Of a DNA stretch of 64,000 nucleotides, positions 1-64,000 are shown piece by piece; the stretch's first letter is position 1, and each line of letters begins with the position of its first letter. The notes under the pieces were generated by a model, which did not search any database, was not told where the DNA came from, and saw only the letters and a list, made by a program, of their open reading frames with translations. Origin of the DNA: Candidatus Gastranaerophilales bacterium (lineage in GTDB: Bacteria; Cyanobacteriota; Vampirovibrionia; Gastranaerophilales; Gastranaerophilaceae); contig CALUUK010000003.1 of the NCBI GenBank assembly GCA_944323955.1, positions 1-64,000 on the forward strand, in the 5' to 3' direction. The translations under genes were made by a program, and so were the position numbers.

Positions 1-4
1 TTAT

Positions 5-100
5 TTATCGGTTTCGCGCACCTACGGTGCTACCTCTCGTAAAACCAGACATTTAGTCTGCTTTTACTCGGCAGAGTTAAGCTGCGCTATATACCGATAA
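5..100. other. Cloverleaf-like inverted-repeat element, possible structured RNA
   Basis: An 8-bp closing stem (TTATCGGT at 5-12, ACCGATAA at 93-100) encloses three hairpins: GCACC-TAC-GGTGC at 18-30; a long arm with GTAAAA 39-44 pairing with TTTTAC 62-67 and CAGAC 46-50 pairing with GTCTG 56-60 across one C-C mismatch; and GCAG 71-74 with CTGC 82-85 around a 7-base loop. It is richer in G+C than the surrounding AT-rich DNA and has no reading frame of useful length on either strand. It could be a small structured RNA, a REP/MITE-like repeat or a recombination site. It lacks a tRNA T-loop. Strand is unknown because both strands fold alike. Confidence 0.5.
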
Positions 101-169
101 CATCTATAAATTATTTTATTACACAAATAAAAAAAATAAAGTACTTTTTTTTATTTCTCCGCATCTTAG

Positions 170-175
170 TATAAT
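170..175 (+). promoter_or_regulatory. -10 hexamer of the CDF-CorC gene
   Basis: A perfect TATAAT lies in a T-rich stretch about 60 bases before the ATG at 237. No good -35 is visible, only a T run near 147-152. A Shine-Dalgarno sequence AGGTGA lies just before the ATG. Confidence 0.5.
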
Positions 176-236
176 AGACTTTTTGCATTGTTTATTTTAT
201 AATTTAAGGGTTAGTTAACGCAAAACAAGGTGAAAG

Positions 237-2093
237 ATGGCATCAGACAGTATTCCTTCGCAGGAAAGTGCTCAGGCTAACAGCCAAAACATACAAGAAA
301 AAGAAAAAATTAATCTAAATTTCAGAGCAGTCGTACGTGCTTTTATTGCAAATATTTCAATTGCACTTATAAAATTTGCGGCAGGTATTCTTACGGGAAG
401 TTCGGCTATGTTCTCAGAAGCCGTCCACTCTGCTGTTGACTCATTTAACAGCATCTGTCTTATGATTGGCTTAAAAAGAGGCTCAAGACCCGCCGACGGA
501 GTTCATCCCTTCGGTCACGGACTTGAAACAAACATATGGACAATAATTGCCTGCATATTGATGTTCTTTGGTGCATTGGTATCATTTACAAGTGCTTATC
601 ATAAAATATTTATTAATACACACGGCGTTTCTGAATTATTAAATAATTACGGAATTCTCGCCGTAATACTGTCCTTAAGTATATTCTTTGAGTCATGGGC
701 TGTACACAGTGCGGTGAATGCGGTTATTGACGAATCGGGAATTAAACATACAAATCCCGTAATTGACTTTATTAAATCAATAAAATATGTACATAAAATT
801 AATACTCCGACAACAAAATATGTATGGTATGAAGATGTAGTAGCTCTTTTAGGTGTTGTCGTTGCTTTAATCGCTGTTACAATTTCAAAATTTTTCCTGC
901 CCGAAGAACTTGCGCATATACCGGACGGCGTTGCCTCCGGAATAATTGCTCTTATGCTCTTGTTCCTTGCAGGATACATGCTTAAAAATAATGTTAACCT
1001 CTTAACAGGTCTGTCGGCAGAACCGCAGGTTGAAGAAATTATTAAACAGATTACAGAAGATCTTCATTGCGTCAGCTGTGTTAAAGAGCTTAAAACAATG
1101 AACATGGGTACATCAGGTTTAATTGTTAATATAAAAATTGAAGTTGACCCTGAAATCCAGGTTAAAGAAGCAGATGACATAACAGAAATGGTTGAAAGAC
1201 GCATAAGAGAACAATTTAAGAATATTTCTCACGTCTCTGTTGAAATAGATACAAATGATGCGGAAGAAAATTGGGAAGATAAATTTGATAAAATTATTCA
1301 GGAAGGTGAAAAAATTGATGTTCTTGATGATAAAGAAGCTGATATGCTTTCAAATTTCTATTCGTTTGCCCAAACAGTCGTAAAAGAAATTATGGTTCCC
1401 AGACCCAAAGTTGTTTTTATTGATGCTGAAGATGATTTAAATACTTTAATTGACCTTATTATAGAGTCGGGACACACAAGAATTCCCGTCTATGAAGATA
1501 CCGTTGATAATCTAATCGGCGTTATTAATGCAAAAGACGCGCTGAGGGCTCTGAGAGACAAGAAAAACGAACAGGAAGGTTTTGAAATTAAATCCTTAGC
1601 CCGTGAGATTCTTATAATCCCTGAAAATAAATTTATAAGTGATTTATTAAATGATTTTACGACAACAAAAAATCAAATAGCTGCAATTGTTGATGAACAT
1701 GGCGGTATAGCAGGTATTGTAACGGTTGAAGACATTATTGAAGAAATCGTCGGTGAAATTTATGATGAATTTGATGAAGCACCCGTTCCCGAACTTATAA
1801 AAATAGATGATACAACCTTGAATGTTTCATCTCAAATTGATATTGAAGATATAAATAAAAGATTTGATTTGGATATTCCGAATGAAGATTTTCAAACTCT
1901 CGGCGGTTATGTTTTCGGTTTGATAGGGCGTGAACCCGAAATCGGAGATAAAGTTGAAGACAGAAATCTTTCTTTTGAAGTTATTGAACTTGACGGAATA
2001 AGAATATCAAGAGTAATCATGAAAAAAGATACACCGTTTATTGATACAACAGAACAGCCGCAAGAAGAGCAAATTCAAAATGAAACATTATAA
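237..2093 (+). CDS. Cation diffusion facilitator fused to a CorC-type CBS/transporter-associated module
   Basis: Residues about 30-260 form a CDF (SLC30-type) membrane domain. HxxxD (H64, D68) lies in the second helix, HPFGHG at 90-95 and YEDVVALLG at 198-206 in the fifth helix; this wording resembles the ZnT9-like CDF branch, where the usual fifth-helix His is absent. Residues about 264-340 resemble the cytoplasmic CDF dimer domain. From about 370 the protein becomes CorC-like: MVPRP at 387-391, two CBS motifs, DEHGG at 486-490, and a C-terminal CorC_HlyC domain to about 596. CorC modules normally follow a CNNM/DUF21 membrane domain and sense adenine nucleotides or Mg; here a different carrier takes that place. 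Likely an inner-membrane divalent cation exporter with nucleotide-gated control (inference). The stop overlaps era by 14 bases. Confidence 0.85.
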   Translation: MASDSIPSQESAQANSQNIQEKEKINLNFRAVVRAFIANISIALIKFAAGILTGSSAMFSEAVHSAVDSFNSICLMIGLKRGSRPADGVHPFGHGLETNIWTIIACILMFFGALVSFTSAYHKIFINTHGVSELLNNYGILAVILSLSIFFESWAVHSAVNAVIDESGIKHTNPVIDFIKSIKYVHKINTPTTKYVWYEDVVALLGVVVALIAVTISKFFLPEELAHIPDGVASGIIALMLLFLAGYMLKNNVNLLTGLSAEPQVEEIIKQITEDLHCVSCVKELKTMNMGTSGLIVNIKIEVDPEIQVKEADDITEMVERRIREQFKNISHVSVEIDTNDAEENWEDKFDKIIQEGEKIDVLDDKEADMLSNFYSFAQTVVKEIMVPRPKVVFIDAEDDLNTLIDLIIESGHTRIPVYEDTVDNLIGVINAKDALRALRDKKNEQEGFEIKSLAREILIIPENKFISDLLNDFTTTKNQIAAIVDEHGGIAGIVTVEDIIEEIVGEIYDEFDEAPVPELIKIDDTTLNVSSQIDIEDINKRFDLDIPNEDFQTLGGYVFGLIGREPEIGDKVEDRNLSFEVIELDGIRISRVIMKKDTPFIDTTEQPQEEQIQNETL

Positions 2094-2967
2094 ATTCGGC
2101 TATGTTGCAATTATAGGACGCCCAAATGTAGGGAAATCCACAATATTAAACCGTCTAATAGGGCAAAAAATTGCAATTACAACAAATAAAGCACAAACAA
2201 CAAGACGCAGAATCAACGGTATTTTAACAACAGACGATGCCCAGATAGTTTTTGTTGACACACCCGGTATTCATAAGCCTGTTGATAAATTGGGTGAATG
2301 TCTTGTTGATGAAGCAAAAAGCGCAATACCCGATGTTGATCTGGTTTTATTTGTTGTTGACGGTTCAACTTCTGCCGGCAGAGGCGACAGGTGGATTGTT
2401 GAAAATGTTTTAAAAGACTACAAAGGTCAAATAATTATTGTTTCCAACAAATATGATATGCTAAAAAATCAGCAAAAACGCGAAGAAAATCTTTTAACTT
2501 ATAAAACTCTTTTTACGCAAAATTACCCAACTGTTAAAATTTCCGCCAAAACAGGCAGAAATTTTGATACTTTAATATCAAACATAATAAGAAAACTGCC
2601 TGTCGGAGAAAAAATATATGATGAAGAGCAAATAACCGATGAAACAATGCGCAATATCGCACGCGAGCTAATCAGAGAAAAAATATTATTATATACTCAC
2701 GATGAAGTTCCCCACAGCGTCGCAGTTATAATTGAGAAATACGAGGAAAAAGAAAATATCGACAGAATTGAAGCACAAATTATAGTTGAACATGAAACTC
2801 AAAAAGGAATTTTAATCGGGAAAAATGCTTCAATGCTTAAAAAAATCGGCACAGAAGCACGGAAAGAACTGGAATTCACGGCAGACAAAAAAGTATATCT
2901 TGATTTACAGGTAAAAGTAATCAAAGACTGGCGCAAAAAAAACAAAGACATGGATAAAATGTACTAG
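2080..2967 (+). CDS. era: GTPase Era
   Basis: Ras-like GTPase with a C-terminal KH domain that binds the 3' end of 16S rRNA during 30S maturation. All G motifs are visible: GRPNVGKS near the N-terminus, DTPG, NKYD and SAK, then a KH-type segment ending with KVIKDWRKK. The start is the ATG at 2080, inside the end of the upstream transporter gene, because GRPNVGKS then sits at the usual distance from the N-terminus; a TTG at 2041 in frame would add 13 atypical residues. The 14-base overlap suggests translational coupling with the CDF-CorC gene. Length (295 aa) is normal for Era. Confidence 0.95.
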   Translation: MKHYKFGYVAIIGRPNVGKSTILNRLIGQKIAITTNKAQTTRRRINGILTTDDAQIVFVDTPGIHKPVDKLGECLVDEAKSAIPDVDLVLFVVDGSTSAGRGDRWIVENVLKDYKGQIIIVSNKYDMLKNQQKREENLLTYKTLFTQNYPTVKISAKTGRNFDTLISNIIRKLPVGEKIYDEEQITDETMRNIARELIREKILLYTHDEVPHSVAVIIEKYEEKENIDRIEAQIIVEHETQKGILIGKNASMLKKIGTEARKELEFTADKKVYLDLQVKVIKDWRKKNKDMDKMY

Positions 2968-2989
2968 TTTGCTTTTGTTTTTACTGTTT

Positions 2990-4624
2990 TTACACTTTTG
3001 AAAGCTGTTTATTTCGGGCTTCAAATCTGTTATTTGCGGCTTCGATTAAACCCATAAATAACGGATGAGCATGTTCCGGCCGGGATTTAAACTCAGGATG
3101 GAACTGACAAGCCACAAACCAGTCATTTTGAGGAAGTTCAACCATTTCGCAAAGCATTCCGTCAGGTGATAAGCCCGAAAATACAAGCCCCGCATCCGCT
3201 ATTTGTTTACGATACTCATTATTTACTTCATATCTGTGTCTGTGTCTTTCAAAAATAACATTTGAACCGTAAGCCGCTTCGGCCTTTGTACCTTTTGAAA
3301 TATGACACTCGTATTTCCCGAGTCTCATCGTTCCGCCGTATCCTTCAACATGTTTTTGCTCTGTCATTAAATCAATAACAGGATGCGGGGTATTTTCATT
3401 AAATTCCATTGAATTTGCATCTTTTAAACCGACTACATTTCTTGCATATTCAATAACGGCACACTGCATACCCAGGCAAAGCCCGAGGAAAGGTAAATTA
3501 TTTTCTCTGGCATATCTGATTACATTTAGTTTTCCCTCGATACCTCTTATACCGAAACCGCCCGGAACAACGAGTCCGTCTACATCACAAAGCGCTTCTT
3601 TTGCTTTTTCAAATTCAACACAATCTTCCGAATTAATCCATTTAATATCAATTTGTGCATCTTTTTGATACCCTGCATGTTTTAAAGATTCCACAACTGA
3701 AATATAGGCATCAGACAGTTTTGTATATTTACCTGCAATTGCTATTTTAATAGTTTTTTGCGGATTTTTTATTTTATACACGAGATTTTTCCATGCTTCC
3801 AGATCAGGTTTTTGATCCTGAACAAAGAGTCTTTGGAGAACAACGCCGGCAAGATTTTGTTCTTCTAATGCAAGCGGAACTTCATAAATACTTTTCATAT
3901 CACGGCATTCAATAACGGCATCTTTCGGCACCGAGCAGAAAAGAGCTAATTTCTCTTTTTCTTTTTTAGGTATAGGTTTAGCGGTTCTGCAAACCAATAT
4001 TTCAGGCTGAATACCGTAGCTTCTAAGGTTTGTTACACTGTGCTGCGAAGGTTTTGTTTTAAGTTCACCCGAAGTAGGCAGATACGGAAGCAAAGTAACG
4101 TGGATTGAAAGACTGTTTCCAAAACCCGCTTCGCTTCTAAATTGTCTTATTGATTCAATAAACGGCAAACTTTCAATATCACCTATTGTTCCTCCGATTT
4201 CAGCAATTAAGAAATCGGGTTTAAACTGCTGTGTTGCTTTTTTTATTCTTGATTTAATTTCATTTGTTATATGAGGAATAGTTTGAACGGTTGCACCGAG
4301 ATAATCCCCATGACGTTCTTTATTTATAACGGTTTGATAAATACTTCCGGACGTAACATTGTTAATCTGTCCGAGATTTGTATCAGTAAATCTTTCATAA
4401 TGTCCCAGATCCAAATCAGTTTCAGCTCCGTCATCGGTAACAAAAACTTCACCATGCTGAAACGGGCTCATTGTCCCGGGGTCTACGTTAATATAAGGGT
4501 CAAATTTTTGGATAACAACACTAAACCCCCTTGCTTTGAGCAGCCTCCCCAAAGATGCCGCAACAATCCCCTTACCAAGTGAAGATACAACACCGCCTGT
4601 TACAAATATATATTTAGTACTCAT
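2990..4624 (-). CDS. pyrG: CTP synthase
   Basis: Makes CTP from UTP, ATP and glutamine. The N-terminus reads [17 protein letters not shown], the family's synthetase P-loop, and the C-terminal class I glutaminase domain shows GLCLGMQ with the catalytic Cys and FHPEF with the catalytic His and Glu. The ATG at 4624 is preferred over the TTG one codon upstream because GAGG lies at a good distance before it. Full length (544 aa). It follows gatC after 15 bases on the same strand and converges on era, leaving only about 20 bases between the two stops. Confidence 0.97.
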
Positions 4625-4639
4625 CAATACCTCAATTTT

Positions 4640-4921
4640 CTAGTTAATTTTCGGAACTCTGAAAAATCCGTCTTCTTCAAACGGCGCATTTGCCATTAAT
4701 TCTTCTTTTGTTTGTTCGTATTTAACTTCATCTTCTCTCATGACGTTATAAACCGGAATCGGATGAGGCATAGGTTCAACACCCGTTGTATCAACTTCAT
4801 TCATTTGTTCGACATACTTTATTATCTCATCCAACTGCTTAGAATATTTTTCAATTTCTTCTTCCGTAAGCTCAAGTCTTGCAAGTTTTGCAACGTGTTT
4901 TACGTCTTCTTTTCCTATCAT
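4640..4921 (-). CDS. gatC: Asp/Glu-tRNA amidotransferase subunit GatC
   Basis: Small helical subunit that stabilises GatA in the GatCAB complex, which converts Glu-tRNA(Gln) or Asp-tRNA(Asn) to the amidated form. The 93-residue protein has the family's layout: VKHVAKLARLELTEEE at the start, then EPMPHPI, LREDEV-like MREDEV, and the C-terminal FFRVPKIN. A GGAG lies before the ATG. gatA and gatB are not in the window, which is common when gat genes are scattered. It is first in a two-gene unit with pyrG. Confidence 0.93.
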   Translation of the reverse strand: MIGKEDVKHVAKLARLELTEEEIEKYSKQLDEIIKYVEQMNEVDTTGVEPMPHPIPVYNVMREDEVKYEQTKEELMANAPFEEDGFFRVPKIN

Positions 4922-4979
4922 GTCTTTTCTCCAAAAATCTTATTAAAATTTTAGCATAAGAATGTATTTTTTACACATT

Positions 4980-4985
4980 TATAAT
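4980..4985 (+). promoter_or_regulatory. -10 hexamer of the membrane protein gene at 5014
   Basis: A perfect TATAAT lies 28 bases before the ATG, followed by AAGGAG at 4998-5003 as Shine-Dalgarno. The region between this gene and gatC is a 92-base divergent promoter region; a TAAAAT on the minus strand could serve gatC. Confidence 0.5.
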
Positions 4986-5013
4986 AGGATATATAAAAAG
5001 GAGTCTGTTTAAG

Positions 5014-6486
5014 ATGGAAAATGAAAATGTATTTTTAAAGCATAAATTGCTTATAGGGCTGTTTTTTATATCCTTTTTTACTTTTGTATTTTTTCATTGT
5101 AAATACTCTCTCGGCTTGTATTTTGATATTCCTGCAATGATGCTCGGAAATATATCACAGGATGATTCTTTCTCAAAATTTATTATATTTCCTGACCAAA
5201 ATATCAGATATTTTACCAACTTTCTTGTAGCAATTCCTTTTAATATATCAATGGTATTTTTAAAAAACACATCCGCAATCAATATTTTGAAGGCTTTTTC
5301 TCTATCGTACCTGACGGTTCATTTTTTTGGGTTATTGATAAATTATCTTATTGCTCTAAGAACAAAAAGGTATGATATAGCTGCAATATGTTTTGCATTT
5401 TACACATTTTTTTCGGTTCAAAATCTTATCTGGACCTGCAGAGAAGTACATATCGCAATATTCTTTTATTTTGCGCTGCTGTCATATTTTCTTTCCAAAA
5501 CAAAATTGGGATTAAAAGACTTACTGCCGATTATGCTCATAATAATTTATCTTTTTGAATCCTTTGAAATAACAATGGTGTTTGGTTTAATAATTTTCAT
5601 ATTTTCAATTCTGTATACAAATAAAACCCGCGAAGAAATAAACCGCTGGCACAAAGTCTTAATCGGGATGTCAGGATTATTAATGTTTTTATACATCCCC
5701 ATAAAAACTTTATTTATGTCTTTATCCGGACATATGAATTTATCAGAAGGAACAAATGAATGGCTTACGGCAGCAAAAATAACCATTGAAAATATTTTTA
5801 CAACAAATTCTTTAATAACAATTTTTGCTCTTATTTCTTTTTTGTATATTCTTTTTCAAAAACAAAATCTTGGGAAAAAAGGTACAACAATAATTGTTTC
5901 TGCCGCAATATGTTTAATTTTTCTGCTATGGAAAATAACGGGATTTATTCCGCGTCCGATGACGGAACTTCAAAATTACAGTTTCGTATTCTGGTTTATT
6001 TTCCCTGCAGTTCTGACAATATTAATGATTGATTACAATAAAAAACAGATAAACCCGGTTTTTATATCAAACCTTATTGTGATTTCATGTATCACAGGGG
6101 TTATAGGATTATGCTGGCAGATAAATACCTGTTTTGAATTTAACAAATATATATCCTACCTGAAAAAATTAATCTCCGAAAAACAAGAAACAATTATAAC
6201 AATTCCGAAAGAAGACTTTGAAAATCATAGTTTTTTAAGTTTTAACACCTGCTTCGGAACGATGCACAAATCCGTTTTTCTTTCGGACGAATATGTCATA
6301 AAAAAACTTATTGTGCCTTCAAAAGAATATCCCGACTACACACAATATTGTATGACAGGGAAAGAACATAATTTTTATGATGCTGAAAATGATTTTCTTT
6401 ATATACAAACCTCGCCGCTAAGAATAAAAAACAAATACTGGGATATATCCGAAATAAAAGACCATATTGAAGAAATCAATAATTAA
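5014..6486 (+). CDS. Polytopic inner-membrane protein of unknown function, GT-C-like topology
   Basis: The 490-residue protein has about ten hydrophobic helices, beginning at residues 10-30, with a large loop after the first helix and a soluble tail of roughly 110 residues at the C-terminus. This layout resembles GT-C glycosyltransferases and related O-antigen membrane proteins, but I see no diagnostic motif, so no activity is claimed. The start has AAGGAG at 4998-5003. The 3' end overlaps the convergent radical SAM gene by 11 bases. Neighbours (radical SAM protein, SGNH-like protein) would fit modification of a cell-surface polymer, but this is only a guess from context. Confidence 0.7.
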   Translation: MENENVFLKHKLLIGLFFISFFTFVFFHCKYSLGLYFDIPAMMLGNISQDDSFSKFIIFPDQNIRYFTNFLVAIPFNISMVFLKNTSAINILKAFSLSYLTVHFFGLLINYLIALRTKRYDIAAICFAFYTFFSVQNLIWTCREVHIAIFFYFALLSYFLSKTKLGLKDLLPIMLIIIYLFESFEITMVFGLIIFIFSILYTNKTREEINRWHKVLIGMSGLLMFLYIPIKTLFMSLSGHMNLSEGTNEWLTAAKITIENIFTTNSLITIFALISFLYILFQKQNLGKKGTTIIVSAAICLIFLLWKITGFIPRPMTELQNYSFVFWFIFPAVLTILMIDYNKKQINPVFISNLIVISCITGVIGLCWQINTCFEFNKYISYLKKLISEKQETIITIPKEDFENHSFLSFNTCFGTMHKSVFLSDEYVIKKLIVPSKEYPDYTQYCMTGKEHNFYDAENDFLYIQTSPLRIKNKYWDISEIKDHIEEINN

Positions 6487-7513
6487 TATTCTGCTTTAAG
6501 TTTTCCCATTGGATTTTATTAAATTCGCGGCTGAAATCATCAGGGTCAAAATTCGTCACTTTTTCGAATTTTCTGTTCTGCTTCGCATACTTTGCGGAAT
6601 CATACAGGTCATATTCCATGTTATTTTTTAATGCAAAATTCTCCATATAATCCATAAGCATGTAAACATGCGGTGAAATATTGTTCATATTTGTATTTGC
6701 ATAAGTATATTCAACATCGACAATTATACTTTTTATATCAATCTTTTTTAATTTATTCAGGAATTCATCTATTTCTATCAAATTATCATTTACCCCCGGG
6801 ATAATGATATATTTGACTTTAACAAGATTTTGAAATTCCGCTTTAAGATTTCTTCTGTAATGTTTAATATTACGCCAAACCTCCCGGGACTTATCAACCC
6901 GTTTTACGGATTTATAAACTTCTTCTGAAGCAGAATCAGGAGAAATAACAACACTAACGGCGCCTTTTTTAAGTCCTTCTCTTATTGCACGGCTGAATAA
7001 AATACCGGATGAGTGTATTCTGACTTTAGAACCTTGTTTTAAAAAGAGTTTTAACAAATTTTCAAACTCGCTTAGTATAGTAGGTTCTCCGCCCTGGAAA
7101 GTTATTTCACCGTTATTTCTGAATTTTCCGAGTTTTATCAGTTCTTTTACCGCATTTAAAACATTATTTTTTGTTTTCGGTTTATTTCTTTGCACCCCGC
7201 AATATATGCAATTAGAATTACATTGACTCCAATGATCAAAATTAATATATGAAATATAATCCTCATCATCCCAATCTTCTTCTCTCAAATTGTAGCAGCC
7301 TTCACAGGAGGGCAAATCTCTTTTGTTTTTTTGATGTGTACGATGATTTTTTTTAACAAAAAAGACATGTTCCCAGTCAATTTTCCCGTTTTCATATTTA
7401 TATTCAACCATCAGCTGGCCTTTATTAAACTCGCGGGATAAACAGCAAGCCTTTACCGTATCAACGTCTATTGATATACCATGCTCAATAAGATGACAAC
7501 TTTTATATTTCAT
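6476..7513 (-). CDS. Radical SAM protein of unknown substrate
   Basis: The 4Fe-4S/SAM cluster motif is present as CNSNCIYC (CxxxCxxC), followed by FQGGEPT, the family's GGEP loop. Extra cysteines occur upstream (KACC and SCEGCYN), which could bind a second cluster or zinc. The ATG at 7513 is chosen because GGAGAG sits four bases before it; the longer frame that begins at 7606 would overlap the start of the SNF2 gene and contain its promoter. The downstream end overlaps the membrane protein gene tail to tail. The substrate cannot be read from sequence; anaerobic enzymes of this type modify peptides, sugars or cofactors. Confidence 0.85.
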   Translation of the reverse strand: MKYKSCHLIEHGISIDVDTVKACCLSREFNKGQLMVEYKYENGKIDWEHVFFVKKNHRTHQKNKRDLPSCEGCYNLREEDWDDEDYISYINFDHWSQCNSNCIYCGVQRNKPKTKNNVLNAVKELIKLGKFRNNGEITFQGGEPTILSEFENLLKLFLKQGSKVRIHSSGILFSRAIREGLKKGAVSVVISPDSASEEVYKSVKRVDKSREVWRNIKHYRRNLKAEFQNLVKVKYIIIPGVNDNLIEIDEFLNKLKKIDIKSIIVDVEYTYANTNMNNISPHVYMLMDYMENFALKNNMEYDLYDSAKYAKQNRKFEKVTNFDPDDFSREFNKIQWENLKQNINY

Positions 7514-7564
7514 AATCTCTCCGAAAGATATTTTATCATACTTATGAAATAATTTTTTTTTGTG

Positions 7565-7570
7565 TATAAT
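7565..7570 (+). promoter_or_regulatory. -10 hexamer of the SNF2 helicase gene
   Basis: A perfect TATAAT lies 29 bases before the ATG at 7600, with AAGGG as Shine-Dalgarno between them. It lies in the 86-base gap that remains when the radical SAM gene is started at 7513. Confidence 0.5.
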
Positions 7571-7599
7571 ATCATCATAGTTCAGTTTAAGGGATTTAT

Positions 7600-10500
7600 A
7601 TGACATCCGAAGCCGTTATGGATAACAAGTTCGCATTTTCGTTTAAAAAGAATAATATAGATGAAATGTTCCACAATCTTACGGAAAATCCGCTGGGTTG
7701 TGAAAAAAAAGATTTCAGATTAATGCTCAGCACCATTTATCAACTCGTGGAAGATGAGTTTGCAACAACATTTCAGGCATCAAGCAATCCGATAAAAAAT
7801 ACCCGTTTTTGGATTATAAAACAAGATAAAGGATTTGAAGTTTTTGTAACACCGACCAATAATTTTGACTTTTATTTAAAATCAAAAGGTTCAATGTACA
7901 GATTTTCTTCCTGCGCTTATGAAATTGAAGAAAACGGCGAAAAAGTCGATAAAATCGGATATAAAATTCCGCTGGAACTTATTTGGGAATATCTTTCAGG
8001 ATTTGATCATGTTGTGCAAAATGAAAATATAACTGAATCTTTCAGAATTTTAAATATATTGACCCAGTTTGTGAAAAAAACTGTTGAGAAACTGTATTTT
8101 CTTCCGAAAGTTAACAAAACAGACAAATTTTTCAATATCTCATACGAAATGTTTGCAATAAACGAATTTTTGCAGGAGTCGCTGGATGAAGTATACTCTC
8201 TTGATTTTAAGGAAATATCAGACGTTAAAAACATAGCTGACATTTTAATTGAAAATTATCTGAATTATGTAATATTTCAGTTTTTAAAATTCAAATCATA
8301 CAAATTTAAAGATATTATTTCCTCGGTTTATTTTTTAAAACCCGCAAACAGCAAAAGATATATCCGTTCTCTGGATTTGGCGGAAGCAATTGATGAATGG
8401 CTCGACGAAATATATATAGGTAAATATCCGGTAAGTCCGCAGCTGGATATAGAAAAAATTGATGAAGATAAATTTGTTCTGACAATATCAGTAACGGCAA
8501 ATGATAAAACACTTGCCGAAAAAGAACCGAAAAAAGAACTTCTGGATATATATAAAGAAGGTACGTACTGGGGATATCAAAATTCTTATCTCGTTAATAT
8601 AGTTGAAAAGCAGCTGAACTATGCTATTCGCTATTATAAAGAACTTGAGGTTCTTTTTGAAGATGAAGACAATCTTAAAATGTACCTGTCTTTAAACGAT
8701 GTATACAAACTTATGGTGCATACCGCTTATTACCTTAATAAAGCAGGCATAAATATTAATTTCCCGCCGAATTTCGGAAACATTATCGTACCGAGAGCCT
8801 CTATCAATGCAAAAATTAAAGCCTCAAGAGAACAAGATGTTGCAGACATACTTAACGGTAAAGGCGGAAATATAAGTTTGGCGGGTATCTTTGACTTCTC
8901 ATTCAAAGTATCTATCGGAGATGAAAAAATTTCCGTAGAAGAGTTTGAAAAACTTATCAAAGATGCTAACGGAATTATTGAATTTAAAAATAAATATATT
9001 CTTATCGATCAGGCGGAAGCACAATCCATAATAAACAAACTCAAAGCGCCCAAAATAGACAAAATCACCAGAATGGAAATGCTTCACGCCGCATTTTCGG
9101 GACATTTAAATGAATATGAATTTGATTATGACGAAGCCTTTGCAAATATAATAAAAGATGTCGGAAAAAGCGTTGAAGTTACCGTACCCGAAACCCTGAA
9201 CGGGGAATTGCGTCCTTATCAGGTCGGAGGCTTAAAATGGTTATATACAAACACAACAAAAGGGTTTGGTTCATGCATCGCGGATGATATGGGACTTGGT
9301 AAAACCATTCAGGTTATAAGTTTAATACTAAAATTGAAAGAAGAAAATAAACTCAAAGCTCCTGTTCTGGTTATATGCCCCACAACGCTTATGGGAAACT
9401 GGATAAAAGAATTAAGAATGTTTGCTCCTACATTAAAAGCCACAGCATATCACGGAGCTGAGCGCGAACTTGATTTAAAATCAGATGTAATAATAACAAC
9501 ATTTGCAATTTTAAGAATAGATATTGAAGAAGTCAAAAAGACAACATGGGGAATGGTTGTTGTTGATGAAGCACAAAATATAAAAAATCCAGATACCTCT
9601 CAAACAACTGCTGTTAAATCCTTAAAGTCGGATATTAAGATAGCAATGACAGGTACTCCGGTGGAAAATAAATTAACCGAACTCTGGAGTATATTTGACT
9701 TTATTAATAAAGGATATTTGGGTTCAATAAGAGACTTTCAAAAATGCTATGCTATTCCAATTGAAAGATTTAAACAATATGAACAGGCCGATAAACTTAA
9801 ATTGTCTATATCTCCTTTTGTTTTAAGACGACTTAAAACAGATAAAACCATTATTGATGACCTGCCTGAAAAAATGGTGCTTGACGAATACTGTTATCTC
9901 ACAAAAACGCAGGCAGCTTTATATGAAAAAACACTAAACTCATTAATGACCGACATTTCAAATCAAAAAGGTATAAACAGAAGAGGCGTCATTTTTAAAC
10001 TTATAACCGCATTAAAACAAATCTGCAATCATCCGTTCCAATACTTAAAATACGGTGAAATGACAAAGGATGTTTCGGGAAAAACAGAAAAATTTATCTC
10101 TTTGCTGTCGCAAATATTACAAAATGACGAGAAAGTAATAGCATTTACCCAATATAAAGAAATGGGAAACATACTTACAACAATAATTCAAAATGAACTA
10201 AATATTTCCCCTTTGTTTTTCCATGGGTCTTTAAATACTGCTCAGCGCCAGAATATGCTTCAGGAATTTGAATCAAATCCGGAACAGAAAATAATGCTGT
10301 TATCGCTTAAAGCCGGAGGAACAGGGCTAAATCTTACATCAGCAACAAATGTAATTCATTATGATTTATGGTGGAACCCTGCCGTTGAAGAACAGGCAAC
10401 CGACAGAAGCTATCGTATAGGACAAGATAAGAATGTAATGGTTCACAGACTTATAACTATAGGTACATTTGAAGAAAAAATTGATGAAATGATAAAACAG

Positions 10501-10602
10501 AAAAAAGAACTGGTTAATCTTGCCGTATTTGAAGGTGAAAAAGTTATAACAGAACTTTCTGATGAAGAAATATATAACATATTCAGTCTCGGAAACAGTT
10601 AA
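7600..10602 (+). CDS. SNF2-family helicase/translocase
   Basis: A 1000-residue superfamily 2 ATPase. The C-terminal half carries a full Swi2/Snf2 motor: DDMGLGKT near residue 561, DEAQ near 655, GTPVENKL, then the second lobe with KAGGTGLNLT near 904 and QATDRSYRIGQ near 935. The N-terminal 520 residues match the bacterial SNF2-associated region in length and position, but I see no CxC/CxH SWIM zinc finger. Such proteins remodel protein-DNA or RNA polymerase-DNA complexes without unwinding DNA. No methyltransferase, nuclease or other defence partner lies next to it, so a phage-defence role is not supported by context. The next gene begins eight bases after the stop. Confidence 0.92.
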   Translation: MTSEAVMDNKFAFSFKKNNIDEMFHNLTENPLGCEKKDFRLMLSTIYQLVEDEFATTFQASSNPIKNTRFWIIKQDKGFEVFVTPTNNFDFYLKSKGSMYRFSSCAYEIEENGEKVDKIGYKIPLELIWEYLSGFDHVVQNENITESFRILNILTQFVKKTVEKLYFLPKVNKTDKFFNISYEMFAINEFLQESLDEVYSLDFKEISDVKNIADILIENYLNYVIFQFLKFKSYKFKDIISSVYFLKPANSKRYIRSLDLAEAIDEWLDEIYIGKYPVSPQLDIEKIDEDKFVLTISVTANDKTLAEKEPKKELLDIYKEGTYWGYQNSYLVNIVEKQLNYAIRYYKELEVLFEDEDNLKMYLSLNDVYKLMVHTAYYLNKAGININFPPNFGNIIVPRASINAKIKASREQDVADILNGKGGNISLAGIFDFSFKVSIGDEKISVEEFEKLIKDANGIIEFKNKYILIDQAEAQSIINKLKAPKIDKITRMEMLHAAFSGHLNEYEFDYDEAFANIIKDVGKSVEVTVPETLNGELRPYQVGGLKWLYTNTTKGFGSCIADDMGLGKTIQVISLILKLKEENKLKAPVLVICPTTLMGNWIKELRMFAPTLKATAYHGAERELDLKSDVIITTFAILRIDIEEVKKTTWGMVVVDEAQNIKNPDTSQTTAVKSLKSDIKIAMTGTPVENKLTELWSIFDFINKGYLGSIRDFQKCYAIPIERFKQYEQADKLKLSISPFVLRRLKTDKTIIDDLPEKMVLDEYCYLTKTQAALYEKTLNSLMTDISNQKGINRRGVIFKLITALKQICNHPFQYLKYGEMTKDVSGKTEKFISLLSQILQNDEKVIAFTQYKEMGNILTTIIQNELNISPLFFHGSLNTAQRQNMLQEFESNPEQKIMLLSLKAGGTGLNLTSATNVIHYDLWWNPAVEEQATDRSYRIGQDKNVMVHRLITIGTFEEKIDEMIKQKKELVNLAVFEGEKVITELSDEEIYNIFSLGNS

Positions 10603-10610
10603 AATATTTT

Positions 10611-11609
10611 ATGAAAATAATTAAAATAATATTTTTCAATATTTTGTTAATACTTCTTCTTGTTTTATTTTTGGAGTTTCTTGTTGTAAATATATCAAAA
10701 GACGAAAATGAAAACAAATTTTTAAATATATATATTCCGTCATATTCACAATATACTTATCCTGTTTCATATCTGGAAAAACCGAGATTCTTATATAAAT
10801 ACAAGGGAAAAGATAAAAAATCTCCGATTATGCTTTTGGGATGTTCATATGCATACGGACACGGATTAAGATATAAACAAACTTTTGCGGCAAAATTATC
10901 AAAGATAATGAAAAGAGACATTTATAATCTTGCCGAAATAGGAAACGGTCCGACGGAAATATTAATCGCCCTTGACTACAGCAAACATTTTTATGATATA
11001 AAAGATGCTCCCGAATATATTATATATGTTTATATGTACCACCATCCCGACAGAATAAAGTTTAATTTTTCAAAAGTTACCTATTTACGGGAAAACGGCA
11101 TTCTTTTAAAAAAGGGAAATTTTATATTTAAGAAACTATACATATACAAAAACTTCTTAAAACATAAATTAGAACTAAAAACAATAAAATCAAAAGATGA
11201 ATATTGGAAATATGAATATATAAAAGAATCAATAATAAAAATGCAAGAAAAAATAAAAAAAAGATTTCCCGAATCAAAATTTGTAGTACTGGTATATTCG
11301 GATTATGAAAGATTTCTAAACCAAAACATATTAAAATACAAAGGATTAATAGACAGTGAAGATTATAAAAACTGCAATGAAGAAGAAGTTATGAAACCCG
11401 CAAATTATGATATTCTGCATTCAAACGTTTTTTGGAACGAACTCAAAAAACAAGGAATAAAAGTCATCAAAACAGAAGATTTACTGGGAAGGACAATGAA
11501 TAAAAAAGAAGAAAGGTTAAATCCCGATTTTGCGATTACGGTTCATCCTTCAGAATATGCCTGGGATGAACTTGCAGTCTTAATATCAAAAGAACTGGAG
11601 AAATACTGA
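10611..11609 (+). CDS. Membrane-anchored SGNH/GDSL-hydrolase-like protein
   Basis: An N-terminal hydrophobic helix (residues about 4-26) anchors a 300-residue domain facing the periplasm. LLGCSYAYGHG fits the nucleophile loop of SGNH enzymes (GxSxxxG), EIGNGP gives the Gly/Asn blocks, and HPSEYAWDELA near the C-terminus offers the catalytic His. The usual Asp three residues before that His is not obvious (NPDFAITVHP), so catalysis is uncertain. Family members often transfer or remove acetyl groups on surface polysaccharides. It starts eight bases after the SNF2 stop with no Shine-Dalgarno; a TAAAAT ends five bases before the ATG. Confidence 0.6.
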   Translation: MKIIKIIFFNILLILLLVLFLEFLVVNISKDENENKFLNIYIPSYSQYTYPVSYLEKPRFLYKYKGKDKKSPIMLLGCSYAYGHGLRYKQTFAAKLSKIMKRDIYNLAEIGNGPTEILIALDYSKHFYDIKDAPEYIIYVYMYHHPDRIKFNFSKVTYLRENGILLKKGNFIFKKLYIYKNFLKHKLELKTIKSKDEYWKYEYIKESIIKMQEKIKKRFPESKFVVLVYSDYERFLNQNILKYKGLIDSEDYKNCNEEEVMKPANYDILHSNVFWNELKKQGIKVIKTEDLLGRTMNKKEERLNPDFAITVHPSEYAWDELAVLISKELEKY

Positions 11610-11645
11610 TTAAACAAAATATGCATGTAAAATATTTTTGTTTAA
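11610..11645 (+). terminator. Imperfect hairpin after the SGNH-like gene
   Basis: TTAAACAAAATAT at 11610-11622 can pair with ATATTTTTGTTTAA at 11632-11645 with one bulged T. It begins directly after the stop codon. It is all A-T and lacks a GC core, so termination would be weak. Confidence 0.35.
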
Positions 11646-11717
11646 CATATAATTTTATTGACTGACATAGGTTGGTAACAGAACAAAATATATTGGTATA
11701 AATAAACAGGAGGTCTG

Positions 11718-12419
11718 ATGGACAACATGCAAATCACACACGAAATTGAAAACCAATGTTGTGTAAAAAGAGGCGTAAAAGGCGTGCCTGCTCCGATTCC
11801 GCAAGAAGGCGAATGGACAAAATGCAAAGAGATTAAAGATATTTCAGGTTTAACACACGGCTGCGGATGCTGTGCACCTCAGCAAGGTACTTGTAAATTA
11901 ACATTGAACGTTAAAAACGGTATTATTCAGGAAGCATTAGTAGAAACCGTGGGATGTTCGGGTATGACACACTCTGCTGCAATGGCAGGAGAAATACTTC
12001 CCGGAAAAACAATTCTTGAAGCATTAAATACAGACTTGGTTTGCGACGCTATTAACGTTGCAATGAGAGAATTGTTCTTACAAATTGTATACGGAAGAAC
12101 ACAAACAGCATTCTCGGAAGGCGGACTTCCGATAGGAGCCGGCTTAGAAGACCTCGGTAAAGGTCTATGCTCAATGGTCGGTACAATCCACTCCACAAAA
12201 CAAAAAGGTGTAAGATATTTATCATTAACCGAAGGTTATATTCTTGAACTCGGTTTGGATAAAAATGATGAAGTTATCGGTTATAAATTTATAAATCTGG
12301 GTAAATTTATGGAAGCCGTTAAAGCAGGGAAAGACTATAAAGAAGCATATGAAAAAAATATCAGCACATACGGTCGATATGCTGATGCGGTTAAATACAT
12401 TGATCCGCGTAAAGAATAA
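11718..12419 (+). CDS. NifU/IscU-type iron-sulfur scaffold-like protein, partner of the GGGtGRT protein
   Basis: The 233-residue protein has a cysteine-rich signature, HGCGCC at 48-52 with further Cys at 59 and 80 (VGCSGMTH), within a NifU N-terminal-like fold (GCSGMTHSAAMAGEILPGKTILEAL resembles the IscU helix region). Homologues usually lie directly before a GGGtGRT protein, exactly as here, and are annotated as Fe-S assembly scaffolds, but the role of the pair is not established as far as I know. A perfect AGGAGGT at 11708-11714 precedes the ATG at 11718; a second ATG at 11727 is also possible. No cysteine desulfurase gene is adjacent. Confidence 0.8.
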   Translation: MDNMQITHEIENQCCVKRGVKGVPAPIPQEGEWTKCKEIKDISGLTHGCGCCAPQQGTCKLTLNVKNGIIQEALVETVGCSGMTHSAAMAGEILPGKTILEALNTDLVCDAINVAMRELFLQIVYGRTQTAFSEGGLPIGAGLEDLGKGLCSMVGTIHSTKQKGVRYLSLTEGYILELGLDKNDEVIGYKFINLGKFMEAVKAGKDYKEAYEKNISTYGRYADAVKYIDPRKE

Positions 12420-12460
12420 TAAGTTGTTATTTGTATAAAACAATAGAAGGAAAACATAAA

Positions 12461-13459
12461 ATGGCAAAATTTGAAGGACAAGACAGACGCGAAAAATCAT
12501 TAGCTGCCGCTTTAAAAAACTTTGGTTTTAAATCTCTGGATGAAGCTAATGAACTTTGTTTGTCAAAAGGAATAAATGTTGATGAAATCGTAAAAGGCAT
12601 CCAGCCGATTGCATTTGATAATGCTTCATGGGCCTATACATTAGGCTGTGCAATTGCAATAAAAAGAGGAATTAAAAATGCAGCTGATGCCGCCGAAGCT
12701 ATAGGTGAAGGCTTACAGGCTTTCGCAGTTCCGGGTTCCGTCGGCGACACAAGAAAAGTTGGTTTAGGCCACGGTAATTTAGGCGCTATGTTATTAAGAG
12801 AAGAAACAAAATGCTTCTGTTTCTTAGCAGGTCATGAATCATTTGCCGCAGCAGAAGGAGCTATCGGTATTGCAAGAAATGCAAATAAAGTAAGAAAAGA
12901 ACCTTTGAGAGTAATTTTAAACGGTTTAGGAAAAGATGCAGCATACATTATTTCAAGAATCAACGGATTCACTGCTGTTGAAACAGAATACAATTACAAA
13001 ACAGGTGAATTAAAAGTAGTAAAAGAAACACCATTCTCAGACGGAGAAAGAGCAAAAGTTAAATGCTACGGTGCGGATGACGTATCAGAAGGCGTTGCTA
13101 TAATGATTAAAGAAGGCGTTGATGTTTCTATTACAGGTAACTCAACTAACCCGACAAGATTCCAGCACCCTGTTGCAGGCACATACAAGAAATGGGCTAT
13201 TGAAAACGGAAGAAAATACTTCTCCGTAGCATCAGGCGGCGGTACAGGAAGAACACTTCACCCCGATAACGTAGCGGCAGGCCCTGCTTCATACGGCATG
13301 ACCGATACAATGGGCAGAATGCACGGAGATGCACAATTCGCAGGTTCTTCATCAGTTCCGGCTCACGTTGAAATGATGGGTGTTATAGGTATGGGCAACA
13401 ACCCGATGGTAGGTGCTACCGTTGCTGTAGCTGTTGCCGTTGAAAAAGCTATGGCATAA
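12461..13459 (+). CDS. GGGtGRT family protein, function unknown
   Basis: The name motif SGGGTGRTLHP occurs near residues 256-266, and the C-terminus is a glycine/alanine-rich stretch (GVIGMGNNPMVGATVAVAV). The family occurs in anaerobic bacteria and archaea and pairs with the NifU-like gene found just upstream. Two conserved Cys-containing segments (TLGCAIAI, ETKCFCFLAG) are present. The start is the ATG at 12461, nine bases after GAAGGA; a TTG at 12431 in frame lies before that Shine-Dalgarno and is not preferred. A strong terminator follows, so the two genes form one unit. No enzyme activity can be assigned. Confidence 0.88.
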   Translation: MAKFEGQDRREKSLAAALKNFGFKSLDEANELCLSKGINVDEIVKGIQPIAFDNASWAYTLGCAIAIKRGIKNAADAAEAIGEGLQAFAVPGSVGDTRKVGLGHGNLGAMLLREETKCFCFLAGHESFAAAEGAIGIARNANKVRKEPLRVILNGLGKDAAYIISRINGFTAVETEYNYKTGELKVVKETPFSDGERAKVKCYGADDVSEGVAIMIKEGVDVSITGNSTNPTRFQHPVAGTYKKWAIENGRKYFSVASGGGTGRTLHPDNVAAGPASYGMTDTMGRMHGDAQFAGSSSVPAHVEMMGVIGMGNNPMVGATVAVAVAVEKAMA

Positions 13460-13480
13460 TAATTATTGTAATAAAACAAT

Positions 13481-13516
13481 AAAAAGATAGAACTTTAATA
13501 AGTTCTATCTTTTTTT
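13481..13516 (+). terminator. Rho-independent terminator of the GGGtGRT operon
   Basis: A 15-bp perfect stem (13481-13495 with 13500-13514) with a TAAT loop ends in a T run. Its T run adjoins the promoter of the next gene. Confidence 0.9.
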
Positions 13517-13517
13517 A

Positions 13518-13526
13518 TGATAAAAT
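13518..13526 (+). promoter_or_regulatory. Extended -10 placing the transcript start at the ATG of 13533
   Basis: TGA-TAAAAT (TGn plus hexamer at 13521-13526) ends exactly six bases before the ATG. No Shine-Dalgarno is present, so the transcript is probably leaderless. Confidence 0.5.
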
Positions 13527-13532
13527 TTTCTT

Positions 13533-13892
13533 ATGAAGAATTTCTTTAAAATTTTATTATTTTCATTAATTTTATGTATTTCTTCTTTATTAATAAACGA
13601 CAAATTGTCTGCAGAAGAAGTACCGGAATATCTTTGCCCGATAAATACTTCTGTATCATCAATATATTTTAATGATGAGGCATTGTCCATCTGGGAAAAC
13701 AATTGCGGAGAAGAACTTTCTCAATCCGGCAGCAGAAACAGCAATTCCGTTAATACCATCAATAAATATAATTTTGCGGAAAATCTTTTCACAAAAAATT
13801 ATATATACGGAAAATTAAACAAATTAAAATATAACAATAAAAATTATATTGCATCAACATTAGAGAACATAATTTATACAAGAGCTCCTTAA
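13533..13892 (+). CDS. Small secreted protein, unknown function
   Basis: A 119-residue protein with a clear Sec signal: two positive charges, a hydrophobic core at residues 5-21 and a likely cleavage near LSAEE (about 27-28). The mature part is Asn/Ser/Tyr-rich with two cysteines (PYLCPIN-like LCPIN and NNCGEE) that could form a disulfide. No family is recognised. It lies between a terminator and the structured leader of the OadG-like gene and seems to be a single-gene unit with a leaderless start. Codon use and AT content match the neighbours. Confidence 0.6.
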   Translation: MKNFFKILLFSLILCISSLLINDKLSAEEVPEYLCPINTSVSSIYFNDEALSIWENNCGEELSQSGSRNSNSVNTINKYNFAENLFTKNYIYGKLNKLKYNNKNYIASTLENIIYTRAP

Positions 13893-13921
13893 TTAATTTC
13901 CTTTAATCTTTTACTGATAAC

Positions 13922-13968
13922 CAATATGCACAAACAACGGTTTTTCGCATATTGTTATTGTGCAACCG
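13922..13968 (+). promoter_or_regulatory. Structured leader with competing hairpins before the OadG/permease operon
   Basis: CAATATGC at 13922-13929 pairs with GCATATTG at 13947-13954. The overlapping TGCACAA at 13927-13933 pairs instead with TTGTGCA at 13958-13964, and CGGTT at 13938-13942 can pair with AACCG at 13964-13968. The first two cannot form together, as in attenuators and riboswitch expression platforms. AGGAG near 13987 and the ATG at 13997 follow. No known riboswitch class was recognised. Confidence 0.45.
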
Positions 13969-13996
13969 AGACAGATAATTATGAACAGGAGAAAAA

Positions 13997-14239
13997 ATGG
14001 ATACCGAAATGTTAAAGTTTGGCATTATACTTATGGTGCTTGGAATGGGAACTGTATACTTTTTCATTGTTTTGATGATTTTTTGTATGGATTTCACAAC
14101 AAAAGTCATTGAAATTATAGGTAAATACTTCCCGGAGGAAATTGAAGAAGATAAACGCAGCGTAAAAAAGAAAAACGATGATGTTGAAATCGCAATTGCA
14201 ATAGCCTGTGCCGCACAGCAAGGAGGATATAAATGTTAG
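13997..14239 (+). CDS. OadG-like small membrane subunit
   Basis: The 80-residue protein has one N-terminal helix (residues about 5-32) of the type seen in the gamma subunit of sodium-pumping decarboxylases (FGIILMVLGMGTVYFFIVLMIF), then a charged cytoplasmic segment ending IAIACAAQQGG. Gamma subunits assemble decarboxylase alpha and membrane beta subunits, but neither OadA nor OadB is here. Instead it overlaps by seven bases, and is thus coupled to, an ArsB/NhaD-type permease. It could be an accessory subunit of that carrier, or serve a decarboxylase encoded elsewhere. AGGAG precedes the start. Confidence 0.7.
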   Translation: MDTEMLKFGIILMVLGMGTVYFFIVLMIFCMDFTTKVIEIIGKYFPEEIEEDKRSVKKKNDDVEIAIAIACAAQQGGYKC

Positions 14240-15552
14240 CAGAATTTATAACAGCGCATGCCGTTGCAATTTCGGCAATGCTGCTAATAGTTGCATATAT
14301 TTTTATCGCAACGGAGAAAATACCAAAAGTTACAATAGCTCTTCTTGGAGCAGGATTAACCGTTATACTGGGACTTGTAAGCCAAAATAAAATGCTCGGA
14401 GACAGTCTTAATCCGCATTATTTTGCAAACTTTATAGATTTGAATGTAATATTTTTGTTGATTTCAATGATGATTATAGTAAATATATCAACAAAAAGCG
14501 GTGTATTTAACTATGTGGCAAACGAAATGTTAAAACTTACAAAAGGACATCCTCTGAAAATACTGGTTGTTCTCAGTATATTTACGGCTACAGTAAGTGC
14601 CTTTTTGGATAATGTAACCACTGTTATTCTGATAATGCCGATTACTTTTGCCATTGCAAAGAAACTGGATATAAATCCGCTTCCTTATTTGTTAACCGAA
14701 GTATTTGCATCAAATATAGGCGGTACGGCAACCTTAATAGGTGATCCGCCGAATATTATTATAGGCAGCGCCGCAGGTTTTTCATTCATGGATTTTATAT
14801 ACAATCTGACATTACCCGTTGCAATTATATTAATTATAGTAACGGTTGTTCTGGCAATAATATTCAGAAAAAGACTCCATGCTTCGGCAGATAAAATGGC
14901 GGAAGTAGCAAATATTGATAATTCAAAAACCATAACCGATAAAAACCTTATGATAAGATCAATGCTTGTTCTGGCTCTTGTTATTATTGGTTTTGTAACG
15001 CATGATATGACACACATAGAAACATGTATAGCAGCAATGCTGGGAGCAAGTGTATTGTTGTTATTTGAAAAACCCACGGAAATTTTACGTGATGTAGAAT
15101 GGAATACAATATTTTTCTTTGTAGGTCTTTTTATAATAATCGGCGGTGTTGAAGCATCAGGCGGCATAAGACTTATGGCGCAATGGATACTTGATGTTAC
15201 AAACGGCTCGGCACAGGCTGCATCAATGCTTATTTTGTGGGCATCGGGTATTATTTCAGGCTTTATTGATAATATACCGTATACCGCAACAATGTCGCCT
15301 ATGCTTGTCGAAATACAAAAAACAATGGGACATGATTATGTATTCCCGCTATGGTGGTGTTTATCACTTGGAGCCTGTCTGGGAGGGAATATGACCATAA
15401 TAGGTGCTGCCGCAAATGTTATTGTTTCGGAAAATGCAGCAAAAGAAGGACACCCTATATTCTTCTTGAATTTCATGAAATACGGATTTCTTGTTGTATT
15501 TATATCTCTTGCGGTAAGCACATTCTATATATATCTGAGATACTTAATTTAA
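14233..15552 (+). CDS. ArsB/NhaD-type ion permease
   Basis: A 439-residue protein with about eleven to twelve transmembrane helices and the two pseudo-repeats of the ion transporter superfamily. SAFLDNVTTVILIMP and NIGGTATLIGDPPNIIIG fall in the first half, and SGFIDNIPYTATMSPM and LGGNMTIIGAAANVI in the second; these helix-break motifs are shared by NhaD Na+/H+ antiporters and ArsB. The GDPPN wording favours the NhaD/SLC13 side, and no ars genes are nearby, so sodium-proton exchange is more likely than arsenite export (inference). The start overlaps the OadG-like stop, with AAGGAGG before it. A 39-residue membrane peptide follows ten bases after its stop. Confidence 0.85.
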   Translation: MLAEFITAHAVAISAMLLIVAYIFIATEKIPKVTIALLGAGLTVILGLVSQNKMLGDSLNPHYFANFIDLNVIFLLISMMIIVNISTKSGVFNYVANEMLKLTKGHPLKILVVLSIFTATVSAFLDNVTTVILIMPITFAIAKKLDINPLPYLLTEVFASNIGGTATLIGDPPNIIIGSAAGFSFMDFIYNLTLPVAIILIIVTVVLAIIFRKRLHASADKMAEVANIDNSKTITDKNLMIRSMLVLALVIIGFVTHDMTHIETCIAAMLGASVLLLFEKPTEILRDVEWNTIFFFVGLFIIIGGVEASGGIRLMAQWILDVTNGSAQAASMLILWASGIISGFIDNIPYTATMSPMLVEIQKTMGHDYVFPLWWCLSLGACLGGNMTIIGAAANVIVSENAAKEGHPIFFLNFMKYGFLVVFISLAVSTFYIYLRYLI

Positions 15553-15562
15553 GAGGTAAACG

Positions 15563-15682
15563 ATGGATAATCAAAATAAACATAAAGCAACATTTTCAGA
15601 TAAATGGAATGTTTTCGGTCCGATAATTTTTACGGTCATTATGATAATTGCTATGGCAATTCTGTCAAAATACTTCGGATAA
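15563..15682 (+). CDS. 39-residue single-span membrane peptide
   Basis: A short frame with AGAGGT six bases before the ATG and ten bases after the permease stop. The peptide has a basic/polar start (MDNQNKHKATFSDKW) and one helix FGPIIFTVIMIIAMAIL before KYFG. A strong terminator begins 15 bases later, so the frame closes the operon. Size, position and ribosome binding site suggest a real small subunit, perhaps stabilising the permease; no family is recognised. Confidence 0.6.
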   Translation: MDNQNKHKATFSDKWNVFGPIIFTVIMIIAMAILSKYFG

Positions 15683-15696
15683 AAACAATTAACCTT

Positions 15697-15747
15697 AAAA
15701 GCACGGCAAACTCTCATTCAGAGATATGCCGTGCTTTTATTTTTTTG
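15697..15747 (+). terminator. Rho-independent terminator of the OadG/permease operon
   Basis: AAAAGCACGGCA at 15697-15708 pairs with TGCCGTGCTTTT at 15727-15738, followed by a T-rich tract. The 18-base loop contains a further CTCT/AGAG pairing. Confidence 0.9.
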
Positions 15748-15786
15748 TTGTAAAATATTTGTATAGTTAATTTTGAGGATATGAAT

Positions 15787-18405
15787 ATGACAGCTCCATT
15801 AACAGGAAATGAAATAAGACAAAAATTTATAGAATTTTTCAGAGATAAACACCAATCAACGGAAGTGGCAAGTTCAAGTCTGGTGCCGAACAATCCGACG
15901 GTATTATTAACAACGGCCGGAATGCTGCAATTTTTGCCATACTACCTGGGTTTGGAAAAACCTCCGTTTGAACCCGCGCGTGCCGTATCATGCCAGAAAT
16001 GCGCCAGAGCGGGCGGAAAAGACTCTGATATTGAAAACGTGGGAAGAACACCGAGACATCATACGTTTTTTGAAATGCTCGGCAATTTTGCTTTCGGCGA
16101 TTATTATAAGAAAGAAGTTATTCCCTGGAGCTGGGATTTTGTAACGAACTATCTGAAATTAGATCCTAAAAGGCTCTGGATAACTATATATGAGAAAGAT
16201 GATGAAGCCTTTGAAATATGGACGAAAGATGTTGGAATACCGCCTGAGCGTGTTATAAGAAAAGGGAAAAAAGATAACTTTTGGGGCCCTCCCGGCGCAA
16301 CAGGTTCTTGCGGACCTTGCAGTGAAATCCACTATGATTTGGGCGAACACCTTAAATGCAGTGATGATTGTTCTATAGCAACATGTGAATGCGACCGCTG
16401 GGTTGAAATTTGGAACTTAGTATTCACGGAATTATTCCAGGATGAAGAAGGCAATTTTTCCCCGCTCGCCAAAAAAAATGTTGATACAGGTATGGGATTA
16501 GAGCGTATTGCTATGGTTGTTCAAGGTAAAGAATCAACATTTGAAACTGACCTTTTAAAACCTATTCTTGATAAAGTATCAGATATGAGCGGTATTCCGT
16601 ACAAACAAAATGAAAAAACTGATATTTCGCTAAGAATAATAACAGACCATGCGAGGTGCGTTACTTTCATGATTAATGACGGAGTAACTCCGGGTAACGA
16701 AGGCAGAAGTTATGTTTTAAGAATGATCTTAAGACGTGCACTAAGACACGGAAAACTTTTAGGCTTGGAACTTCCCTTCTTAAATGAAATTGTCGATACC
16801 GTAATCGGTTTATATAAAGGACAATATCCTGATTTAGAAAAAAACGCCGAAAAAATTAAATCTATTATAAAACAAGAGGAAGAACGTTTTAAAATAACAC
16901 TTGACAGAGGATATAAACTTCTTGAAGATTTAATGCAAAACTCTAAAGAAATAGACGGGGCAAATGCCTTCAAATTATATGATACCTTTGGTTTTCCGTT
17001 AGAACTTACGGTGGAAATTGCAGCCGAAAAAGGTATAACCGTTGATACGGAAGGCTATAAAGAAGAAATGAAAAAGCAGAAAGAATTGGCAAAAGCCGCT
17101 GCACACAAAATAAGTCTTACAGATGACCTTGTTTATGTAGATGTTGAAAACAAATTCGGTTCAACAGAATTTCTTGGATATGAAAAAACAAAAGCGGAAG
17201 CAAAAATTATTGCAATAATTGAAGCAGGCGACTTTATAGATATAATGCTTGATAAAACACCGTTTTATGCGGAATCCGGCGGTCAGGTAGGCGATACGGG
17301 TATTATTGAAGGAAAAGACTTTAAAGCAGAAGTATTAAATACCTTTAAAGTAAATAAACTTTTTGTTCACCGTGTACAAATGATTAACGGAGAAGCAAAA
17401 ACGGGAGATATTGTCACGGCAGCAATTGATGAAGAAAAAAGAAACGAGATAAAAATTCACCATTCAAATGCACATTTAATTCAGGCAGCTTTAAGAAAAG
17501 TGCTTGGCGAAGAAGTTCATCAGGCAGGTTCATATGTTGATGAAGGCAGAACACGATTTGACTTTACCTTCCCGAGAGCAATGACAAAAGAAGAAGTTCA
17601 GGAAGTTGAAGATATTGTTAATAAATGGATTGGCGACGATTTAGAGCAAACAACAACGGTAATGAACATAGAAATGGCAAAAAAATCGGGCGCAATGGCG
17701 TTGTTTGGCGAAAAATATGACGATGATGTAAGAGTTGTAAAAATGGGAGATGTTTCCATGGAACTTTGCGGCGGAACACATGTGTCTTCAACAGGTAAAA
17801 TCAGATTAACCAAGATTATTTCCGAAACAGCCGTTGCCGCAGGGACAAGAAGAATTGAAGCAGTTTGTGCAAATTCGGCAATTAAATATTTAAGCGAAAA
17901 AGCGGAAATTATTGATAAGATGTCACACGCTTTTAAAACACCCGTAAATGAGCTCGGTGAAAGAATTGCAAAACTTGTTATTGATAATAAAAATCTTCAA
18001 ACAGAAGTGGAAAATTTAAAAGCCGAACAAGCTAAAGTTAAATTCCAATCATTTATCTCCAGAGCGGAAGATATAACGGGAGGAAAACTGTTTATTACGG
18101 AAACAGATCCGTTTAGTGCTAACCTGTTAAAACTCGGGACAGACATAATATCCGCAAAACTCGGGGAAAGTATCGTAATACTTGCTTCGATAGATACCGA
18201 TAAAATAACTTATGTAGTAAAAGTTTCGGAAAGTTTTGTCAAAAAAGGTATAAATGCGGGACAGTTAGTATCAAAACTTGCGGCGGCAACAGGGGGCAAA
18301 GGCGGCGGAAGACCTCAATTTGCACAAGGTGCAGGTAAAGACAAAACAAATTTGCGAACCGCTTTATCGAATATAGAAAAAGAAATTAAACAGGCATTGG
18401 TTTAA
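15787..18405 (+). CDS. alaS: Alanyl-tRNA synthetase
   Basis: Charges tRNA(Ala). The N-terminal catalytic domain shows RHHTFFEMLGNFAFGDY (class II motif 2 region) and the GMGLER motif 3; the editing domain has HHSNAHL and the zinc ligands CGGTHV near residue 660; the C-Ala domain ends with GGKGGGRPQFAQGAG. At 872 residues it is full length. The second ATG (15787) is chosen because GAGG ends eight bases before it and only two bases before the first ATG (15781). It converges on priA with nine bases between stops. Confidence 0.97.
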   Translation: MTAPLTGNEIRQKFIEFFRDKHQSTEVASSSLVPNNPTVLLTTAGMLQFLPYYLGLEKPPFEPARAVSCQKCARAGGKDSDIENVGRTPRHHTFFEMLGNFAFGDYYKKEVIPWSWDFVTNYLKLDPKRLWITIYEKDDEAFEIWTKDVGIPPERVIRKGKKDNFWGPPGATGSCGPCSEIHYDLGEHLKCSDDCSIATCECDRWVEIWNLVFTELFQDEEGNFSPLAKKNVDTGMGLERIAMVVQGKESTFETDLLKPILDKVSDMSGIPYKQNEKTDISLRIITDHARCVTFMINDGVTPGNEGRSYVLRMILRRALRHGKLLGLELPFLNEIVDTVIGLYKGQYPDLEKNAEKIKSIIKQEEERFKITLDRGYKLLEDLMQNSKEIDGANAFKLYDTFGFPLELTVEIAAEKGITVDTEGYKEEMKKQKELAKAAAHKISLTDDLVYVDVENKFGSTEFLGYEKTKAEAKIIAIIEAGDFIDIMLDKTPFYAESGGQVGDTGIIEGKDFKAEVLNTFKVNKLFVHRVQMINGEAKTGDIVTAAIDEEKRNEIKIHHSNAHLIQAALRKVLGEEVHQAGSYVDEGRTRFDFTFPRAMTKEEVQEVEDIVNKWIGDDLEQTTTVMNIEMAKKSGAMALFGEKYDDDVRVVKMGDVSMELCGGTHVSSTGKIRLTKIISETAVAAGTRRIEAVCANSAIKYLSEKAEIIDKMSHAFKTPVNELGERIAKLVIDNKNLQTEVENLKAEQAKVKFQSFISRAEDITGGKLFITETDPFSANLLKLGTDIISAKLGESIVILASIDTDKITYVVKVSESFVKKGINAGQLVSKLAAATGGKGGGRPQFAQGAGKDKTNLRTALSNIEKEIKQALV

Positions 18406-18414
18406 AACCAATGC

Positions 18415-20688
18415 CTAAATTATATCAACAGGATCTATATCTATAATAAGTTTGATATCTTTCGCGGCAGAAATGCTTTTTATAAATGCGGATATTAAAT
18501 ATTGTCCCTTTTTATTCATTTTATTTTTTATAACAATCTGATATCTGTATTCGGAATTAATTTTAGACATTATACACTTCATAGAACCGTTGAGTTCAAT
18601 ATATTCAGATACGCCGAGTTTATCAATCCTTTCTTTAAATTTTTCGGCTATTTCTCCTGCACAAACAGCAGCTCTATTGTCATCCGTTGATGAAACAACC
18701 AATTTTATAACCTGACAAAACGGAGGGTAGTTAAAAACTTCACGCCGCATTATTTCATTTTTATAAAAATTTAAATAATTTTGTTCTTTTGCATTTTTTA
18801 TTGCATAAAGTTCGGGATTATACGTTTGAAAAATAACTTTGCCGTCAAAGTCGCCTCTGCCGGCACGACCGGCTACCTGCATTAGAAGCTGAAATCCTCT
18901 TTCGCCGGAGCGGTAATCGGGAAAAGTAAAACTTATATCCGCATCCAGAACACCAACAAGCACAACATTAGGATTATCAAGTCCTTTGGCTATCATCTGG
19001 GTGCCTATAAGTATATCAATCTCTCCGTTTTGAAATTTGTCTAATATATCAATATACTTATATTTTGAAGATAGAACATCAGAGTCAATCCGCTCTATTC
19101 CCGCATCAGGGAATAATTTAGCGGCAATAGATTCAACCCTTTGGGTTCCCATTCCGCTCATATTTAATTCGGAAGAACCGCATTTCGGGCATTTATCCGG
19201 TAATTTTTGAATACTGTTACACCAATGGCATTTAAGTGTTTTATCAGAATTATGGTAAATCATGGGAATATCACACTTAGGGCATTTTACAAGCTCGCCG
19301 CATGTCCGGCACTGAACACTTGTATAAAACCCGCGGCGATTCATAAGAAGAATAATTTGTTTTTTTTCTTTAAGTGTTTGATTTATCTCATTTATCATTA
19401 AGTTTGAAAATATGCTTCTTGTTTCGCGGTAAAATTCTTCGCGCATATCTACAACCGTAACTTTTGCCAGACCCGTATTATTAAAACGGTTATTCAACGT
19501 TACTAGATTATCGGTAGAGACAGCTTTAAAATACGATCCGATATCAGGAGTTGCGCTGCCGGTTATTAAAGGAGCATTATGAAGTTCGCATATCTTAAGC
19601 GCAACAGTTCTTGCATCATATCTTGGAGCGGGAGATGTTTGTTTATAAGTATTTTCATGTTCTTCATCAATAACAACAAGCCCTATATTTGTTAAAGGCG
19701 CAAAAATTGCAGACCTTGCTCCTATTATTATTCTGATTTGATTCCGCCTCAGTTTATTCCATACATCATATTTTTCGCCTTCAGATATACTGCTGTGCCA
19801 TATTGCAATTTCATCAGGATTAAATCTTTTTATAAGCCTGAGTGTTAATTGGGAGGCAAGCGCAATCTCAGGGGCCAGAAACAGAATATTTCTGCCTTCA
19901 TCCAATACTTTTTTTATTGCCCGAAAATATATTTCAGTTTTGCCCGATCCTGTAACTCCGTTTAAAAGTATCGGTGCAGTTTGTCCGGAGTCCATCTTTT
20001 TTACTATTCCATCAAATGCTTTTTGCTGCTCTTCAGAAAGCTCGGGGAAATCATCTTGTTTATGGTTTTTAAAAACACTAAGAGGGTCGCGGTAAATCGG
20101 TTTTTCTATTATCTCAACAAAACCTGCCTTTTGCATTTTCATAATTGTTGCACGTGTGGTTTTAACTTCTTTTTCAAATTCTATAAGGGTTGTTCCGCCT
20201 GATTTTTCAAGTTTTTCAAGTATTTCAAGCTGTCTTTGCGAGGCTTTTTCTTTAGTTTTAAACAAAATATACTTTTCAAACTTTTCTTTTTTAATATCCT
20301 GTGCGTTTTCCTTTAAAAATTTCATAGGAATTGCAGCCTGCATAACAACATTAATATCGCAGCAATAATAATTCGCAATCCAATCAAGCATTTTAAGATA
20401 ATCAAGAGAGAAAACAGCGCGCCTGTCAATTATTTTCACAATTTCTTTTGCTTTTATTCCCTCTTGAAGATAATCGGAAAAACCGGCAACAAAAGCAATA
20501 ATATTTTGTTTTCTGTTCCCGAACGGAACCAAGACAGCCTGCCCTATTTTTATTTCTTCCCGCATAGAATCAGGAATAAGATACGAAAAAGTTCTTGTAC
20601 CCAAATTATTAACATCAACAAGACACAGGGCATATTTGCCCGATATGCCCTGATTTGTACTTTTATTATCTTTATCTTCAGCTGTCAT
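18415..20688 (-). CDS. priA: Primosomal replication restart helicase PriA
   Basis: Rebuilds the replisome at stalled forks. The N-terminal 3'-DNA-binding domain (LVPFGNRK) leads into a DEAH motor with GVTGSGKTEIYF near residue 250 and DEEH. Eight cysteines arranged as CxxC pairs (about 435-475) form the two zinc sites, and AGRAGRG is motif VI. The ATG at 20688 is preferred to a TTG one codon upstream. It is last in an operon with the PC4-like gene (six bases upstream), which encodes an ssDNA-binding protein; a shared role in fork metabolism is plausible. Length 757 aa is normal. Confidence 0.96.
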   Translation of the reverse strand: MTAEDKDNKSTNQGISGKYALCLVDVNNLGTRTFSYLIPDSMREEIKIGQAVLVPFGNRKQNIIAFVAGFSDYLQEGIKAKEIVKIIDRRAVFSLDYLKMLDWIANYYCCDINVVMQAAIPMKFLKENAQDIKKEKFEKYILFKTKEKASQRQLEILEKLEKSGGTTLIEFEKEVKTTRATIMKMQKAGFVEIIEKPIYRDPLSVFKNHKQDDFPELSEEQQKAFDGIVKKMDSGQTAPILLNGVTGSGKTEIYFRAIKKVLDEGRNILFLAPEIALASQLTLRLIKRFNPDEIAIWHSSISEGEKYDVWNKLRRNQIRIIIGARSAIFAPLTNIGLVVIDEEHENTYKQTSPAPRYDARTVALKICELHNAPLITGSATPDIGSYFKAVSTDNLVTLNNRFNNTGLAKVTVVDMREEFYRETRSIFSNLMINEINQTLKEKKQIILLMNRRGFYTSVQCRTCGELVKCPKCDIPMIYHNSDKTLKCHWCNSIQKLPDKCPKCGSSELNMSGMGTQRVESIAAKLFPDAGIERIDSDVLSSKYKYIDILDKFQNGEIDILIGTQMIAKGLDNPNVVLVGVLDADISFTFPDYRSGERGFQLLMQVAGRAGRGDFDGKVIFQTYNPELYAIKNAKEQNYLNFYKNEIMRREVFNYPPFCQVIKLVVSSTDDNRAAVCAGEIAEKFKERIDKLGVSEYIELNGSMKCIMSKINSEYRYQIVIKNKMNKKGQYLISAFIKSISAAKDIKLIIDIDPVDII

Positions 20689-20694
20689 CAATCT

Positions 20695-20937
20695 TTATTC
20701 TTCTTCAATAGTTAAAAGTTCCTGCATTGCCTCTTCTACCGCATCTTTCAACAAAACAAGGTTATCGGGAGAAACGGTTACACCTTTTTTTGTCGGCAGC
20801 CAGTTTACTCCGTCATCGGTTGTATAATAAATTCTTAAATCAAGATATTTTTTTTCTTTATATGAATTTATACTGATTTGTAATTGTTCCGTTGCATTTC
20901 TCGGTATAGTTGCGAGTATTTTTGCATCTTCTGCCAT
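20695..20937 (-). CDS. PC4-like (YdbC-type) single-stranded DNA-binding protein
   Basis: The 80-residue protein has the PC4/p15 core: a beta-rich segment KYLDLRIYYTTDDGVNWLPTKKGVTV followed by the helix NLVLLKDAVEEAMQEL. PC4 folds bind ssDNA as dimers; bacterial members are known as YdbC or PC4-like, with a poorly defined role in transcription or repair. A perfect AGGAGG lies just before the ATG. It sits between the phosphohexomutase-like gene (8 bases) and priA (6 bases), so all three are probably one transcript. Confidence 0.85.
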   Translation of the reverse strand: MAEDAKILATIPRNATEQLQISINSYKEKKYLDLRIYYTTDDGVNWLPTKKGVTVSPDNLVLLKDAVEEAMQELLTIEEE

Positions 20938-20945
20938 GTTTCCTC

Positions 20946-23210
20946 CTAAATATTCAATGTATGTTTATAATCCGGTATTTCAAAAATTCCGGTATCAGCG
21001 TCCTTATTTGTAAATTTCAAATATTGAGCCATAGAATTTTCCTTAGCATTATTGTAATAATCTTTAGGGATTATTGCAAGATATTCATCGTTCAAGTCAC
21101 CCGAATAATTACCGAGCAAAGCTGCAAATTTTGATATATCCTCTCTGTCACTTCCGGCACCGTATGCTTTTGTTTTTGCATCAGTACCCGATGGTCTTAT
21201 CTCAATAAATTTATCGGTAAATTCAAGATATGTGCCGTCACCTACAAATTTAATATCAATTAAATTATCAAAGTTTAATGTTTTAAAGGTTGATGATAAA
21301 ACAGATTTAACTTGTTCGAGTGTTATTCTGCCTTCAAAAACAGCCAAAGCCATAGTTAAATAAAATAAATCATTCTTAGTTCTCAGCGCTTCGCCGTCCT
21401 TCTTAGCCTGTGTAAGTTTTTCAATATCAGGCTCCGACTCATTATAATATGCTATATCTTCACGCATATCATATTTAGCTATAATTTCATTTTGTGAAAA
21501 TATTTCATCGAGTGCTTTAGAAAGAGTTTTACCGTCTTTTTCAAGTTTTGCAGCCAGAGCGGAGGCAACAATTATTGCTTCTGATGCGCTTTTTTCACGC
21601 ATTGCTATTGCTATTCGGCCTGCTTTTGATTTTATAAGCTCCTCGCTGCCTATAATCATACCGCCTGATTCTTCACCGCCAAATAACATTCTGGGGTTTT
21701 TACCCAGATTAATATCTTTACCCAGAACATCGGTTACAATAACATCTTTTTCGGGATTATCAATAATTTGTTTCTCAACTTTTTTCATTATGTTTGCGAT
21801 TTCTTTAAATCCGACAGGTACATTAACAACCTTTACACCGTTAAATTTAGCCCATTCATCCCAGGATTTTGCACTTGCTGTCGTTTTTATCATAAATCTG
21901 GGGTGATTATTCCACAATCCTGCCGTTTTTAATTGTTTTGCCCAAAAATCCATAATCAAAAGAAAAGACTGATTTGCCGTATACACGCACAAAATCCTGT
22001 CGCCGTCCAATTTTGAATAACTTATACCTGTTTTTTCCAAAAATGCTGCTTGTGACTGATTTTCTATCTGACAAACGGTTAAACGGTCATGATCGGGGTC
22101 CGTGATTAAAACAACCGTACCTAAAGGATAGTTTTTAAGTTTTTCACCGTAATTCAATGTATCAATAACGGGGAAATATGCAATGCCGTCTTTTTTAGCA
22201 ACAACCGTTGCATCAACGGAATAATCATAAAAACATTTGTTTCCTTTAGGGTCTGTATCGTATTTACCTATTCCGTGGAAAAACGGATCTTCCTCAATAT
22301 TCATCCACACAAATTTATCCTGAATTTTAAAAGCCTCAAGAATTTTCGAAAGGGTATTATAAGCGCTGCCGCCGACATTTTCGATAACTATTTTATTCTC
22401 CAGACCTTCTATGAGTTTAAGATTCTCCCTGTTTGCAACACCTTTTTCAAGATATTCTTTATATAAATCAATACCGTTATTTATTGTTTTCATAAAGTTT
22501 TCATTTATAAGGACATCATCTGATTTGGCAATTTTAATATCATAGCTGCCTTTTGTTCGTACGATATCAAAAATTTCTTTAATCTTATTAACAAATTCCA
22601 TTGATTCTTCGGGCAAATACTGACTGCCCTGTGAATTTAAATCTTTTGTGGCATTTTTGACGCTTATACCATGGCTTGAAGTAATATATTCACCGCCGAG
22701 TAAATCGAGCTTAAATGCCAAAAATGATGCAAGCCAGATAGGCATTGTCCGTCTTTGATATGTCGTAAGTGTTTCAATACCTTGAGCCGCCTGAACTCTT
22801 GCGATTAAATCCAAAAACTTATCAGAATTATATCTGACTTCTCTGCCCGCAAGTTTTAAAAGTTTTTGTCCTTTGTATTTATCTTTTGCAACGAGAGCTT
22901 TTGCATAAGTAGCAAGCATAATTCCCATTATATTTATAGGAAATCTTACATCATAAGGATATAGAATATTTTGAGGACCTCTAATTCCTGCGGTTGAAAC
23001 AGCTGCTTCTTTTTCATAATTTTTTAACCAGTTATCAAGATTTAATCCTTCAGGATTTGTCTTCTCGTCATAAGGCAGCAAGTGCGCTTTTTTCAAAGTA
23101 AAGATGAACTCATCCTTATTATCAATATCAATATACTTATTGTTTTTAATATAGTCCGGAGTATTTTTCTCCACAGATGTATAAAGTTGTTTTTCTAATG
23201 TTTCAGCCAT
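20946..23210 (-). CDS. Atypical alpha-D-phosphohexomutase family protein
   Basis: The four family loops are visible in order: STAGIRG at 72-78, TSSHG at 177-181 (phosphoserine loop), DPDHDR near 372 (metal loop), GGEESGG near 513 (sugar loop) and RPSGTDAKTKAY near 673 (phosphate loop). At 754 residues it is much longer than the usual 450-580, and the active loop reads TSSHGIS rather than TASHNP, so the conserved Asn-Pro is missing. It may act on glucose- or mannose-phosphates or on another phosphosugar. The start is the ATG at 23210 after GGGGGA; an upstream TTG lies before that site. It heads the operon with the PC4-like gene and priA. Confidence 0.82.
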   Translation of the reverse strand: MAETLEKQLYTSVEKNTPDYIKNNKYIDIDNKDEFIFTLKKAHLLPYDEKTNPEGLNLDNWLKNYEKEAAVSTAGIRGPQNILYPYDVRFPINIMGIMLATYAKALVAKDKYKGQKLLKLAGREVRYNSDKFLDLIARVQAAQGIETLTTYQRRTMPIWLASFLAFKLDLLGGEYITSSHGISVKNATKDLNSQGSQYLPEESMEFVNKIKEIFDIVRTKGSYDIKIAKSDDVLINENFMKTINNGIDLYKEYLEKGVANRENLKLIEGLENKIVIENVGGSAYNTLSKILEAFKIQDKFVWMNIEEDPFFHGIGKYDTDPKGNKCFYDYSVDATVVAKKDGIAYFPVIDTLNYGEKLKNYPLGTVVLITDPDHDRLTVCQIENQSQAAFLEKTGISYSKLDGDRILCVYTANQSFLLIMDFWAKQLKTAGLWNNHPRFMIKTTASAKSWDEWAKFNGVKVVNVPVGFKEIANIMKKVEKQIIDNPEKDVIVTDVLGKDINLGKNPRMLFGGEESGGMIIGSEELIKSKAGRIAIAMREKSASEAIIVASALAAKLEKDGKTLSKALDEIFSQNEIIAKYDMREDIAYYNESEPDIEKLTQAKKDGEALRTKNDLFYLTMALAVFEGRITLEQVKSVLSSTFKTLNFDNLIDIKFVGDGTYLEFTDKFIEIRPSGTDAKTKAYGAGSDREDISKFAALLGNYSGDLNDEYLAIIPKDYYNNAKENSMAQYLKFTNKDADTGIFEIPDYKHTLNI

Positions 23211-23236
23211 AATATCCCCCAATGTGAATACTCATC

Positions 23237-23271
23237 TGTATCATGATACAAAACACATAAAAAGATGACAA
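23237..23271 (-). promoter_or_regulatory. Promoter of the phosphohexomutase-PC4-priA operon with a palindromic operator candidate
   Basis: On the minus strand TTGTCA (23266-23271), a 17-base spacer and TATCAT (23243-23248) form a good promoter. The -10 is embedded in a perfect 14-base palindrome, TGTATCATGATACA at 23237-23250, a likely repressor site. Confidence 0.6.
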
Positions 23272-23291
23272 GTGCCGTATAATTTTTATTT

Positions 23292-23320
23292 TTTACTATT
23301 AACCTTGTTTGTACTAAAAT
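23292..23320 (+). promoter_or_regulatory. Promoter of ileS
   Basis: TTTACT (23292-23297), a 17-base spacer and TAAAAT (23315-23320). The short leader has AGGTGG before the ATG and no room for a T-box. Confidence 0.5.
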
Positions 23321-23351
23321 ATTGTTCGGAAAACATAAACAGGTGGATAAT

Positions 23352-26183
23352 ATGACAGAGAGTACAAAAAAAGATTATAAAAACAGTATAAACTTGCCCA
23401 AAACAACACTGGAAATGCGTGCAAATGCAACTCAAAAAGAACCTGCAACCCAAAAATTCTGGGAAGAACATAATATTTATGAAAAAATGATTTCTTCAAA
23501 AAATAAATCAAACTCCTTTGTTCTTCATGACGGGCCTCCTTACTTGAGTTCGGATAAAATTCACGTAGGAACAGCTTTAAATAAGATTTTAAAAGATATA
23601 ATAAATAAATATAAATCTCAAAGAGGATATTATGTTCCTTATGTTCCGGGATATGATGCCCACGGACTTCCGATTGAAAATGCCGTTGTAAAAACCCTAA
23701 AAGGCGGCAGACATTCAATTACGGAAGGTGAATTGAGACAAAAATGCCGTGAATATGCACAAAACAGTTTAAAAGGACAAGAAGCCGCATTTAAACGTCT
23801 TGGTGTGCTCGGTAACTGGGAACATCCTTATCTTACTATCGCACCTGACTATGAAGCCGAACAAATCAGAGTTTTCGGAGAGATGTACAAAAAAGGCTAT
23901 ATTGAAAAAGGATTAAAACCTGTTTATTGGTGTGCGGCTTGTGAAACCGCTCTTGCCGAAGCCGAAGTGGAATATGCCGATCATACATCAACAAGCATTC
24001 ACGTTCGTTTTAAACTTAAAGATAATGATGCAAAACAAATATATTCTTTAATAAATGAAAAAGACGAAAAAGATTTATACGTTGTAATATGGACAACAAC
24101 TCCCTGGACAATTCCTTCAAATCTGGCGGTATGTTTAAATGAAAGACTTGAATATATTATATTTGAATATAAAAATGACAGATACATTGTTGCCTCGGAA
24201 CTTTTAAGCAGCTTTATCAAAGATGTTGACTGGAGCGAAGAAGAAATACAAAAAATCGCGGTAATAAAAGGGGCCCGGCTTGAAAATTTTGAAGCGCTTC
24301 ACCCGCTGTATAATACAACAAGTAAAATAATTCTCGGCGACCATGTAACTCTTGATGCAGGTACGGGATGCGTACATACAGCCCCCGGTCACGGGCTTGA
24401 AGACTGGGAAGTCTGCCAGAAATACGGCATTCCGACTTTATCACCCTTAAACGGCAGGGGAGAATGGGAAAAAAGTGACAGCTTTAATGATGAAGACTTG
24501 ATTGGAGTTCCTTATTACAAAGGAAATGAAATAGTAATAACAAAACTTGAAGAAAAGAAAGCACTTCTGGCAAAACATGATATCTCCCACAGTTATCCTC
24601 ACTGCTGGAGATGCAAACATCCCGTTATCTACAGGGCAACGCCTCAGTGGTTTGTCAGAGTTGATAAATTCAGAGATAAAGCAATGGAAGCAATCAGGAA
24701 TGTAAAATGGATTCCTGCAAGCGGAGAAAGCCGTATAGGAAATATGGTGGCAAACAGAAGCGACTGGTGTATTTCACGTCAGCGCGCATGGGGTGTTCCT
24801 ATTCCTATTTTCTATTGTGAAGACTGCGGTGAAGTAATTTGCACCGAAGAAACTATAGAAAATATTGCAAGAATATATGAAAAAGAAAGCTCGGATGCAT
24901 GGGTAAACCACAGCGCCGAAGAACTCCTGCCTCAAGGCTTTAAGTGCCCCAAATGCGGCAAGACACACTTCAGAAAAGAAAAAGATATTATGGATGTTTG
25001 GTTTGATTCGGGCGTTTCCTGGAGAGCAGTTGTTGATAAAAGAAGTGATGAACTCGGCTCTACTCCGGTTGACATGTACCTTGAAGGTTCAGACCAGCAT
25101 AGAGGCTGGTTCCAATCATCACTTTTGACATCTGTTGCAACAACAGGCAGAGCTCCGTATAAACAGGTGCTCACCCACGGATTTGTATTCGGTGAAGACG
25201 GAAGAAAAATGTCTAAGTCTTTAGGAAACTACATACGCCCCGATGATATAATCAAAAATTACGGTGCCGATATTTTAAGACTCTGGGCAGCATCCGTCGA
25301 TTATAAAAACGATATAAAAATTGGAAATAACATTGTAAGCCAGCTTGTTGAAATATTCAAAAAAACAAGAAATACGGCAAGATTTCTGCTGGGAAATATT
25401 TTTGATTTTGACCCCGCAGTTGATTACGTTAAATACGAAGATTTAAAAGACATTGATAAATTTGCACTGCATAAGTTAAATATCTTTGTTGAAAACGTAA
25501 CAGATGCATTTGAAAATTATGAATTTTACCGTTATTTCCAATACCTGCAGAACTTTGCGGCTGTTGATTTAAGCTCCTTCTATCTGGATATCGTTAAGGA
25601 CAGACTTTATACCAGCGGTAAAAAATCACTTTCAAGACGAGCATGCCAGAGTGTTCTTTATGAAATACTTCAGGCGCTTGTAAGAGTATTAGTTCCCGTT
25701 ATGCCTCATCAGGCTGAAGACATATGGCAGAACACGCCTGAAATACAAAGAGGCGGACTTGAAAGTATTCTTTTATCCGATTGGGTTAAAGTGAATGAAA
25801 AATGGAATAATCCCGAACTCGAAAAAGAATTTTCTCAAATACTTAAAGTTCGTGAAATTGTAACAAAGGCAATTGAACCGATGAGAGCAGAGAAGAAAAT
25901 CGGAAGTTCTTTAGAAACTGCCGTTTATATTACGGGCGGAAATCAAGAGCTTTTAAAGAAATACGAAAAAGAACTATGTAATATTTTCATAACATCGCAA
26001 GCGTTTACAACAAATGAAAAGCCCGCCGATGTTATGAATGAATACGAAGAAGACGGATACAAAGTATATGTCGCAAAAGCATTGGGAGAAAAATGCGAAC
26101 GCTGTTGGAAATACAGACAGCTTGGCACCCATATCGGGTATGAAACAATATGTGATGATTGTTATGGAGCCGTAATAGAATAA
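23352..26183 (+). CDS. ileS: Isoleucyl-tRNA synthetase
   Basis: Charges tRNA(Ile). The class I signature is HVGT within DGPPYLSSDKIHVGTALNK, where most relatives have HIGH; the family tolerates this substitution. KMSKSLGN gives the second ATP motif, DQHRGW precedes it, and the CP1 editing domain carries TTPWTIPSN. The C-terminal zinc finger is CERCW...CDDC. At 943 residues it is full length. The ATG at 23352 has AGGTGG five bases upstream; a TTG at 23322 in frame is rejected. A long palindromic terminator follows. Confidence 0.97.
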   Translation: MTESTKKDYKNSINLPKTTLEMRANATQKEPATQKFWEEHNIYEKMISSKNKSNSFVLHDGPPYLSSDKIHVGTALNKILKDIINKYKSQRGYYVPYVPGYDAHGLPIENAVVKTLKGGRHSITEGELRQKCREYAQNSLKGQEAAFKRLGVLGNWEHPYLTIAPDYEAEQIRVFGEMYKKGYIEKGLKPVYWCAACETALAEAEVEYADHTSTSIHVRFKLKDNDAKQIYSLINEKDEKDLYVVIWTTTPWTIPSNLAVCLNERLEYIIFEYKNDRYIVASELLSSFIKDVDWSEEEIQKIAVIKGARLENFEALHPLYNTTSKIILGDHVTLDAGTGCVHTAPGHGLEDWEVCQKYGIPTLSPLNGRGEWEKSDSFNDEDLIGVPYYKGNEIVITKLEEKKALLAKHDISHSYPHCWRCKHPVIYRATPQWFVRVDKFRDKAMEAIRNVKWIPASGESRIGNMVANRSDWCISRQRAWGVPIPIFYCEDCGEVICTEETIENIARIYEKESSDAWVNHSAEELLPQGFKCPKCGKTHFRKEKDIMDVWFDSGVSWRAVVDKRSDELGSTPVDMYLEGSDQHRGWFQSSLLTSVATTGRAPYKQVLTHGFVFGEDGRKMSKSLGNYIRPDDIIKNYGADILRLWAASVDYKNDIKIGNNIVSQLVEIFKKTRNTARFLLGNIFDFDPAVDYVKYEDLKDIDKFALHKLNIFVENVTDAFENYEFYRYFQYLQNFAAVDLSSFYLDIVKDRLYTSGKKSLSRRACQSVLYEILQALVRVLVPVMPHQAEDIWQNTPEIQRGGLESILLSDWVKVNEKWNNPELEKEFSQILKVREIVTKAIEPMRAEKKIGSSLETAVYITGGNQELLKKYEKELCNIFITSQAFTTNEKPADVMNEYEEDGYKVYVAKALGEKCERCWKYRQLGTHIGYETICDDCYGAVIE

Positions 26184-26224
26184 TAAAGAAAGAACCGCGG
26201 CAGCTGCCGCGGTTCTTTCTTTAT
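26183..26224. terminator. Bidirectional terminator, 42-base perfect palindrome
   Basis: Arms of 21 bases meet at 26203/26204 with no spacer; the GC core is CCGCGGCAG with its complement, flanked by A/G-rich and T/C-rich arms. It serves ileS (+) and the converging minus-strand gene at 26237. Confidence 0.85.
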
Positions 26225-26236
26225 ATCATTCGGATA

Positions 26237-26629
26237 TTAAATATGTCCTTTTAATACTTCCTTCAATTTATTCAATGCATTTTCAAGATTTGTTTGAAAG
26301 TTACCCTTTGTAGACTTTTGCATCGAAGTATAAATAATGCCGTTTTTTCCTTGCAGTTCAAGTTCCACATCGGCAAGTTCCCTTGAAAACGAATCTTGTT
26401 CAAGACCTTTTCCTTTTTGATGAAATTCCGTAACTTCAGGAATTGAAACATTTTTATTTACAAGAGGAAAACCTCCGCCATTTGGAAAAAACTTTTTATT
26501 TAAAGCAAGTCTTTCACTAACATTTAAGCCGGCATCGTCAACAGCTTTCTCTAATGTTGCCCTTAACTCTACATTTTCAAGACTCTGACCTTGCGGTTTA
26601 ATCAAGCCTACAGGAATTATTTCAACCAT
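26237..26629 (-). CDS. Hypothetical protein, probably cytoplasmic
   Basis: A 130-residue soluble protein with no signal peptide and no family that I recognise. It begins MVEIIPVGLIKPQG and has a glycine/proline turn (FPNGGGFPLVN) at about 48-58 and a helical, Lys-rich C-terminus (LENALNKLKEVLKGHI). No Shine-Dalgarno is visible; a 13-bp hairpin sits five bases before the ATG in the transcript, which suggests regulated translation or a DNA operator. It is a single-gene unit between the pseudopilin gene and ileS. Confidence 0.6.
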   Translation of the reverse strand: MVEIIPVGLIKPQGQSLENVELRATLEKAVDDAGLNVSERLALNKKFFPNGGGFPLVNKNVSIPEVTEFHQKGKGLEQDSFSRELADVELELQGKNGIIYTSMQKSTKGNFQTNLENALNKLKEVLKGHI

Positions 26630-26633
26630 AATA

Positions 26634-26667
26634 TTTACACCAATTGCAGTAACACAATTGGTGTAAA
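26634..26667 (-). promoter_or_regulatory. 13-bp inverted repeat just before the start of the hypothetical gene
   Basis: TTTACACCAATTG (26634-26646) and CAATTGGTGTAAA (26655-26667) are perfect complements around an 8-base loop. It is directly upstream of the ATG at 26629, with no T run on that side. Confidence 0.6.
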
Positions 26668-26713
26668 ATACGAAAATATTTTTTTTGACGTTATTTTAAT
26701 AAATATTTACATT

Positions 26714-27820
26714 TTAGTTAAAATTAAATCTGAATATGGGTTTAATATTTTCCTGTTTGCAAGAGTCATATCTTCCCGAATATCCCGAAGGAGGACACCT
26801 TAATAAATAATTACAAAATTCCTGATTGCTGTTTGACATACAAGAGTCTTCAACAGGCTGACAATATGCGGAATATGCCATGGAATCATTTGTTGCATTC
26901 AAGCCTATTGATGCACAATAAGCCTGCCTGTAGCTCATTGAAGAAAGTGATTGGTCAACAAATCCGCACTTGCTTGAATCGGGTTTTCCGCTGATTACAC
27001 AATTCGGCGGAACCGAGGCTGTAGTACTAAGAACATTTTGGCAATCGGATTTGTTAAGTCCTCTTCTGCAATATCCTTTTACGGAAGAAGCTATATAACG
27101 AATATTAATTGTTTTATTTGAGCTTTTATCAGTCATGACAATATTATCTGCTGCTGCACCCAACGGATATACTTCACCGTTATCCATAATTAAGAAATTT
27201 ATTATATCAGGAGGCGGTGCAGACGCAGAAAACTCAGAAGAATTTGGCCGTCGTGAACCGTTTAAATCCACGGCAAGAACTCTAAATCCAAGTTCCGATG
27301 AAACATTTGATGAAAATTGAGACCCTGATAAATAGTATCTGTGTCCGTTTGTTGTAATAAATGTAGGACTTTTACCGTCAGTTATATCCGAAATATAAGG
27401 TTCATTATTATTTTGAGCATCATATGCTACTGAATATAAGTTGCCGCAATTTGTTCCGCCAGAGACATTGATAAAATCAACCATAGCATTACAAACCCGG
27501 CTTTCTCCGCCGCCTGAGGATGCGGCATACAACTGAGAACATAAATAAACTGCATCAGGCTGGCTTATTCCATCCGGTCTTAATATCGAAATAATACTTC
27601 CGTCTGCTTTTTTACAAAGTACTGTATTTTCCTGTGCGGTTCTTCCTAAAAATAATGTTCTGACTATCATTTTGACATTATTATCAGCATAATAAGCCAA
27701 AGGAGTATATGATGACTGAATCATTTTAAATGTTTGTATTGAAAGCGCCATAATAATGCCCACTATCATGAGCATCAATAATACTTCACTTAGCGTAAAT
27801 CCTGATTTATTTTTTTTCAT
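26714..27820 (-). CDS. Type IV pilin-like / type II secretion pseudopilin
   Basis: The class III signal MKKNKSG^FTLSEVLLMLMIVGIIMAL gives a prepilin peptidase site before Phe, with Glu at +5. The 368-residue protein is long for a pseudopilin (minor pilin-like) and Cys-rich in the C-terminal third (CRRGLNKSDC, CQPVEDSC, CNYLLRC), suggesting disulfides in an extracellular tip domain. The ATG at 27820 lies 14 bases inside the DUF3326 gene, with AAGGAAC before it, so translation is coupled. No pilus assembly ATPase or prepilin peptidase is in the window. Confidence 0.8.
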   Translation of the reverse strand: MKKNKSGFTLSEVLLMLMIVGIIMALSIQTFKMIQSSYTPLAYYADNNVKMIVRTLFLGRTAQENTVLCKKADGSIISILRPDGISQPDAVYLCSQLYAASSGGGESRVCNAMVDFINVSGGTNCGNLYSVAYDAQNNNEPYISDITDGKSPTFITTNGHRYYLSGSQFSSNVSSELGFRVLAVDLNGSRRPNSSEFSASAPPPDIINFLIMDNGEVYPLGAAADNIVMTDKSSNKTINIRYIASSVKGYCRRGLNKSDCQNVLSTTASVPPNCVISGKPDSSKCGFVDQSLSSMSYRQAYCASIGLNATNDSMAYSAYCQPVEDSCMSNSNQEFCNYLLRCPPSGYSGRYDSCKQENIKPIFRFNFN

Positions 27821-28817
27821 CAAAACGTTCCTTCAAAATTCTTAAACAATCTTTATACGTATTTGCTTCTTTTATTATACCATTTTTATTAATAACGTCT
27901 TTGTTTATATTGAGAACCGATTTATTTTCTTTTATCGCATAAACATCAATATTCCTGTCAACGGCATCAAGAACAACTGATGAACCCAGCGCATCAAACG
28001 GCATAATCAAAGCAGAAACATCATCTCTACTGATATAATATTCCCTGTTTTCACAAGAAATCAACGGAGCATTATCAAGAGCAATTAAAAGACAAGGTAA
28101 AAATGTCGGTGTAATATACTCAGCAGCAGCCCTCGGATCAACAAGCTCTTTTGTAATATCTATATTTTCAAAAGCAGGCGCATGAACAACGGGAACAAGA
28201 AGTTCTCTTGTTAAATAATGTGATATCACAGCTTCAACTCCGCCGACTATATCAACATCACCTCCGTTTTTATAATTATCTTCAGGCGGTTCTTCAAATT
28301 TACAAACAACCGCAAGAACCTCGGCACCTTGTTTTATGAGTTTTCTGCCCGCAGAAACAAGAGTCTCGGGATTTGATACACTTCCTGACGATATACCGGA
28401 GTGCATATTAAAAAATTCAACAGCAGCGGGCTCTTCACTTATTTCATAACCGGTAATATCAATTCCGTAAACTGTTTTTATCGCATTTATAGTATTCAAA
28501 TGGATATTTAAAACACCTTGAGAAATACCCTTATCAAAAATCACCCCTATTTTATTATGTTTTGACGGGACAAGGTTTATATTTCCTTTGAAAAATTGAG
28601 AAAGCGTCCACCCTTCGGTATAAAGCATACTTTCATTAATTCCGGAAAAACATGCGGCATTAACAACATTAGGATTCACAATAACATTAAAATTACAGGT
28701 AAACTCCCGTGCGAAACAAGAGGCATCACCGGCGAAGCCGCCAATCGAAGCACCAATGCCCGTCGGGACGACAAAAGCAACCAGCGGTTTTTTTCTGTCA
28801 TAACTATAATTCAACAT
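27807..28817 (-). CDS. DUF3326 family protein
   Basis: The N-terminal segment VPTGIGASIGGFAGDA, then NPNVVNAACF and the TEGWTLSQFF region match my memory of DUF3326, a family I associate with cyanobacteria and plants; its function is unknown. EPAAVEFF and FDALGSSVVLDA are further conserved-looking blocks. The ATG at 28817 has GGAGA nine bases upstream and overlaps the hydrolase gene by 14 bases; a GTG at 28841 lies before this Shine-Dalgarno. It is also coupled to the pseudopilin gene downstream. Its presence supports a cyanobacterial-lineage host. Confidence 0.72.
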   Translation of the reverse strand: MLNYSYDRKKPLVAFVVPTGIGASIGGFAGDASCFAREFTCNFNVIVNPNVVNAACFSGINESMLYTEGWTLSQFFKGNINLVPSKHNKIGVIFDKGISQGVLNIHLNTINAIKTVYGIDITGYEISEEPAAVEFFNMHSGISSGSVSNPETLVSAGRKLIKQGAEVLAVVCKFEEPPEDNYKNGGDVDIVGGVEAVISHYLTRELLVPVVHAPAFENIDITKELVDPRAAAEYITPTFLPCLLIALDNAPLISCENREYYISRDDVSALIMPFDALGSSVVLDAVDRNIDVYAIKENKSVLNINKDVINKNGIIKEANTYKDCLRILKERFDEKK

Positions 28818-29481
28818 AACCGTTAATCTCCAGAGGAACACATTTTTGCCCCTGAGATTCTATTAAATTAACAAAATCATCAACATTAACTTTTATATTA
28901 TGGAAAGTATTGTAGTGCATAGGAATAATTTCCATTGCAAAAAGCATCTTTGCCGCCATTGCAGCTTCTTTTATATCCATTGTATAATATCCGCCTATAG
29001 GTAAAAGCGCATAATAAGGATTATACAGTTCACCTATCAATGAAAACTCGCTCATTAACCCGGTATCTCCAGCGTGATATACGGTTGTACCGTCGATATC
29101 AAGCAAAACACTCGCTGCAAGTCCGCCATAAGGCAAATCCGGATTTGAACTTGAATGCAAAGCGGGCAAAAATCTCACACTGCCCCAGGTAAATTCAAGA
29201 CAGCCTCCAATATTAACCCCTATAGCTTTAGCTCCTTTTTCCATACAGTAATTTGCCAGTTCTACCATTGCTATAATTGCCGCACCGGTATGCTTTGATA
29301 TTGCAATAGCATCACCGAGATGATCAAGGTGAGCGTGAGTAACTATAATATGAGATATTCTCTTTTTCTTAAAATCAAAATCAGCTTTAGGATTTCCGGA
29401 TATAAACGGGTCAATTAAAATGCCGTCCCAATCTTTTTCGATAAAAAAAGCACTATGTCCTATATAGGTTAATTTTCTCAT
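28804..29481 (-). CDS. UPF0173-type metal-dependent hydrolase (metallo-beta-lactamase fold)
   Basis: THAHLDHLGD supplies the HxHxDH zinc motif; HAGDTG and a late MHYNTF give the remaining ligands. The N-terminus MRKLTYIGHSAFFIE is typical of the UPF0173/YtkL group, whose substrate is unknown. The ATG at 29481 follows GGGAGA; an upstream in-frame start would add 15 residues and lose this spacing. Length 225 aa is typical. First gene of the overlapping trio with the DUF3326 protein and pseudopilin. Confidence 0.85.
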   Translation of the reverse strand: MRKLTYIGHSAFFIEKDWDGILIDPFISGNPKADFDFKKKRISHIIVTHAHLDHLGDAIAISKHTGAAIIAMVELANYCMEKGAKAIGVNIGGCLEFTWGSVRFLPALHSSSNPDLPYGGLAASVLLDIDGTTVYHAGDTGLMSEFSLIGELYNPYYALLPIGGYYTMDIKEAAMAAKMLFAMEIIPMHYNTFHNIKVNVDDFVNLIESQGQKCVPLEINGYVEL

Positions 29482-29556
29482 ACGATTCTCCCTGCTATTT
29501 TCATTATTGTAGCAAATTTGCCGCATAATTTGAATACTTCAAACGGTGTTTTATTT

Positions 29557-29931
29557 TTAGCAGAGGAATTTTTTTATATTCCGTATTATTCCTTTTAACT
29601 TTGTGGAATCAGCAACCAGAGCATTTTCATGATAAGGAATATAAGCATTTACTATATTTTCGGGAAGCTCTTCACCTTTATCAAGAGTATAAGCTATATA
29701 GTCAATATATTCATCCTGCTCCTTTTTATACATTTCATCTTTAGCTCTGATATCTTCATCCGCTTCAAGATGACAAAGCGCATGCCAGGCAGCAATTATA
29801 GTTTTATCATCACAATCCTGCGGAAAAGCATTAAGCGCTTCTCTGACGGAGAGTCTTTTTGTAAGAACCGAAATATATAACCCCGAAACCTGTTTTCGCA
29901 GATTTGAATAATCTACACTTTCGTTCCGCAT
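29557..29931 (-). CDS. Hypothetical protein coupled to a BlaI-type repressor
   Basis: A 124-residue soluble, acidic, mainly helical protein with no recognised family. The pattern ALNAFPQDCDDKTIIAAWHALCHLEADEDI is helix-rich; IRAKDEMYKKEQDEYIDYIAYTLDKG looks like an amphipathic pair. It overlaps the repressor gene by 19 bases and has no transmembrane segment, so it is not a BlaR1/M56 sensor protease. It could be a sensor or partner of the repressor by position alone. Confidence 0.65.
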   Translation of the reverse strand: MRNESVDYSNLRKQVSGLYISVLTKRLSVREALNAFPQDCDDKTIIAAWHALCHLEADEDIRAKDEMYKKEQDEYIDYIAYTLDKGEELPENIVNAYIPYHENALVADSTKLKGIIRNIKKFLC

Positions 29932-30260
29932 TGTTTTTCCAGTGCCCGCATTAATGAATTTATATCATTATTAAAAAATTGTCCCGCCAGCTTGCTGATA
30001 GCCGTTGCAGCCATTTCAGCGCGGCTTTCCACGGACTTATAACAGAATTTTTTTCCGAACTTTTGTCTTTTTAAAAGATCTTTTTCCACAAGTCTGTCCA
30101 TTACTGTTTTTATTGTTGTATAAGCTCTTATGTTTCCGCTGTTATTAATTTCTTCCAATACTTCACTTACGGAAATATCTTTTGTACTTATGCCGTTTTC
30201 TTCCATTGTCCATACGGCATTCATGATTTCATTTTCTAAAGTTCCGTGTGCATACGCCAT
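29913..30260 (-). CDS. BlaI/MecI/CopY-family transcriptional repressor
   Basis: A 115-residue winged-helix protein: LENEIMNAVW at the N-terminus, then RAYTTIKTVMDRLVEKDLLKRQKFGKKFCYK, the recognition helix and wing of the family. Members repress by binding inverted repeats in promoters and are usually inactivated by a BlaR1/MecR1 protease or by copper. No such protease is here. AAGGAT precedes the ATG. The regulated gene is unknown; autoregulation of this two-gene unit is the default guess. Confidence 0.85.
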   Translation of the reverse strand: MAYAHGTLENEIMNAVWTMEENGISTKDISVSEVLEEINNSGNIRAYTTIKTVMDRLVEKDLLKRQKFGKKFCYKSVESRAEMAATAISKLAGQFFNNDINSLMRALEKQCGTKV

Positions 30261-30324
30261 GAATCCATCCTTTTAATATTCAATTTTATATATAAAAAAA
30301 TAATTTAAACACTTTAATACTACT

Positions 30325-30333
30325 ATTATAGCA
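30325..30333 (-). promoter_or_regulatory. Extended -10 of the BlaI-type repressor gene
   Basis: On the minus strand TGC-TATAAT forms an extended -10 about 64 bases before the ATG at 30260. No clear -35 is seen. Confidence 0.5.
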
Positions 30334-30370
30334 CTTGTCTTTTCCAATATCAGCAATTTGTGAATGAATA

Positions 30371-33300
30371 TTAAAATTCTTGTATTTTTATTAAATCATT
30401 AGAAAAAAGTCCGCTGATAAATTCTGATATCTTAACATTTTTTCTTGTCTTATAATGCTTTGCGGTTGATAAAAATAACCCGTATTTTGCACGTGTAATA
30501 CCAACATATAAAAGCCTCAATGTTTCAAGAGCCTGCTCTTTTTTTAGTTCATCGGGCATTTTAATTTTATTGTTTTGTACAAAGCATCTTACCGTTTCCA
30601 CAAAATGACCTCCGCTTTTAAGTTTTACATTTTGTATTTCAACCGGATAATTATCTTCATTTAGTTGAGGAATAAATACATAATCAAATTCATCACCTTT
30701 TGATTTATGCATAGTCATTATATGAACGGCATTCGACGATTTTTTTACGTCATCTTCAAAAAATTTGTACGTGCTCATTGGCTTTTGAGAATAATAATCA
30801 ATCGTTTTAAGTAAATCATTTCCGGCATTATTTTCTTTTAACCGCCTTATAAATGTGGATATGAGATATGTGTTGGACTTATCAGCCGAACTTTTTGAAT
30901 AATATAACCCTATATTAAAAGCTATATCTTCGGGATTTTTATCGGCATTGTTAAGCCAGTATTCAATATCCCAATATAATTGAGACAATATTTCACTGTC
31001 CAAATCATCGGGATTAATATTTATAAAGGGAATCTTTAAATCTTCAAAGAACTTTTCCGCCGGTTGTTTCTCCTTTATTGAAGAATTTTGAAGATATAAC
31101 ATTGCCAGTTCTTTTATCAATTTATTATTTAAAGGATTTTCAATAATATTTAATACATTAATTATATATTTATATATTTCCTTCTGTGATAACAAATCCG
31201 TCCTTACTGTCGTTTTTATTCCGTTCAATGTTATAAATTCATTATATCTGTTTACATCTGCATTAAGCCGTAAAAGTATAGCTATAGAAGCATTCGGATT
31301 TTCTTTTTGTATTTCTTTTATTCGTTTAATGATAAAATCTTTTTCTTCTTTTTCCGTTTCTAATATACTGTATTCAGGTAAAGTATCACTTTTTGGATTA
31401 TCATCCGTACCTTGTATTTTAATTGAGTAAAAAGCCTGTTTTTTATCTTCATCTTTACACGCGGATTCAATCATTCTGTTTGCAAGCGTATATATCGGAA
31501 AAGCACATCTCTGCGATGAAACCATCTCGATTTTTTTATTTGAGTAAATGAAATCTTTAAACGAATCGGGATTTGAATTTGTAAAAGTTGCAGTTATTGA
31601 TTGATTAATATCTCCGCATCTTAAAACATTATTATACCCCGCACTTAAAAGATTTATAAGAGTTTGCTGGATTTCGGTTGAATCCTGAGCTTCATCTTCT
31701 ATAATATATCTGCATAAATTTTGATAATATTCCCTTATATCTTTGTTATCCTTTAAAAGAGAGACCGCAAACTTTAACATATCGTCGTAATCTATAAGAT
31801 TTTTTTGTTTTAAGACAATATTATATTCTTCTAAAAATCTGTAAAATTCTCGAATATCACTGTATTTTGGTTCTAAATTACACTTTTTATCAGCAAGTTT
31901 TACAATTGAAATACATTTTAAATAGTTATCATATTTATCATCCTGTATTTTCAACTTGTAAAAAAGTTCTTTTATTATGCGCTCTTTCTCACTGTCATCA
32001 CAAATTTCAAATTTTTCATCCAATCCGACTTTTGCATAATTACCGTTTTCTTTGATAATCCTGAGCGCAAGCCCATGAATTGTTGAAATATTAGGAAGTT
32101 CGGCGCCGTCAGGAATACTTGTTTTAATACGTTCTTTGAAATTTTTTGCGGCAGATTCCATATATGTAAGAACAAAAATATTTTCTGGAGGAATTTTTGA
32201 ATTTATAAGTTTAACAACAAGCGCAAGTAATATAGTGGTTTTTCCCGCACCGGGAACAGCCATTATTCCCATCTTGCCTTTTTTATAGTCTAAAACAGGT
32301 TTCTGGTCATATCTCGGTATTATTTTAAAACCGGCATTTTTTTGTTCCGGAAATAATATAAAATCAGTCAGTCCGCCAAAATTTTCATTCCCCTCACTGT
32401 CATATATACTAGAATAAAATCTTATTTCTTTTTGCGCACAAAGCATTAACTTTCTTATAACACGCGCCGTTTTATCATTTGTATGTTTTATATTATCTTC
32501 AAAGCCGTATTCATTTTTTTTCAAATCTCTTGAAAACACCCATGCATTATATAATGTTCCGGTATCCTGCTTAATCCACTCTGAATTTGAAACATCAATC
32601 CACAGCTGATATCCGGTTTTTATAGAATAGTCAACGGATTTTTGCGGCGAAGAAATTATTACCTTATCAGGCTGAATTTTAAATGAATTTATCGGATTCT
32701 CACTTATTACACTGTTTTCCATCTGGATAATAAATTCAGCAGCAAAGTTATCAATTTTACCTGAAAATGCCTGTTCAAAAGTCTGCGCTTCTTTTAAAAG
32801 AAACTCGTATTTTTGAAGATTTTCAGGTTCAATATTCTCTTTAATAAGATTTTCATAAATTATTTTTATTTGTTCGGAAAGTAAATATCCGGTATTTTTC
32901 AGCGACTTTACTATGTTTTGCAGTTTTTTATATTTTGCATTATATACATCATCTGAAAAATTGAAATCAAATAATTCGGATATTTTAAAGTCTTTTATCA
33001 TCTTATGGCACTTTCTGTAAGGAATTTTAGACAAGTTAACCAGAAGACTTTTTATCTCATATTCACTGACATCTATATTATTTATCAATTTAAGAATTGA
33101 AATTATATGCTTTATCCCGCTTACACCGGATAATTTTTCGCTGCCCGAAACCGATTGAAATTCCAAATCGAAACCTGATGAACATTTTCTTATAAGTTCA
33201 CTTGATAAAGGTGAAATAACAGAAATGTCCCCGGGTTTCACACCCGTGCGTATAAGTTCTTTTATATCCAAAAAAACTTTTTCCAGCATATCCAAACGAT

Positions 33301-34186
33301 TAACATATCCGAAATGCTTTATATTTTCTATTTTTGTTTTCTTTCCTTCTTTAAAAACGGAAAACAAATTCTCTGCCGTCTTTGCATATACACTTTTATC
33401 GGATAAAACAATTTCTTTAGGAGAATATTTCAATTTAAAATCGGGAATTCCGTTTTTATATGCACAAAGATAGCCGCATCTTGATGAACCGTTCGAATCA
33501 TAAGCAATTATATAATCTTTGATTTGAGGCATGATAAAATCTGCAAATTGCCAGAAAATATAAGGCATTTCATCCGCATCATCAATGATTAAATATTTAA
33601 TACCGTTAAAATATCCCGTATTTTTATAAATTAACGGAAAAATCGCAGCCTGCCTCAAATAATCAAAACTTTTATACTCAATTGACCTTTGTTTATACCC
33701 GTAAATTGCTTTAAAAGCATCTTCGGCAAAAACTTCATTTACGAGCCGAGCCCGTTCTATAACTTCTTTATCTGACAGAGAATTTTGTACAATCAAAGAA
33801 TAACGTCTGAAAAGCTGGTGCAAGAGATTTATTTTTGAAATATAATCGCTGAAATCTGCATCTTTAATACTTTGTTTAAAAATATATTGCGAGACTTCAA
33901 GCCCGCATTGATTTAATACATCATTATCGGAATATTTTAAAAGCGATTTAATATATGAAGAATTATCCTTAAATGCATTGTAATAAAGCCCGTTTAATGT
34001 ATGTATTTCAGGCTTTTTTCCGGTACCTGCCGTTAAATAAAATTTATCGTCAAATAACGCCTTTTTATAAGGATTTAACACAACAAAAAGAATCTCACAC
34101 GGTAATACCCCCCGAGAAATAAGGCTATTATATTTTTCAATAATTATTTCGTTTGCCGAAGTATTTGAGCTTCTGTTTATAAGCAT
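30371..34186 (-). CDS. UvrD-type SF1 helicase with a second, degenerate SF1 module at its N-terminus
   Basis: The C-terminal half (from about residue 620 of 1271) is a complete UvrD/Rep-type helicase: AVPGAGKTT near 640, STIHGLALR, DYDDML, DEAQD near 830, GDINQSI, MHKSKGDEFDYV near 1159 and LLYVGITRAK near 1224. The first 600 residues repeat the same order in weakened form: LINRSSNTSA at the P-loop position without Gly or Lys, LFVVLNPYKKALF, HTLNGLYYNAF, LIIDDADE near 200 and IAYDSNGS. This recalls AddB, whose helicase half is inactive. No nuclease motif is evident. The ATG at 34186 is chosen because it starts the P-loop-like strand; a TTG at 34354 would prefix a hydrophobic AT-rich tail. Confidence 0.8.
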   Translation of the reverse strand: MLINRSSNTSANEIIIEKYNSLISRGVLPCEILFVVLNPYKKALFDDKFYLTAGTGKKPEIHTLNGLYYNAFKDNSSYIKSLLKYSDNDVLNQCGLEVSQYIFKQSIKDADFSDYISKINLLHQLFRRYSLIVQNSLSDKEVIERARLVNEVFAEDAFKAIYGYKQRSIEYKSFDYLRQAAIFPLIYKNTGYFNGIKYLIIDDADEMPYIFWQFADFIMPQIKDYIIAYDSNGSSRCGYLCAYKNGIPDFKLKYSPKEIVLSDKSVYAKTAENLFSVFKEGKKTKIENIKHFGYVNRLDMLEKVFLDIKELIRTGVKPGDISVISPLSSELIRKCSSGFDLEFQSVSGSEKLSGVSGIKHIISILKLINNIDVSEYEIKSLLVNLSKIPYRKCHKMIKDFKISELFDFNFSDDVYNAKYKKLQNIVKSLKNTGYLLSEQIKIIYENLIKENIEPENLQKYEFLLKEAQTFEQAFSGKIDNFAAEFIIQMENSVISENPINSFKIQPDKVIISSPQKSVDYSIKTGYQLWIDVSNSEWIKQDTGTLYNAWVFSRDLKKNEYGFEDNIKHTNDKTARVIRKLMLCAQKEIRFYSSIYDSEGNENFGGLTDFILFPEQKNAGFKIIPRYDQKPVLDYKKGKMGIMAVPGAGKTTILLALVVKLINSKIPPENIFVLTYMESAAKNFKERIKTSIPDGAELPNISTIHGLALRIIKENGNYAKVGLDEKFEICDDSEKERIIKELFYKLKIQDDKYDNYLKCISIVKLADKKCNLEPKYSDIREFYRFLEEYNIVLKQKNLIDYDDMLKFAVSLLKDNKDIREYYQNLCRYIIEDEAQDSTEIQQTLINLLSAGYNNVLRCGDINQSITATFTNSNPDSFKDFIYSNKKIEMVSSQRCAFPIYTLANRMIESACKDEDKKQAFYSIKIQGTDDNPKSDTLPEYSILETEKEEKDFIIKRIKEIQKENPNASIAILLRLNADVNRYNEFITLNGIKTTVRTDLLSQKEIYKYIINVLNIIENPLNNKLIKELAMLYLQNSSIKEKQPAEKFFEDLKIPFININPDDLDSEILSQLYWDIEYWLNNADKNPEDIAFNIGLYYSKSSADKSNTYLISTFIRRLKENNAGNDLLKTIDYYSQKPMSTYKFFEDDVKKSSNAVHIMTMHKSKGDEFDYVFIPQLNEDNYPVEIQNVKLKSGGHFVETVRCFVQNNKIKMPDELKKEQALETLRLLYVGITRAKYGLFLSTAKHYKTRKNVKISEFISGLFSNDLIKIQEF

Positions 34187-34195
34187 AATATATAT

Positions 34196-34201
34196 ATTAT
34201 A
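34196..34201 (-). promoter_or_regulatory. -10 hexamer close to the helicase ATG
   Basis: A perfect minus-strand TATAAT ends nine bases before the ATG at 34186, with no Shine-Dalgarno between, implying a two- to three-base leader. The AT-rich surroundings make chance occurrence possible. Confidence 0.35.
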
Positions 34202-34356
34202 ATAACTCTTCACAAGCAAAAAAATGTAACAACTTATTAAGAAAAAAATGAGTTTTTTAAATTTATCTTCACATAACTTCACAAAAGACTTGATTTTGAT
34301 TTTTTGAAGTGATATATTAAAGATATACAAAGTATATATTATATAATAATTCAATT

Positions 34357-34384
34357 TTGATTTTTTATTTGGTAACTGTATACA
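34357..34384 (+). promoter_or_regulatory. Promoter of the sigma factor gene
   Basis: TTGATT (34357-34362), a 16-base spacer and TATACA (34379-34384). The 275 bases between the helicase ATG (34186) and the sigma ATG (34462) otherwise hold only AT-rich sequence and the dyads described separately. Confidence 0.45.
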
Positions 34385-34385
34385 A

Positions 34386-34424
34386 GACCTTAGACAGGTC
34401 AGCTTGTCCTGCCGGTATCCGGCA
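34386..34424 (+). promoter_or_regulatory. Two adjacent dyads at the transcript start of the sigma factor gene
   Basis: GACCT-TAGAC-AGGTC at 34386-34400 straddles the predicted start site, so it may be an operator. TGCCGG-TAT-CCGGCA at 34410-34424 would be a hairpin in the leader. This is a GC-richer patch inside very AT-rich DNA. Confidence 0.4.
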
Positions 34425-34461
34425 AATTTGTGTGTATTAAAAGTAATCAGGAGTATTCATT

Positions 34462-35358
34462 ATGGTTTTAAATTGTGTTTATACTGCGGAAACAGAACAG
34501 GAAACTTTATTAAATCCTTTATTTGCAGACAGCAGCCTTTCAAGTTATATCAAAAAGATTTTTAAGTATAAAAATCTAAGCATAGAAGAAGAACAAGATT
34601 GTGCCCGCCTTGCAAAAGAAGGAAACAAACAGGCAAAACAAAAATTAATAAAAGCAAATCTTAAACTTGTCGTAACCATAGCAAAAAAAGCCATACATTC
34701 AAGTAAATTACCCATGATTGATTTAATTCAGGAAGGAAACATCGGACTTATTGCTGCAATTGATAAATTTAATTGGAAATTCGGTTACAGATTTTCGACA
34801 TACGCATCATGGTGGATTAAACAGGCAATGTTTAAAGCCATTTCAGAGCAATCACACAGCGTAAAAATCCCTGTTTACATTCAAGAAACGCTTTCAAAGT
34901 ATTCAAAAGTTAAAGCTGAAATGGAAAAAGAAAATTGCACAAACATCAAAACAGAAGATGTTGCAAAGAAAATGAACATTGAACCCGAAAAAATAGATAA
35001 TTATCTTAATGCTTACAAAAAAACATTATCTTTGGAAGGTGATTTTGAAATAAATAACGGTTCGGAAGTAAGACTTGTTGATATTATTGAAGATAAAAAA
35101 GCATCGGTTCAACAAAAAATAGAATATGAATCAATGAAAAAAGAAGTTGTTTCCCTATTAAACAGCCTAAAAGACCGCGAACAAAAAGTAATTCTTTTAC
35201 ACTTCGGACTTGACGGCCAAGAGAAACAAACGCTTGAAGAAATAGGCAGGATATACGGCGTAACAAAAGAATGTATCAGACAAACAGAAACAAGAGCATT
35301 AAATAAACTGAGAAATGATTCTATGTCTTTAAACTTGCTTCAAACATATGTTTACTAA
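34462..35358 (+). CDS. Sigma-70 family RNA polymerase sigma factor, group 2 type
   Basis: The 298-residue protein has sigma regions 1.2 to 4.2 but no region 1.1 and no non-conserved insert. Region 2: LVVTIAKKAI, DLIQEGNIGLIAAIDKF, RFSTYASWWIKQAM. Region 3 follows, and region 4.2 shows TLEEIGRIYGVTKECIRQTETRALNKLR. It is shorter than a primary RpoD/SigA, so an alternative sigma of the cyanobacterial group 2 kind is likely. CAGGAG precedes the ATG and a terminator follows, making it monocistronic. The residue pattern at the -10 reading helix is standard, so it should see TATAAT-like promoters. Confidence 0.9.
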   Translation: MVLNCVYTAETEQETLLNPLFADSSLSSYIKKIFKYKNLSIEEEQDCARLAKEGNKQAKQKLIKANLKLVVTIAKKAIHSSKLPMIDLIQEGNIGLIAAIDKFNWKFGYRFSTYASWWIKQAMFKAISEQSHSVKIPVYIQETLSKYSKVKAEMEKENCTNIKTEDVAKKMNIEPEKIDNYLNAYKKTLSLEGDFEINNGSEVRLVDIIEDKKASVQQKIEYESMKKEVVSLLNSLKDREQKVILLHFGLDGQEKQTLEEIGRIYGVTKECIRQTETRALNKLRNDSMSLNLLQTYVY

Positions 35359-35363
35359 ATTTT

Positions 35364-35387
35364 TGCCCCTCAGACGGGGCATTTTTT
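35364..35387 (+). terminator. Rho-independent terminator of the sigma factor gene
   Basis: TGCCCC and GGGGCA pair around TCAGAC, followed by six T residues. Confidence 0.85.
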
Positions 35388-35428
35388 ATATAGTTTTATC
35401 GTTTTCAGCGGAGAAGAAGATGAAAATC

Positions 35429-35457
35429 TTTACAACATGCGGAAAAAGGGGTAGAAT
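35429..35457 (+). promoter_or_regulatory. Promoter of the S1-like ribosomal protein gene
   Basis: TTTACA (35429-35434), a 17-base spacer and TAGAAT (35452-35457), 42 bases before the ATG, with AAGGGTAAGAG as ribosome binding site. Confidence 0.55.
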
Positions 35458-35498
35458 AGAGGAAAATTGGTGAAAGTTTATTAAATAAGGGTAAGAGC

Positions 35499-36554
35499 AT
35501 GGCAGAACAAAAGTATAGTGATAGTGAATTTGAAGCATTGTTAAACAAATATGACTATAGTTTTCAAAAAGGAGATTTAGTAAAAGGTATTGTATGCTCC
35601 TACGATTCATCGGGTGTCATAATTGATATCGGAGCAAAAACAGCGGCATATGTGCCCATAAAAGAAGCAATAGTCGATAAATCAGTACCTGTTGAAGAAA
35701 CTTTAAAAAAGAATAATGAATATGAATTTTTAATAATCAGAGAAGAAGATGAAGACGGCAGATTTATGCTTTCATATAAAAAAGTTGCAATGGCATACAG
35801 CTGGAGAGAACTTGAAGAATTGAAAGCCAATGATGCAACTGTTGAAGGTGTTATTGTCTCAGCCGTTAAAGGCGGTGTTCTTGTTGAAGTTAAAGGTGTA
35901 AGAGGATTTGTTCCTTCAAGCCATTTAAAATTAAAATCAACAGAAAATATTGTAGGTGAAACGCTTGAATTAAAAATACTTACAATGGATATACAGCAAG
36001 GTAACTTTATTCTTTCAAATCGTAAAGTCTTCAATGAAGACAAAGATGAAAACAAAAAGAACATTTTTGAAACCTTAGAAGTAGGACAGGTTGTAAAAGG
36101 TGAAGTTGTAAGAATTACCGACTTCGGTGCCTTTGTTTATATCGGCGGCATCGATGCACTTCTTCCGTTGTCACAAATTTCATGGAGATGGGTGGAACAT
36201 CCTTCAGATATTTTAAAAGTAGGAGATACCATAAGTGCGGAAGTAATTGTTATTGACCATGAAAAACAAAGAGTAAGCCTCAGTCTTAAAAATCTTGAAA
36301 AAGATCCTTGGCTTGAAGCAAAAGATAAAATTAAAGACGGCGATAAAATTGAAGGTACAATAACAAGGATTAAACACTTCGGAGCTTTTGTGGAAGTATT
36401 CCCTTGCGTTGAAGCATTGCTGCCGAATAATGAACTTATTGAATATCAAAATCAGAAAAATATCATTTTAAAAGTCGGAGATAAAATACAAACAACAATA
36501 CTAAAATTTAACCCCGATGACAGAAGAATAAGTTTAAGTATTAATAATGAATAG
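35499..36554 (+). CDS. rpsA: Ribosomal protein S1-like RNA-binding protein, four S1 domains
   Basis: Four S1 (OB-fold) repeats are visible: from about residues 22, 110, 195 and 282. The third is the best conserved (VGQVVKGEVVRITDFGAFVYIGGIDALLPLSQISW). S1 unfolds and docks mRNA on the 30S subunit; the 351-residue length and four repeats fit cyanobacterial-type S1 rather than the six-repeat proteobacterial form. It could instead be a paralogous RNA chaperone. The stop overlaps the downstream kinase gene by eight bases. Confidence 0.88.
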   Translation: MAEQKYSDSEFEALLNKYDYSFQKGDLVKGIVCSYDSSGVIIDIGAKTAAYVPIKEAIVDKSVPVEETLKKNNEYEFLIIREEDEDGRFMLSYKKVAMAYSWRELEELKANDATVEGVIVSAVKGGVLVEVKGVRGFVPSSHLKLKSTENIVGETLELKILTMDIQQGNFILSNRKVFNEDKDENKKNIFETLEVGQVVKGEVVRITDFGAFVYIGGIDALLPLSQISWRWVEHPSDILKVGDTISAEVIVIDHEKQRVSLSLKNLEKDPWLEAKDKIKDGDKIEGTITRIKHFGAFVEVFPCVEALLPNNELIEYQNQKNIILKVGDKIQTTILKFNPDDRRISLSINNE

Positions 36555-37086
36555 TTCAAAAAAAATCATAGTTTTTTCCGGAAAACAATTTTCCGGAAAG
36601 GATACTGTTGCAAAGGTTCTGCTTGAAAACTTCAAGTCATTTAAGAGAATAGGCATTGCTGATGCAATAAAATTAAAATATTCTCTAAAAACAGGACTTT
36701 CAGTCGAAGAAATAGAGAAAAATAAACCCGTATACAGGCAGGACTTAATAGACTTAGGGAATTGGGGACGCGCTCAAAATCCTGATTACTGGCTTAATTC
36801 AATTATTGAATATGAAGGAAATACAATTGTAACAGATATAAGAATGAAGCATGAACTTGATGTTTTTCGTTCCCACGGTGCATTTACCGTACGTGTTGAG
36901 GCAAAAGAAGAGGTAAGAAGAAAAAGAGGGAAACTTGTTTCCGGAAATGACACAACAGAAACGGAACTTGATAATATCAAAGATTGGGATTATGTTTTTG
37001 ACAACAACGGAAGTTATGAAGATTTACAAAAGAACATTCCTGAGCTGATAAAAGCAATTGAAGAAAAACTGGGCGGATTGTATTAA
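36547..37086 (+). CDS. Small P-loop kinase resembling phosphomevalonate / deoxynucleotide monophosphate kinases
   Basis: A 179-residue nucleoside-monophosphate-kinase-fold protein. FSGKQFSGKDTVA is the P-loop; VTDIR...ELDVFRSHGAFTVRV and the acidic ETELDNIKDWDYVFDNNGS recall animal phosphomevalonate kinase and phage dNMP kinase, which share this arrangement. Bacteria of this lineage are expected to use the MEP route, so a nucleotide substrate is more likely (inference). Overlaps the S1 gene by eight bases, and its stop interlocks with the convergent exbD gene over a TTAA. Confidence 0.7.
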   Translation: MNSSKKIIVFSGKQFSGKDTVAKVLLENFKSFKRIGIADAIKLKYSLKTGLSVEEIEKNKPVYRQDLIDLGNWGRAQNPDYWLNSIIEYEGNTIVTDIRMKHELDVFRSHGAFTVRVEAKEEVRRKRGKLVSGNDTTETELDNIKDWDYVFDNNGSYEDLQKNIPELIKAIEEKLGGLY

Positions 37087-37472
37087 TATTCCGAAATCGA
37101 AATATTTGTTACGCCGGCATTTCTTGCTTCATCCATTAACTTAACAACTGCACCATGCGTAGATTCTTCCTGAGTCAAAATTAACAATCCGTCAGGGTTT
37201 TCTCCGGCATTTTCTTTTATATAATTTCCCAATTCATTCGTTGCAATTTCAACATCATCAACCATGTATGTGTCAGTATCAGTTACGGTTATTTTAATCA
37301 ACTTTGAATCTTTAATTTCATCTTGAACTTCAATAATATTAGGTACGGCAAGATTTAATCCCTGTTGATCCAATAACGGTGCAATAACCATCATTATAAT
37401 AAGCAAAACCAAAAATATATCGGTTAAAGGAGTTATATTAATTTCATTAAATGTTTTTCTCTGTCCTGCCAT
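37083..37472 (-). CDS. ExbD/TolR-family energy-transducing protein, copy 2
   Basis: The 129-residue protein has the ExbD/TolR plan: short cytoplasmic start, a single helix with the proton-carrying Asp (INITPLTDIFLVLLIIMM), then a periplasmic domain ending NISISEY. It works with an ExbB/TolQ channel to couple proton flow to a TonB/TolA arm. The membrane helix is identical in protein to that of the adjacent copy although the codons differ. AAGGAA precedes the ATG. Last gene of the exb/tonB cluster. Confidence 0.9.
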   Translation of the reverse strand: MAGQRKTFNEINITPLTDIFLVLLIIMMVIAPLLDQQGLNLAVPNIIEVQDEIKDSKLIKITVTDTDTYMVDDVEIATNELGNYIKENAGENPDGLLILTQEESTHGAVVKLMDEARNAGVTNISISEY

Positions 37473-37483
37473 TTTTGTTTTCC

Positions 37484-37984
37484 TTATTCATTCCAATCAT
37501 AGTCTTGAACATTTGTCTTTTGCTCTTCAGTTGTCTGATTGGAGACTTTTTTTTCAAGTTCACGCTGTTCTTTTTTTGTTAAAGGCTCACCGGCAACAAC
37601 AAGTTTCGCATATTCAGCTTCCTGAGCCGCTTTCATAATTTTAAGTATTTCACTGCTTTTTGTTTCACTGTCCGCTTTTACAACAACTTCGGGTTTTTCA
37701 AGTGCGGGTTTTAATGCGTTTAATTCCGCAACCAGTGCATCTGAGCTGATTTGTTTACCGTTTATATAATACTGTCCGCGTTTTGTAACTGAAATCGTTG
37801 CATTTTTTTGCTCAATAGAAATTCCGCTGTTTATCTCGGGGATATTAATATCCGTATCCATCGATTGAAAAGAGGGAGCTATCACCATCATTATGATTAG
37901 CAATACCAAAAAGATATCGGTCAAAGGAGTTATATTAATCTCGGTAAACAGAGTCTTTTTATTATCTGAACTTGAAAATGCCAT
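37484..37984 (-). CDS. ExbD/TolR-family energy-transducing protein, copy 1
   Basis: A 166-residue ExbD/TolR protein with the conserved Asp in the helix ITPLTDIFLVLLIIMMV and a periplasmic domain (AELNALKPALEKPEVVVKAD). It is longer than its neighbour by a charged C-terminal tail from about residue 140 (KKEQRELEKKVSNQTTEEQ). AGGAAAT precedes the start. It lies between ExbB/TolQ and the second ExbD, ten to eleven bases from each, so the stator may contain a hetero-dimer. Confidence 0.9.
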   Translation of the reverse strand: MAFSSSDNKKTLFTEINITPLTDIFLVLLIIMMVIAPSFQSMDTDINIPEINSGISIEQKNATISVTKRGQYYINGKQISSDALVAELNALKPALEKPEVVVKADSETKSSEILKIMKAAQEAEYAKLVVAGEPLTKKEQRELEKKVSNQTTEEQKTNVQDYDWNE

Positions 37985-37993
37985 TTTAATTTC

Positions 37994-38629
37994 CTATACT
38001 AATGTTTTTGTTTGTATTTTTTCTTCGGAATCGGTAAAACTTAAGAATAATAACTTGATTAACTGGAAGTCATCTTCATATCTTTTAACTGTTGATTGGA
38101 AAAGGTTATATAATACAACGGCAACTATAGCAACACCTAAACCGAATGCCGTAGCTATAAGAGCCGAACCTATACCCATTGCAACCGCAGCTGATTGATT
38201 ACCCTGAGATGCTAAATCCTGGAAAGTATAAAGTATTCTGACAACGGTACCGAACAAACCTAAAAACGGACAAACACCGCCTATTGTACCTAAAATGGTT
38301 AAATGTTTTTCAAGTTTTCTTGTTGCAAGATTTGCGGAAATATCAAATGAACGTGAGAAACCTATTTTTTGTTCGGAAAATATTCTTACCGCTTCTTCGG
38401 CAACTTCACCGATAACGCCGCCAAGTTGTATACTGAGGCTTTTTGCCGCTTCTAATCTGTTATTAACCAATTCTGTTTTTAACGCTCTTATAAATCTTAC
38501 AACATCTCTTTTATTTTTGTTGTAGAAGCTGAATCTGTTTATTGCAACTGCAATTGTCAGTAAAGAACACAGGAATATCGGTAATAATACCGGCCAGTCC
38601 AGTTGAATTGAATGTAATAGTAATTCCAT
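37994..38629 (-). CDS. MotA/TolQ/ExbB-family proton channel protein
   Basis: A 211-residue inner-membrane protein with three helices: one near residues 12-32 and two in the C-terminal half (ILGTIGGVCPFLGLFGTVVRIL and SALIATAFGLGVAIVAVVLYNL), the GTV and ATAxGL motifs typical of TolQ/ExbB. Forms the pentameric channel around an ExbD dimer. RBS AGAGGAAAT. Placed between the TonB-like gene and the two exbD genes in one minus-strand operon. Confidence 0.93.
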   Translation of the reverse strand: MELLLHSIQLDWPVLLPIFLCSLLTIAVAINRFSFYNKNKRDVVRFIRALKTELVNNRLEAAKSLSIQLGGVIGEVAEEAVRIFSEQKIGFSRSFDISANLATRKLEKHLTILGTIGGVCPFLGLFGTVVRILYTFQDLASQGNQSAAVAMGIGSALIATAFGLGVAIVAVVLYNLFQSTVKRYEDDFQLIKLLFLSFTDSEEKIQTKTLV

Positions 38630-38662
38630 AATTTATTTCCTCTTTTCTTATTGTTATCTTTT

Positions 38663-39841
38663 TTAATGCATTGATGCACCTAAAACGTTATAATCAAATG
38701 TAAATTGAATATCAACGCTGTTTCCTTTAAATTCCGGCGGCAAGGGTCTGAAAGGAGCCGTTAATTTTACCGCATTTACTGCCGCATTATCAGCTGCTTG
38801 AAGACCTGATGATCTGTGGACTTTGACGCTCATTAATCTGCCGTCTCTGCTTATAGTAAACAGTAATATTACACGTTTGCTTTCATTGCCTTTAGGCGGA
38901 TCCCAATTCATTTTTATACGTCTTTGAAGTTCTTTCATATAAGGACCGAAATCAGGTTCTTTTATTGCATCTATGCCGGGAGCTCCGTTAGGGTTACCGG
39001 GGCTGGGGTTACCTACACTTCCTCCACCTAAACCGCTTGAAGAAGAAAATCTTCCGCCGCTTCCTCCCGAGCTTCCTCCGCCGGAAGAAGATATTGATTT
39101 GGATTGCGAGAATGTAGGAGCCGGAGCACTGCCGGTTCCGCCTTTAACACCCGTTGAAGTTCCTCCGCCGCCGATTTTCGGAGCGGGAGTCAATGGAGCA
39201 GTGGGCTGAGCCACCTGCGGAATTGATGATTTCGGAACGGGTATATTAAATGTAGAATTTGGTTTTTGTGTTATTTTCGGTGCTGCCGGAGCCGGATTTG
39301 GTTTCGGAGCAGGTGCTTTTGGTGCAGGCTGCTGAGTTTTCGGAGCGGTTTGTTGTTTTTGCTGAGGCTGTTGCTGCTGCGGAGTCTGAGTTTTTTTAGG
39401 TTTAGGTGCCGCCGGTTTTTTAGCAGGTGCCTTAGGCTGGGGTGCCGCAGGCTTTTTTTCAGCTTTTGGGGCCGCAGGCTGAGGCAAAGACTCAGGTCTG
39501 TTCGGATCATGTTTTCCGCCCGCACGTGAGTTTTTATCCGCTCTGTTTTTAGTATTTTTGTCTACAGGCGGTGCTTCTTTTTCAACAAGCACAAACTCTA
39601 TATCTTTTGGTTTTAAATCGGGTTTCTTGAATAAATCAAAATTTAAACCGAGATATCTCAATATTAAAGAGACCAAAAGTATAATTACAACAACGGCAGG
39701 ATGAAAAATAAAAGAAATTACAAACGCTTTGGCGAAACTTATATCTTCTTTTTCATCACGAATAACGGCGGGAAGTTCATATATAACTTCCTCACCTTTA
39801 TTCTTATCTTTTATATTATCTTCGTTTTTTAAAACTGACAT
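38663..39841 (-). CDS. TonB/TolA-type energy transducer with a Pro/Ala/Lys linker
   Basis: One transmembrane helix (about residues 40-65, SFIFHPAVVVIILLVSLIL), then a 200-residue low-complexity periplasmic spacer (AAPKAEKKPAAPQPKAP-like, Gln-rich, then Gly/Ser-rich) and a C-terminal TonB domain of about 85 residues (MKELQRRIKMNWDPP...VHRSSGLQAADNAAVNAVKLTAPFRPLP). The spacer crosses the periplasm. Whether it serves nutrient receptors (TonB) or envelope constriction (TolA) cannot be decided; no receptor, TolB or Pal gene is here. The ATG at 39841 is used; an upstream TTG in frame would add 17 residues. Confidence 0.88.
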   Translation of the reverse strand: MSVLKNEDNIKDKNKGEEVIYELPAVIRDEKEDISFAKAFVISFIFHPAVVVIILLVSLILRYLGLNFDLFKKPDLKPKDIEFVLVEKEAPPVDKNTKNRADKNSRAGGKHDPNRPESLPQPAAPKAEKKPAAPQPKAPAKKPAAPKPKKTQTPQQQQPQQKQQTAPKTQQPAPKAPAPKPNPAPAAPKITQKPNSTFNIPVPKSSIPQVAQPTAPLTPAPKIGGGGTSTGVKGGTGSAPAPTFSQSKSISSSGGGSSGGSGGRFSSSSGLGGGSVGNPSPGNPNGAPGIDAIKEPDFGPYMKELQRRIKMNWDPPKGNESKRVILLFTISRDGRLMSVKVHRSSGLQAADNAAVNAVKLTAPFRPLPPEFKGNSVDIQFTFDYNVLGASMH

Positions 39842-39908
39842 CCCTAAAATCTCATTTGCATTTATCTTATCAAAAAAACGATGATAAAACAAATAGCCTG
39901 TTTACTAC

Positions 39909-40733
39909 CTAATATGGATTATTAATTGAAATTGTTATGGGTTGATCCGTAACAATATCTACGGATGCACCTTGCGGAATTTCAACATTACCGCCTCTTT
40001 GAAGGGCATTTGAAGCAAGCCCCATTCCGCCGCCTAAAGCTGTACCGTATATAGCACCTTTACCGACACTGCCCGATGATAATGCACCCATTGCCGTTCC
40101 GAGTACAGCACCTACTGCAGCTCCGACTGCGGCATCTTTTGTATATTCCTTAGCTACATCTTTTGCTGTTCCTGCTTTTAATATACCCGTTCCGTCATCC
40201 GTTCTTATTGTTGCACTTATAGGTATCATTTGACCGTACGGGGTTACTATATTGGTAAACTTAATTTGAAGCTGTCCGTTTCTGCTGCCAAAACCGCCTT
40301 TTTTAGACAACAACACGGTTCCGTTTATTCTGCTGCCTGCAGCCGCTATCAATTTACTGCCGTAATAAAAATCAGAGGATAAATACATTGACACACTGTC
40401 ACCGGTTTTTGCTGTTTCAGATGATATTGCGGTCATGGTCGTGGCAGAAAATGAAGTATTCGCAGGAACCATCACTACATTTCCCTGAAGCTGATTTGCA
40501 TTATAATATCCTCCTTGATATGAAGTCGTGCCATACCCTTGACTTTGATAAGAATTTACGGGTACGGAATATTGTGTTTGCTGAGGAACGGGATATTGTG
40601 TCTGAACCGGCATTTCCTGCGGATTATACTGAATTTGGGGAGTTTGCACATTGTAATTTTCTTCTGCCATAACACAGCAAGGTGCCGATAAAAATGAAGC
40701 AATAATAGCCAATGATAATAATTCTTTTCTCAT
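39909..40733 (-). CDS. Secreted protein with a glycine-zipper segment
   Basis: A Sec signal peptide (residues 1-23, cleavage near VMA-EE), a Gln/Pro/Tyr-rich stretch to about residue 80, a beta-rich domain (SRINGTVLLSKKGGFGSRNGQLQIKF), and a glycine zipper (AAVGAAVGAVLGTAMGALSSG...GTALGGGMGLASNAL) at about 195-240. Glycine zippers pack in or against membranes, so an outer-membrane-associated role is likely. GAGGAG precedes the ATG. Lies directly upstream of the TonB-like gene on the same strand. Confidence 0.7.
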   Translation of the reverse strand: MRKELLSLAIIASFLSAPCCVMAEENYNVQTPQIQYNPQEMPVQTQYPVPQQTQYSVPVNSYQSQGYGTTSYQGGYYNANQLQGNVVMVPANTSFSATTMTAISSETAKTGDSVSMYLSSDFYYGSKLIAAAGSRINGTVLLSKKGGFGSRNGQLQIKFTNIVTPYGQMIPISATIRTDDGTGILKAGTAKDVAKEYTKDAAVGAAVGAVLGTAMGALSSGSVGKGAIYGTALGGGMGLASNALQRGGNVEIPQGASVDIVTDQPITISINNPY

Positions 40734-40795
40734 ATGTTTCTCCTCATTAAATATTATATTACTCTTCTCCTAAAACGACCAACATTTATATTAGT

Positions 40796-41344
40796 TCATT
40801 TTATGGGAACATCTTCTTCAAATATAAGGAATAATTCTTCCCCCGGTTTAACAATTGTATGTCTGCCCATCTCAAGTACTTTTAATGGAGCTGCCTGTAA
40901 GAACGGCTTCAGTCTGAAATTATAATGCGGAACTTTTCTGTAATAAACCGCTGCTGTTTCTTTACCGCCGATATAATTGTCGTTATCACTATAGATATGA
41001 CCTTTAATTCTGTATACTTTTTTATCGGGAGTTATCATTTTATATATTCGTATTTTTAAAGCTGCGTCTCGGCCTTGAACGGGTTCTTTTACATCTTCAA
41101 CTTCTCCGTATATTTTTGTATTTTCCGGAATCGCATTGGTTTCATATATATACATATCCTGTGTATTTATAAACCATACTTCATCGCCGATATCTGAAGT
41201 TAAAGTAGATATTTCTTCGGGAACCATAACTTTTATAAAGGTACCTTGTCTTACGGCATTACCCTGTTGATTTAATTCTTCCGCTCTGACACACATAACC
41301 GAAATAAAAAAAGCTAAAAAAATTATAGGAAACAACTTTCTCAT
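40796..41344 (-). CDS. Secreted hypothetical protein
   Basis: A Sec signal (residues 1-21, cleavage near VRA-EE) precedes a 160-residue beta-rich domain. IPENTKIYGEVEDVKEPVQGRDAALKIRIYKMITPDKKVYRIKGHI echoes the beta domain of the glycine-zipper protein just downstream (both describe a limit on a fixed value, then a VxxV strand pair), so the two may be related. Function unknown. No good Shine-Dalgarno is visible; the start lies 91 bases from the divergent bioD start. Confidence 0.65.
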   Translation of the reverse strand: MRKLFPIIFLAFFISVMCVRAEELNQQGNAVRQGTFIKVMVPEEISTLTSDIGDEVWFINTQDMYIYETNAIPENTKIYGEVEDVKEPVQGRDAALKIRIYKMITPDKKVYRIKGHIYSDNDNYIGGKETAAVYYRKVPHYNFRLKPFLQAAPLKVLEMGRHTIVKPGEELFLIFEEDVPIK

Positions 41345-41420
41345 AACTACAATTTACCATAAATTTGACATTCTTTCTATATTTTATCAGACATTTGCAG
41401 GTGGTATTTATTATTTCTTT

Positions 41421-41429
41421 TGATATAAT
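41421..41429 (+). promoter_or_regulatory. Extended -10 placing the transcript start at the bioD ATG
   Basis: TGA-TATAAT (hexamer at 41424-41429) ends six bases before the ATG at 41436. No Shine-Dalgarno and no clear -35. Confidence 0.6.
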
Positions 41430-41435
41430 TCGGTT

Positions 41436-42152
41436 ATGAATATATATGTTACAGGGTTAAATAAAGGCTGCGGAAAAACAATTATCTCTGCGGGGATAAG
41501 CGCCGTAATGCAATCATTAGGGTATAAAGCATGTGTTTATAAACCTATACAGACAGGTGCTATAGATAAAGGGAAATATCTGGTTTCCCCGGATTTAACA
41601 TTTGTTAAAATGCTGGACCCTTATATAATAACACATTCAACATATATGATGACCAATAAAGCCCTGCCGGAAGTAAGTTCGGAAGCAGAGAATATCAAAA
41701 TAGACATTAATGATATAAAAAAAGATTATAAAACTCTTACAAAGAAAGCGGAAACAATTGTTGTTGAGGCACCTTGCAGCATTATGTCACCTATATCCGG
41801 CAATTTATTTGCATATAACATCCCTTTAAATCTTAAAATACCCGCAATAATAGTCATAACACCTTCTTCAGATAATGTTGGAGCATATCTTTCCGAAATA
41901 AACTCCGCAAAATCCATAGGACTTGACATAGCAGGAGTAATAATCAACAAATACCCGGCATACTCGGAATCTCTTGAAGTAAAAACATTTCCGTCTTTGA
42001 TTGAAAAATATTCCGATGCAAAAGTGCTCGGATTGATAAGAAACTTCAAAGGAAAAAGCGTAAGCGCAAGCGGATTAATTACGGAGATTTTAAACGGAAT
42101 TGACGTTCAGGATGTTTTCAAAATGAAAATTCCCAAACTCAATATGTACTAA
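41436..42152 (+). CDS. bioD: Dethiobiotin synthetase-like protein
   Basis: BioD closes the ureido ring of dethiobiotin using ATP and CO2. The P-loop GLNKGCGKT and the KPIQTG motif fit BioD. The loop that is normally VEGAGG reads VEAPCSIMSP here, so both Gly of that loop are changed, which is unusual. Length (238 aa) is normal. The predicted transcript is leaderless. No other bio biosynthesis gene is adjacent, but a BioY transporter lies 14 kb away. The stop interlocks with that of the PBP1A gene over CTAA. A related amidoligase-type P-loop enzyme is the alternative. Confidence 0.75.
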   Translation: MNIYVTGLNKGCGKTIISAGISAVMQSLGYKACVYKPIQTGAIDKGKYLVSPDLTFVKMLDPYIITHSTYMMTNKALPEVSSEAENIKIDINDIKKDYKTLTKKAETIVVEAPCSIMSPISGNLFAYNIPLNLKIPAIIVITPSSDNVGAYLSEINSAKSIGLDIAGVIINKYPAYSESLEVKTFPSLIEKYSDAKVLGLIRNFKGKSVSASGLITEILNGIDVQDVFKMKIPKLNMY

Positions 42153-44248
42153 TCTTCCGCATTAATCGGCACCGGTGCTTCTTTTTCTTTTTTTCTCAGA
42201 AGTTTTTCGTTTAAAGAGATTGTTAACTGAGCCGGAATTGATTTAAATCCTTCGGATTCTGCCTTATCTTTTATGACCGTCGGAGCTTCTTCTTTTTGTT
42301 TTTCCGATGAAGAATCCTGAGTTTCAGCAGATTTCTTATTATCATCATTTAAAGTAGTACCGTCCTCTTCCATTGCAGCATCAACGGGAGGATGTTTTTC
42401 CTCATATTCAATAAAGTCATAACTGGGATAATCAAAATCCGTATTGCCGTATTTTTTCGTCGCAACAATCATCATGTCTTTCCAAATGCGTGCAGGAGCA
42501 CTTCCGCCGGTAAGTCCGATACTTTTATTATCATCATTACCCATAAATACACCTGCCGCAATATCGGGAGTATAACCAACAAACCAGGCATCTTTATTCT
42601 CATTTGTAGTTCCGGTTTTTCCTGCCATAGGTTTATTTATATACGCTCCGCGTCCGGTTCCGTTTAATATGACTTTTTTAAGCATTGCTGTCATTATTCC
42701 GGCAGTATCAGTATCAAGAACTTTTGAAATTTTGGTTCTTCTTGCCTCGTATATAACTTTGCCTCTTTGAGTTTCTATTTTTTCTATTGCATAAGGCTGT
42801 ACTTTATATCCGCCATTTGCAAAAGTACCGTAGGCCACTACCATATCATATAATTTTACGCCGTTTGAGCCCAACGCAATTGTATAATCATGAGTCAGCG
42901 GCGTTGTTATCCCAAGTGTTTTAGCCATATCAATAACGGGACCTATACCAATATCATATATCAACTTTACCGCCACAACATTTGAAGACAATGCAAGCGC
43001 TTTATATAACGGCATTCTTCCTCTGTATTTACCGCCGTAATTCCTGGGACTCCAATCGCCGAGAGTAACAGGAGTATCCTCAACGATATCATTCGGAAGC
43101 CAGCCTTTTTGTATTGCAGCAGCATATACTATCGGTTTGAAAGATGAACCCGGAGGTCTTACCGCTTGTGTTATTCTGTCATACTGGCTCTGTGTATAGT
43201 CTTTTCCGCCGCAATATGCTATTATAGCGCCGGTCATAGGAGAAAATGCAAACAATGCAGCATTTTGTTTGGGTTTTGTTAAACGCCATGCCGCCATATT
43301 TTTATCAATAGCTTCATTTGCTGCAACCTGCGCATCATAATCAAGTGTTGTCGTTATTTTATAGCCGCCCTGTGAAATTTCATTTTCATCAAATCCAAGA
43401 TTTTCAAGTTCTTTCAACACATAATCTATAAAATACGGTGCAACATTGGTCTTTGTATAACCGGGTTTTTTGTTTAATACTATCTTTTCCTTAACTGCAG
43501 CGTCGTATTCTTGTTTTGTAATAGTATTCATTATATACATTCTTTTAAGAACTTTATTTCTTCTTTTCTCTGCAAGTTTTATGTTCTTAAAAGGAGAATA
43601 AACTGAAGGAGCCTGAGGAAGTCCTGCAATCAATGCGCATTCCGAAAGTGTAAGCTGTGACAAATCTTTATTAAAATATGTTGATGCGGCAGCTCCTACA
43701 CCATAAGCTCCGGATCCGAGATAAACATTATTTAAATACATCTCAAGAATTTTATCTTTGGAAACAGATTTTTCTATCCTTGCGGCAATTTGTATTTCTT
43801 TTAATTTTCTTATTATTGTTTTCTCGTTTGAAAGAAACAATATTCTTGCAAGCTGCTGGGTTATAGTACTTGCCCCCTGACTTGCTTTTCTGTTGATAAT
43901 ATTTACAATAACGGAACGAGCAATACCAAACAAATCATATCCGTCATGAGCATAAAAGTTCTTATCCTCGGTTGATATAATTGCATCTTTTATCTGTTTG
44001 GGAATTTCCTGAATAGTAACCTGTTCATGATGAAATGTTTGAAATGTTTTTATTAAATGACCGTCAGATGAAAATACCTGGGTAACAATATTTCTGTTGT
44101 AATTATTCAACTGGGGAATCGGCGGCAGTCCGGATAAATATGATTTAACCGCAACATAACCCGCAAGCATTACGGCCAGAAATATTACAAAAACAACTTT
44201 TACAAAACCGATAAAAGGATTTCTCTTTTTTTTATTTTTAGACGGCAT
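42149..44248 (-). CDS. Class A penicillin-binding protein (PBP1A type)
   Basis: Bifunctional peptidoglycan synthase. One N-terminal helix (residues about 14-32), then the GT51 domain with EDKNFYAHDGYD and QGASTITQQLARILFL, and the transpeptidase with SSFKP, SSN and KTGTT. A charged tail from about residue 620 (Glu/Lys/Ser-rich) is probably disordered. Length 699 aa is typical. CGAGGAAAA precedes the ATG. Acts at the inner membrane; no lipoprotein activator is evident nearby. Confidence 0.95.
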   Translation of the reverse strand: MPSKNKKKRNPFIGFVKVVFVIFLAVMLAGYVAVKSYLSGLPPIPQLNNYNRNIVTQVFSSDGHLIKTFQTFHHEQVTIQEIPKQIKDAIISTEDKNFYAHDGYDLFGIARSVIVNIINRKASQGASTITQQLARILFLSNEKTIIRKLKEIQIAARIEKSVSKDKILEMYLNNVYLGSGAYGVGAAASTYFNKDLSQLTLSECALIAGLPQAPSVYSPFKNIKLAEKRRNKVLKRMYIMNTITKQEYDAAVKEKIVLNKKPGYTKTNVAPYFIDYVLKELENLGFDENEISQGGYKITTTLDYDAQVAANEAIDKNMAAWRLTKPKQNAALFAFSPMTGAIIAYCGGKDYTQSQYDRITQAVRPPGSSFKPIVYAAAIQKGWLPNDIVEDTPVTLGDWSPRNYGGKYRGRMPLYKALALSSNVVAVKLIYDIGIGPVIDMAKTLGITTPLTHDYTIALGSNGVKLYDMVVAYGTFANGGYKVQPYAIEKIETQRGKVIYEARRTKISKVLDTDTAGIMTAMLKKVILNGTGRGAYINKPMAGKTGTTNENKDAWFVGYTPDIAAGVFMGNDDNKSIGLTGGSAPARIWKDMMIVATKKYGNTDFDYPSYDFIEYEEKHPPVDAAMEEDGTTLNDDNKKSAETQDSSSEKQKEEAPTVIKDKAESEGFKSIPAQLTISLNEKLLRKKEKEAPVPINAED

Positions 44249-44325
44249 TATTTTCCTCGATTTGTTATAATAACCTTATGCTATATTTTACCAAATAAAT
44301 ATCTTAAAGAAACCATTGTAAATAA

Positions 44326-44715
44326 ATGTCTATTGATTTAATAAAATCGGTCTTTTATGAATTTTTATCATATTTTGTTCCGCAAAAACAAAAATATAAA
44401 ATAACAGGAAAATGCAATCAGTGCGGGAAATGCTGTAAAGAAATCCGCTCTTTGGGAATGAAAAATGAAAATGATTTAAAATTCATGCAATATATTTTTC
44501 CCTGGTACAGATACTTTTATATATCAAGGATTGAAGACAACGGAGAAATTGTACTAAGCTGCAAAAAATTAACCAAAGAAGGAAAATGCTCAATATATAT
44601 GTTTCGTCCTCTTTTATGCAGAAATTATCCTAAAAAACAGATTTGCTTTGATAAACAAATGATTGAGGGCTGTTCTTATAAAATTCAAAAGAAAAATTTT
44701 AGGGACTATTTATAA
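44326..44715 (+). CDS. YkgJ-family cysteine cluster protein
   Basis: The 129-residue protein has the family signature: KCNQCGKCCKEI near residue 29, LTKEGKCSIY and RPLLCRNYPK, which together bind Zn or an Fe-S cluster. Function unknown in this family. Its 3' end overlaps the convergent GT41 gene by 17 bases. A TATAAT at 44266-44271 gives a leader of about 48 bases; the ribosome binding site is weak. Confidence 0.85.
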   Translation: MSIDLIKSVFYEFLSYFVPQKQKYKITGKCNQCGKCCKEIRSLGMKNENDLKFMQYIFPWYRYFYISRIEDNGEIVLSCKKLTKEGKCSIYMFRPLLCRNYPKKQICFDKQMIEGCSYKIQKKNFRDYL

Positions 44716-46291
44716 AATCCGCCCATACTTTTTTATATTTTTCTTCCAAATCATGCGTAAATTCAGCATGGCATGTCATTATTTCACTTTCGAGCATTTT
44801 ACCTCTGAGCACTTTTCTTAAATTTTGAAGTTTTTCTTTGTTATTCGCAAGCTCAACCGCTTTTTGGATATATTCATCTCCTGAATATGCGTTAAGTTCA
44901 TCAAGATGCAGAGTTTTATTTATTCTGCCGACTCCTCTTGCCTGTAATCCTTCTCCGAGCAAAGTTATTGAAGGAACTCCCATTAATGCCGTTTCTATTG
45001 CTATTGACATTCCGTTAAAAGGATATGTATCAAGCGAAATATCCGCCTGAGAATATGCTTTGTAATGCGGTTTATAAGGGTGATTATCAAACAAAATACG
45101 ATCTTTGGAAACTCCGCGCTGCAAAAATTTATCACTCCAATATTTTATTGCATCTTTTGTAAGCTGGGTGCGATATATAAGAAGTTTTGAATCCGCGGTG
45201 TTATTTAAAATTTCAGACCACAAAAAAACTATGGTATCATTAAATTTTGATGTACAATTAAAACTTCCGAAAGTTATATACCCGTTTGTTTTATAAGGAT
45301 TTTCAGACAGCTCGGGAAGATTTTTCCCCCGGTAAATTTGATATCCTCTTTCAAGATATAGAGGTTTTTCACTGTACATCCAACTGTTTTTTTCGGGAAT
45401 AGAATATCTGTCAGCCAGAATATAATCGAACTCACTTATTCCGAGAGTATTCAGATATCCCAAATATGATATTATAACAGGCGCCGGCTTATAAAATGCC
45501 ATATAGCTTTTTAAATGGGTATATCCGCCAAGGTCTATTAAAATATCAATATTATTGTCGTAAATCAATTTTGCGGTTTCACAAACATTCAAATCTGCAC
45601 ATGGTATGACTTTAAACCCTATATTTTCAATTGTCTGCGTAACAGAATCTTTTTTTGACGCTCCGTTAAAAATAAAGAAATTAAATTCTTCTTTATTATG
45701 ATTTTCCCATATGGGAATCATATAATTCATCATTGTATGAGCATGGCAATCAGAAGACAAATAGCCTATATTCAGCTTTTTATTTTTTATATGTTTTTTG
45801 TCGTCATGAATATACTTTTGGATATTTTTATAAAGATATTGTTTAATTTGATTTGTTTCGTACTCGGACTCTTCCTTTATATCCCGCTGGCTGTAATATG
45901 AGGATTTTGTCATTGCAAACAGTTTGCTGCTTGAATCATATTGATTTATTCCGCAATTAAGCGCTTTATTGTGATAATCAATGCTTTTATCAACATCGAT
46001 ATAATAATAAGCATGTGCCAATCTTGAAAAAACGCTCGCCTGACCTTCCGGATATTCTTTCAGATAAAGTTCGTAATAATATCTGTATTTGTCATTATCT
46101 TTCAAATTATAATATGAATTTCCAAGCCATATATATAAACTTCCGAGTTGGAATTTATCCAATTTCGAAGACATTACCTGAGCCGTTTTAAAAGTTTTTA
46201 CGGCCTCTTTATAAAGAGCCTTATCATATAATGCTTTGCCTTCCTCCATAAGTTTTTGGAAAGAACTTACGGCATTTTTCTTTTCAGCCAT
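44699..46291 (-). CDS. TPR protein with GT41 (O-GlcNAc transferase/SPINDLY-like) glycosyltransferase domain
   Basis: Residues about 1-150 hold tetratricopeptide helices; from about 170 a GT41 catalytic domain follows: IGYLSSDCHAHTMMNYM, DILIDLGGYTHLKSYMAFYKPAPVIISYLGY, TFGSFNCTSKFNDTIVFLWSEIL and DTYPFNGMSIAIETALMGVPSITLLG. This order matches eukaryotic OGT and bacterial OGT-like enzymes, which attach sugar to Ser/Thr of proteins. The acceptor is unknown; the pseudopilins or secreted proteins in the window are possible targets (guess). Tail-to-tail overlap with the YkgJ gene; gpsA lies 12 bases upstream. Confidence 0.85.
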   Translation of the reverse strand: MAEKKNAVSSFQKLMEEGKALYDKALYKEAVKTFKTAQVMSSKLDKFQLGSLYIWLGNSYYNLKDNDKYRYYYELYLKEYPEGQASVFSRLAHAYYYIDVDKSIDYHNKALNCGINQYDSSSKLFAMTKSSYYSQRDIKEESEYETNQIKQYLYKNIQKYIHDDKKHIKNKKLNIGYLSSDCHAHTMMNYMIPIWENHNKEEFNFFIFNGASKKDSVTQTIENIGFKVIPCADLNVCETAKLIYDNNIDILIDLGGYTHLKSYMAFYKPAPVIISYLGYLNTLGISEFDYILADRYSIPEKNSWMYSEKPLYLERGYQIYRGKNLPELSENPYKTNGYITFGSFNCTSKFNDTIVFLWSEILNNTADSKLLIYRTQLTKDAIKYWSDKFLQRGVSKDRILFDNHPYKPHYKAYSQADISLDTYPFNGMSIAIETALMGVPSITLLGEGLQARGVGRINKTLHLDELNAYSGDEYIQKAVELANNKEKLQNLRKVLRGKMLESEIMTCHAEFTHDLEEKYKKVWADFINSP

Positions 46292-46302
46292 TTCATTTTC
46301 CT

Positions 46303-47310
46303 TTAAATAAGATTATATGAATCTTCCTGTCTTAATTTACGGTTCATTAATTTATTTAATACTTCTTCCGGTGTAATATCCGTATAAACCGCTTCATATA
46401 TTGCAGAAGAAACGGGTACTTCAATATTCAACTTTTGCGCAAGCTCGCAAAGTGCCTTTGATGTTTTGACTCCCTCTGCAACAGAGCCGAGTTCATTTAG
46501 TATATCATCTATCTTCTTGCCTTTTCCAAGCATAGAACCTACGGTAAAATTTCTGCTGAAAGGACTGGAGCATGTTGCAATTAAATCTCCCATACCCGAA
46601 AGCCCGTATAAAGTGGAAGGACTTGCGCCTAAAGCAACACTGACTCTTACTATTTCGGCCATTCCTCTTGTTAAAAGAGTGCCTCTGCAATTGTCACCCA
46701 GTTTCATAGCATCCGCAAATCCTGATGCTATAGCTATAACGTTTTTAAGACTTCCGCCAAGCTCAACGCCTATAACATCCGAATTTGTATAAATTCTGAA
46801 TTTAGACGGAACAGTCAAATGTTTTTGAACAAATTCCGCCGCATTCATGTCATCACTTGCCGCACACGCAGCCGTAGGACAGCCGTTTAATATTTCTTTT
46901 GCAAGTGTAGGACCTGATAAAATAACAAGTTTTGATGCAGGAAGTTCGTCTTTTATTACTTCAGACATTCTTTTTAAAGAAGGAAGCTCAAGTCCTTTTG
47001 AAAGATTTACCAGAATCTGTTCATCTTTTAATCCTGCTTCTCCGAGCTGTTTACAAACAGGTCTTATACCCGATGTTGCAACAACGAGAAGTACAATCTC
47101 AGCATCTTTTATTGCATATTTCAAATCATCGGTTATTTCAACTTTTTTATCAAGTTGAATTTCAAGCGGCTTTGTTGTTTTTTTATATAATCTCAGTTCA
47201 TCCGTAATATCTTCTTTTCTTCCCCATACACAAATTTCATCAAAATTGTTATTTAACATTTTTGCTATGGTTAATCCCCAGCAGCCGGGACCAAGTACAG
47301 TTAATTTCAT
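46303..47310 (-). CDS. gpsA: Glycerol-3-phosphate dehydrogenase [NAD(P)+]
   Basis: Makes glycerol-3-phosphate for phospholipids. GPGCWGLTIA is the Rossmann nucleotide loop (usually GxGxWG), SKGLE and SGPTLAKE are family blocks, GGSLKNVIAIA carries the catalytic Lys, and GLSGMGDLIATCSS follows. Length 335 aa is normal. It lies 14 bases after murE and 12 before the GT41 gene on the same strand, so it is probably read from the cell-wall cluster. Confidence 0.96.
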   Translation of the reverse strand: MKLTVLGPGCWGLTIAKMLNNNFDEICVWGRKEDITDELRLYKKTTKPLEIQLDKKVEITDDLKYAIKDAEIVLLVVATSGIRPVCKQLGEAGLKDEQILVNLSKGLELPSLKRMSEVIKDELPASKLVILSGPTLAKEILNGCPTAACAASDDMNAAEFVQKHLTVPSKFRIYTNSDVIGVELGGSLKNVIAIASGFADAMKLGDNCRGTLLTRGMAEIVRVSVALGASPSTLYGLSGMGDLIATCSSPFSRNFTVGSMLGKGKKIDDILNELGSVAEGVKTSKALCELAQKLNIEVPVSSAIYEAVYTDITPEEVLNKLMNRKLRQEDSYNLI

Positions 47311-47323
47311 AATTTACCTCCGA

Positions 47324-48787
47324 TTAAACACAAGCAAAAACTTTTCTTGCTTCTTCTCTGTCATCAAAATGAATTGTTTCGTTTTTAAGTATCTGGTAAT
47401 CTTCATGCCCTTTTCCCGCAATTACGACAACATCTGAGGGATTTGCAATGGTTTTTAGAAATTTTATTGCCTCGCGTCTGTCAGGTTCAACAAAAATTCT
47501 GCGGGTATCAACGGTCTTAATGCCTGTCATAATATCCGATATTATAAGCTGCGGGTCTTCACTTCTGGGATTATCGGATGTAACTATAACTTTATCAGAA
47601 AGTTCGTCCGCTATTTTACCCATTTTAGGACGTTTTGTCGTATCTCTGTCTCCTCCGCAGCCAAACAGACAAATAAGATTACTGCCGTCGGGAGTAAGTT
47701 CGCGCGCCGCTTTCAAAACATTTTCTAGTCCGTCGGGAGTATGAGCATAATCAACAATCACAAGCGGCTGCTTGGCAACTATTTCAAACCTTCCGTCAAC
47801 ACTTTTCGTATTTTCAAGCGCAGTTATAATTATATTGCTGTCTATTCCTGAAGCAAGCCCTGCGGCAAAAGCAGCTAAAGCATTATAAACACTGAACATG
47901 CCGTTCAAATGTAAATTCATTTTTTCTTTTTTTGAATTAAATTCAACAGTCAAACTTGCACCGTCAACTGAAAAATCAATATTGGAAGCTCTTACATCCG
48001 CCTGATTTTTTACACCGTATGTCAGACATCTTACCCCTTTGGGAACAATATCAATAAAATCTTTTGAATATTCATCATCTGCGTTTATAACGGCAAAAGC
48101 TCCTTCTTTTAAGTTTTCAAATAACATTGCTTTTGCCTTAAAATAATTTCTCATCGTAATATGATAATCCAAATGGTCCTGTGTAAGGTTTGTAAACACG
48201 GCTCCGTTAAAATCACAGCAGCCGACTCTGTTTTGCTCTAATGAATGAGAGCTGACCTCCATAACAACATTATCAATGTTCTCATCAACCATTAACTTTA
48301 AATCTCTTTGAAGTTCGGGCGGCTGCGGTGTTGTATGTTTTGCTTCATGATATTTATCTTTACCCGACAATTTATACCCCAAAGTACCTATAAGTGCACA
48401 CTTTTGATTATTTTCTTCATATATTTTCTGAATTAAATGCGTAACCGTCGTTTTTCCGTTAGTTCCGGTTACTCCTATTAAATTTATTTTTTTTGAAGGC
48501 TCATCATAGAATTTTGCGGCAATATAAGCCATTGTACGTTTTGTATCTTTTACAATAATTTGAGGAACATTAATATTCAATTCTTTTTCGCAAAAAAGTG
48601 CAGCGGCACCTTTGTTTACAGCTTGCAAAGCATAATCATGCCCGTCTGACGCTTCTCCTTTTATACAAATAAAAATATTACCATTTTCAACTTTTGAAGA
48701 ATTATATGAAATTCCTGTTATTTCAATATTATTAAAATTTACGGTTTCATAATTATCCAAAAGGTTTAATAAATCTTTTAACAACAT
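47324..48787 (-). CDS. murE: UDP-MurNAc-tripeptide synthetase, meso-DAP type
   Basis: Adds the third stem-peptide residue in peptidoglycan precursor synthesis. GVTGTNGKTT near residue 105 is the Mur ligase P-loop, and DNPRSEDP near 408 is the motif that selects meso-diaminopimelate. Length 487 aa is full. The ATG at 48787 has GAGG eleven bases upstream. Lies between ftsI and gpsA; the usual murF and mraY do not follow, so the division cluster is split here. Confidence 0.96.
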   Translation of the reverse strand: MLLKDLLNLLDNYETVNFNNIEITGISYNSSKVENGNIFICIKGEASDGHDYALQAVNKGAAALFCEKELNINVPQIIVKDTKRTMAYIAAKFYDEPSKKINLIGVTGTNGKTTVTHLIQKIYEENNQKCALIGTLGYKLSGKDKYHEAKHTTPQPPELQRDLKLMVDENIDNVVMEVSSHSLEQNRVGCCDFNGAVFTNLTQDHLDYHITMRNYFKAKAMLFENLKEGAFAVINADDEYSKDFIDIVPKGVRCLTYGVKNQADVRASNIDFSVDGASLTVEFNSKKEKMNLHLNGMFSVYNALAAFAAGLASGIDSNIIITALENTKSVDGRFEIVAKQPLVIVDYAHTPDGLENVLKAARELTPDGSNLICLFGCGGDRDTTKRPKMGKIADELSDKVIVTSDNPRSEDPQLIISDIMTGIKTVDTRRIFVEPDRREAIKFLKTIANPSDVVVIAGKGHEDYQILKNETIHFDDREEARKVFACV

Positions 48788-48808
48788 ATCCTTTATACCT
48801 CACTGAAA

Positions 48809-50527
48809 TTATTCTACAACATTTTTATCGGGCGGTATATTTAAAATTCTTGCAACCTGAAGAGCAACTTCTTTAAATATAGGTGCCGCAACGGTATTAC
48901 CCCAAACAGGCCCGCCTGCGGAAGCGGAATCGACTACAACATAAATTAATATTTGAGGATTATTGGCGGGCAAATATCCGATAACAGATGCATAAAGCGC
49001 ATCGGAATATCCTTTTTTATTTTCCATAGGTTTTTTAGAAGTACCCGTTTTCCCCGCAACAGAATATTTATCAAGATTGATATATGATTTTGAGTTAGAG
49101 ACACTTTTTGCAAGAAGCTGTGTGACAATCTGAGCCGTTTCGGGACTTACTGCCTGAACATACTTGATTTTTTCTTTTTCTTCCTCAGGTGAATATTTAA
49201 TAACATGCGGAGTAACTCTTACACCGTTATTTGCCAATGCGGAAACTGCGGATATCATCTGAATGGCAGTTACGGAAGCGCCATAACCGTAACCCATTGT
49301 TGCCTGTCTTGATTTATCCCATTTATAAGGTTTGGGAAGCAAACCGGAAGATTCACCCGCCAAATCAATTCCGCTTTTTTGCCCGATACCGAGTTTGGAT
49401 AATATTGTATAAAATTCAACTGGATTCATCATCAACGCTATATTAGCACTTCCTACGTTGCTTGAATGTTCAAGTAAGTAAACAAGACTTATCATTCCGG
49501 GATTAGGATGTTTATTATAGTCATAATTAGTTATAGTCCAATTTCCAAGCTGCATTTTACCTGTATCAAGAACCTTACTCCATGGTTTTATTTTTCCGCT
49601 TTCTATTCCGGCTGCAACAGTTAATGTTTTAAATGTTGACCCGGGAGGATAAACATCTGTTAAAGTCCAGTTCTTGAGACGGATTGCTTCTGTTTTCTTA
49701 TAATTGTTCGGGTTATATCTTGGATAAACGGCATATCCCAATATTTCACCGTTTTTAGGATTCATTACGATGACTGCACCTCTTGAAGCCTGCTTTAAAT
49801 TAATCATATTTAAAAGTTCCCGCTCGCAAACATGCTGTATAGCCGAATCAATTGTAAGAGTGACGGTTTTACCCACTCTTGGCGTTGCCGCGGAAATAGG
49901 ATCCGTTTTGGCATCATAAATAATATCGCCTCTCGGAGTTCTTTGGATTTTTACATCCTCACCGACATCTTCAAGTGCTTTTCTTGCAGTATATTCAACT
50001 CCTGATGATGTCCCGGCATCAGGATTATAATATCCTATAATGTGTGCGGCAAGCTCATCTTGCGGATAAACTCTGTCATTTTTTTTATCAAGACTAAGTT
50101 CACGAAGCCCTAATTTTTTTATTTGCTCCGCAGTTTTCCTGTCTATGTCTTTTTTTAGAAGGATTACCGTAGAACCTCTGTTTATAGTCTTTTCTATATT
50201 TGCTTTACTTATTCCTATAACAGGTGCAAGTATTTGGGCAAGTTCCGAAGGTTTATGATCAAAATACTCACGGTGTGCATAAAGATTATATGATGTTTGA
50301 TCACTTGCCAGTCTTAATCCGTTACGGTCGACTATTTGCCCTCTGTATATAAAATTCTTACTGTATCTTTGATTATTTGCCCTTACTTTATAATGTCTTA
50401 TATCGACAATTTGAAGCAAAAACAAATATATAATTGAAATACAAAAAAGCGCCAATACAAAAACGTGCGCATACTTTATTCGTTTTTCAATATTTCTGAG
50501 TTTTTCCCTGCTGTCATTTTCAGGCAT
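48809..50527 (-). CDS. ftsI: Penicillin-binding protein, FtsI/PBP2B type septal transpeptidase
   Basis: Class B PBP: one N-terminal helix (about 22-42, FVLALFCISIIYLFLLQIV), the dimerisation domain (RGQIVDRNG), and the transpeptidase with STFK, SSN and KTGTS. It crosslinks septal wall. The ATG at 50527 follows AGAGGG nine bases upstream; an in-frame start ten codons earlier is not preferred. Its place between the FtsL-like gene and murE matches the standard order rsmH-ftsL-ftsI-murE. Confidence 0.95.
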   Translation of the reverse strand: MPENDSREKLRNIEKRIKYAHVFVLALFCISIIYLFLLQIVDIRHYKVRANNQRYSKNFIYRGQIVDRNGLRLASDQTSYNLYAHREYFDHKPSELAQILAPVIGISKANIEKTINRGSTVILLKKDIDRKTAEQIKKLGLRELSLDKKNDRVYPQDELAAHIIGYYNPDAGTSSGVEYTARKALEDVGEDVKIQRTPRGDIIYDAKTDPISAATPRVGKTVTLTIDSAIQHVCERELLNMINLKQASRGAVIVMNPKNGEILGYAVYPRYNPNNYKKTEAIRLKNWTLTDVYPPGSTFKTLTVAAGIESGKIKPWSKVLDTGKMQLGNWTITNYDYNKHPNPGMISLVYLLEHSSNVGSANIALMMNPVEFYTILSKLGIGQKSGIDLAGESSGLLPKPYKWDKSRQATMGYGYGASVTAIQMISAVSALANNGVRVTPHVIKYSPEEEKEKIKYVQAVSPETAQIVTQLLAKSVSNSKSYINLDKYSVAGKTGTSKKPMENKKGYSDALYASVIGYLPANNPQILIYVVVDSASAGGPVWGNTVAAPIFKEVALQVARILNIPPDKNVVE

Positions 50528-50590
50528 ATACCAAATCCCTCTATAAAAGAGTATCACAAGAACATGCCGGAGTAAAAGACTTAATTAAAA

Positions 50591-51037
50591 TTAATATCCT
50601 ACAGACCATTTATAGTTTATATTTTTTTCCGAGTTTTTAGGAACTTCGGCAACTCTGACTGCAGGAATTTCTATAACTTTCTTTGCGGTATCAAGTGTCA
50701 TTTTATTATGTATAACGACATCCATTTTATTGAAAGAATGTAAATTATCAAGTTTATTTTGAAGTTCAATATTCTCGTTTGAAAGAGCAATTATTTCTCT
50801 TCCGAGATTGTTCATACTCTTTTCACTGTCCGAAACAAAATAATAACTGACAGCAGAAAGGATAACAAGAAAAATCAGAACTTTATTTAAAAGCCTGTTA
50901 AGTTTTTCACTGTATGATTTTCTTTCGGCATGCTTTGGAAATTTTCCGTATATAACAGGAGTTGATACGGGAGCCTTAACGGCATTTTGACCGTATATAT
51001 ATGAACTGTCTATATATCTTATTGAACTTCTGCCCAA
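50591..51037 (-). CDS. FtsL-like division protein with TTG start
   Basis: The 148-residue protein has a basic cytoplasmic part, one helix (about residues 50-68, VLIFLVILSAVSYYFV) and a coiled-coil-like periplasmic part (MNNLGREIIALSNENIELQNKLDNL), the plan of FtsL. Sequence conservation in FtsL is weak, so the call rests on position between rsmH and ftsI. The TTG at 51037 is chosen because GGGGAG lies six bases upstream. Overlap with ftsI is absent (63-base gap). Confidence 0.7.
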   Translation of the reverse strand: MGRSSIRYIDSSYIYGQNAVKAPVSTPVIYGKFPKHAERKSYSEKLNRLLNKVLIFLVILSAVSYYFVSDSEKSMNNLGREIIALSNENIELQNKLDNLHSFNKMDVVIHNKMTLDTAKKVIEIPAVRVAEVPKNSEKNINYKWSVGY

Positions 51038-51054
51038 AGATGTCTCCCCTGATA

Positions 51055-52038
51055 TTATTTATTAATTCTTTTTGCGATTCTCAGTTTGGCTGACCTTGAC
51101 GGAGGATTCCGTCTTATTTCATCATCACTTGCGGCTATTGGTTTTTTATTAACCATTTCCAACAAAGGCTTGTTATAAACCGGCATAGCACTCATTTGCA
51201 ATAATGCATACCTTTTTGATTCCCCATTTTTATCAGTCGGTATCTGATCGTCAATCCACTCATTAGAATAACGTTTTAAAAATCTTTTTGCTATTCTGTC
51301 CTCCAAAGAGTGGAAAGTAACTATTGATAGTATAGCATCATTTGATAATAATGTAAGCACTTCATTTAATGTATTTTTAATATTGTTAAGTTCATCATTA
51401 ACTTCAATTCTTATTGCCTGAAATACTCTTGTCGCCGGATGAATTTTTGATTTTATTCTTGGTGTTGCATCAAACACAATATTGACAAGCTCTTGCGTCG
51501 TTTCTATTTTCTTCTTTTTGCGTTCTTCAATTATTTTTTTTGCAATTCTTTTTGAAAATCTTTCTTCTCCGTATTCACTGAAAATACGAACTAATTCATC
51601 CTCTTTGTAATCATTCACCACGTCATAAGCTGAGAAATCAGCCGATCGGTCAAATCGCATGTCTAATTTCGAATCCTTTAAAAAGCTGAAACCCCTTTCA
51701 GCAGAAGTCAATTGGTGAGTTGACGCACCAAAGTCAAAAACAATTCCGCCCGTTATTTCATTAATATTATTTTCTTCTAAATATTTCTTAATGTTTGTAT
51801 ATGAAGAATGAACAATAGTTAAGTTTTCGTAATCTTTCAACTTATGTTTTGAAAAATTCACCGCATCAATATCAACATCAAAAGAAATCAATCTGCCAGA
51901 AGGGGAAATCCTTTTTAATATAAGCTCACTGTAACTGCCGCCGCCCAATGTTGCATCTATATATAATTTCCCGCTTTCACAGTTAAGTGCATCGACAGCT
52001 TCTTTCAACATAACAGGATAATGGTTAAATTCAGACAT
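51055..52038 (-). CDS. rsmH: 16S rRNA m4C1402 methyltransferase
   Basis: Methylates N4 of C1402 in the ribosomal decoding site. HYPVMLKEAVDAL starts the family signature; DATLGGGSYSELIL is the SAM loop and FDFGASTHQLTSAERGFSF follows. The C-terminal motif RNPPSRSAKLRIAKRI is present. Length 327 aa. AAGGAT precedes the ATG. It heads the division cluster on the minus strand, 14 bases after prfA. Confidence 0.96.
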   Translation of the reverse strand: MSEFNHYPVMLKEAVDALNCESGKLYIDATLGGGSYSELILKRISPSGRLISFDVDIDAVNFSKHKLKDYENLTIVHSSYTNIKKYLEENNINEITGGIVFDFGASTHQLTSAERGFSFLKDSKLDMRFDRSADFSAYDVVNDYKEDELVRIFSEYGEERFSKRIAKKIIEERKKKKIETTQELVNIVFDATPRIKSKIHPATRVFQAIRIEVNDELNNIKNTLNEVLTLLSNDAILSIVTFHSLEDRIAKRFLKRYSNEWIDDQIPTDKNGESKRYALLQMSAMPVYNKPLLEMVNKKPIAASDDEIRRNPPSRSAKLRIAKRINK

Positions 52039-52052
52039 TTAATCAATATCCT

Positions 52053-53135
52053 TTAATTAATTTCCGCAAGTTTTTCAAGTTTAATTTTTTGATCATGTTC
52101 CATAAGGAGCTCTATAAGCTCATCAAGGTCACCGTCAATAACAGTCCATACATTTAAATTTTGACCTATTCTGTGATCGGTTAATCTGCCTTGAGGGAAA
52201 TTATATGTTCTTATTCTTTCCGAACGATCTCCCGTACCGACCTGAGAACGTCTTAAGTCAGTAACTTCTTTCATCTGCTTTTGAACTTCCAAATCATAAA
52301 GTTTAGCTTTTAAAATTTGCAGGGCTCTTTCTTTATTTTGCAGCTGTGAACGTTCTTCCGTACAGAAAATCATAATTCCCGTAGGTTTATGGAACACTCT
52401 TGCGGCAGTTTCAACTTTATTAACGTTTTGACCGCCTGCACCGCCCGAACGTGCAGTTGTTATTTCAATATCATTCATATTAAGTTCCACTTCAACATCA
52501 TCAACTTCAGGCATAACAGCAACTGTAGCTGTCGAAGTATGAACTCTGCCCTGAGATTCTGTTGCCGGAACCCTTTGAACCCTGTGAACTCCGGATTCAT
52601 ATTTCAATTTCGAATATATACTATCGCCTTTAATTGAAATAATTACTTCCGAGACACCTCCGGCTTCACAATCCGTTCTGCTCAATATTTGGGTTTGCCA
52701 TCCCTGTTTATCGGCGTATCTCAAATACATTCTCATCAAATCGCCCGCAAAAATATTAGCCTCATCACCGCCTGCCGAGCCTCTTATTTCGAGCATAATG
52801 TCTTTATCATCCATCGGGTCTCGCGGTAAAAGAAGAACTTTCATCTTTTCTTCCAAATCGGCCATTTTTTGTTCATTTGCTGCAATTTCTCCGCGCAAAA
52901 ATTCCTTCATGGACTCGTCATTTTCACCTTTTATCATTTCATGAGCATCTGCTACCGCTTGCTCGCAATCTTTCCAGGTATGATAAACTTCAACGGTTTC
53001 TTCCATTGCTTTTCTTTGTTTTGACAATGTCTTAAAACGATTATAATCCTGAATAACTTCAGGGTCGGATAAAATTTGACCGAGTTCTTCATATTTACTT
53101 TCTATTTGAAGGATTTTATCAAGCATATCATTCAT
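52053..53135 (-). CDS. prfA: Peptide chain release factor 1
   Basis: Reads UAA and [16 protein letters not shown] carries the GGQ that triggers peptide release, and the codon-reading PAT tripeptide occurs in [10 protein letters not shown], which identifies RF1 rather than RF2. Length 360 aa. Its ATG overlaps the thyX stop over ATGA, so translation is coupled. AAGGAA lies nine bases upstream. Confidence 0.97.
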
Positions 53136-53839
53136 AGTATTTGTTCCTTAGTGGGTTTTCTGCCGCAAGATTTATCTTCATCACAATATCCGAGACGTTC
53201 ACATTTCGGAACGAGATAATCTTTAAGCCATTCTTCTTCTTTTACAAGTTCTTCACACATTCTTTTAATCAAAATTCTTATTTCCGTCTGAGCGCGGGTA
53301 CACAATCTTAAATTTGCAAGATGAATAAGTTCTCTTAAATTCATACTTACAACCATTGATGTTGATGCGGCATTAGGAAGCACTGCTCTTGCATCTTCTG
53401 CAGGTATTCCGTTTTCTGTTAATTCAAGATAAAATTTTGAAATTTCGGACATAAAATTATCAAATTTTTCTTTCAGTTCGGGATTTCTTTCGATTGTATC
53501 CGGAATAAGATAATCAAACTGTCCTTTTTCTTTAACGTATCGCTGCGATTTTTGTGAGAATGATACATGTCTGTGTCTTACAAGCTGATGAGAGCATGCT
53601 CTTGAAATATTACTGATAGCGAAACTGACCTGAACATGTTCAATTGTGGAATAATGCCCTGAAGATATAACTCTGTTGATGAGTTTCAGCATTTTTTCCT
53701 TATCCTGTGCCGATTCACAGTCAAAAATATTCAGCGGAGAATCTGCACTGTAACAAGTCCGGCAAGCCGTATATATTGTTTTTAAAAGATTCTGCGGCTT
53801 TGATATAAGCCTTACACAGGCATACTTGTCTTCAGGCAT
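53132..53839 (-). CDS. thyX: Flavin-dependent thymidylate synthase
   Basis: Converts dUMP to dTMP with FAD and folate. [14 protein letters not shown] matches the ThyX motif RHRxxSxxxxSxR, and HYSTIEHVQ is a further family block. The ATG at 53839 has GGAG a few bases upstream; an earlier start would lie in the hairpin between rpmE and thyX. Length 235 aa. No thyA is in the window. Follows rpmE across a hairpin. Confidence 0.95.
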
Positions 53840-53861
53840 ATTTTTCTCCTTTTGATACTTA

Positions 53862-53886
53862 AATACCCACATTTAATGTGGGTATT
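53862..53886 (-). terminator. Hairpin between rpmE and thyX, possible attenuator
   Basis: AATACCCACAT and ATGTGGGTATT pair (11 bp) around TTA. On the minus strand only TATTTAA follows, so it is a weak terminator that may let some transcription through to thyX. Confidence 0.5.
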
Positions 53887-53907
53887 AAACTATTGCATAA
53901 CGTGTAC

Positions 53908-54114
53908 TTATTTTTTGTTTTGTTGATAACGTTTTTTGAATTTTTCGATACGTCCTTCAGTATCAACGATTTTCTGGTTGCCTGTATAGTAAGGATGACA
54001 GTTGTTGCAAATTTCAACTGTGATATCATCCAAAACGGAACCTGTTTCAATTTCGTTACCGCATACACATTTTATAACCGTTTTTTTGTAATCCGGATGT
54101 ATTTCTTTTTTCAT
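53908..54114 (-). CDS. rpmE: 50S ribosomal protein L31, zinc-binding type
   Basis: A 68-residue protein with MKKEIHPDY at the start and two Cys pairs (KCVCG and [11 protein letters not shown]) that bind zinc, the C+ form of L31. AGAGGTGAG precedes the ATG. It is first in the minus-strand unit that continues with thyX and prfA beyond the hairpin. Confidence 0.94.
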
Positions 54115-54245
54115 TTTAACTCACCTCTGTTCTCATTCAATAATTGAATTATATTCACTAAAAATTTTATATCAAGTAATATAATTCCTTTTAAAATTAA
54201 AATGTTACATTTAAAAAATATTTAAAAATCAATTGAATATATGTA

Positions 54246-54274
54246 TTAAAATACAAGAAATGTGGTACTATAAT
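54246..54274 (+). promoter_or_regulatory. Promoter of the pseudopilin gene at 54305
   Basis: TTAAAA (54246-54251), a 17-base spacer and a perfect TATAAT (54269-54274), then AAGGAAG about twelve bases before the ATG. The 190 bases between rpmE and this gene hold nothing else that I can identify. Confidence 0.55.
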
Positions 54275-54304
54275 AATATGTACATATAAGGAAGTGATAG
54301 ATAG

Positions 54305-55024
54305 ATGAAAAAAGCGTTTACCCTTTCTGAAGCACTGGTAACACTTGCTATTATAGGTGTTTTGGCTGCTATATTGATTCCGGTAATAAATAATGCGCGT
54401 CCGGATAAGGATAAAATAGTATACAAGAAGGCGTTATACAGCTTGCAAACAGCTGTTGCAAATGCAATGAATTCGGCATATGTATCTGACGGATTCGGCA
54501 CCGGAGGAGATACGTCCTGGGCTGGCGGAAATAATCCCGGCGGAGATATGTCAAACGTTTCAAACTGGTGGGGTAATGGATCGGGTGACGGTTCCGGAGG
54601 CAACGGTTCCGGCGACGGTTCAGGTGACGGCTCTGATTCGGGCGGAAGCAATTCTTTTTGCAAGGCTGTTGCTGATTCGTTAAATATTGCCGGCGGCACT
54701 AACTGCAGCGGACCTTCAAGCTACGACAATCCTAACTTTATTACCACAGATGGTATAAGATACTGGGGATTGGAAGATGACTCCGAATTTTCGACTACAG
54801 ACGGAAACGGTTATAAAGATATTTATGTAGACAGAAATGTCAGCAAAAATGAAAGAAAAAGTCTCGGAAGAATTCGTATGAAAGACAGCGAAATAACCAG
54901 CAACAATGACCTTGGTATGAAAATCAGAGTTAAATGGGACGGTAAAGTATTTACTCCCGATGATGACAGCTACGGTTATGAAAACGGCTTGATAGAACAA
55001 TCTCTTGACGTTATTCAAAAATAA
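54305..55024 (+). CDS. Type IV pilin-like protein with a Gly/Ser/Asp-rich linker
   Basis: A very short leader (MKKA) precedes ^FTLSEALVTLAIIGVLAAIL, with Glu at +5, the class III pilin signal. After the helix (to about 45) comes a linker of roughly 35 residues built from GSGDGSGG-like units (about 88-115), then a globular domain with two Cys (NSFCKAV, GTNCSGP). Asp-Gly repeats of this kind can bind Ca2+. 239 residues. A terminator follows, so it is monocistronic. A separate pseudopilin lies at 26714, of different domain content. Confidence 0.82.
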   Translation: MKKAFTLSEALVTLAIIGVLAAILIPVINNARPDKDKIVYKKALYSLQTAVANAMNSAYVSDGFGTGGDTSWAGGNNPGGDMSNVSNWWGNGSGDGSGGNGSGDGSGDGSDSGGSNSFCKAVADSLNIAGGTNCSGPSSYDNPNFITTDGIRYWGLEDDSEFSTTDGNGYKDIYVDRNVSKNERKSLGRIRMKDSEITSNNDLGMKIRVKWDGKVFTPDDDSYGYENGLIEQSLDVIQK

Positions 55025-55043
55025 TATCCGATAAAATCAAAAT

Positions 55044-55075
55044 AAAAGAGAACCGAAAAAACGGTTCTCTTTTTG
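55044..55075 (+). terminator. Rho-independent terminator of the pseudopilin gene
   Basis: AAAAGAGAACCG (55044-55055) and CGGTTCTCTTTT (55062-55073) form a perfect 12-bp stem with an A6 loop, followed by T. Confidence 0.9.
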
Positions 55076-55133
55076 TATTGTATAAACCATTTTTCCATGG
55101 TAGAAAATAGATAGAAGAATTAAGGAGAAAAAT

Positions 55134-55943
55134 ATGAGTGAAAATTTACGTGCTGAAATAGGTATAATAGGCGGAAGCGGATTTTACAGTTTTTTTGAAG
55201 AATCCGGAAATCCTTTTGAAGAGATAAACGTAGATACTCCCTACGGAAAACCTTCGGATACCATTACAATAGGTAAAATATCGGGACATACCGTTGCATT
55301 TATACCGAGACACGGGCGTGACCACAGATTTTTACCCCATACAATCAATGCAAGAGCAAATGTCTGGGCATTAAAATCACTCGGCGTAAAAAGAGTCATT
55401 TCTCCTTGCGCGGCAGGCAGCCTGCAAAAGCACGTAAAACCGGGAGATTTTGTAGTATGCGATCAATTTGTTGACTGGACGGACGGAAGAAAAAATACTT
55501 TCTTTGAGGGCCCTGACTGTGTACACCCGAGCGCTGCAGATCCTTATTGTCCCGAACTAAGACAAATTGCAATTAAAAAAGCCAAAGAACTTGGCATAAC
55601 AGTTCATGAAACAGGTACTGTAGTTGTTATAAACGGCCCGAGATTCACAACAAAAGCAGAATCGAAATTCTTTACTAATCAAGGCTGGGAAGTTATTAAC
55701 ATGAGTCAATACCCTGAAGTCCATCTGGTAAGGGAGTTAGATATGTGCCCTGTCACAATAGCACTTATAACAGATTATGATGCGGGTCTTGTCGGAGATG
55801 TTCCGCCCGTTACTCATCAGGAAGTTATTCAGGTATTTAAATCAAATATTTCAAGATTAAAAACTTTATTGCTCTCAATAATAGAAGAGATTCCGGTTGA
55901 AAGAAACAACTGCACATGTTATAACACATCACACACTTCATAA
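55134..55943 (+). CDS. mtnP: S-methyl-5'-thioadenosine phosphorylase family protein
   Basis: Purine-nucleoside-phosphorylase fold. IGIIGGSGFY and RHGRDHRFLPHTINARANVWALK are family blocks, with GPRFTTKAE and NMSQYPEVHLVRE (the ribose- and base-binding regions). Cleaves methylthioadenosine for methionine salvage; close relatives act on methylthioinosine, so substrate is not fully certain. 269 aa. AAGGAG precedes the ATG. YggT follows 11 bases later. Confidence 0.93.
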   Translation: MSENLRAEIGIIGGSGFYSFFEESGNPFEEINVDTPYGKPSDTITIGKISGHTVAFIPRHGRDHRFLPHTINARANVWALKSLGVKRVISPCAAGSLQKHVKPGDFVVCDQFVDWTDGRKNTFFEGPDCVHPSAADPYCPELRQIAIKKAKELGITVHETGTVVVINGPRFTTKAESKFFTNQGWEVINMSQYPEVHLVRELDMCPVTIALITDYDAGLVGDVPPVTHQEVIQVFKSNISRLKTLLLSIIEEIPVERNNCTCYNTSHTS

Positions 55944-55954
55944 AAGAGGCAGCT

Positions 55955-56218
55955 ATGATATCTTATATAATTTCAATTTTATTTAAAGTCATATATTTTA
56001 TTATGATATTTGCGGTATTGTTGAGCTGGATACCTATTATAGATATAAGAAAAGAGCCTGCACTTACGGTAATAAAAATATTTAATGCAATAATGGCGCC
56101 TTTCAGAGCAATCATTCCTCCTATAGGAATGATTGATATATCACCAATAGCTGCTTTTCTGGTTTTAGGTTTTGCAGAAAGATGCATATACAAAATATTA
56201 TTTTATTTCGGACTGTAA
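55955..56218 (+). CDS. YggT-family membrane protein
   Basis: An 87-residue protein with two transmembrane helices and the YggT signature LLSWIP...APFRAIIPPIGMIDISPIAAFLVL. Its role is not well defined; relatives affect division and thylakoid or osmotic functions in different bacteria. Starts 11 bases after mtnP with an AGAGG, so it is co-transcribed with it. Its stop touches that of bioY on the other strand without overlap. Confidence 0.85.
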   Translation: MISYIISILFKVIYFIMIFAVLLSWIPIIDIRKEPALTVIKIFNAIMAPFRAIIPPIGMIDISPIAAFLVLGFAERCIYKILFYFGL

Positions 56219-56860
56219 CTATCCCATCAAAACCCACAAAACTCTTCTGAGTCCACGTGCAATTAATATTGCCATAAATGAGAAAACAAGGTCATATAAT
56301 AACTTTGAAATCGATTGATAATATATCCAGTTTGTAACGAAATCGAATGAATCATGTCTTAAAACCGCTATTACAGACATATATAAAATTCCTATTATAT
56401 GTATTGCAAGAACTCCGAAAACAGCAGCTTTAACCATATTTAAAACAGAAATTCTGCCTTTTAAAAATTTAGATGAAATTAAAACAGCGAAAATATAAGC
56501 AAAAATATAACCGAAATTATATTGAAATACATATGAAAGACCGCCGCCAAGAGCAAAAACGGGGAAAAACGGAGTAAGCCCCATCAAAATATATGTAATT
56601 ACGGCAATAAGCCCCCAGCACTCACCCAATAATGCAGCAGTAAAGAGAATAACGGGAATCTGGGGTATGTATTCAAACTTTAAATAAGAACCGATTGAAT
56701 CTTCTCCCAAATTAAAATTAATTTTAACCTGAGTAAATGTTGCTATTATAATAACAGCAATGCAAACACTCATTATTGCGAGTGTTCCGAGACAAAATTT
56801 TATGCGGTAGTTTTTTTTGTGAAATTTTGTTATTTCGGCTTTGACTCTTTTACTTATCAT
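56219..56860 (-). CDS. bioY: Biotin transporter BioY
   Basis: The 213-residue protein has six helices and the S-component plan of BioY: YIPQIPVILFTAALLGECWGLIAVITYILMGLTPFFPVFALGGG, then a second set of helices. BioY binds biotin and may work alone or with an ECF ATPase module. An N-terminal basic stretch of about 20 residues precedes the first helix. It overlaps rimI by 11 bases and has AAGGTG before the ATG. A BioD-like gene lies at 41436. Confidence 0.82.
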   Translation of the reverse strand: MISKRVKAEITKFHKKNYRIKFCLGTLAIMSVCIAVIIIATFTQVKINFNLGEDSIGSYLKFEYIPQIPVILFTAALLGECWGLIAVITYILMGLTPFFPVFALGGGLSYVFQYNFGYIFAYIFAVLISSKFLKGRISVLNMVKAAVFGVLAIHIIGILYMSVIAVLRHDSFDFVTNWIYYQSISKLLYDLVFSFMAILIARGLRRVLWVLMG

Positions 56861-57377
56861 AAGAATATTTCACCTTGTTGATACTTATTTTTATTTTTTC
56901 AAAATTATTCTTAAATGTATCATACCAGATATTTTGAGTAAACATAATAAGAGCATTTTCTCCGTTATCCTGATAATATTTTTTCCGCATTCCGACAGAG
57001 GAAAACAGAAACTTCTCATATAATGATATAGCGGCTATATTACTTTCACGAACTTCAAGAGTTATATATTTAACCATATTTTTATAACAATCTTCAATTG
57101 TTTTAATTATAAGCAGCTGTGCAAGCTGCAATCCTCTGTAATCAGGATGAACGGCAAGCGTTGTTATATGGCTTTCTTCCAATATTTGCCATGAGCCGAG
57201 GAATGCAAGAATTTTGCCGTTTTCATCTTTTACACAATAATAATATGCAAGTTTATTGGAAAGTTCACCGTAAAATGACTCTTTTGACCAGTGATGTTCG
57301 GGGCGGACCATTTCTTCAACAGCAAAAACACCGTCTATATCATCTCTTGTCATTCGTGTAATTTCAACTTTTTGCAT
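56850..57377 (-). CDS. rimI: GNAT acetyltransferase, RimI type
   Basis: A GNAT-fold enzyme of 175 residues. ITTLAVHPDYRGLQLAQLLI is the acetyl-CoA loop (R/QxxGxG/A region), LEVRESNIAAISLYEKFLFSSVGMRKKYY is the second family block that fits RimI, which acetylates the N-terminus of ribosomal S18. The ATG at 57377 is preceded by GGGGA at eight bases. The tail from about 150 is basic. Overlaps bioY. Confidence 0.85.
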   Translation of the reverse strand: MQKVEITRMTRDDIDGVFAVEEMVRPEHHWSKESFYGELSNKLAYYYCVKDENGKILAFLGSWQILEESHITTLAVHPDYRGLQLAQLLIIKTIEDCYKNMVKYITLEVRESNIAAISLYEKFLFSSVGMRKKYYQDNGENALIMFTQNIWYDTFKNNFEKIKISINKVKYSYDK

Positions 57378-57425
57378 ATTATATATCCCCACAAAATTTT
57401 ATCAAAGAGCATTGAAAGTTTCAAA

Positions 57426-57434
57426 TGTTATAAT
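57426..57434 (+). promoter_or_regulatory. Extended -10 placing the transcript start at the hemW ATG
   Basis: TGT-TATAAT (hexamer at 57429-57434) ends six bases before the ATG at 57441, without a Shine-Dalgarno. A TTGAAA lies too close (11-base spacer) to be the -35. Confidence 0.6.
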
Positions 57435-57440
57435 GTTTTT

Positions 57441-58505
57441 ATGATTAAACATGCATATATTCATATTCCGTTTTGCATAAGGAAGTGCCGTTATTGTTCA
57501 TTTGTTTCGGGACTTGATATATCCGAGAAAGATTTGTATTTGAAATCTTTATTGAAAGAAATCAAATCAAAATATAAATCGGAAGCATTAGAAACTTTAT
57601 ATATAGGAGGCGGTACTCCGTCTTTACTGGAAGCAGAAGATATAGAAAATATAATAAATCATTTTAATTTTAAAGATAATGCCGAAATAACTCTTGAGGC
57701 AAATCCAGAAACAGTATCTTCAAAAAAATTTTCACTCTTCAGAAAATCAGGGATAAACAGAATATCTCTCGGTATTCAAACATTTAATAACAGTATTTTA
57801 TCCCAAATAGGTCGAAATCATGACGAAAAATGCATATATAAGGCAATAGAAACAATATTAAACACGGGATTTGAAAATATCAGTATTGACCTTATATACG
57901 GGCTTCCTTCACAAACAACTGAGTCTTTCAAATCGGATTTGGAAAAAGCCGTTAATTTAAAAATAAAACACATATCCGCATACGGATTAAAAATTGAAGA
58001 AGGCTCATATTTTTATAAAAATCCTCCCTCTTTGCTTCCTGATGAAGATATGCAGGTTCAATGTTTTTTAGAATTATGTGATTTTTTAAAATCACATAAA
58101 TTTGAGCATTATGAAATAAGTAACTTTGCAATACCCGGATTTATGTCAAGACACAACCTTTGTTATTGGAAAAATAAAAACTACTACGGATTCGGATTAA
58201 ATGCTTCGGGCTATGAGGGTAATATAAGATACAAAAATACATCAATTTTTAATGAATATATTAATAATCCGATAAAAAGAGAAGAAGAAATAACACTTAC
58301 AAAAAAACAGACAGAAGAAGAAGAAATTTTTCTTGCTCTAAGACTAAAAGAGGGTATCAATATATCAAAACTGAAACCTCATCATCACAAAATAATCGAA
58401 AAATATCAAAAATATAACCTTCTGGAAGTTGAAAAAAATCATCTGAAACTTACCGAAAAGGGTATTCTTCTCAGCAATGAAATAATGTCGGAATTTATTG
58501 ATTAA
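57441..58505 (+). CDS. hemW: HemW-like radical SAM protein
   Basis: HIPFCIRKCRYCSF gives the CxxxCxxC cluster motif and GGGTPSLL the next family block. HemW is thought to insert heme into proteins; HemN, the coproporphyrinogen dehydrogenase, has an N-terminal extension that is missing here, favouring HemW. The ATG at 57441 puts the first Cys at the usual position (about residue 12); the upstream frame reaching 57291 is not supported. 354 aa. The stop interlocks with the convergent gene over a TTAA. Confidence 0.87.
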   Translation: MIKHAYIHIPFCIRKCRYCSFVSGLDISEKDLYLKSLLKEIKSKYKSEALETLYIGGGTPSLLEAEDIENIINHFNFKDNAEITLEANPETVSSKKFSLFRKSGINRISLGIQTFNNSILSQIGRNHDEKCIYKAIETILNTGFENISIDLIYGLPSQTTESFKSDLEKAVNLKIKHISAYGLKIEEGSYFYKNPPSLLPDEDMQVQCFLELCDFLKSHKFEHYEISNFAIPGFMSRHNLCYWKNKNYYGFGLNASGYEGNIRYKNTSIFNEYINNPIKREEEITLTKKQTEEEEIFLALRLKEGINISKLKPHHHKIIEKYQKYNLLEVEKNHLKLTEKGILLSNEIMSEFID

Positions 58506-59290
58506 TGATGTTCGGATTCTGCATTATACATGCCGGTTTTAGAACCTGCCACAACAAAAGTAAGCGGTAAAACTTTAGATGTAACCTTTGAAATTGCTTC
58601 GGCATCTTTTAATAATAAATTTGCTGTCAGACAAAGATCATCCGCATGCAAAAGATAATCTTCCGCTTTAACATCATGTTCAACTTCTTCTTTAAAAACT
58701 TTATTATTGATTTTATTCATTACGGCATTACCGATTTCCATACCGCCGACCAAAGATACTATTGTAACGACCATCTTTGGCAATGCGGAAAGAACAACAT
58801 TGGCAGCCTTTGTAAATTTGTTATTTCCTTTTAATTGAGGCATTTTAAAACCGGATTTTTCAAGAAGTTTTGAAGCGCCGGCCAATAAACCGACAGGACA
58901 CAATACATTTCCGAAGAATTGCTGCGAGGCTTCTCTTAATTTTAGTTTATGATTTTCTTTATTTTTGTCAGCCAATAAACCACCTGCAAGTCCGCCGAGT
59001 ATTGAACCTACGCCTAAGAGAATAACATCTTTTTCTTCGTAGTTAAGATTTTTTAGTGAAACTGCAGGATTTTTTCTTTTCGCCATTGTATATATTCCGC
59101 CCACAGTAGCAGCAATACCCGCTAAAGTTCCGATAACGGATGCAGCTGCAATTTTCTTATTCGCCTTTTTTTCAAATTTATCACTGCCGGTTTCAACAGG
59201 AATCGGAGTATATTCATTTTCGGCAACATGCTTTTTGCTGCTCCAATTATATCTTCCCGGGTTATTAATGGCTGTGCTTAGTATATTCAT
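58502..59290 (-). CDS. Hypothetical membrane protein
   Basis: A 262-residue protein with about four hydrophobic, Gly/Ala-rich helices: around 45-68 (KIAAASVIGTLAGIAATVGGIY), 92-108 (LLGVGSILGGLAGGLLA), 128-142 and 175-195 (VVTIVSLVGGMEIGNAV). The N-terminus is polar with a Tyr-Asn-Trp motif. Two cysteines occur in NVLCPVG and DDLCLTA. No family recognised; could be lineage specific. GGAG precedes the ATG. Confidence 0.6.
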   Translation of the reverse strand: MNILSTAINNPGRYNWSSKKHVAENEYTPIPVETGSDKFEKKANKKIAAASVIGTLAGIAATVGGIYTMAKRKNPAVSLKNLNYEEKDVILLGVGSILGGLAGGLLADKNKENHKLKLREASQQFFGNVLCPVGLLAGASKLLEKSGFKMPQLKGNNKFTKAANVVLSALPKMVVTIVSLVGGMEIGNAVMNKINNKVFKEEVEHDVKAEDYLLHADDLCLTANLLLKDAEAISKVTSKVLPLTFVVAGSKTGMYNAESEHH

Positions 59291-59340
59291 TGTTTCTCCA
59301 TAAGAAATTCATTCTCTTTAAAACTCGTCAATAAATTTTA

Positions 59341-59369
59341 TTGTCATATTATTTATCATTATTTACAAT
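59341..59369 (+). promoter_or_regulatory. Promoter whose start site coincides with the tatD ATG
   Basis: TTGTCA (59341-59346), a 17-base spacer and TACAAT (59364-59369), then exactly six bases to the ATG at 59376. There is no Shine-Dalgarno. Confidence 0.7.
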
Positions 59370-59375
59370 ATTAAC

Positions 59376-60134
59376 ATGATTGATACACATTCGCACATAA
59401 ATTTTCCGGAATACAGAACAAATTTTTCTGAATTCATAGAAAATCTTAAAAAAGAAAACATTGAAAAAGTGATAATTCCGGGAGTAGACCCGTCAACTTT
59501 TGATGAAATAATAAACTTATGCCGGAAATATGACATGCTCTACGGTGCAATAGGAGTACATCCTTCAGAGTGCTTAACCTACACAAAACATACACGGCAA
59601 ATAATTTGTGAAGCAGTGAAAAATCCGAAAATTATTGCAATAGGAGAAATCGGACTGGACTATTATTGGACAACAGAAACAAAAGAAGAGCAAAAATCCG
59701 TTTTCAGACAACAGCTGAAAATAGCACAGGAGGTGCAGCTTCCCGTCATTATACATGACAGGCAAGCCCATGAAGATACATTTAATATTTTAAACGAATT
59801 TAAAAATTTAAAAGATGTTGTCTTTCACTGTTTTTCCGGGACGCCCGAATTTGCAAAAAGATGTACGGACAAGGGTTATTATATAGCAATCGGCGGAGTT
59901 GTAACATTTAAAAATGCAAAAGATTTAAAAGAAACTGCAAAAATTGTTCCTGCTGATAAACTTCTTCTTGAAACAGATGCACCCTATCTCACCCCTGTTC
60001 CTTTCAGGGGGAAATTAAATTCGCCCGAATATTTAAAATATATAGCACAGGAAATTGCAAATCTCAGAAATACAAGTACGGAAGAAATCCGGCAGCAAAC
60101 AACAATAAATGCAAAGAGGTTATTTAATTTTTAA
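59376..60134 (+). CDS. tatD: TatD-family metal-dependent hydrolase
   Basis: A TIM-barrel amidohydrolase-fold enzyme. IDTHSHINF supplies the HxH metal ligands, IGEIGLDYYW the Glu, and LLETDAPYLTP the Asp. TatD acts as a deoxyribonuclease and some relatives remove N-acyl groups from D-amino acids on tRNA, so the substrate is open. 252 aa. Its stop overlaps the tlyA start by one base (TAATG), suggesting coupled translation. Confidence 0.93.
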   Translation: MIDTHSHINFPEYRTNFSEFIENLKKENIEKVIIPGVDPSTFDEIINLCRKYDMLYGAIGVHPSECLTYTKHTRQIICEAVKNPKIIAIGEIGLDYYWTTETKEEQKSVFRQQLKIAQEVQLPVIIHDRQAHEDTFNILNEFKNLKDVVFHCFSGTPEFAKRCTDKGYYIAIGGVVTFKNAKDLKETAKIVPADKLLLETDAPYLTPVPFRGKLNSPEYLKYIAQEIANLRNTSTEEIRQQTTINAKRLFNF

Positions 60135-60940
60135 TGAAAAAAGAACGTCTTGATAAAATACTTACGGATAAAGGTTTTTTTGAAACGAAAAGTAAAGCAC
60201 AGGCTGCAATTATGGCCGGTGACGTGAAAGTTAACGGCACGGTTATAACAAAGGCAGGATCTCTTATTGAACCTAAGGAAAATACAGTTTTTGAAATCAA
60301 GTCTATGCCTTTTGTATCAAGAGGCGGTTTTAAACTTGATAAAGCAATAAAAACATTTAATATAGATTTAACCGGTAAAATATGTCTTGATGCCGGAGCA
60401 TCCACCGGAGGATTCACTGATTGTATGCTGCAAAACGGTGCAAGAAAAGTATACTCCGTAGATGTAGGATACGGACAAATCGCCTGGAAATTAAGAACCG
60501 ATGAACGGGTTAAAGTTATAGAAAAAGTAAATATAAAAAATTGCAATGAATCAGATATCTACTTTCCCGGTGAAAAAAAAGCAAACTTTCTTACAATGGA
60601 TTTATCTTTTATCTCAATAACAAAAGTATTAAATAACCTTATTTTGCTGGCGGATAAAACGAATTTTGAAATCGTATCTTTAATAAAGCCGCAATTTGAA
60701 GCAGGAAAAGATCAGGTCGGAAAAAACGGAGTAGTAAAAGAGAAAGAAACTCATATTGAAGTTATAAATAACATTATAAACCACGCCAAAATATTAAATC
60801 TTAAAATTAAAGGATTGTCATTTTCTCCGATAAAAGGGCCGAAAGGAAACATCGAATATCTTATTTATCTTTCAAATACAGGCGAAGATACGGATATTGA
60901 GGTTTCAAAAACCGTTGATGAAGCGCATCAAATGACATAG
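60134..60940 (+). CDS. tlyA: TlyA-family rRNA 2'-O-methyltransferase
   Basis: An N-terminal S4 RNA-binding domain (RLDKILTDKGFFETKSKAQAAIMAGDVKVNG) leads into an FtsJ-like methyltransferase: LDAGASTGGFTDCML is the SAM loop, MDLSFIS follows, and SLIKPQFEAGKDQVGKNGVV contains the catalytic Lys. Methylates ribosomal RNA cytidines; historically annotated as hemolysin. 268 aa. Its stop is one base from that of the convergent XRE gene. Confidence 0.93.
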   Translation: MKKERLDKILTDKGFFETKSKAQAAIMAGDVKVNGTVITKAGSLIEPKENTVFEIKSMPFVSRGGFKLDKAIKTFNIDLTGKICLDAGASTGGFTDCMLQNGARKVYSVDVGYGQIAWKLRTDERVKVIEKVNIKNCNESDIYFPGEKKANFLTMDLSFISITKVLNNLILLADKTNFEIVSLIKPQFEAGKDQVGKNGVVKEKETHIEVINNIINHAKILNLKIKGLSFSPIKGPKGNIEYLIYLSNTGEDTDIEVSKTVDEAHQMT

Positions 60941-60941
60941 T

Positions 60942-61172
60942 TTACTGATTTACGGCGAAATCAAACCTTTGCTGAACGGGTTCCGCTTCAAACAAATCTC
61001 CGACACTGCAGCCTATAGCATCACAAAGTCTGTCCATATTTTCATACGAAGGCTGCGTTCTTCCGCTTGCCCATGAATACACGGTTTGCTGGGGCAAATC
61101 CAAAACCTTTGCAAGTTTATATAAACTCCACCCCTTTTTCGCTTTTACCGTTTCTTTGATTTTTATTTTCAT
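60942..61172 (-). CDS. XRE-family helix-turn-helix regulator
   Basis: A 76-residue protein that is mostly one HTH: KGWSLYKLAKVLDLPQQTVYSWASGRTQPSYENMDRLCDAIGCSVGDLF. It binds DNA, probably as a dimer; no effector domain is present. GGAGGCGAG precedes the ATG. The 274-base gap upstream (61173-61446) is a divergent promoter region; it contains several AT-rich short repeats but no site that can be assigned to this regulator. Confidence 0.85.
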   Translation of the reverse strand: MKIKIKETVKAKKGWSLYKLAKVLDLPQQTVYSWASGRTQPSYENMDRLCDAIGCSVGDLFEAEPVQQRFDFAVNQ

Positions 61173-61367
61173 CTCGCCTCCGCTGATTATTCAACAAATA
61201 TGTATATCATTATACACTTGTTACAATTGTTAATATACTATATTAGTCTATTTTTCATCCGTTTATAGGACTATTTTCAATTAATTTCCTATAAAACAAG
61301 TATGAATATAATTTCATACGTTTAATTTATTTCAATTGAGGAATATTATTCTTATAATTGTTTTAAA

Positions 61368-61396
61368 TTGGAAAAATTTTCAAAAAAGTATATAAT
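61368..61396 (+). promoter_or_regulatory. Promoter of the TPR secreted protein gene
   Basis: TTGGAA (61368-61373), a 17-base spacer and a perfect TATAAT (61391-61396). The 44-base leader folds into a hairpin, TTGTTTTT at 61412-61419 with AAAAACAA at 61423-61430, just before the GAAGAGGA ribosome binding site. Confidence 0.7.
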
Positions 61397-61446
61397 TTAA
61401 ATTATAGAAAATTGTTTTTCCTAAAAACAAAGAAGAGGATAATAAA

Positions 61447-62085
61447 ATGAAAAAAACTTTTATACTGGCTGTTATGACAGCACTAATCGGTTCTTTTACC
61501 GTTAATGCGGTACAAGCGGCATATACTCCTCAAGAAAGTAAGGAAATAATTCAGACGGCTATTTCAAAATACAAACAGAAAAACTATCTCGGGTGTATTT
61601 CCGATTTAAAAATTTATAATGAACAGGATCCGTCAAGCGCAGTGGCCTGGTATTATCTGGGGAGTTCTTATATGAACATAGCAATGAAAGATGAGGCCAG
61701 AAATGCTTTTGAAAAAGTAATAAGTCTTAATACTGTTCCCCAGTTAACATCATATGCAATTCAAGCAAATTTATGCATGGATGATGTTACAAAATGTAAT
61801 TATCAAAATTTCACGGTTGATGAAATACAAAAATTAAGATCAAATCCTCACGGTTTCTTTGAAAGTTTGTTAAATGCAGGAAATGCAGAACCCGAAATTA
61901 AAGATGAAAATATTATGGAAATTGATAAATTAATTGACGGAGCATATTCCGGAAATATTCATCCCGATGCAAAAGCATTTATTGATCAGGAAAGAATTAA
62001 AATTCAACAATCAAAAATGAATGCATCAAGACTTAACGCATTAAAGTCAAATCCAAGCCAACAACAGCCGGCAGCAAAATCATAG
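61447..62085 (+). CDS. Secreted TPR protein
   Basis: A Sec signal (residues 1-26, cleavage near VQA-AY) precedes two to three tetratricopeptide helical pairs (AISKYKQKNYLGCISDLKIYNEQDPSSAVAWYYLGSSYMNIAMKDEARNAFEKVI). The C-terminal third is Gln/Ser/Asn-rich. Likely a periplasmic scaffold; binding partner unknown. 212 aa. GAAGAGGA precedes the start. The next TPR gene follows two bases after the stop, so the two are co-transcribed. Confidence 0.78.
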   Translation: MKKTFILAVMTALIGSFTVNAVQAAYTPQESKEIIQTAISKYKQKNYLGCISDLKIYNEQDPSSAVAWYYLGSSYMNIAMKDEARNAFEKVISLNTVPQLTSYAIQANLCMDDVTKCNYQNFTVDEIQKLRSNPHGFFESLLNAGNAEPEIKDENIMEIDKLIDGAYSGNIHPDAKAFIDQERIKIQQSKMNASRLNALKSNPSQQQPAAKS

Positions 62086-62087
62086 AA

Positions 62088-62765
62088 ATGAATAAAACAG
62101 AAATAAATAATTTATTATATGCAGAAAAAAATTACTCCAAGATTAAAGAATTACTTCAAAATTCAGACGAATCTTGGAGTTTTAATATACTTGCAAAAAT
62201 TTCTTTAAATGAAGGAAAAATAAAACAGGCGCTTGAACTTTTTAAAAAAGCCGGAAACACGGAGTGTATGGGATATTGTTATTTTCTTATGGGGGAATTG
62301 CAAAAAGCAATACCGGTTCTTCTTCTGACAAAAGAATCTTCACCGTTCACGAAATGGCTGTTATTCCTTATCTCTTTTAGCGAAGGGAAAACAGATACTC
62401 ATCCCACATTCTTTCAAATTAGAAATTTTTATGAACAGGATCTTGAAATGCTTTTAAATACAAAGCAATACAAAATCGTTCAGAAAATTCTTGATAATAA
62501 TCCGTATTTTGCAAAGTTTAATTCGGAAGTATACAAATATAGCGCAAGAGTACTTTTTAACCGTGGATTTAATGAAGAAGCGAAGATGTTTTTGAATAAA
62601 AGTCTTGATGTGTGCTATAAAGATCCCGAAACCCACTACATATTGGGAGAAATATACACAAAAGAGGGAAACAAAATAAAAGCATTGTCGGAATTTAAGA
62701 AGGCTATTGCCATATCGGGGATATATAAACCTGCACAAAAGCGTATAAAAGATTTGCAGGGCTGA
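62088..62765 (+). CDS. Cytoplasmic TPR protein
   Basis: A 225-residue protein of tetratricopeptide repeats without a signal peptide: SLNEGKIKQALELFKKAGNTECMGYCYFLMGELQKAIPVL and a classic C-terminal unit, PETHYILGEIYTKEGNKIKALSEFKKAIAISG. It starts two bases after the secreted TPR gene, with no room for a separate ribosome binding site beyond the end of that gene. Role unknown. Confidence 0.75.
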   Translation: MNKTEINNLLYAEKNYSKIKELLQNSDESWSFNILAKISLNEGKIKQALELFKKAGNTECMGYCYFLMGELQKAIPVLLLTKESSPFTKWLLFLISFSEGKTDTHPTFFQIRNFYEQDLEMLLNTKQYKIVQKILDNNPYFAKFNSEVYKYSARVLFNRGFNEEAKMFLNKSLDVCYKDPETHYILGEIYTKEGNKIKALSEFKKAIAISGIYKPAQKRIKDLQG

Positions 62766-62793
62766 TTGTATTATTTGTATTATGTTGTAAAAT
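62766..62793 (+). promoter_or_regulatory. Promoter of clpC
   Basis: TTGTAT (62766-62771), a 16-base spacer and TAAAAT (62788-62793), then GGAG before the ATG at 62828. No CtsR or CIRCE operator is evident. Confidence 0.5.
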
Positions 62794-62827
62794 AAATATA
62801 TAAGAGTCTTATTAGGAGAAGTAAAGC

Positions 62828-64000
62828 ATGTTTGAACGTTTTACGGAGAAGGCTATAAAAGTAATAATGCTTGCACAAGAAGAAGCAAGAAGACTGGGTC
62901 ATAATTTTGTAGGTACGGAACAGGTATTACTGGGGTTAATAGGTGAAGGAACCGGAGTTGCCGCTAAAACATTGAAGGCAATGGGTGTTACTTTAAAAGA
63001 TGCCAGAGTAGAAGTTGAAAAAATTATAGGCAGAGGTTCGGGCTTCGTTGCGGTAGAAATTCCTTTTACGCCTAGAGCAAAAAGAGTTTTGGAACTATCC
63101 TGGGATGAAGCAAGACAACTCGGACATAATTATATCGGTACGGAACATCTTCTTTTGGGATTGATAAGAGAAGGTGAAGGTGTTGCGGCAAGAGTACTTG
63201 AAAATTTGGGTGTTGATCTTAATAAAGTAAGAAGCAATGTTATAAAAATGCTCGGCGAAACAAAGCCGGCGCAAACATCATCAACATCAAGCTCTTCATC
63301 AGGTAAAACAAAAACCCCGAGTCTTGATGAATTTGGTACAGACTTAACTTTGGCAGCACAGGAACAGCGTCTTGATCCTGTTGTTGGCAGAGAAAAAGAA
63401 ATAGAGCGCGTTATACAAATCCTAGCAAGAAGAACAAAAAATAATCCCGTTCTTCTAGGTGAACCGGGTGTAGGTAAAACGGCAGTTGTTGAAGGGCTTG
63501 CAGCAAGAATAATAAATTCGGAAGTTCCGGACATTTTAGACGGAAAGAAAGTCATTCAGCTTGATATGGGACTTTTGGTTGCGGGTACCAAATACCGCGG
63601 AGAATTTGAAGAACGTCTCAAAAAAATTATGGATGAAATAAGGCAGGCAGGTAATGTAATCCTGGTTATAGATGAAATGCATACCTTAATCGGTGCGGGT
63701 GCCGCAGAAGGGGCAATAGATGCTGCTAACATATTAAAGCCTGCTCTTTCAAGAGGAGAAATTCAGGTTATCGGTGCGACAACCTCGGATGAATACAGAA
63801 AATATGTTGAAAAAGATCCTGCTCTTGAAAGAAGATTCCAATCAATTCTTATTGAAGAGCCGTCTGTTGAAGATACAATTGAAATCATAAAAGGGTTAAA
63901 ACCCAAATATGAAGACCACCACAAACTTACTATTTCCGATGAAGCAATTGTAGCGGCAACAGAACTTTCTTATAAATATATTAACGACAGATTTTTGCCT
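62828..64000 (+). CDS. clpC: ClpC-type AAA+ unfoldase, partial at the window edge
   Basis: The frame is open to the last base (391 codons visible of an expected 800 or so). [37 protein letters not shown] is the ClpC N-domain, with a second N repeat ([16 protein letters not shown]), then the first AAA module with [21 protein letters not shown] and ALERRFQ. The text is close to cyanobacterial and chloroplast ClpC. It unfolds substrates for ClpP. A Ser/Thr-rich linker ([14 protein letters not shown]) lies between N-domain and AAA1. GGAG precedes the ATG. No mcsA/mcsB or ctsR gene is upstream, unlike in Firmicutes. Confidence 0.95.

Follow-up and report, generated by a model that had tools for sequence, protein, structure and literature searches.

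A tandem SF1A helicase gene of Gastranaerophilales as the candidate fused core of an AddAB-like helicase-nuclease

In AdnAB, each of the two chains has a C-terminal nuclease of its own. AddAB consists of two subunits, each carrying a fused C-terminal nuclease domain. In AddB and RecC, inactivated N-terminal helicases read Chi, and AddB has a second ATP-binding site (PMC4824097). We have analyzed a gene from a Gastranaerophilales MAG in which a dead and a live helicase half are joined on one chain. Taken with an adjoining nuclease gene in relatives and a separate trio of genes in cyanobacteria, it looks like part of an overlooked, phylum-wide AddAB-like break-processing machine. In open-access PMC text we found neither the pseudo-helicase nor a three-part system described before. 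Our preferred reading, to which we give a probability of roughly 0.6, is that the gene encodes the core, pseudo-helicase and motor fused on one chain, of a helicase-nuclease resembling AddAB, with the nuclease acting in trans.

The tandem gene and its two modules

The window, that is, the whole stretch of DNA analyzed (64,000 nucleotides), had previously been read from its sequence without database searches. That sequence-only reading placed a tandem SF1 helicase with a dead N-terminal motor at 30371-34186. The coordinates hold, but the strand has to be corrected to minus; the plus-strand reading was rejected on account of stop codons all along it. An alternative TTG start would move the ORF start to 34354, although the ATG at 34186 agrees with the conserved start of the orthologues. 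The features discussed below are as follows.

30371..34186, minus: tandem SF1A helicase gene, P0001; 1271 aa, ATG at 34186, full-length orthologues
32327..34186, minus: N-module, residues 1-620; SF1A-fold pseudo-helicase, AddB/RecC-like (PF00580 in homologues, Foldseek, orthology to a stand-alone cyanobacterial protein)
34151..34177, minus: P-loop position, residues 4-12, NRSSNTSAN; Gly and Lys missing, where outgroup orthologues have EGPLGSGKT (alignment)
33569..33595, minus: Walker B / motif II position, residues 198-206, YLIIDDADE; D205 and E206 invariant in 86/86 (alignment)
33458..33502, minus: motif III replacement, residues 229-243, YDSNGSSRCGYLCAY; family-specific, stands where GDxxQ would be; G233 and G238 in 86/86, R236 in 85/86, Gln lost
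32630..32662, minus: motif V position, residues 509-519, around VIISSPQKSVD; Q515, K516 and D519 invariant in 86/86
30374..32326, minus: C-module, residues 621-1271; intact UvrD-like SF1A motor (PF00580, UvrD_C), in a clade apart from PcrA/AddA
32234..32260, minus: C-module P-loop, residues 643-651, AVPGAGKTT; intact
31682..31699, minus: C-module Walker B, residues 830-835, EDEAQD; intact
30488..30508, minus: C-module motif VI (arginine finger), residues 1227-1233, YVGITRA; intact
29560..30260, minus: two downstream genes, an unknown of 124 aa and a BlaI/Penicillinase_R-type protein of 115 aa; not nucleases, conserved in the genus, standing where other genera have the PD-(D/E)XK nuclease gene

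Neighbors in the window include a sigma factor, an S1 protein, a BlaI-type regulator and a metallo-beta-lactamase fold protein. These are of housekeeping type, so the local context is uninformative on DNA repair.

The second half had been called intact, and this stands. Residues 621-1255 match PF00580 (E 9.9e-47) and UvrD_C (E 4.1e-20), and the motifs AVPGAGKTT, DEAQDS, GDINQ, HKSKGDEF and YVGITRA are all present, a complete set by which the C-module is predicted to be an SF1A motor of the active type. Among named families it is closest to PcrA/Rep, although the protein does not pass the pcrA model (174 bits against a cut-off of 911) or the addA_Gpos model (96.6 bits against 707.65) and gives no AddB match. 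In trees whose reference AddAB came from the same class only, the C-modules form their own clade, outside AddA and outside the PcrA of the same genomes. The fused C-halves are a single clade (support 97/94), and the motor clade including Cyanobacteriia orthologues is separated from PcrA (100/98). The window's genome also encodes its own PcrA.

The N-module of the window protein taken alone has no credible Pfam match, whereas 14 of 40 homologous N-halves match PF00580 (best 3.3e-10). Searching PDB sequences with N-half profiles returned chance-level matches only, and the NCBIfam search with N-halves gave nothing useful; the SF1 assignment thus leans on the homologues' Pfam matches, Foldseek and profile comparison. 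An AlphaFold2 model of the N-module, built from a shallow alignment of 8 sequences (mean pLDDT 62, pTM 0.42), matches UvrD, PcrA, AdnA and AddB over its full length (best Foldseek E 9e-15; AddB chain 2.8e-12), with AdnA and AdnB both among the matches. An SF1 fold, and not an unrelated one, was therefore recovered for this half. In profile comparison AddB is close to the N-half (probability 97.0, global alignment over 583 columns). The analogy with AddB and RecC drawn earlier stands. A model of residues 1-1200 (pLDDT 46, pTM 0.34) is too poor to show how the modules pack. Within-genus pairs give a dN/dS of 0.08-0.27 for the N-half, mostly 0.1-0.2, indicative of purifying selection; judged by these values the N-module is constrained and not junk. 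Since nearly all same-genus genomes also carry the gene at full length, the observation lies far beyond chance.

Graded motif loss and a proposed nuclease partner

Motif status was taken from an alignment of 86 orthologues. NRSSNTSAN of the window protein aligns with EGPLGSGKT, so that the earlier assignments of NRSSNTSA as the P-loop site and of LIIDDADE were upheld. The motif III Gln and the motif VI Arg are missing from the N-module in all 86 orthologues (the window's motif VI position reads RKLMLCA), which, with the loss of the P-loop Gly and Lys, agrees with an N-terminal motor that is dead. Seven residues, D205, E206, G233, G238, Q515, K516 and D519, are nevertheless invariant. The dead P-loop itself is true of the window but is not a general trait: the N-module P-loop is intact in 22/26 orthologues outside f1, the window's family, and in 0/60 inside it. 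Further families of the order, and orders beyond it, keep GPLGSGKT, the form of f9, while motifs III and VI are gone everywhere, and the dead P-loop is thus a lineage-specific late step. Within f1, genera other than the window's have GDLSTNKT at this position. Decay is graded, and the P-loop was lost at least three times, one of them in Gastranaerophilaceae. Arranged by state, from P-loop intact to Gly lost and then Lys lost, the orthologues make up a natural series in which a motor domain is switched off while selection still maintains its fold; the step from AddB to RecC is repeated no fewer than three times within a single class. The P-loop Lys is kept in 21/24 N-modules with an adjacent nuclease versus 11/36 without, an association confounded by phylogeny.

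The sequence-only reading saw no nuclease. This holds for the window's genome, in that P0001 has no nuclease domain and the small nuclease described here was not found in the window's genus, but it fails for relatives. In 37 of 58 orthologues outside the genus, the next gene downstream on the same strand encodes a small stand-alone AddB/Cas4-type PD-(D/E)XK nuclease, an adjacency seen in families f1, f3, f4, f7, f9 and f15. This protein matches PF12705 and has G-R-x-D ... D-(W/Y)-K-T with an AddB/Cas4-like cysteine pattern; its profile scores 98.2 against the AddB nuclease and 3.6 against the AddA nuclease. In relatives its cysteines may be placed to bind an AddB-type Fe-S cluster, which takes four, with the pattern partly lost in several cyanobacterial members. 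The sole PDDEXK_1 protein found in the window's genome is P0002, a UvrD-nuclease of 1045 aa. As a strict stand-in for the small nuclease P0002 is unsupported, given that some f1 genomes carry both and one (G060) carries the small one only.

We propose that the C-module is an ATP-driven 3'-5' SF1A motor and that the N-module, a non-hydrolysing SF1A fold, would serve as its fixed DNA-binding and strand-splitting partner, like AddB and RecC. On the same analogy, it may inspect the strand for recombination signals, in the manner of a Chi reader. The nuclease would be supplied in trans by the small AddB/Cas4-type protein, usually from the next gene, and we infer that the parts form a complex that processes DNA ends. 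The early N-module was probably still ATP-binding, with P-loop and DDxDE intact and motifs III and VI gone, as in B. subtilis AddB; it would later have become RecC-like by loss of the P-loop in Gastranaerophilaceae and at least two further times. The window's genus has gone furthest, having lost both the P-loop residues and the small nuclease, and its protein may act as helicase or translocase only, or may borrow a nuclease, for which P0002 is a candidate.

Distribution in the phylum and alternative readings

Each module is orthologous to a separate stand-alone protein of the phylum. In a distant relative (L169) pseudo-helicase, motor and nuclease are three overlapping genes in an operon, and L171 has a motor/nuclease operon. 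Cyanobacteriia hold orthologues of all three with the genes scattered, so joint action there is suggested by the fusion and operons of relatives. The stand-alone cyanobacterial pseudo-helicase has AddB as its best outside match in profile comparison (93.7, versus 27.5 for PcrA and 8.6 for AddA). The fused N-halves are one clade (100/98). On the simplest view the phylum started with three separate genes, and a single fusion of pseudo-helicase and motor would have given rise to the ancestor of the fused proteins of Vampirovibrionia.

The pseudo-helicase, a conserved protein without a Pfam or NCBIfam match, occurs in 243 of the 292 phylum genomes. It and RecC come close to excluding each other: both occur in 5 of the 292, RecC only in 35, the pseudo-helicase only in 238 and neither in 14. 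The 35 are small genomes, and the exclusion rests largely on clade f41, which makes it effectively a single event. A search for RecC (PF04257), as the sequence-only reading had advised, gave no match in the window's genome. Within the same class, where both systems thus stand side by side, classical AddAB was found in f8 and f13, and alongside the fused gene in one f15 genome (G129) and possibly one of f9 (G082). A 1090-aa protein (L005), initially an AddB candidate, turned out to be an unrelated helicase. S. elongatus is stated to have AddAB (PMC10269773), and the three-part machine may accordingly have company in some cyanobacteria.

We tentatively suggest, at slightly less than an even chance, that Cyanobacteriota ancestrally relied, and still mainly rely, on the three-part helicase-nuclease for processing double-strand-break ends, that its plan departs from those of RecBCD, AddAB and AdnAB, that RecBCD displaced it in f41 (small genomes, probably marine picocyanobacteria), and that it became fused and eroded in gut Gastranaerophilales. 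If true, this would account for how breaks are resected in those model cyanobacteria that are said to have neither RecBC nor AddAB, and in which the pseudo-helicase would then be a so far unread Chi scanner. Being linked to motor and nuclease by fusion and operons, the pseudo-helicase is a candidate directly testable in Synechocystis or Nostoc.

The best surviving alternative, which we nonetheless consider unlikely, is a helicase or translocase without nuclease duty, working, for example, in the restart of forks or the control of recombination as PcrA/Rep do, in which the dead module is only an accessory domain that makes the motor more processive or takes the place of the second UvrD of a dimer. 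The lack of a nuclease within or beside the gene in the window's genus and the nearness of the C-module to PcrA/Rep fit this; for that genus alone it could still be right. It accords poorly with the class-wide operon with an AddB/Cas4-type nuclease, with the three-gene operon of L169 and with a C-module clade apart from PcrA in a genome that has a separate PcrA. Somewhat less probable again is a divergent AddAB proper, in which the helicase parts of AddB and AddA are fused and the nuclease domains split off. The global alignment of N-half and AddB, an AddB-type small nuclease and a B-then-A module order shared with the addB-addA genes of L211-L213 would suit such an origin. Yet the N-modules and cyanobacterial pseudo-helicases form a clade outside AddB (100/100; reference AddAB from the same class only), the C-modules do not group with AddA, and the protein falls short of the curated AddA/AddB cut-offs. 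A common origin of the modules and AddAB deeper than the phylum is possible. The earlier proposal of an AddAB-like machine on one chain thus survives, though not as AddAB itself, since the modules have phylum-wide orthologues of their own; its observation is confirmed, its interpretation partly supported, and it was largely right.

Membership in a Gabija-like or other phage-defence system is very improbable: PADLOC GajB (UvrD helicase) models do match the C-module (E 2e-45), but they match UvrD-like motors generally and score P0002 above P0001, no GajA neighbor was seen in the window, and the gene is vertically inherited and near-universal in class and phylum, with housekeeping neighbors. The idea that a single UvrD was recently duplicated within the gene and that one copy then decayed can be dismissed, for although the N- and C-half profiles align (98.7, 446 columns), two trees contradict it and each half has a separate phylum-wide orthologue, so the modules diverged before fusion.

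Comparison with known systems

The fused core with its nuclease in trans, our preferred reading, shares with AddAB a dead SF1A fold, an active SF1A motor and an AddB/Cas4-type nuclease, and in most of the phylum the N-module keeps a P-loop without motifs III and VI, as does AddB (PMC4824097). It differs in that both helicase modules lie on one chain, in a clade of their own, in that the nuclease is single, separate and small, and in that an AddA-type nuclease is missing. The dead module of the window's family resembles RecC in having no P-loop; in contrast to RecBCD, the window's genome has no match to RecC, and the RecC-bearing clade is without the pseudo-helicase. AdnAB is similar in its paired SF1A modules and in the Foldseek matches, whereas P0001 has no fused nuclease. 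PcrA, UvrD and Rep share the fold and motifs of the C-module, which however forms a separate clade and is permanently linked to a pseudo-helicase. UvrD/Cas4-like operons and fusions (pfam12705; PMC5704561) likewise set a UvrD-like motor beside, or fuse it to, a Cas4-like PDDEXK_1 nuclease, and P0002 is such a fusion; the parts of that survey consulted here describe no pseudo-helicase module, which here is a third, phylum-wide component.

The fused gene and its N-terminal module

The sequence-only reading had described a tandem SF1 helicase with a dead N-terminal module and an intact second half. The gene and two conserved neighbors are:

34186 to 30371, minus strand: tandem helicase gene, 1271 aa (open reading frame and translation)
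34462-35355, plus strand: sigma-70 family factor, divergent, upstream of the tandem gene in the genus and in several other families of the order (loci L046, L047, L048, L051)
29560-29931, minus strand: 124-aa protein without a Pfam match, directly downstream of a BlaI-type gene, conserved throughout the genus

A Pfam scan bore out the second half, with residues 621-1255 forming a complete UvrD-like motor (PF00580, E 9.9e-47; UvrD_C). The window N-half alone (residues 1-620) gave no credible Pfam match; matches to the UvrD N-terminal model came from 14 of 40 homologous N-halves, the best at 3.3e-10. An AlphaFold2 model of the window N-half (pLDDT 62, pTM 0.42) returned full-length structural matches to UvrD, PcrA, AdnA and the AddB chain of AddAB (E 9e-15 to 1e-11), in agreement with an SF1 fold for the dead module. 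Because the TM-scores of these matches were only 0.35-0.44, the fold class of the modeled N-half is clear and the predicted relative placement of its domains is unreliable.

Orthologues were gathered from the genus, family, order and class, and 86 were aligned. The P-loop (EGPLGSGKT and similar) was intact in 22 of 26 N-modules outside the window's family, f1, and in 0 of 60 inside it; the four outside exceptions were L049, L051 and L052, from a single order-level branch (family f6), and L118 (family f14). Members of f1 outside the window's genus mostly retain Lys-Thr with the glycine gone (GDLSTNKT). The window N-module reads NRSSNTSAN at this position, and the absence of both Gly and Lys was thus confirmed by alignment against the EGPLGSGKT of outgroup orthologues. 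All aligned N-modules lack the motif VI arginine and carry a family-specific signature, GxxRxGYL, in place of motif III. Since these motifs are lost, yet D205, E206, G233, G238, Q515, K516 and D519 are invariant (86/86) and N-half dN/dS within the genus is 0.08-0.27, we infer that the fold is retained even as the nucleotide pocket decays, which parallels the step between AddB and RecC.

A DUF559 (VSR-like endonuclease) domain was found in the N-module of three orthologues from two genera (E 8e-36, 2e-30, 3e-35):

L075:5318-10057: orthologue with DUF559 insert
L076:5054-9508: orthologue with DUF559 insert
L077:4592-9031: orthologue with DUF559 insert

The insert is in-frame, roughly 180-300 aa, at an identical site in all three just past the motif III position, and the DUF559 domain within it is flanked by repeats such as PPPNPLPQGAG. 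It looks like a mobile in-frame element; a similar short insert occurs in the nuclease gene of L076. Genome G247 has two fused-gene copies (ORFs of 1289 and 1132 aa, contigs C28 and C18), reflecting either duplication or a mixed bin.

A small nuclease and its loss in the genus

In many families, a PDDEXK_1 search of 36 class genomes picked up short ORFs (205-306 aa) that follow directly on the tandem gene. When loci were read, this nuclease proved to be the next gene on the same strand for 37 of the 58 orthologues from other genera (four of those without it sit at or near a contig edge), usually overlapping or spaced by tens of bases. In families f2, f6 and f14 and one f3 genome it is encoded at another place in the genome. 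It has the motifs G-R-x-D ... D-W-K-T and Q...Y, its four cysteines form a Cas4/AddB-like pattern, and in profile comparison it scored 98.2 against the AddB nuclease and 99.0 against that of P0002, versus 3.6 against the AddA nuclease. P0002 is a second protein of the window's genome:

L058:4432-7566 (G000 contig C5), minus strand: P0002, 1045 aa, a UvrD helicase whose C-terminal part is a PDDEXK nuclease of Cas4/AddB type, cysteine pattern retained

The small nuclease was not found in any of 39 genomes searched in the window's genus, where PDDEXK_1 matches are large ORFs, mostly 1020-1090 aa helicase-nucleases related to P0002; P0002 itself is the only PDDEXK_1 protein of the window's genome at E 1e-3. 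The earlier suggestion of a machine without a visible nuclease holds for the window's genome; in relatives the adjoining gene encodes one.

Within f1, the P-loop lysine is retained in 21 of 24 orthologues with an adjacent nuclease and in 11 of the 36 that lack one there (Fisher p 1.6e-5). This hints that nucleotide binding may have served coupling to the nuclease, but the association could also come from shared ancestry. In the window's genus the lysine is gone in most members and the small nuclease in all.

Separate orthologues, fusion and distribution

A phylum search with N-half profiles recovered stand-alone homologues, mostly 660-780 aa, in other classes (621 positions aligned, profile probability 100, E 2.7e-43); three that were scanned had no Pfam or NCBIfam match. 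A RuBisCO large-subunit gene lies near the copy at L159, so photosynthetic cyanobacteria are among the carriers. At one locus all three parts are separate genes:

L169: three overlapping genes in one direction, encoding pseudo-helicase (683 aa), motor (728 aa) and nuclease (335 aa)

At L171 motor and nuclease lie together, with the pseudo-helicase elsewhere in the genome. A second UvrD-like protein (739-810 aa) occurs in 13/13 Cyanobacteriia-type genomes tested, scoring 210-325 bits with the C-half profile versus 91-154 for PcrA where both were listed, and a small nuclease homologue in 12 of the same 13. Among cyanobacterial small nucleases (L173, L177, L178, L179, L180), several lack part of the C-terminal cysteine set and others retain it, suggesting repeated loss of a presumed Fe-S cluster.

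In a 51-row tree, the fused C-halves, the L169 motor and the cyanobacterial second UvrD-like proteins formed one clade (100/98) that excludes PcrA, AddA and P0002; the L171 motor fell outside on a long branch, its placement unsure. In a 35-row tree with AddAB references from one class only, N-modules and stand-alone pseudo-helicases formed one clade apart from AddB, and the fused N-halves were monophyletic (100/98). A single fusion followed by vertical descent is the simplest account of these trees.

Of the 292 phylum genomes, 40 have RecC (PF04257): 35 belong to one family of 1.6-3.7 Mb genomes, f41, and five lie outside it. At E 1e-10 the pseudo-helicase was present in 0 of the 35 RecC-bearing f41 genomes and in 238 of 252 RecC-free phylum genomes, counts that include MAGs and are subject to their incompleteness. 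Because the 35 belong to one family, the exclusion is in effect one replacement. We take f41 to be marine Prochlorococcus/Synechococcus, judging by its genome sizes and by the published restriction of recBCD largely to that group (PMC5101192). Families f8 and f13 have classical AddAB pairs and no fused gene, and f15 genome G129 has both; addB-addA gene pairs lie at L211, L212, L213 and L215 (f8, f13, f15), mostly in the absence of a fused gene. S. elongatus is stated to have AddAB (PMC10269773). In five f12 genomes (G062, G068, G074, G080, G085; 0/5) searches for the fused gene and for RecC were both negative, and a PDDEXK_1 search of four of the five gave a short match in G074 only.

Proposed mechanism and relation to known systems

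By homology, the C-module would pull 3'-5' on one strand. The N-module, predicted to be unable to hydrolyze ATP, would take the part of AddB/RecC by holding or guiding the separated strand; the inactivated helicase folds of AddB and RecC scan for Chi (PMC4824097). Where the P-loop is kept, as it is in most of the phylum, the N-module may bind ATP as a switch, like AddB. The small nuclease is predicted to trim strands.

The fused protein likely works like AddAB. Tests of the window protein for the fused nucleases and two-subunit make-up of AddAB, for its curated cut-offs and for membership of its clade (AddAB references from one class) were all negative, and it is therefore not classed as AddAB. 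Judged from its sequence, it is a previously unclassed variant within the AddAB/RecBCD/AdnAB kind.
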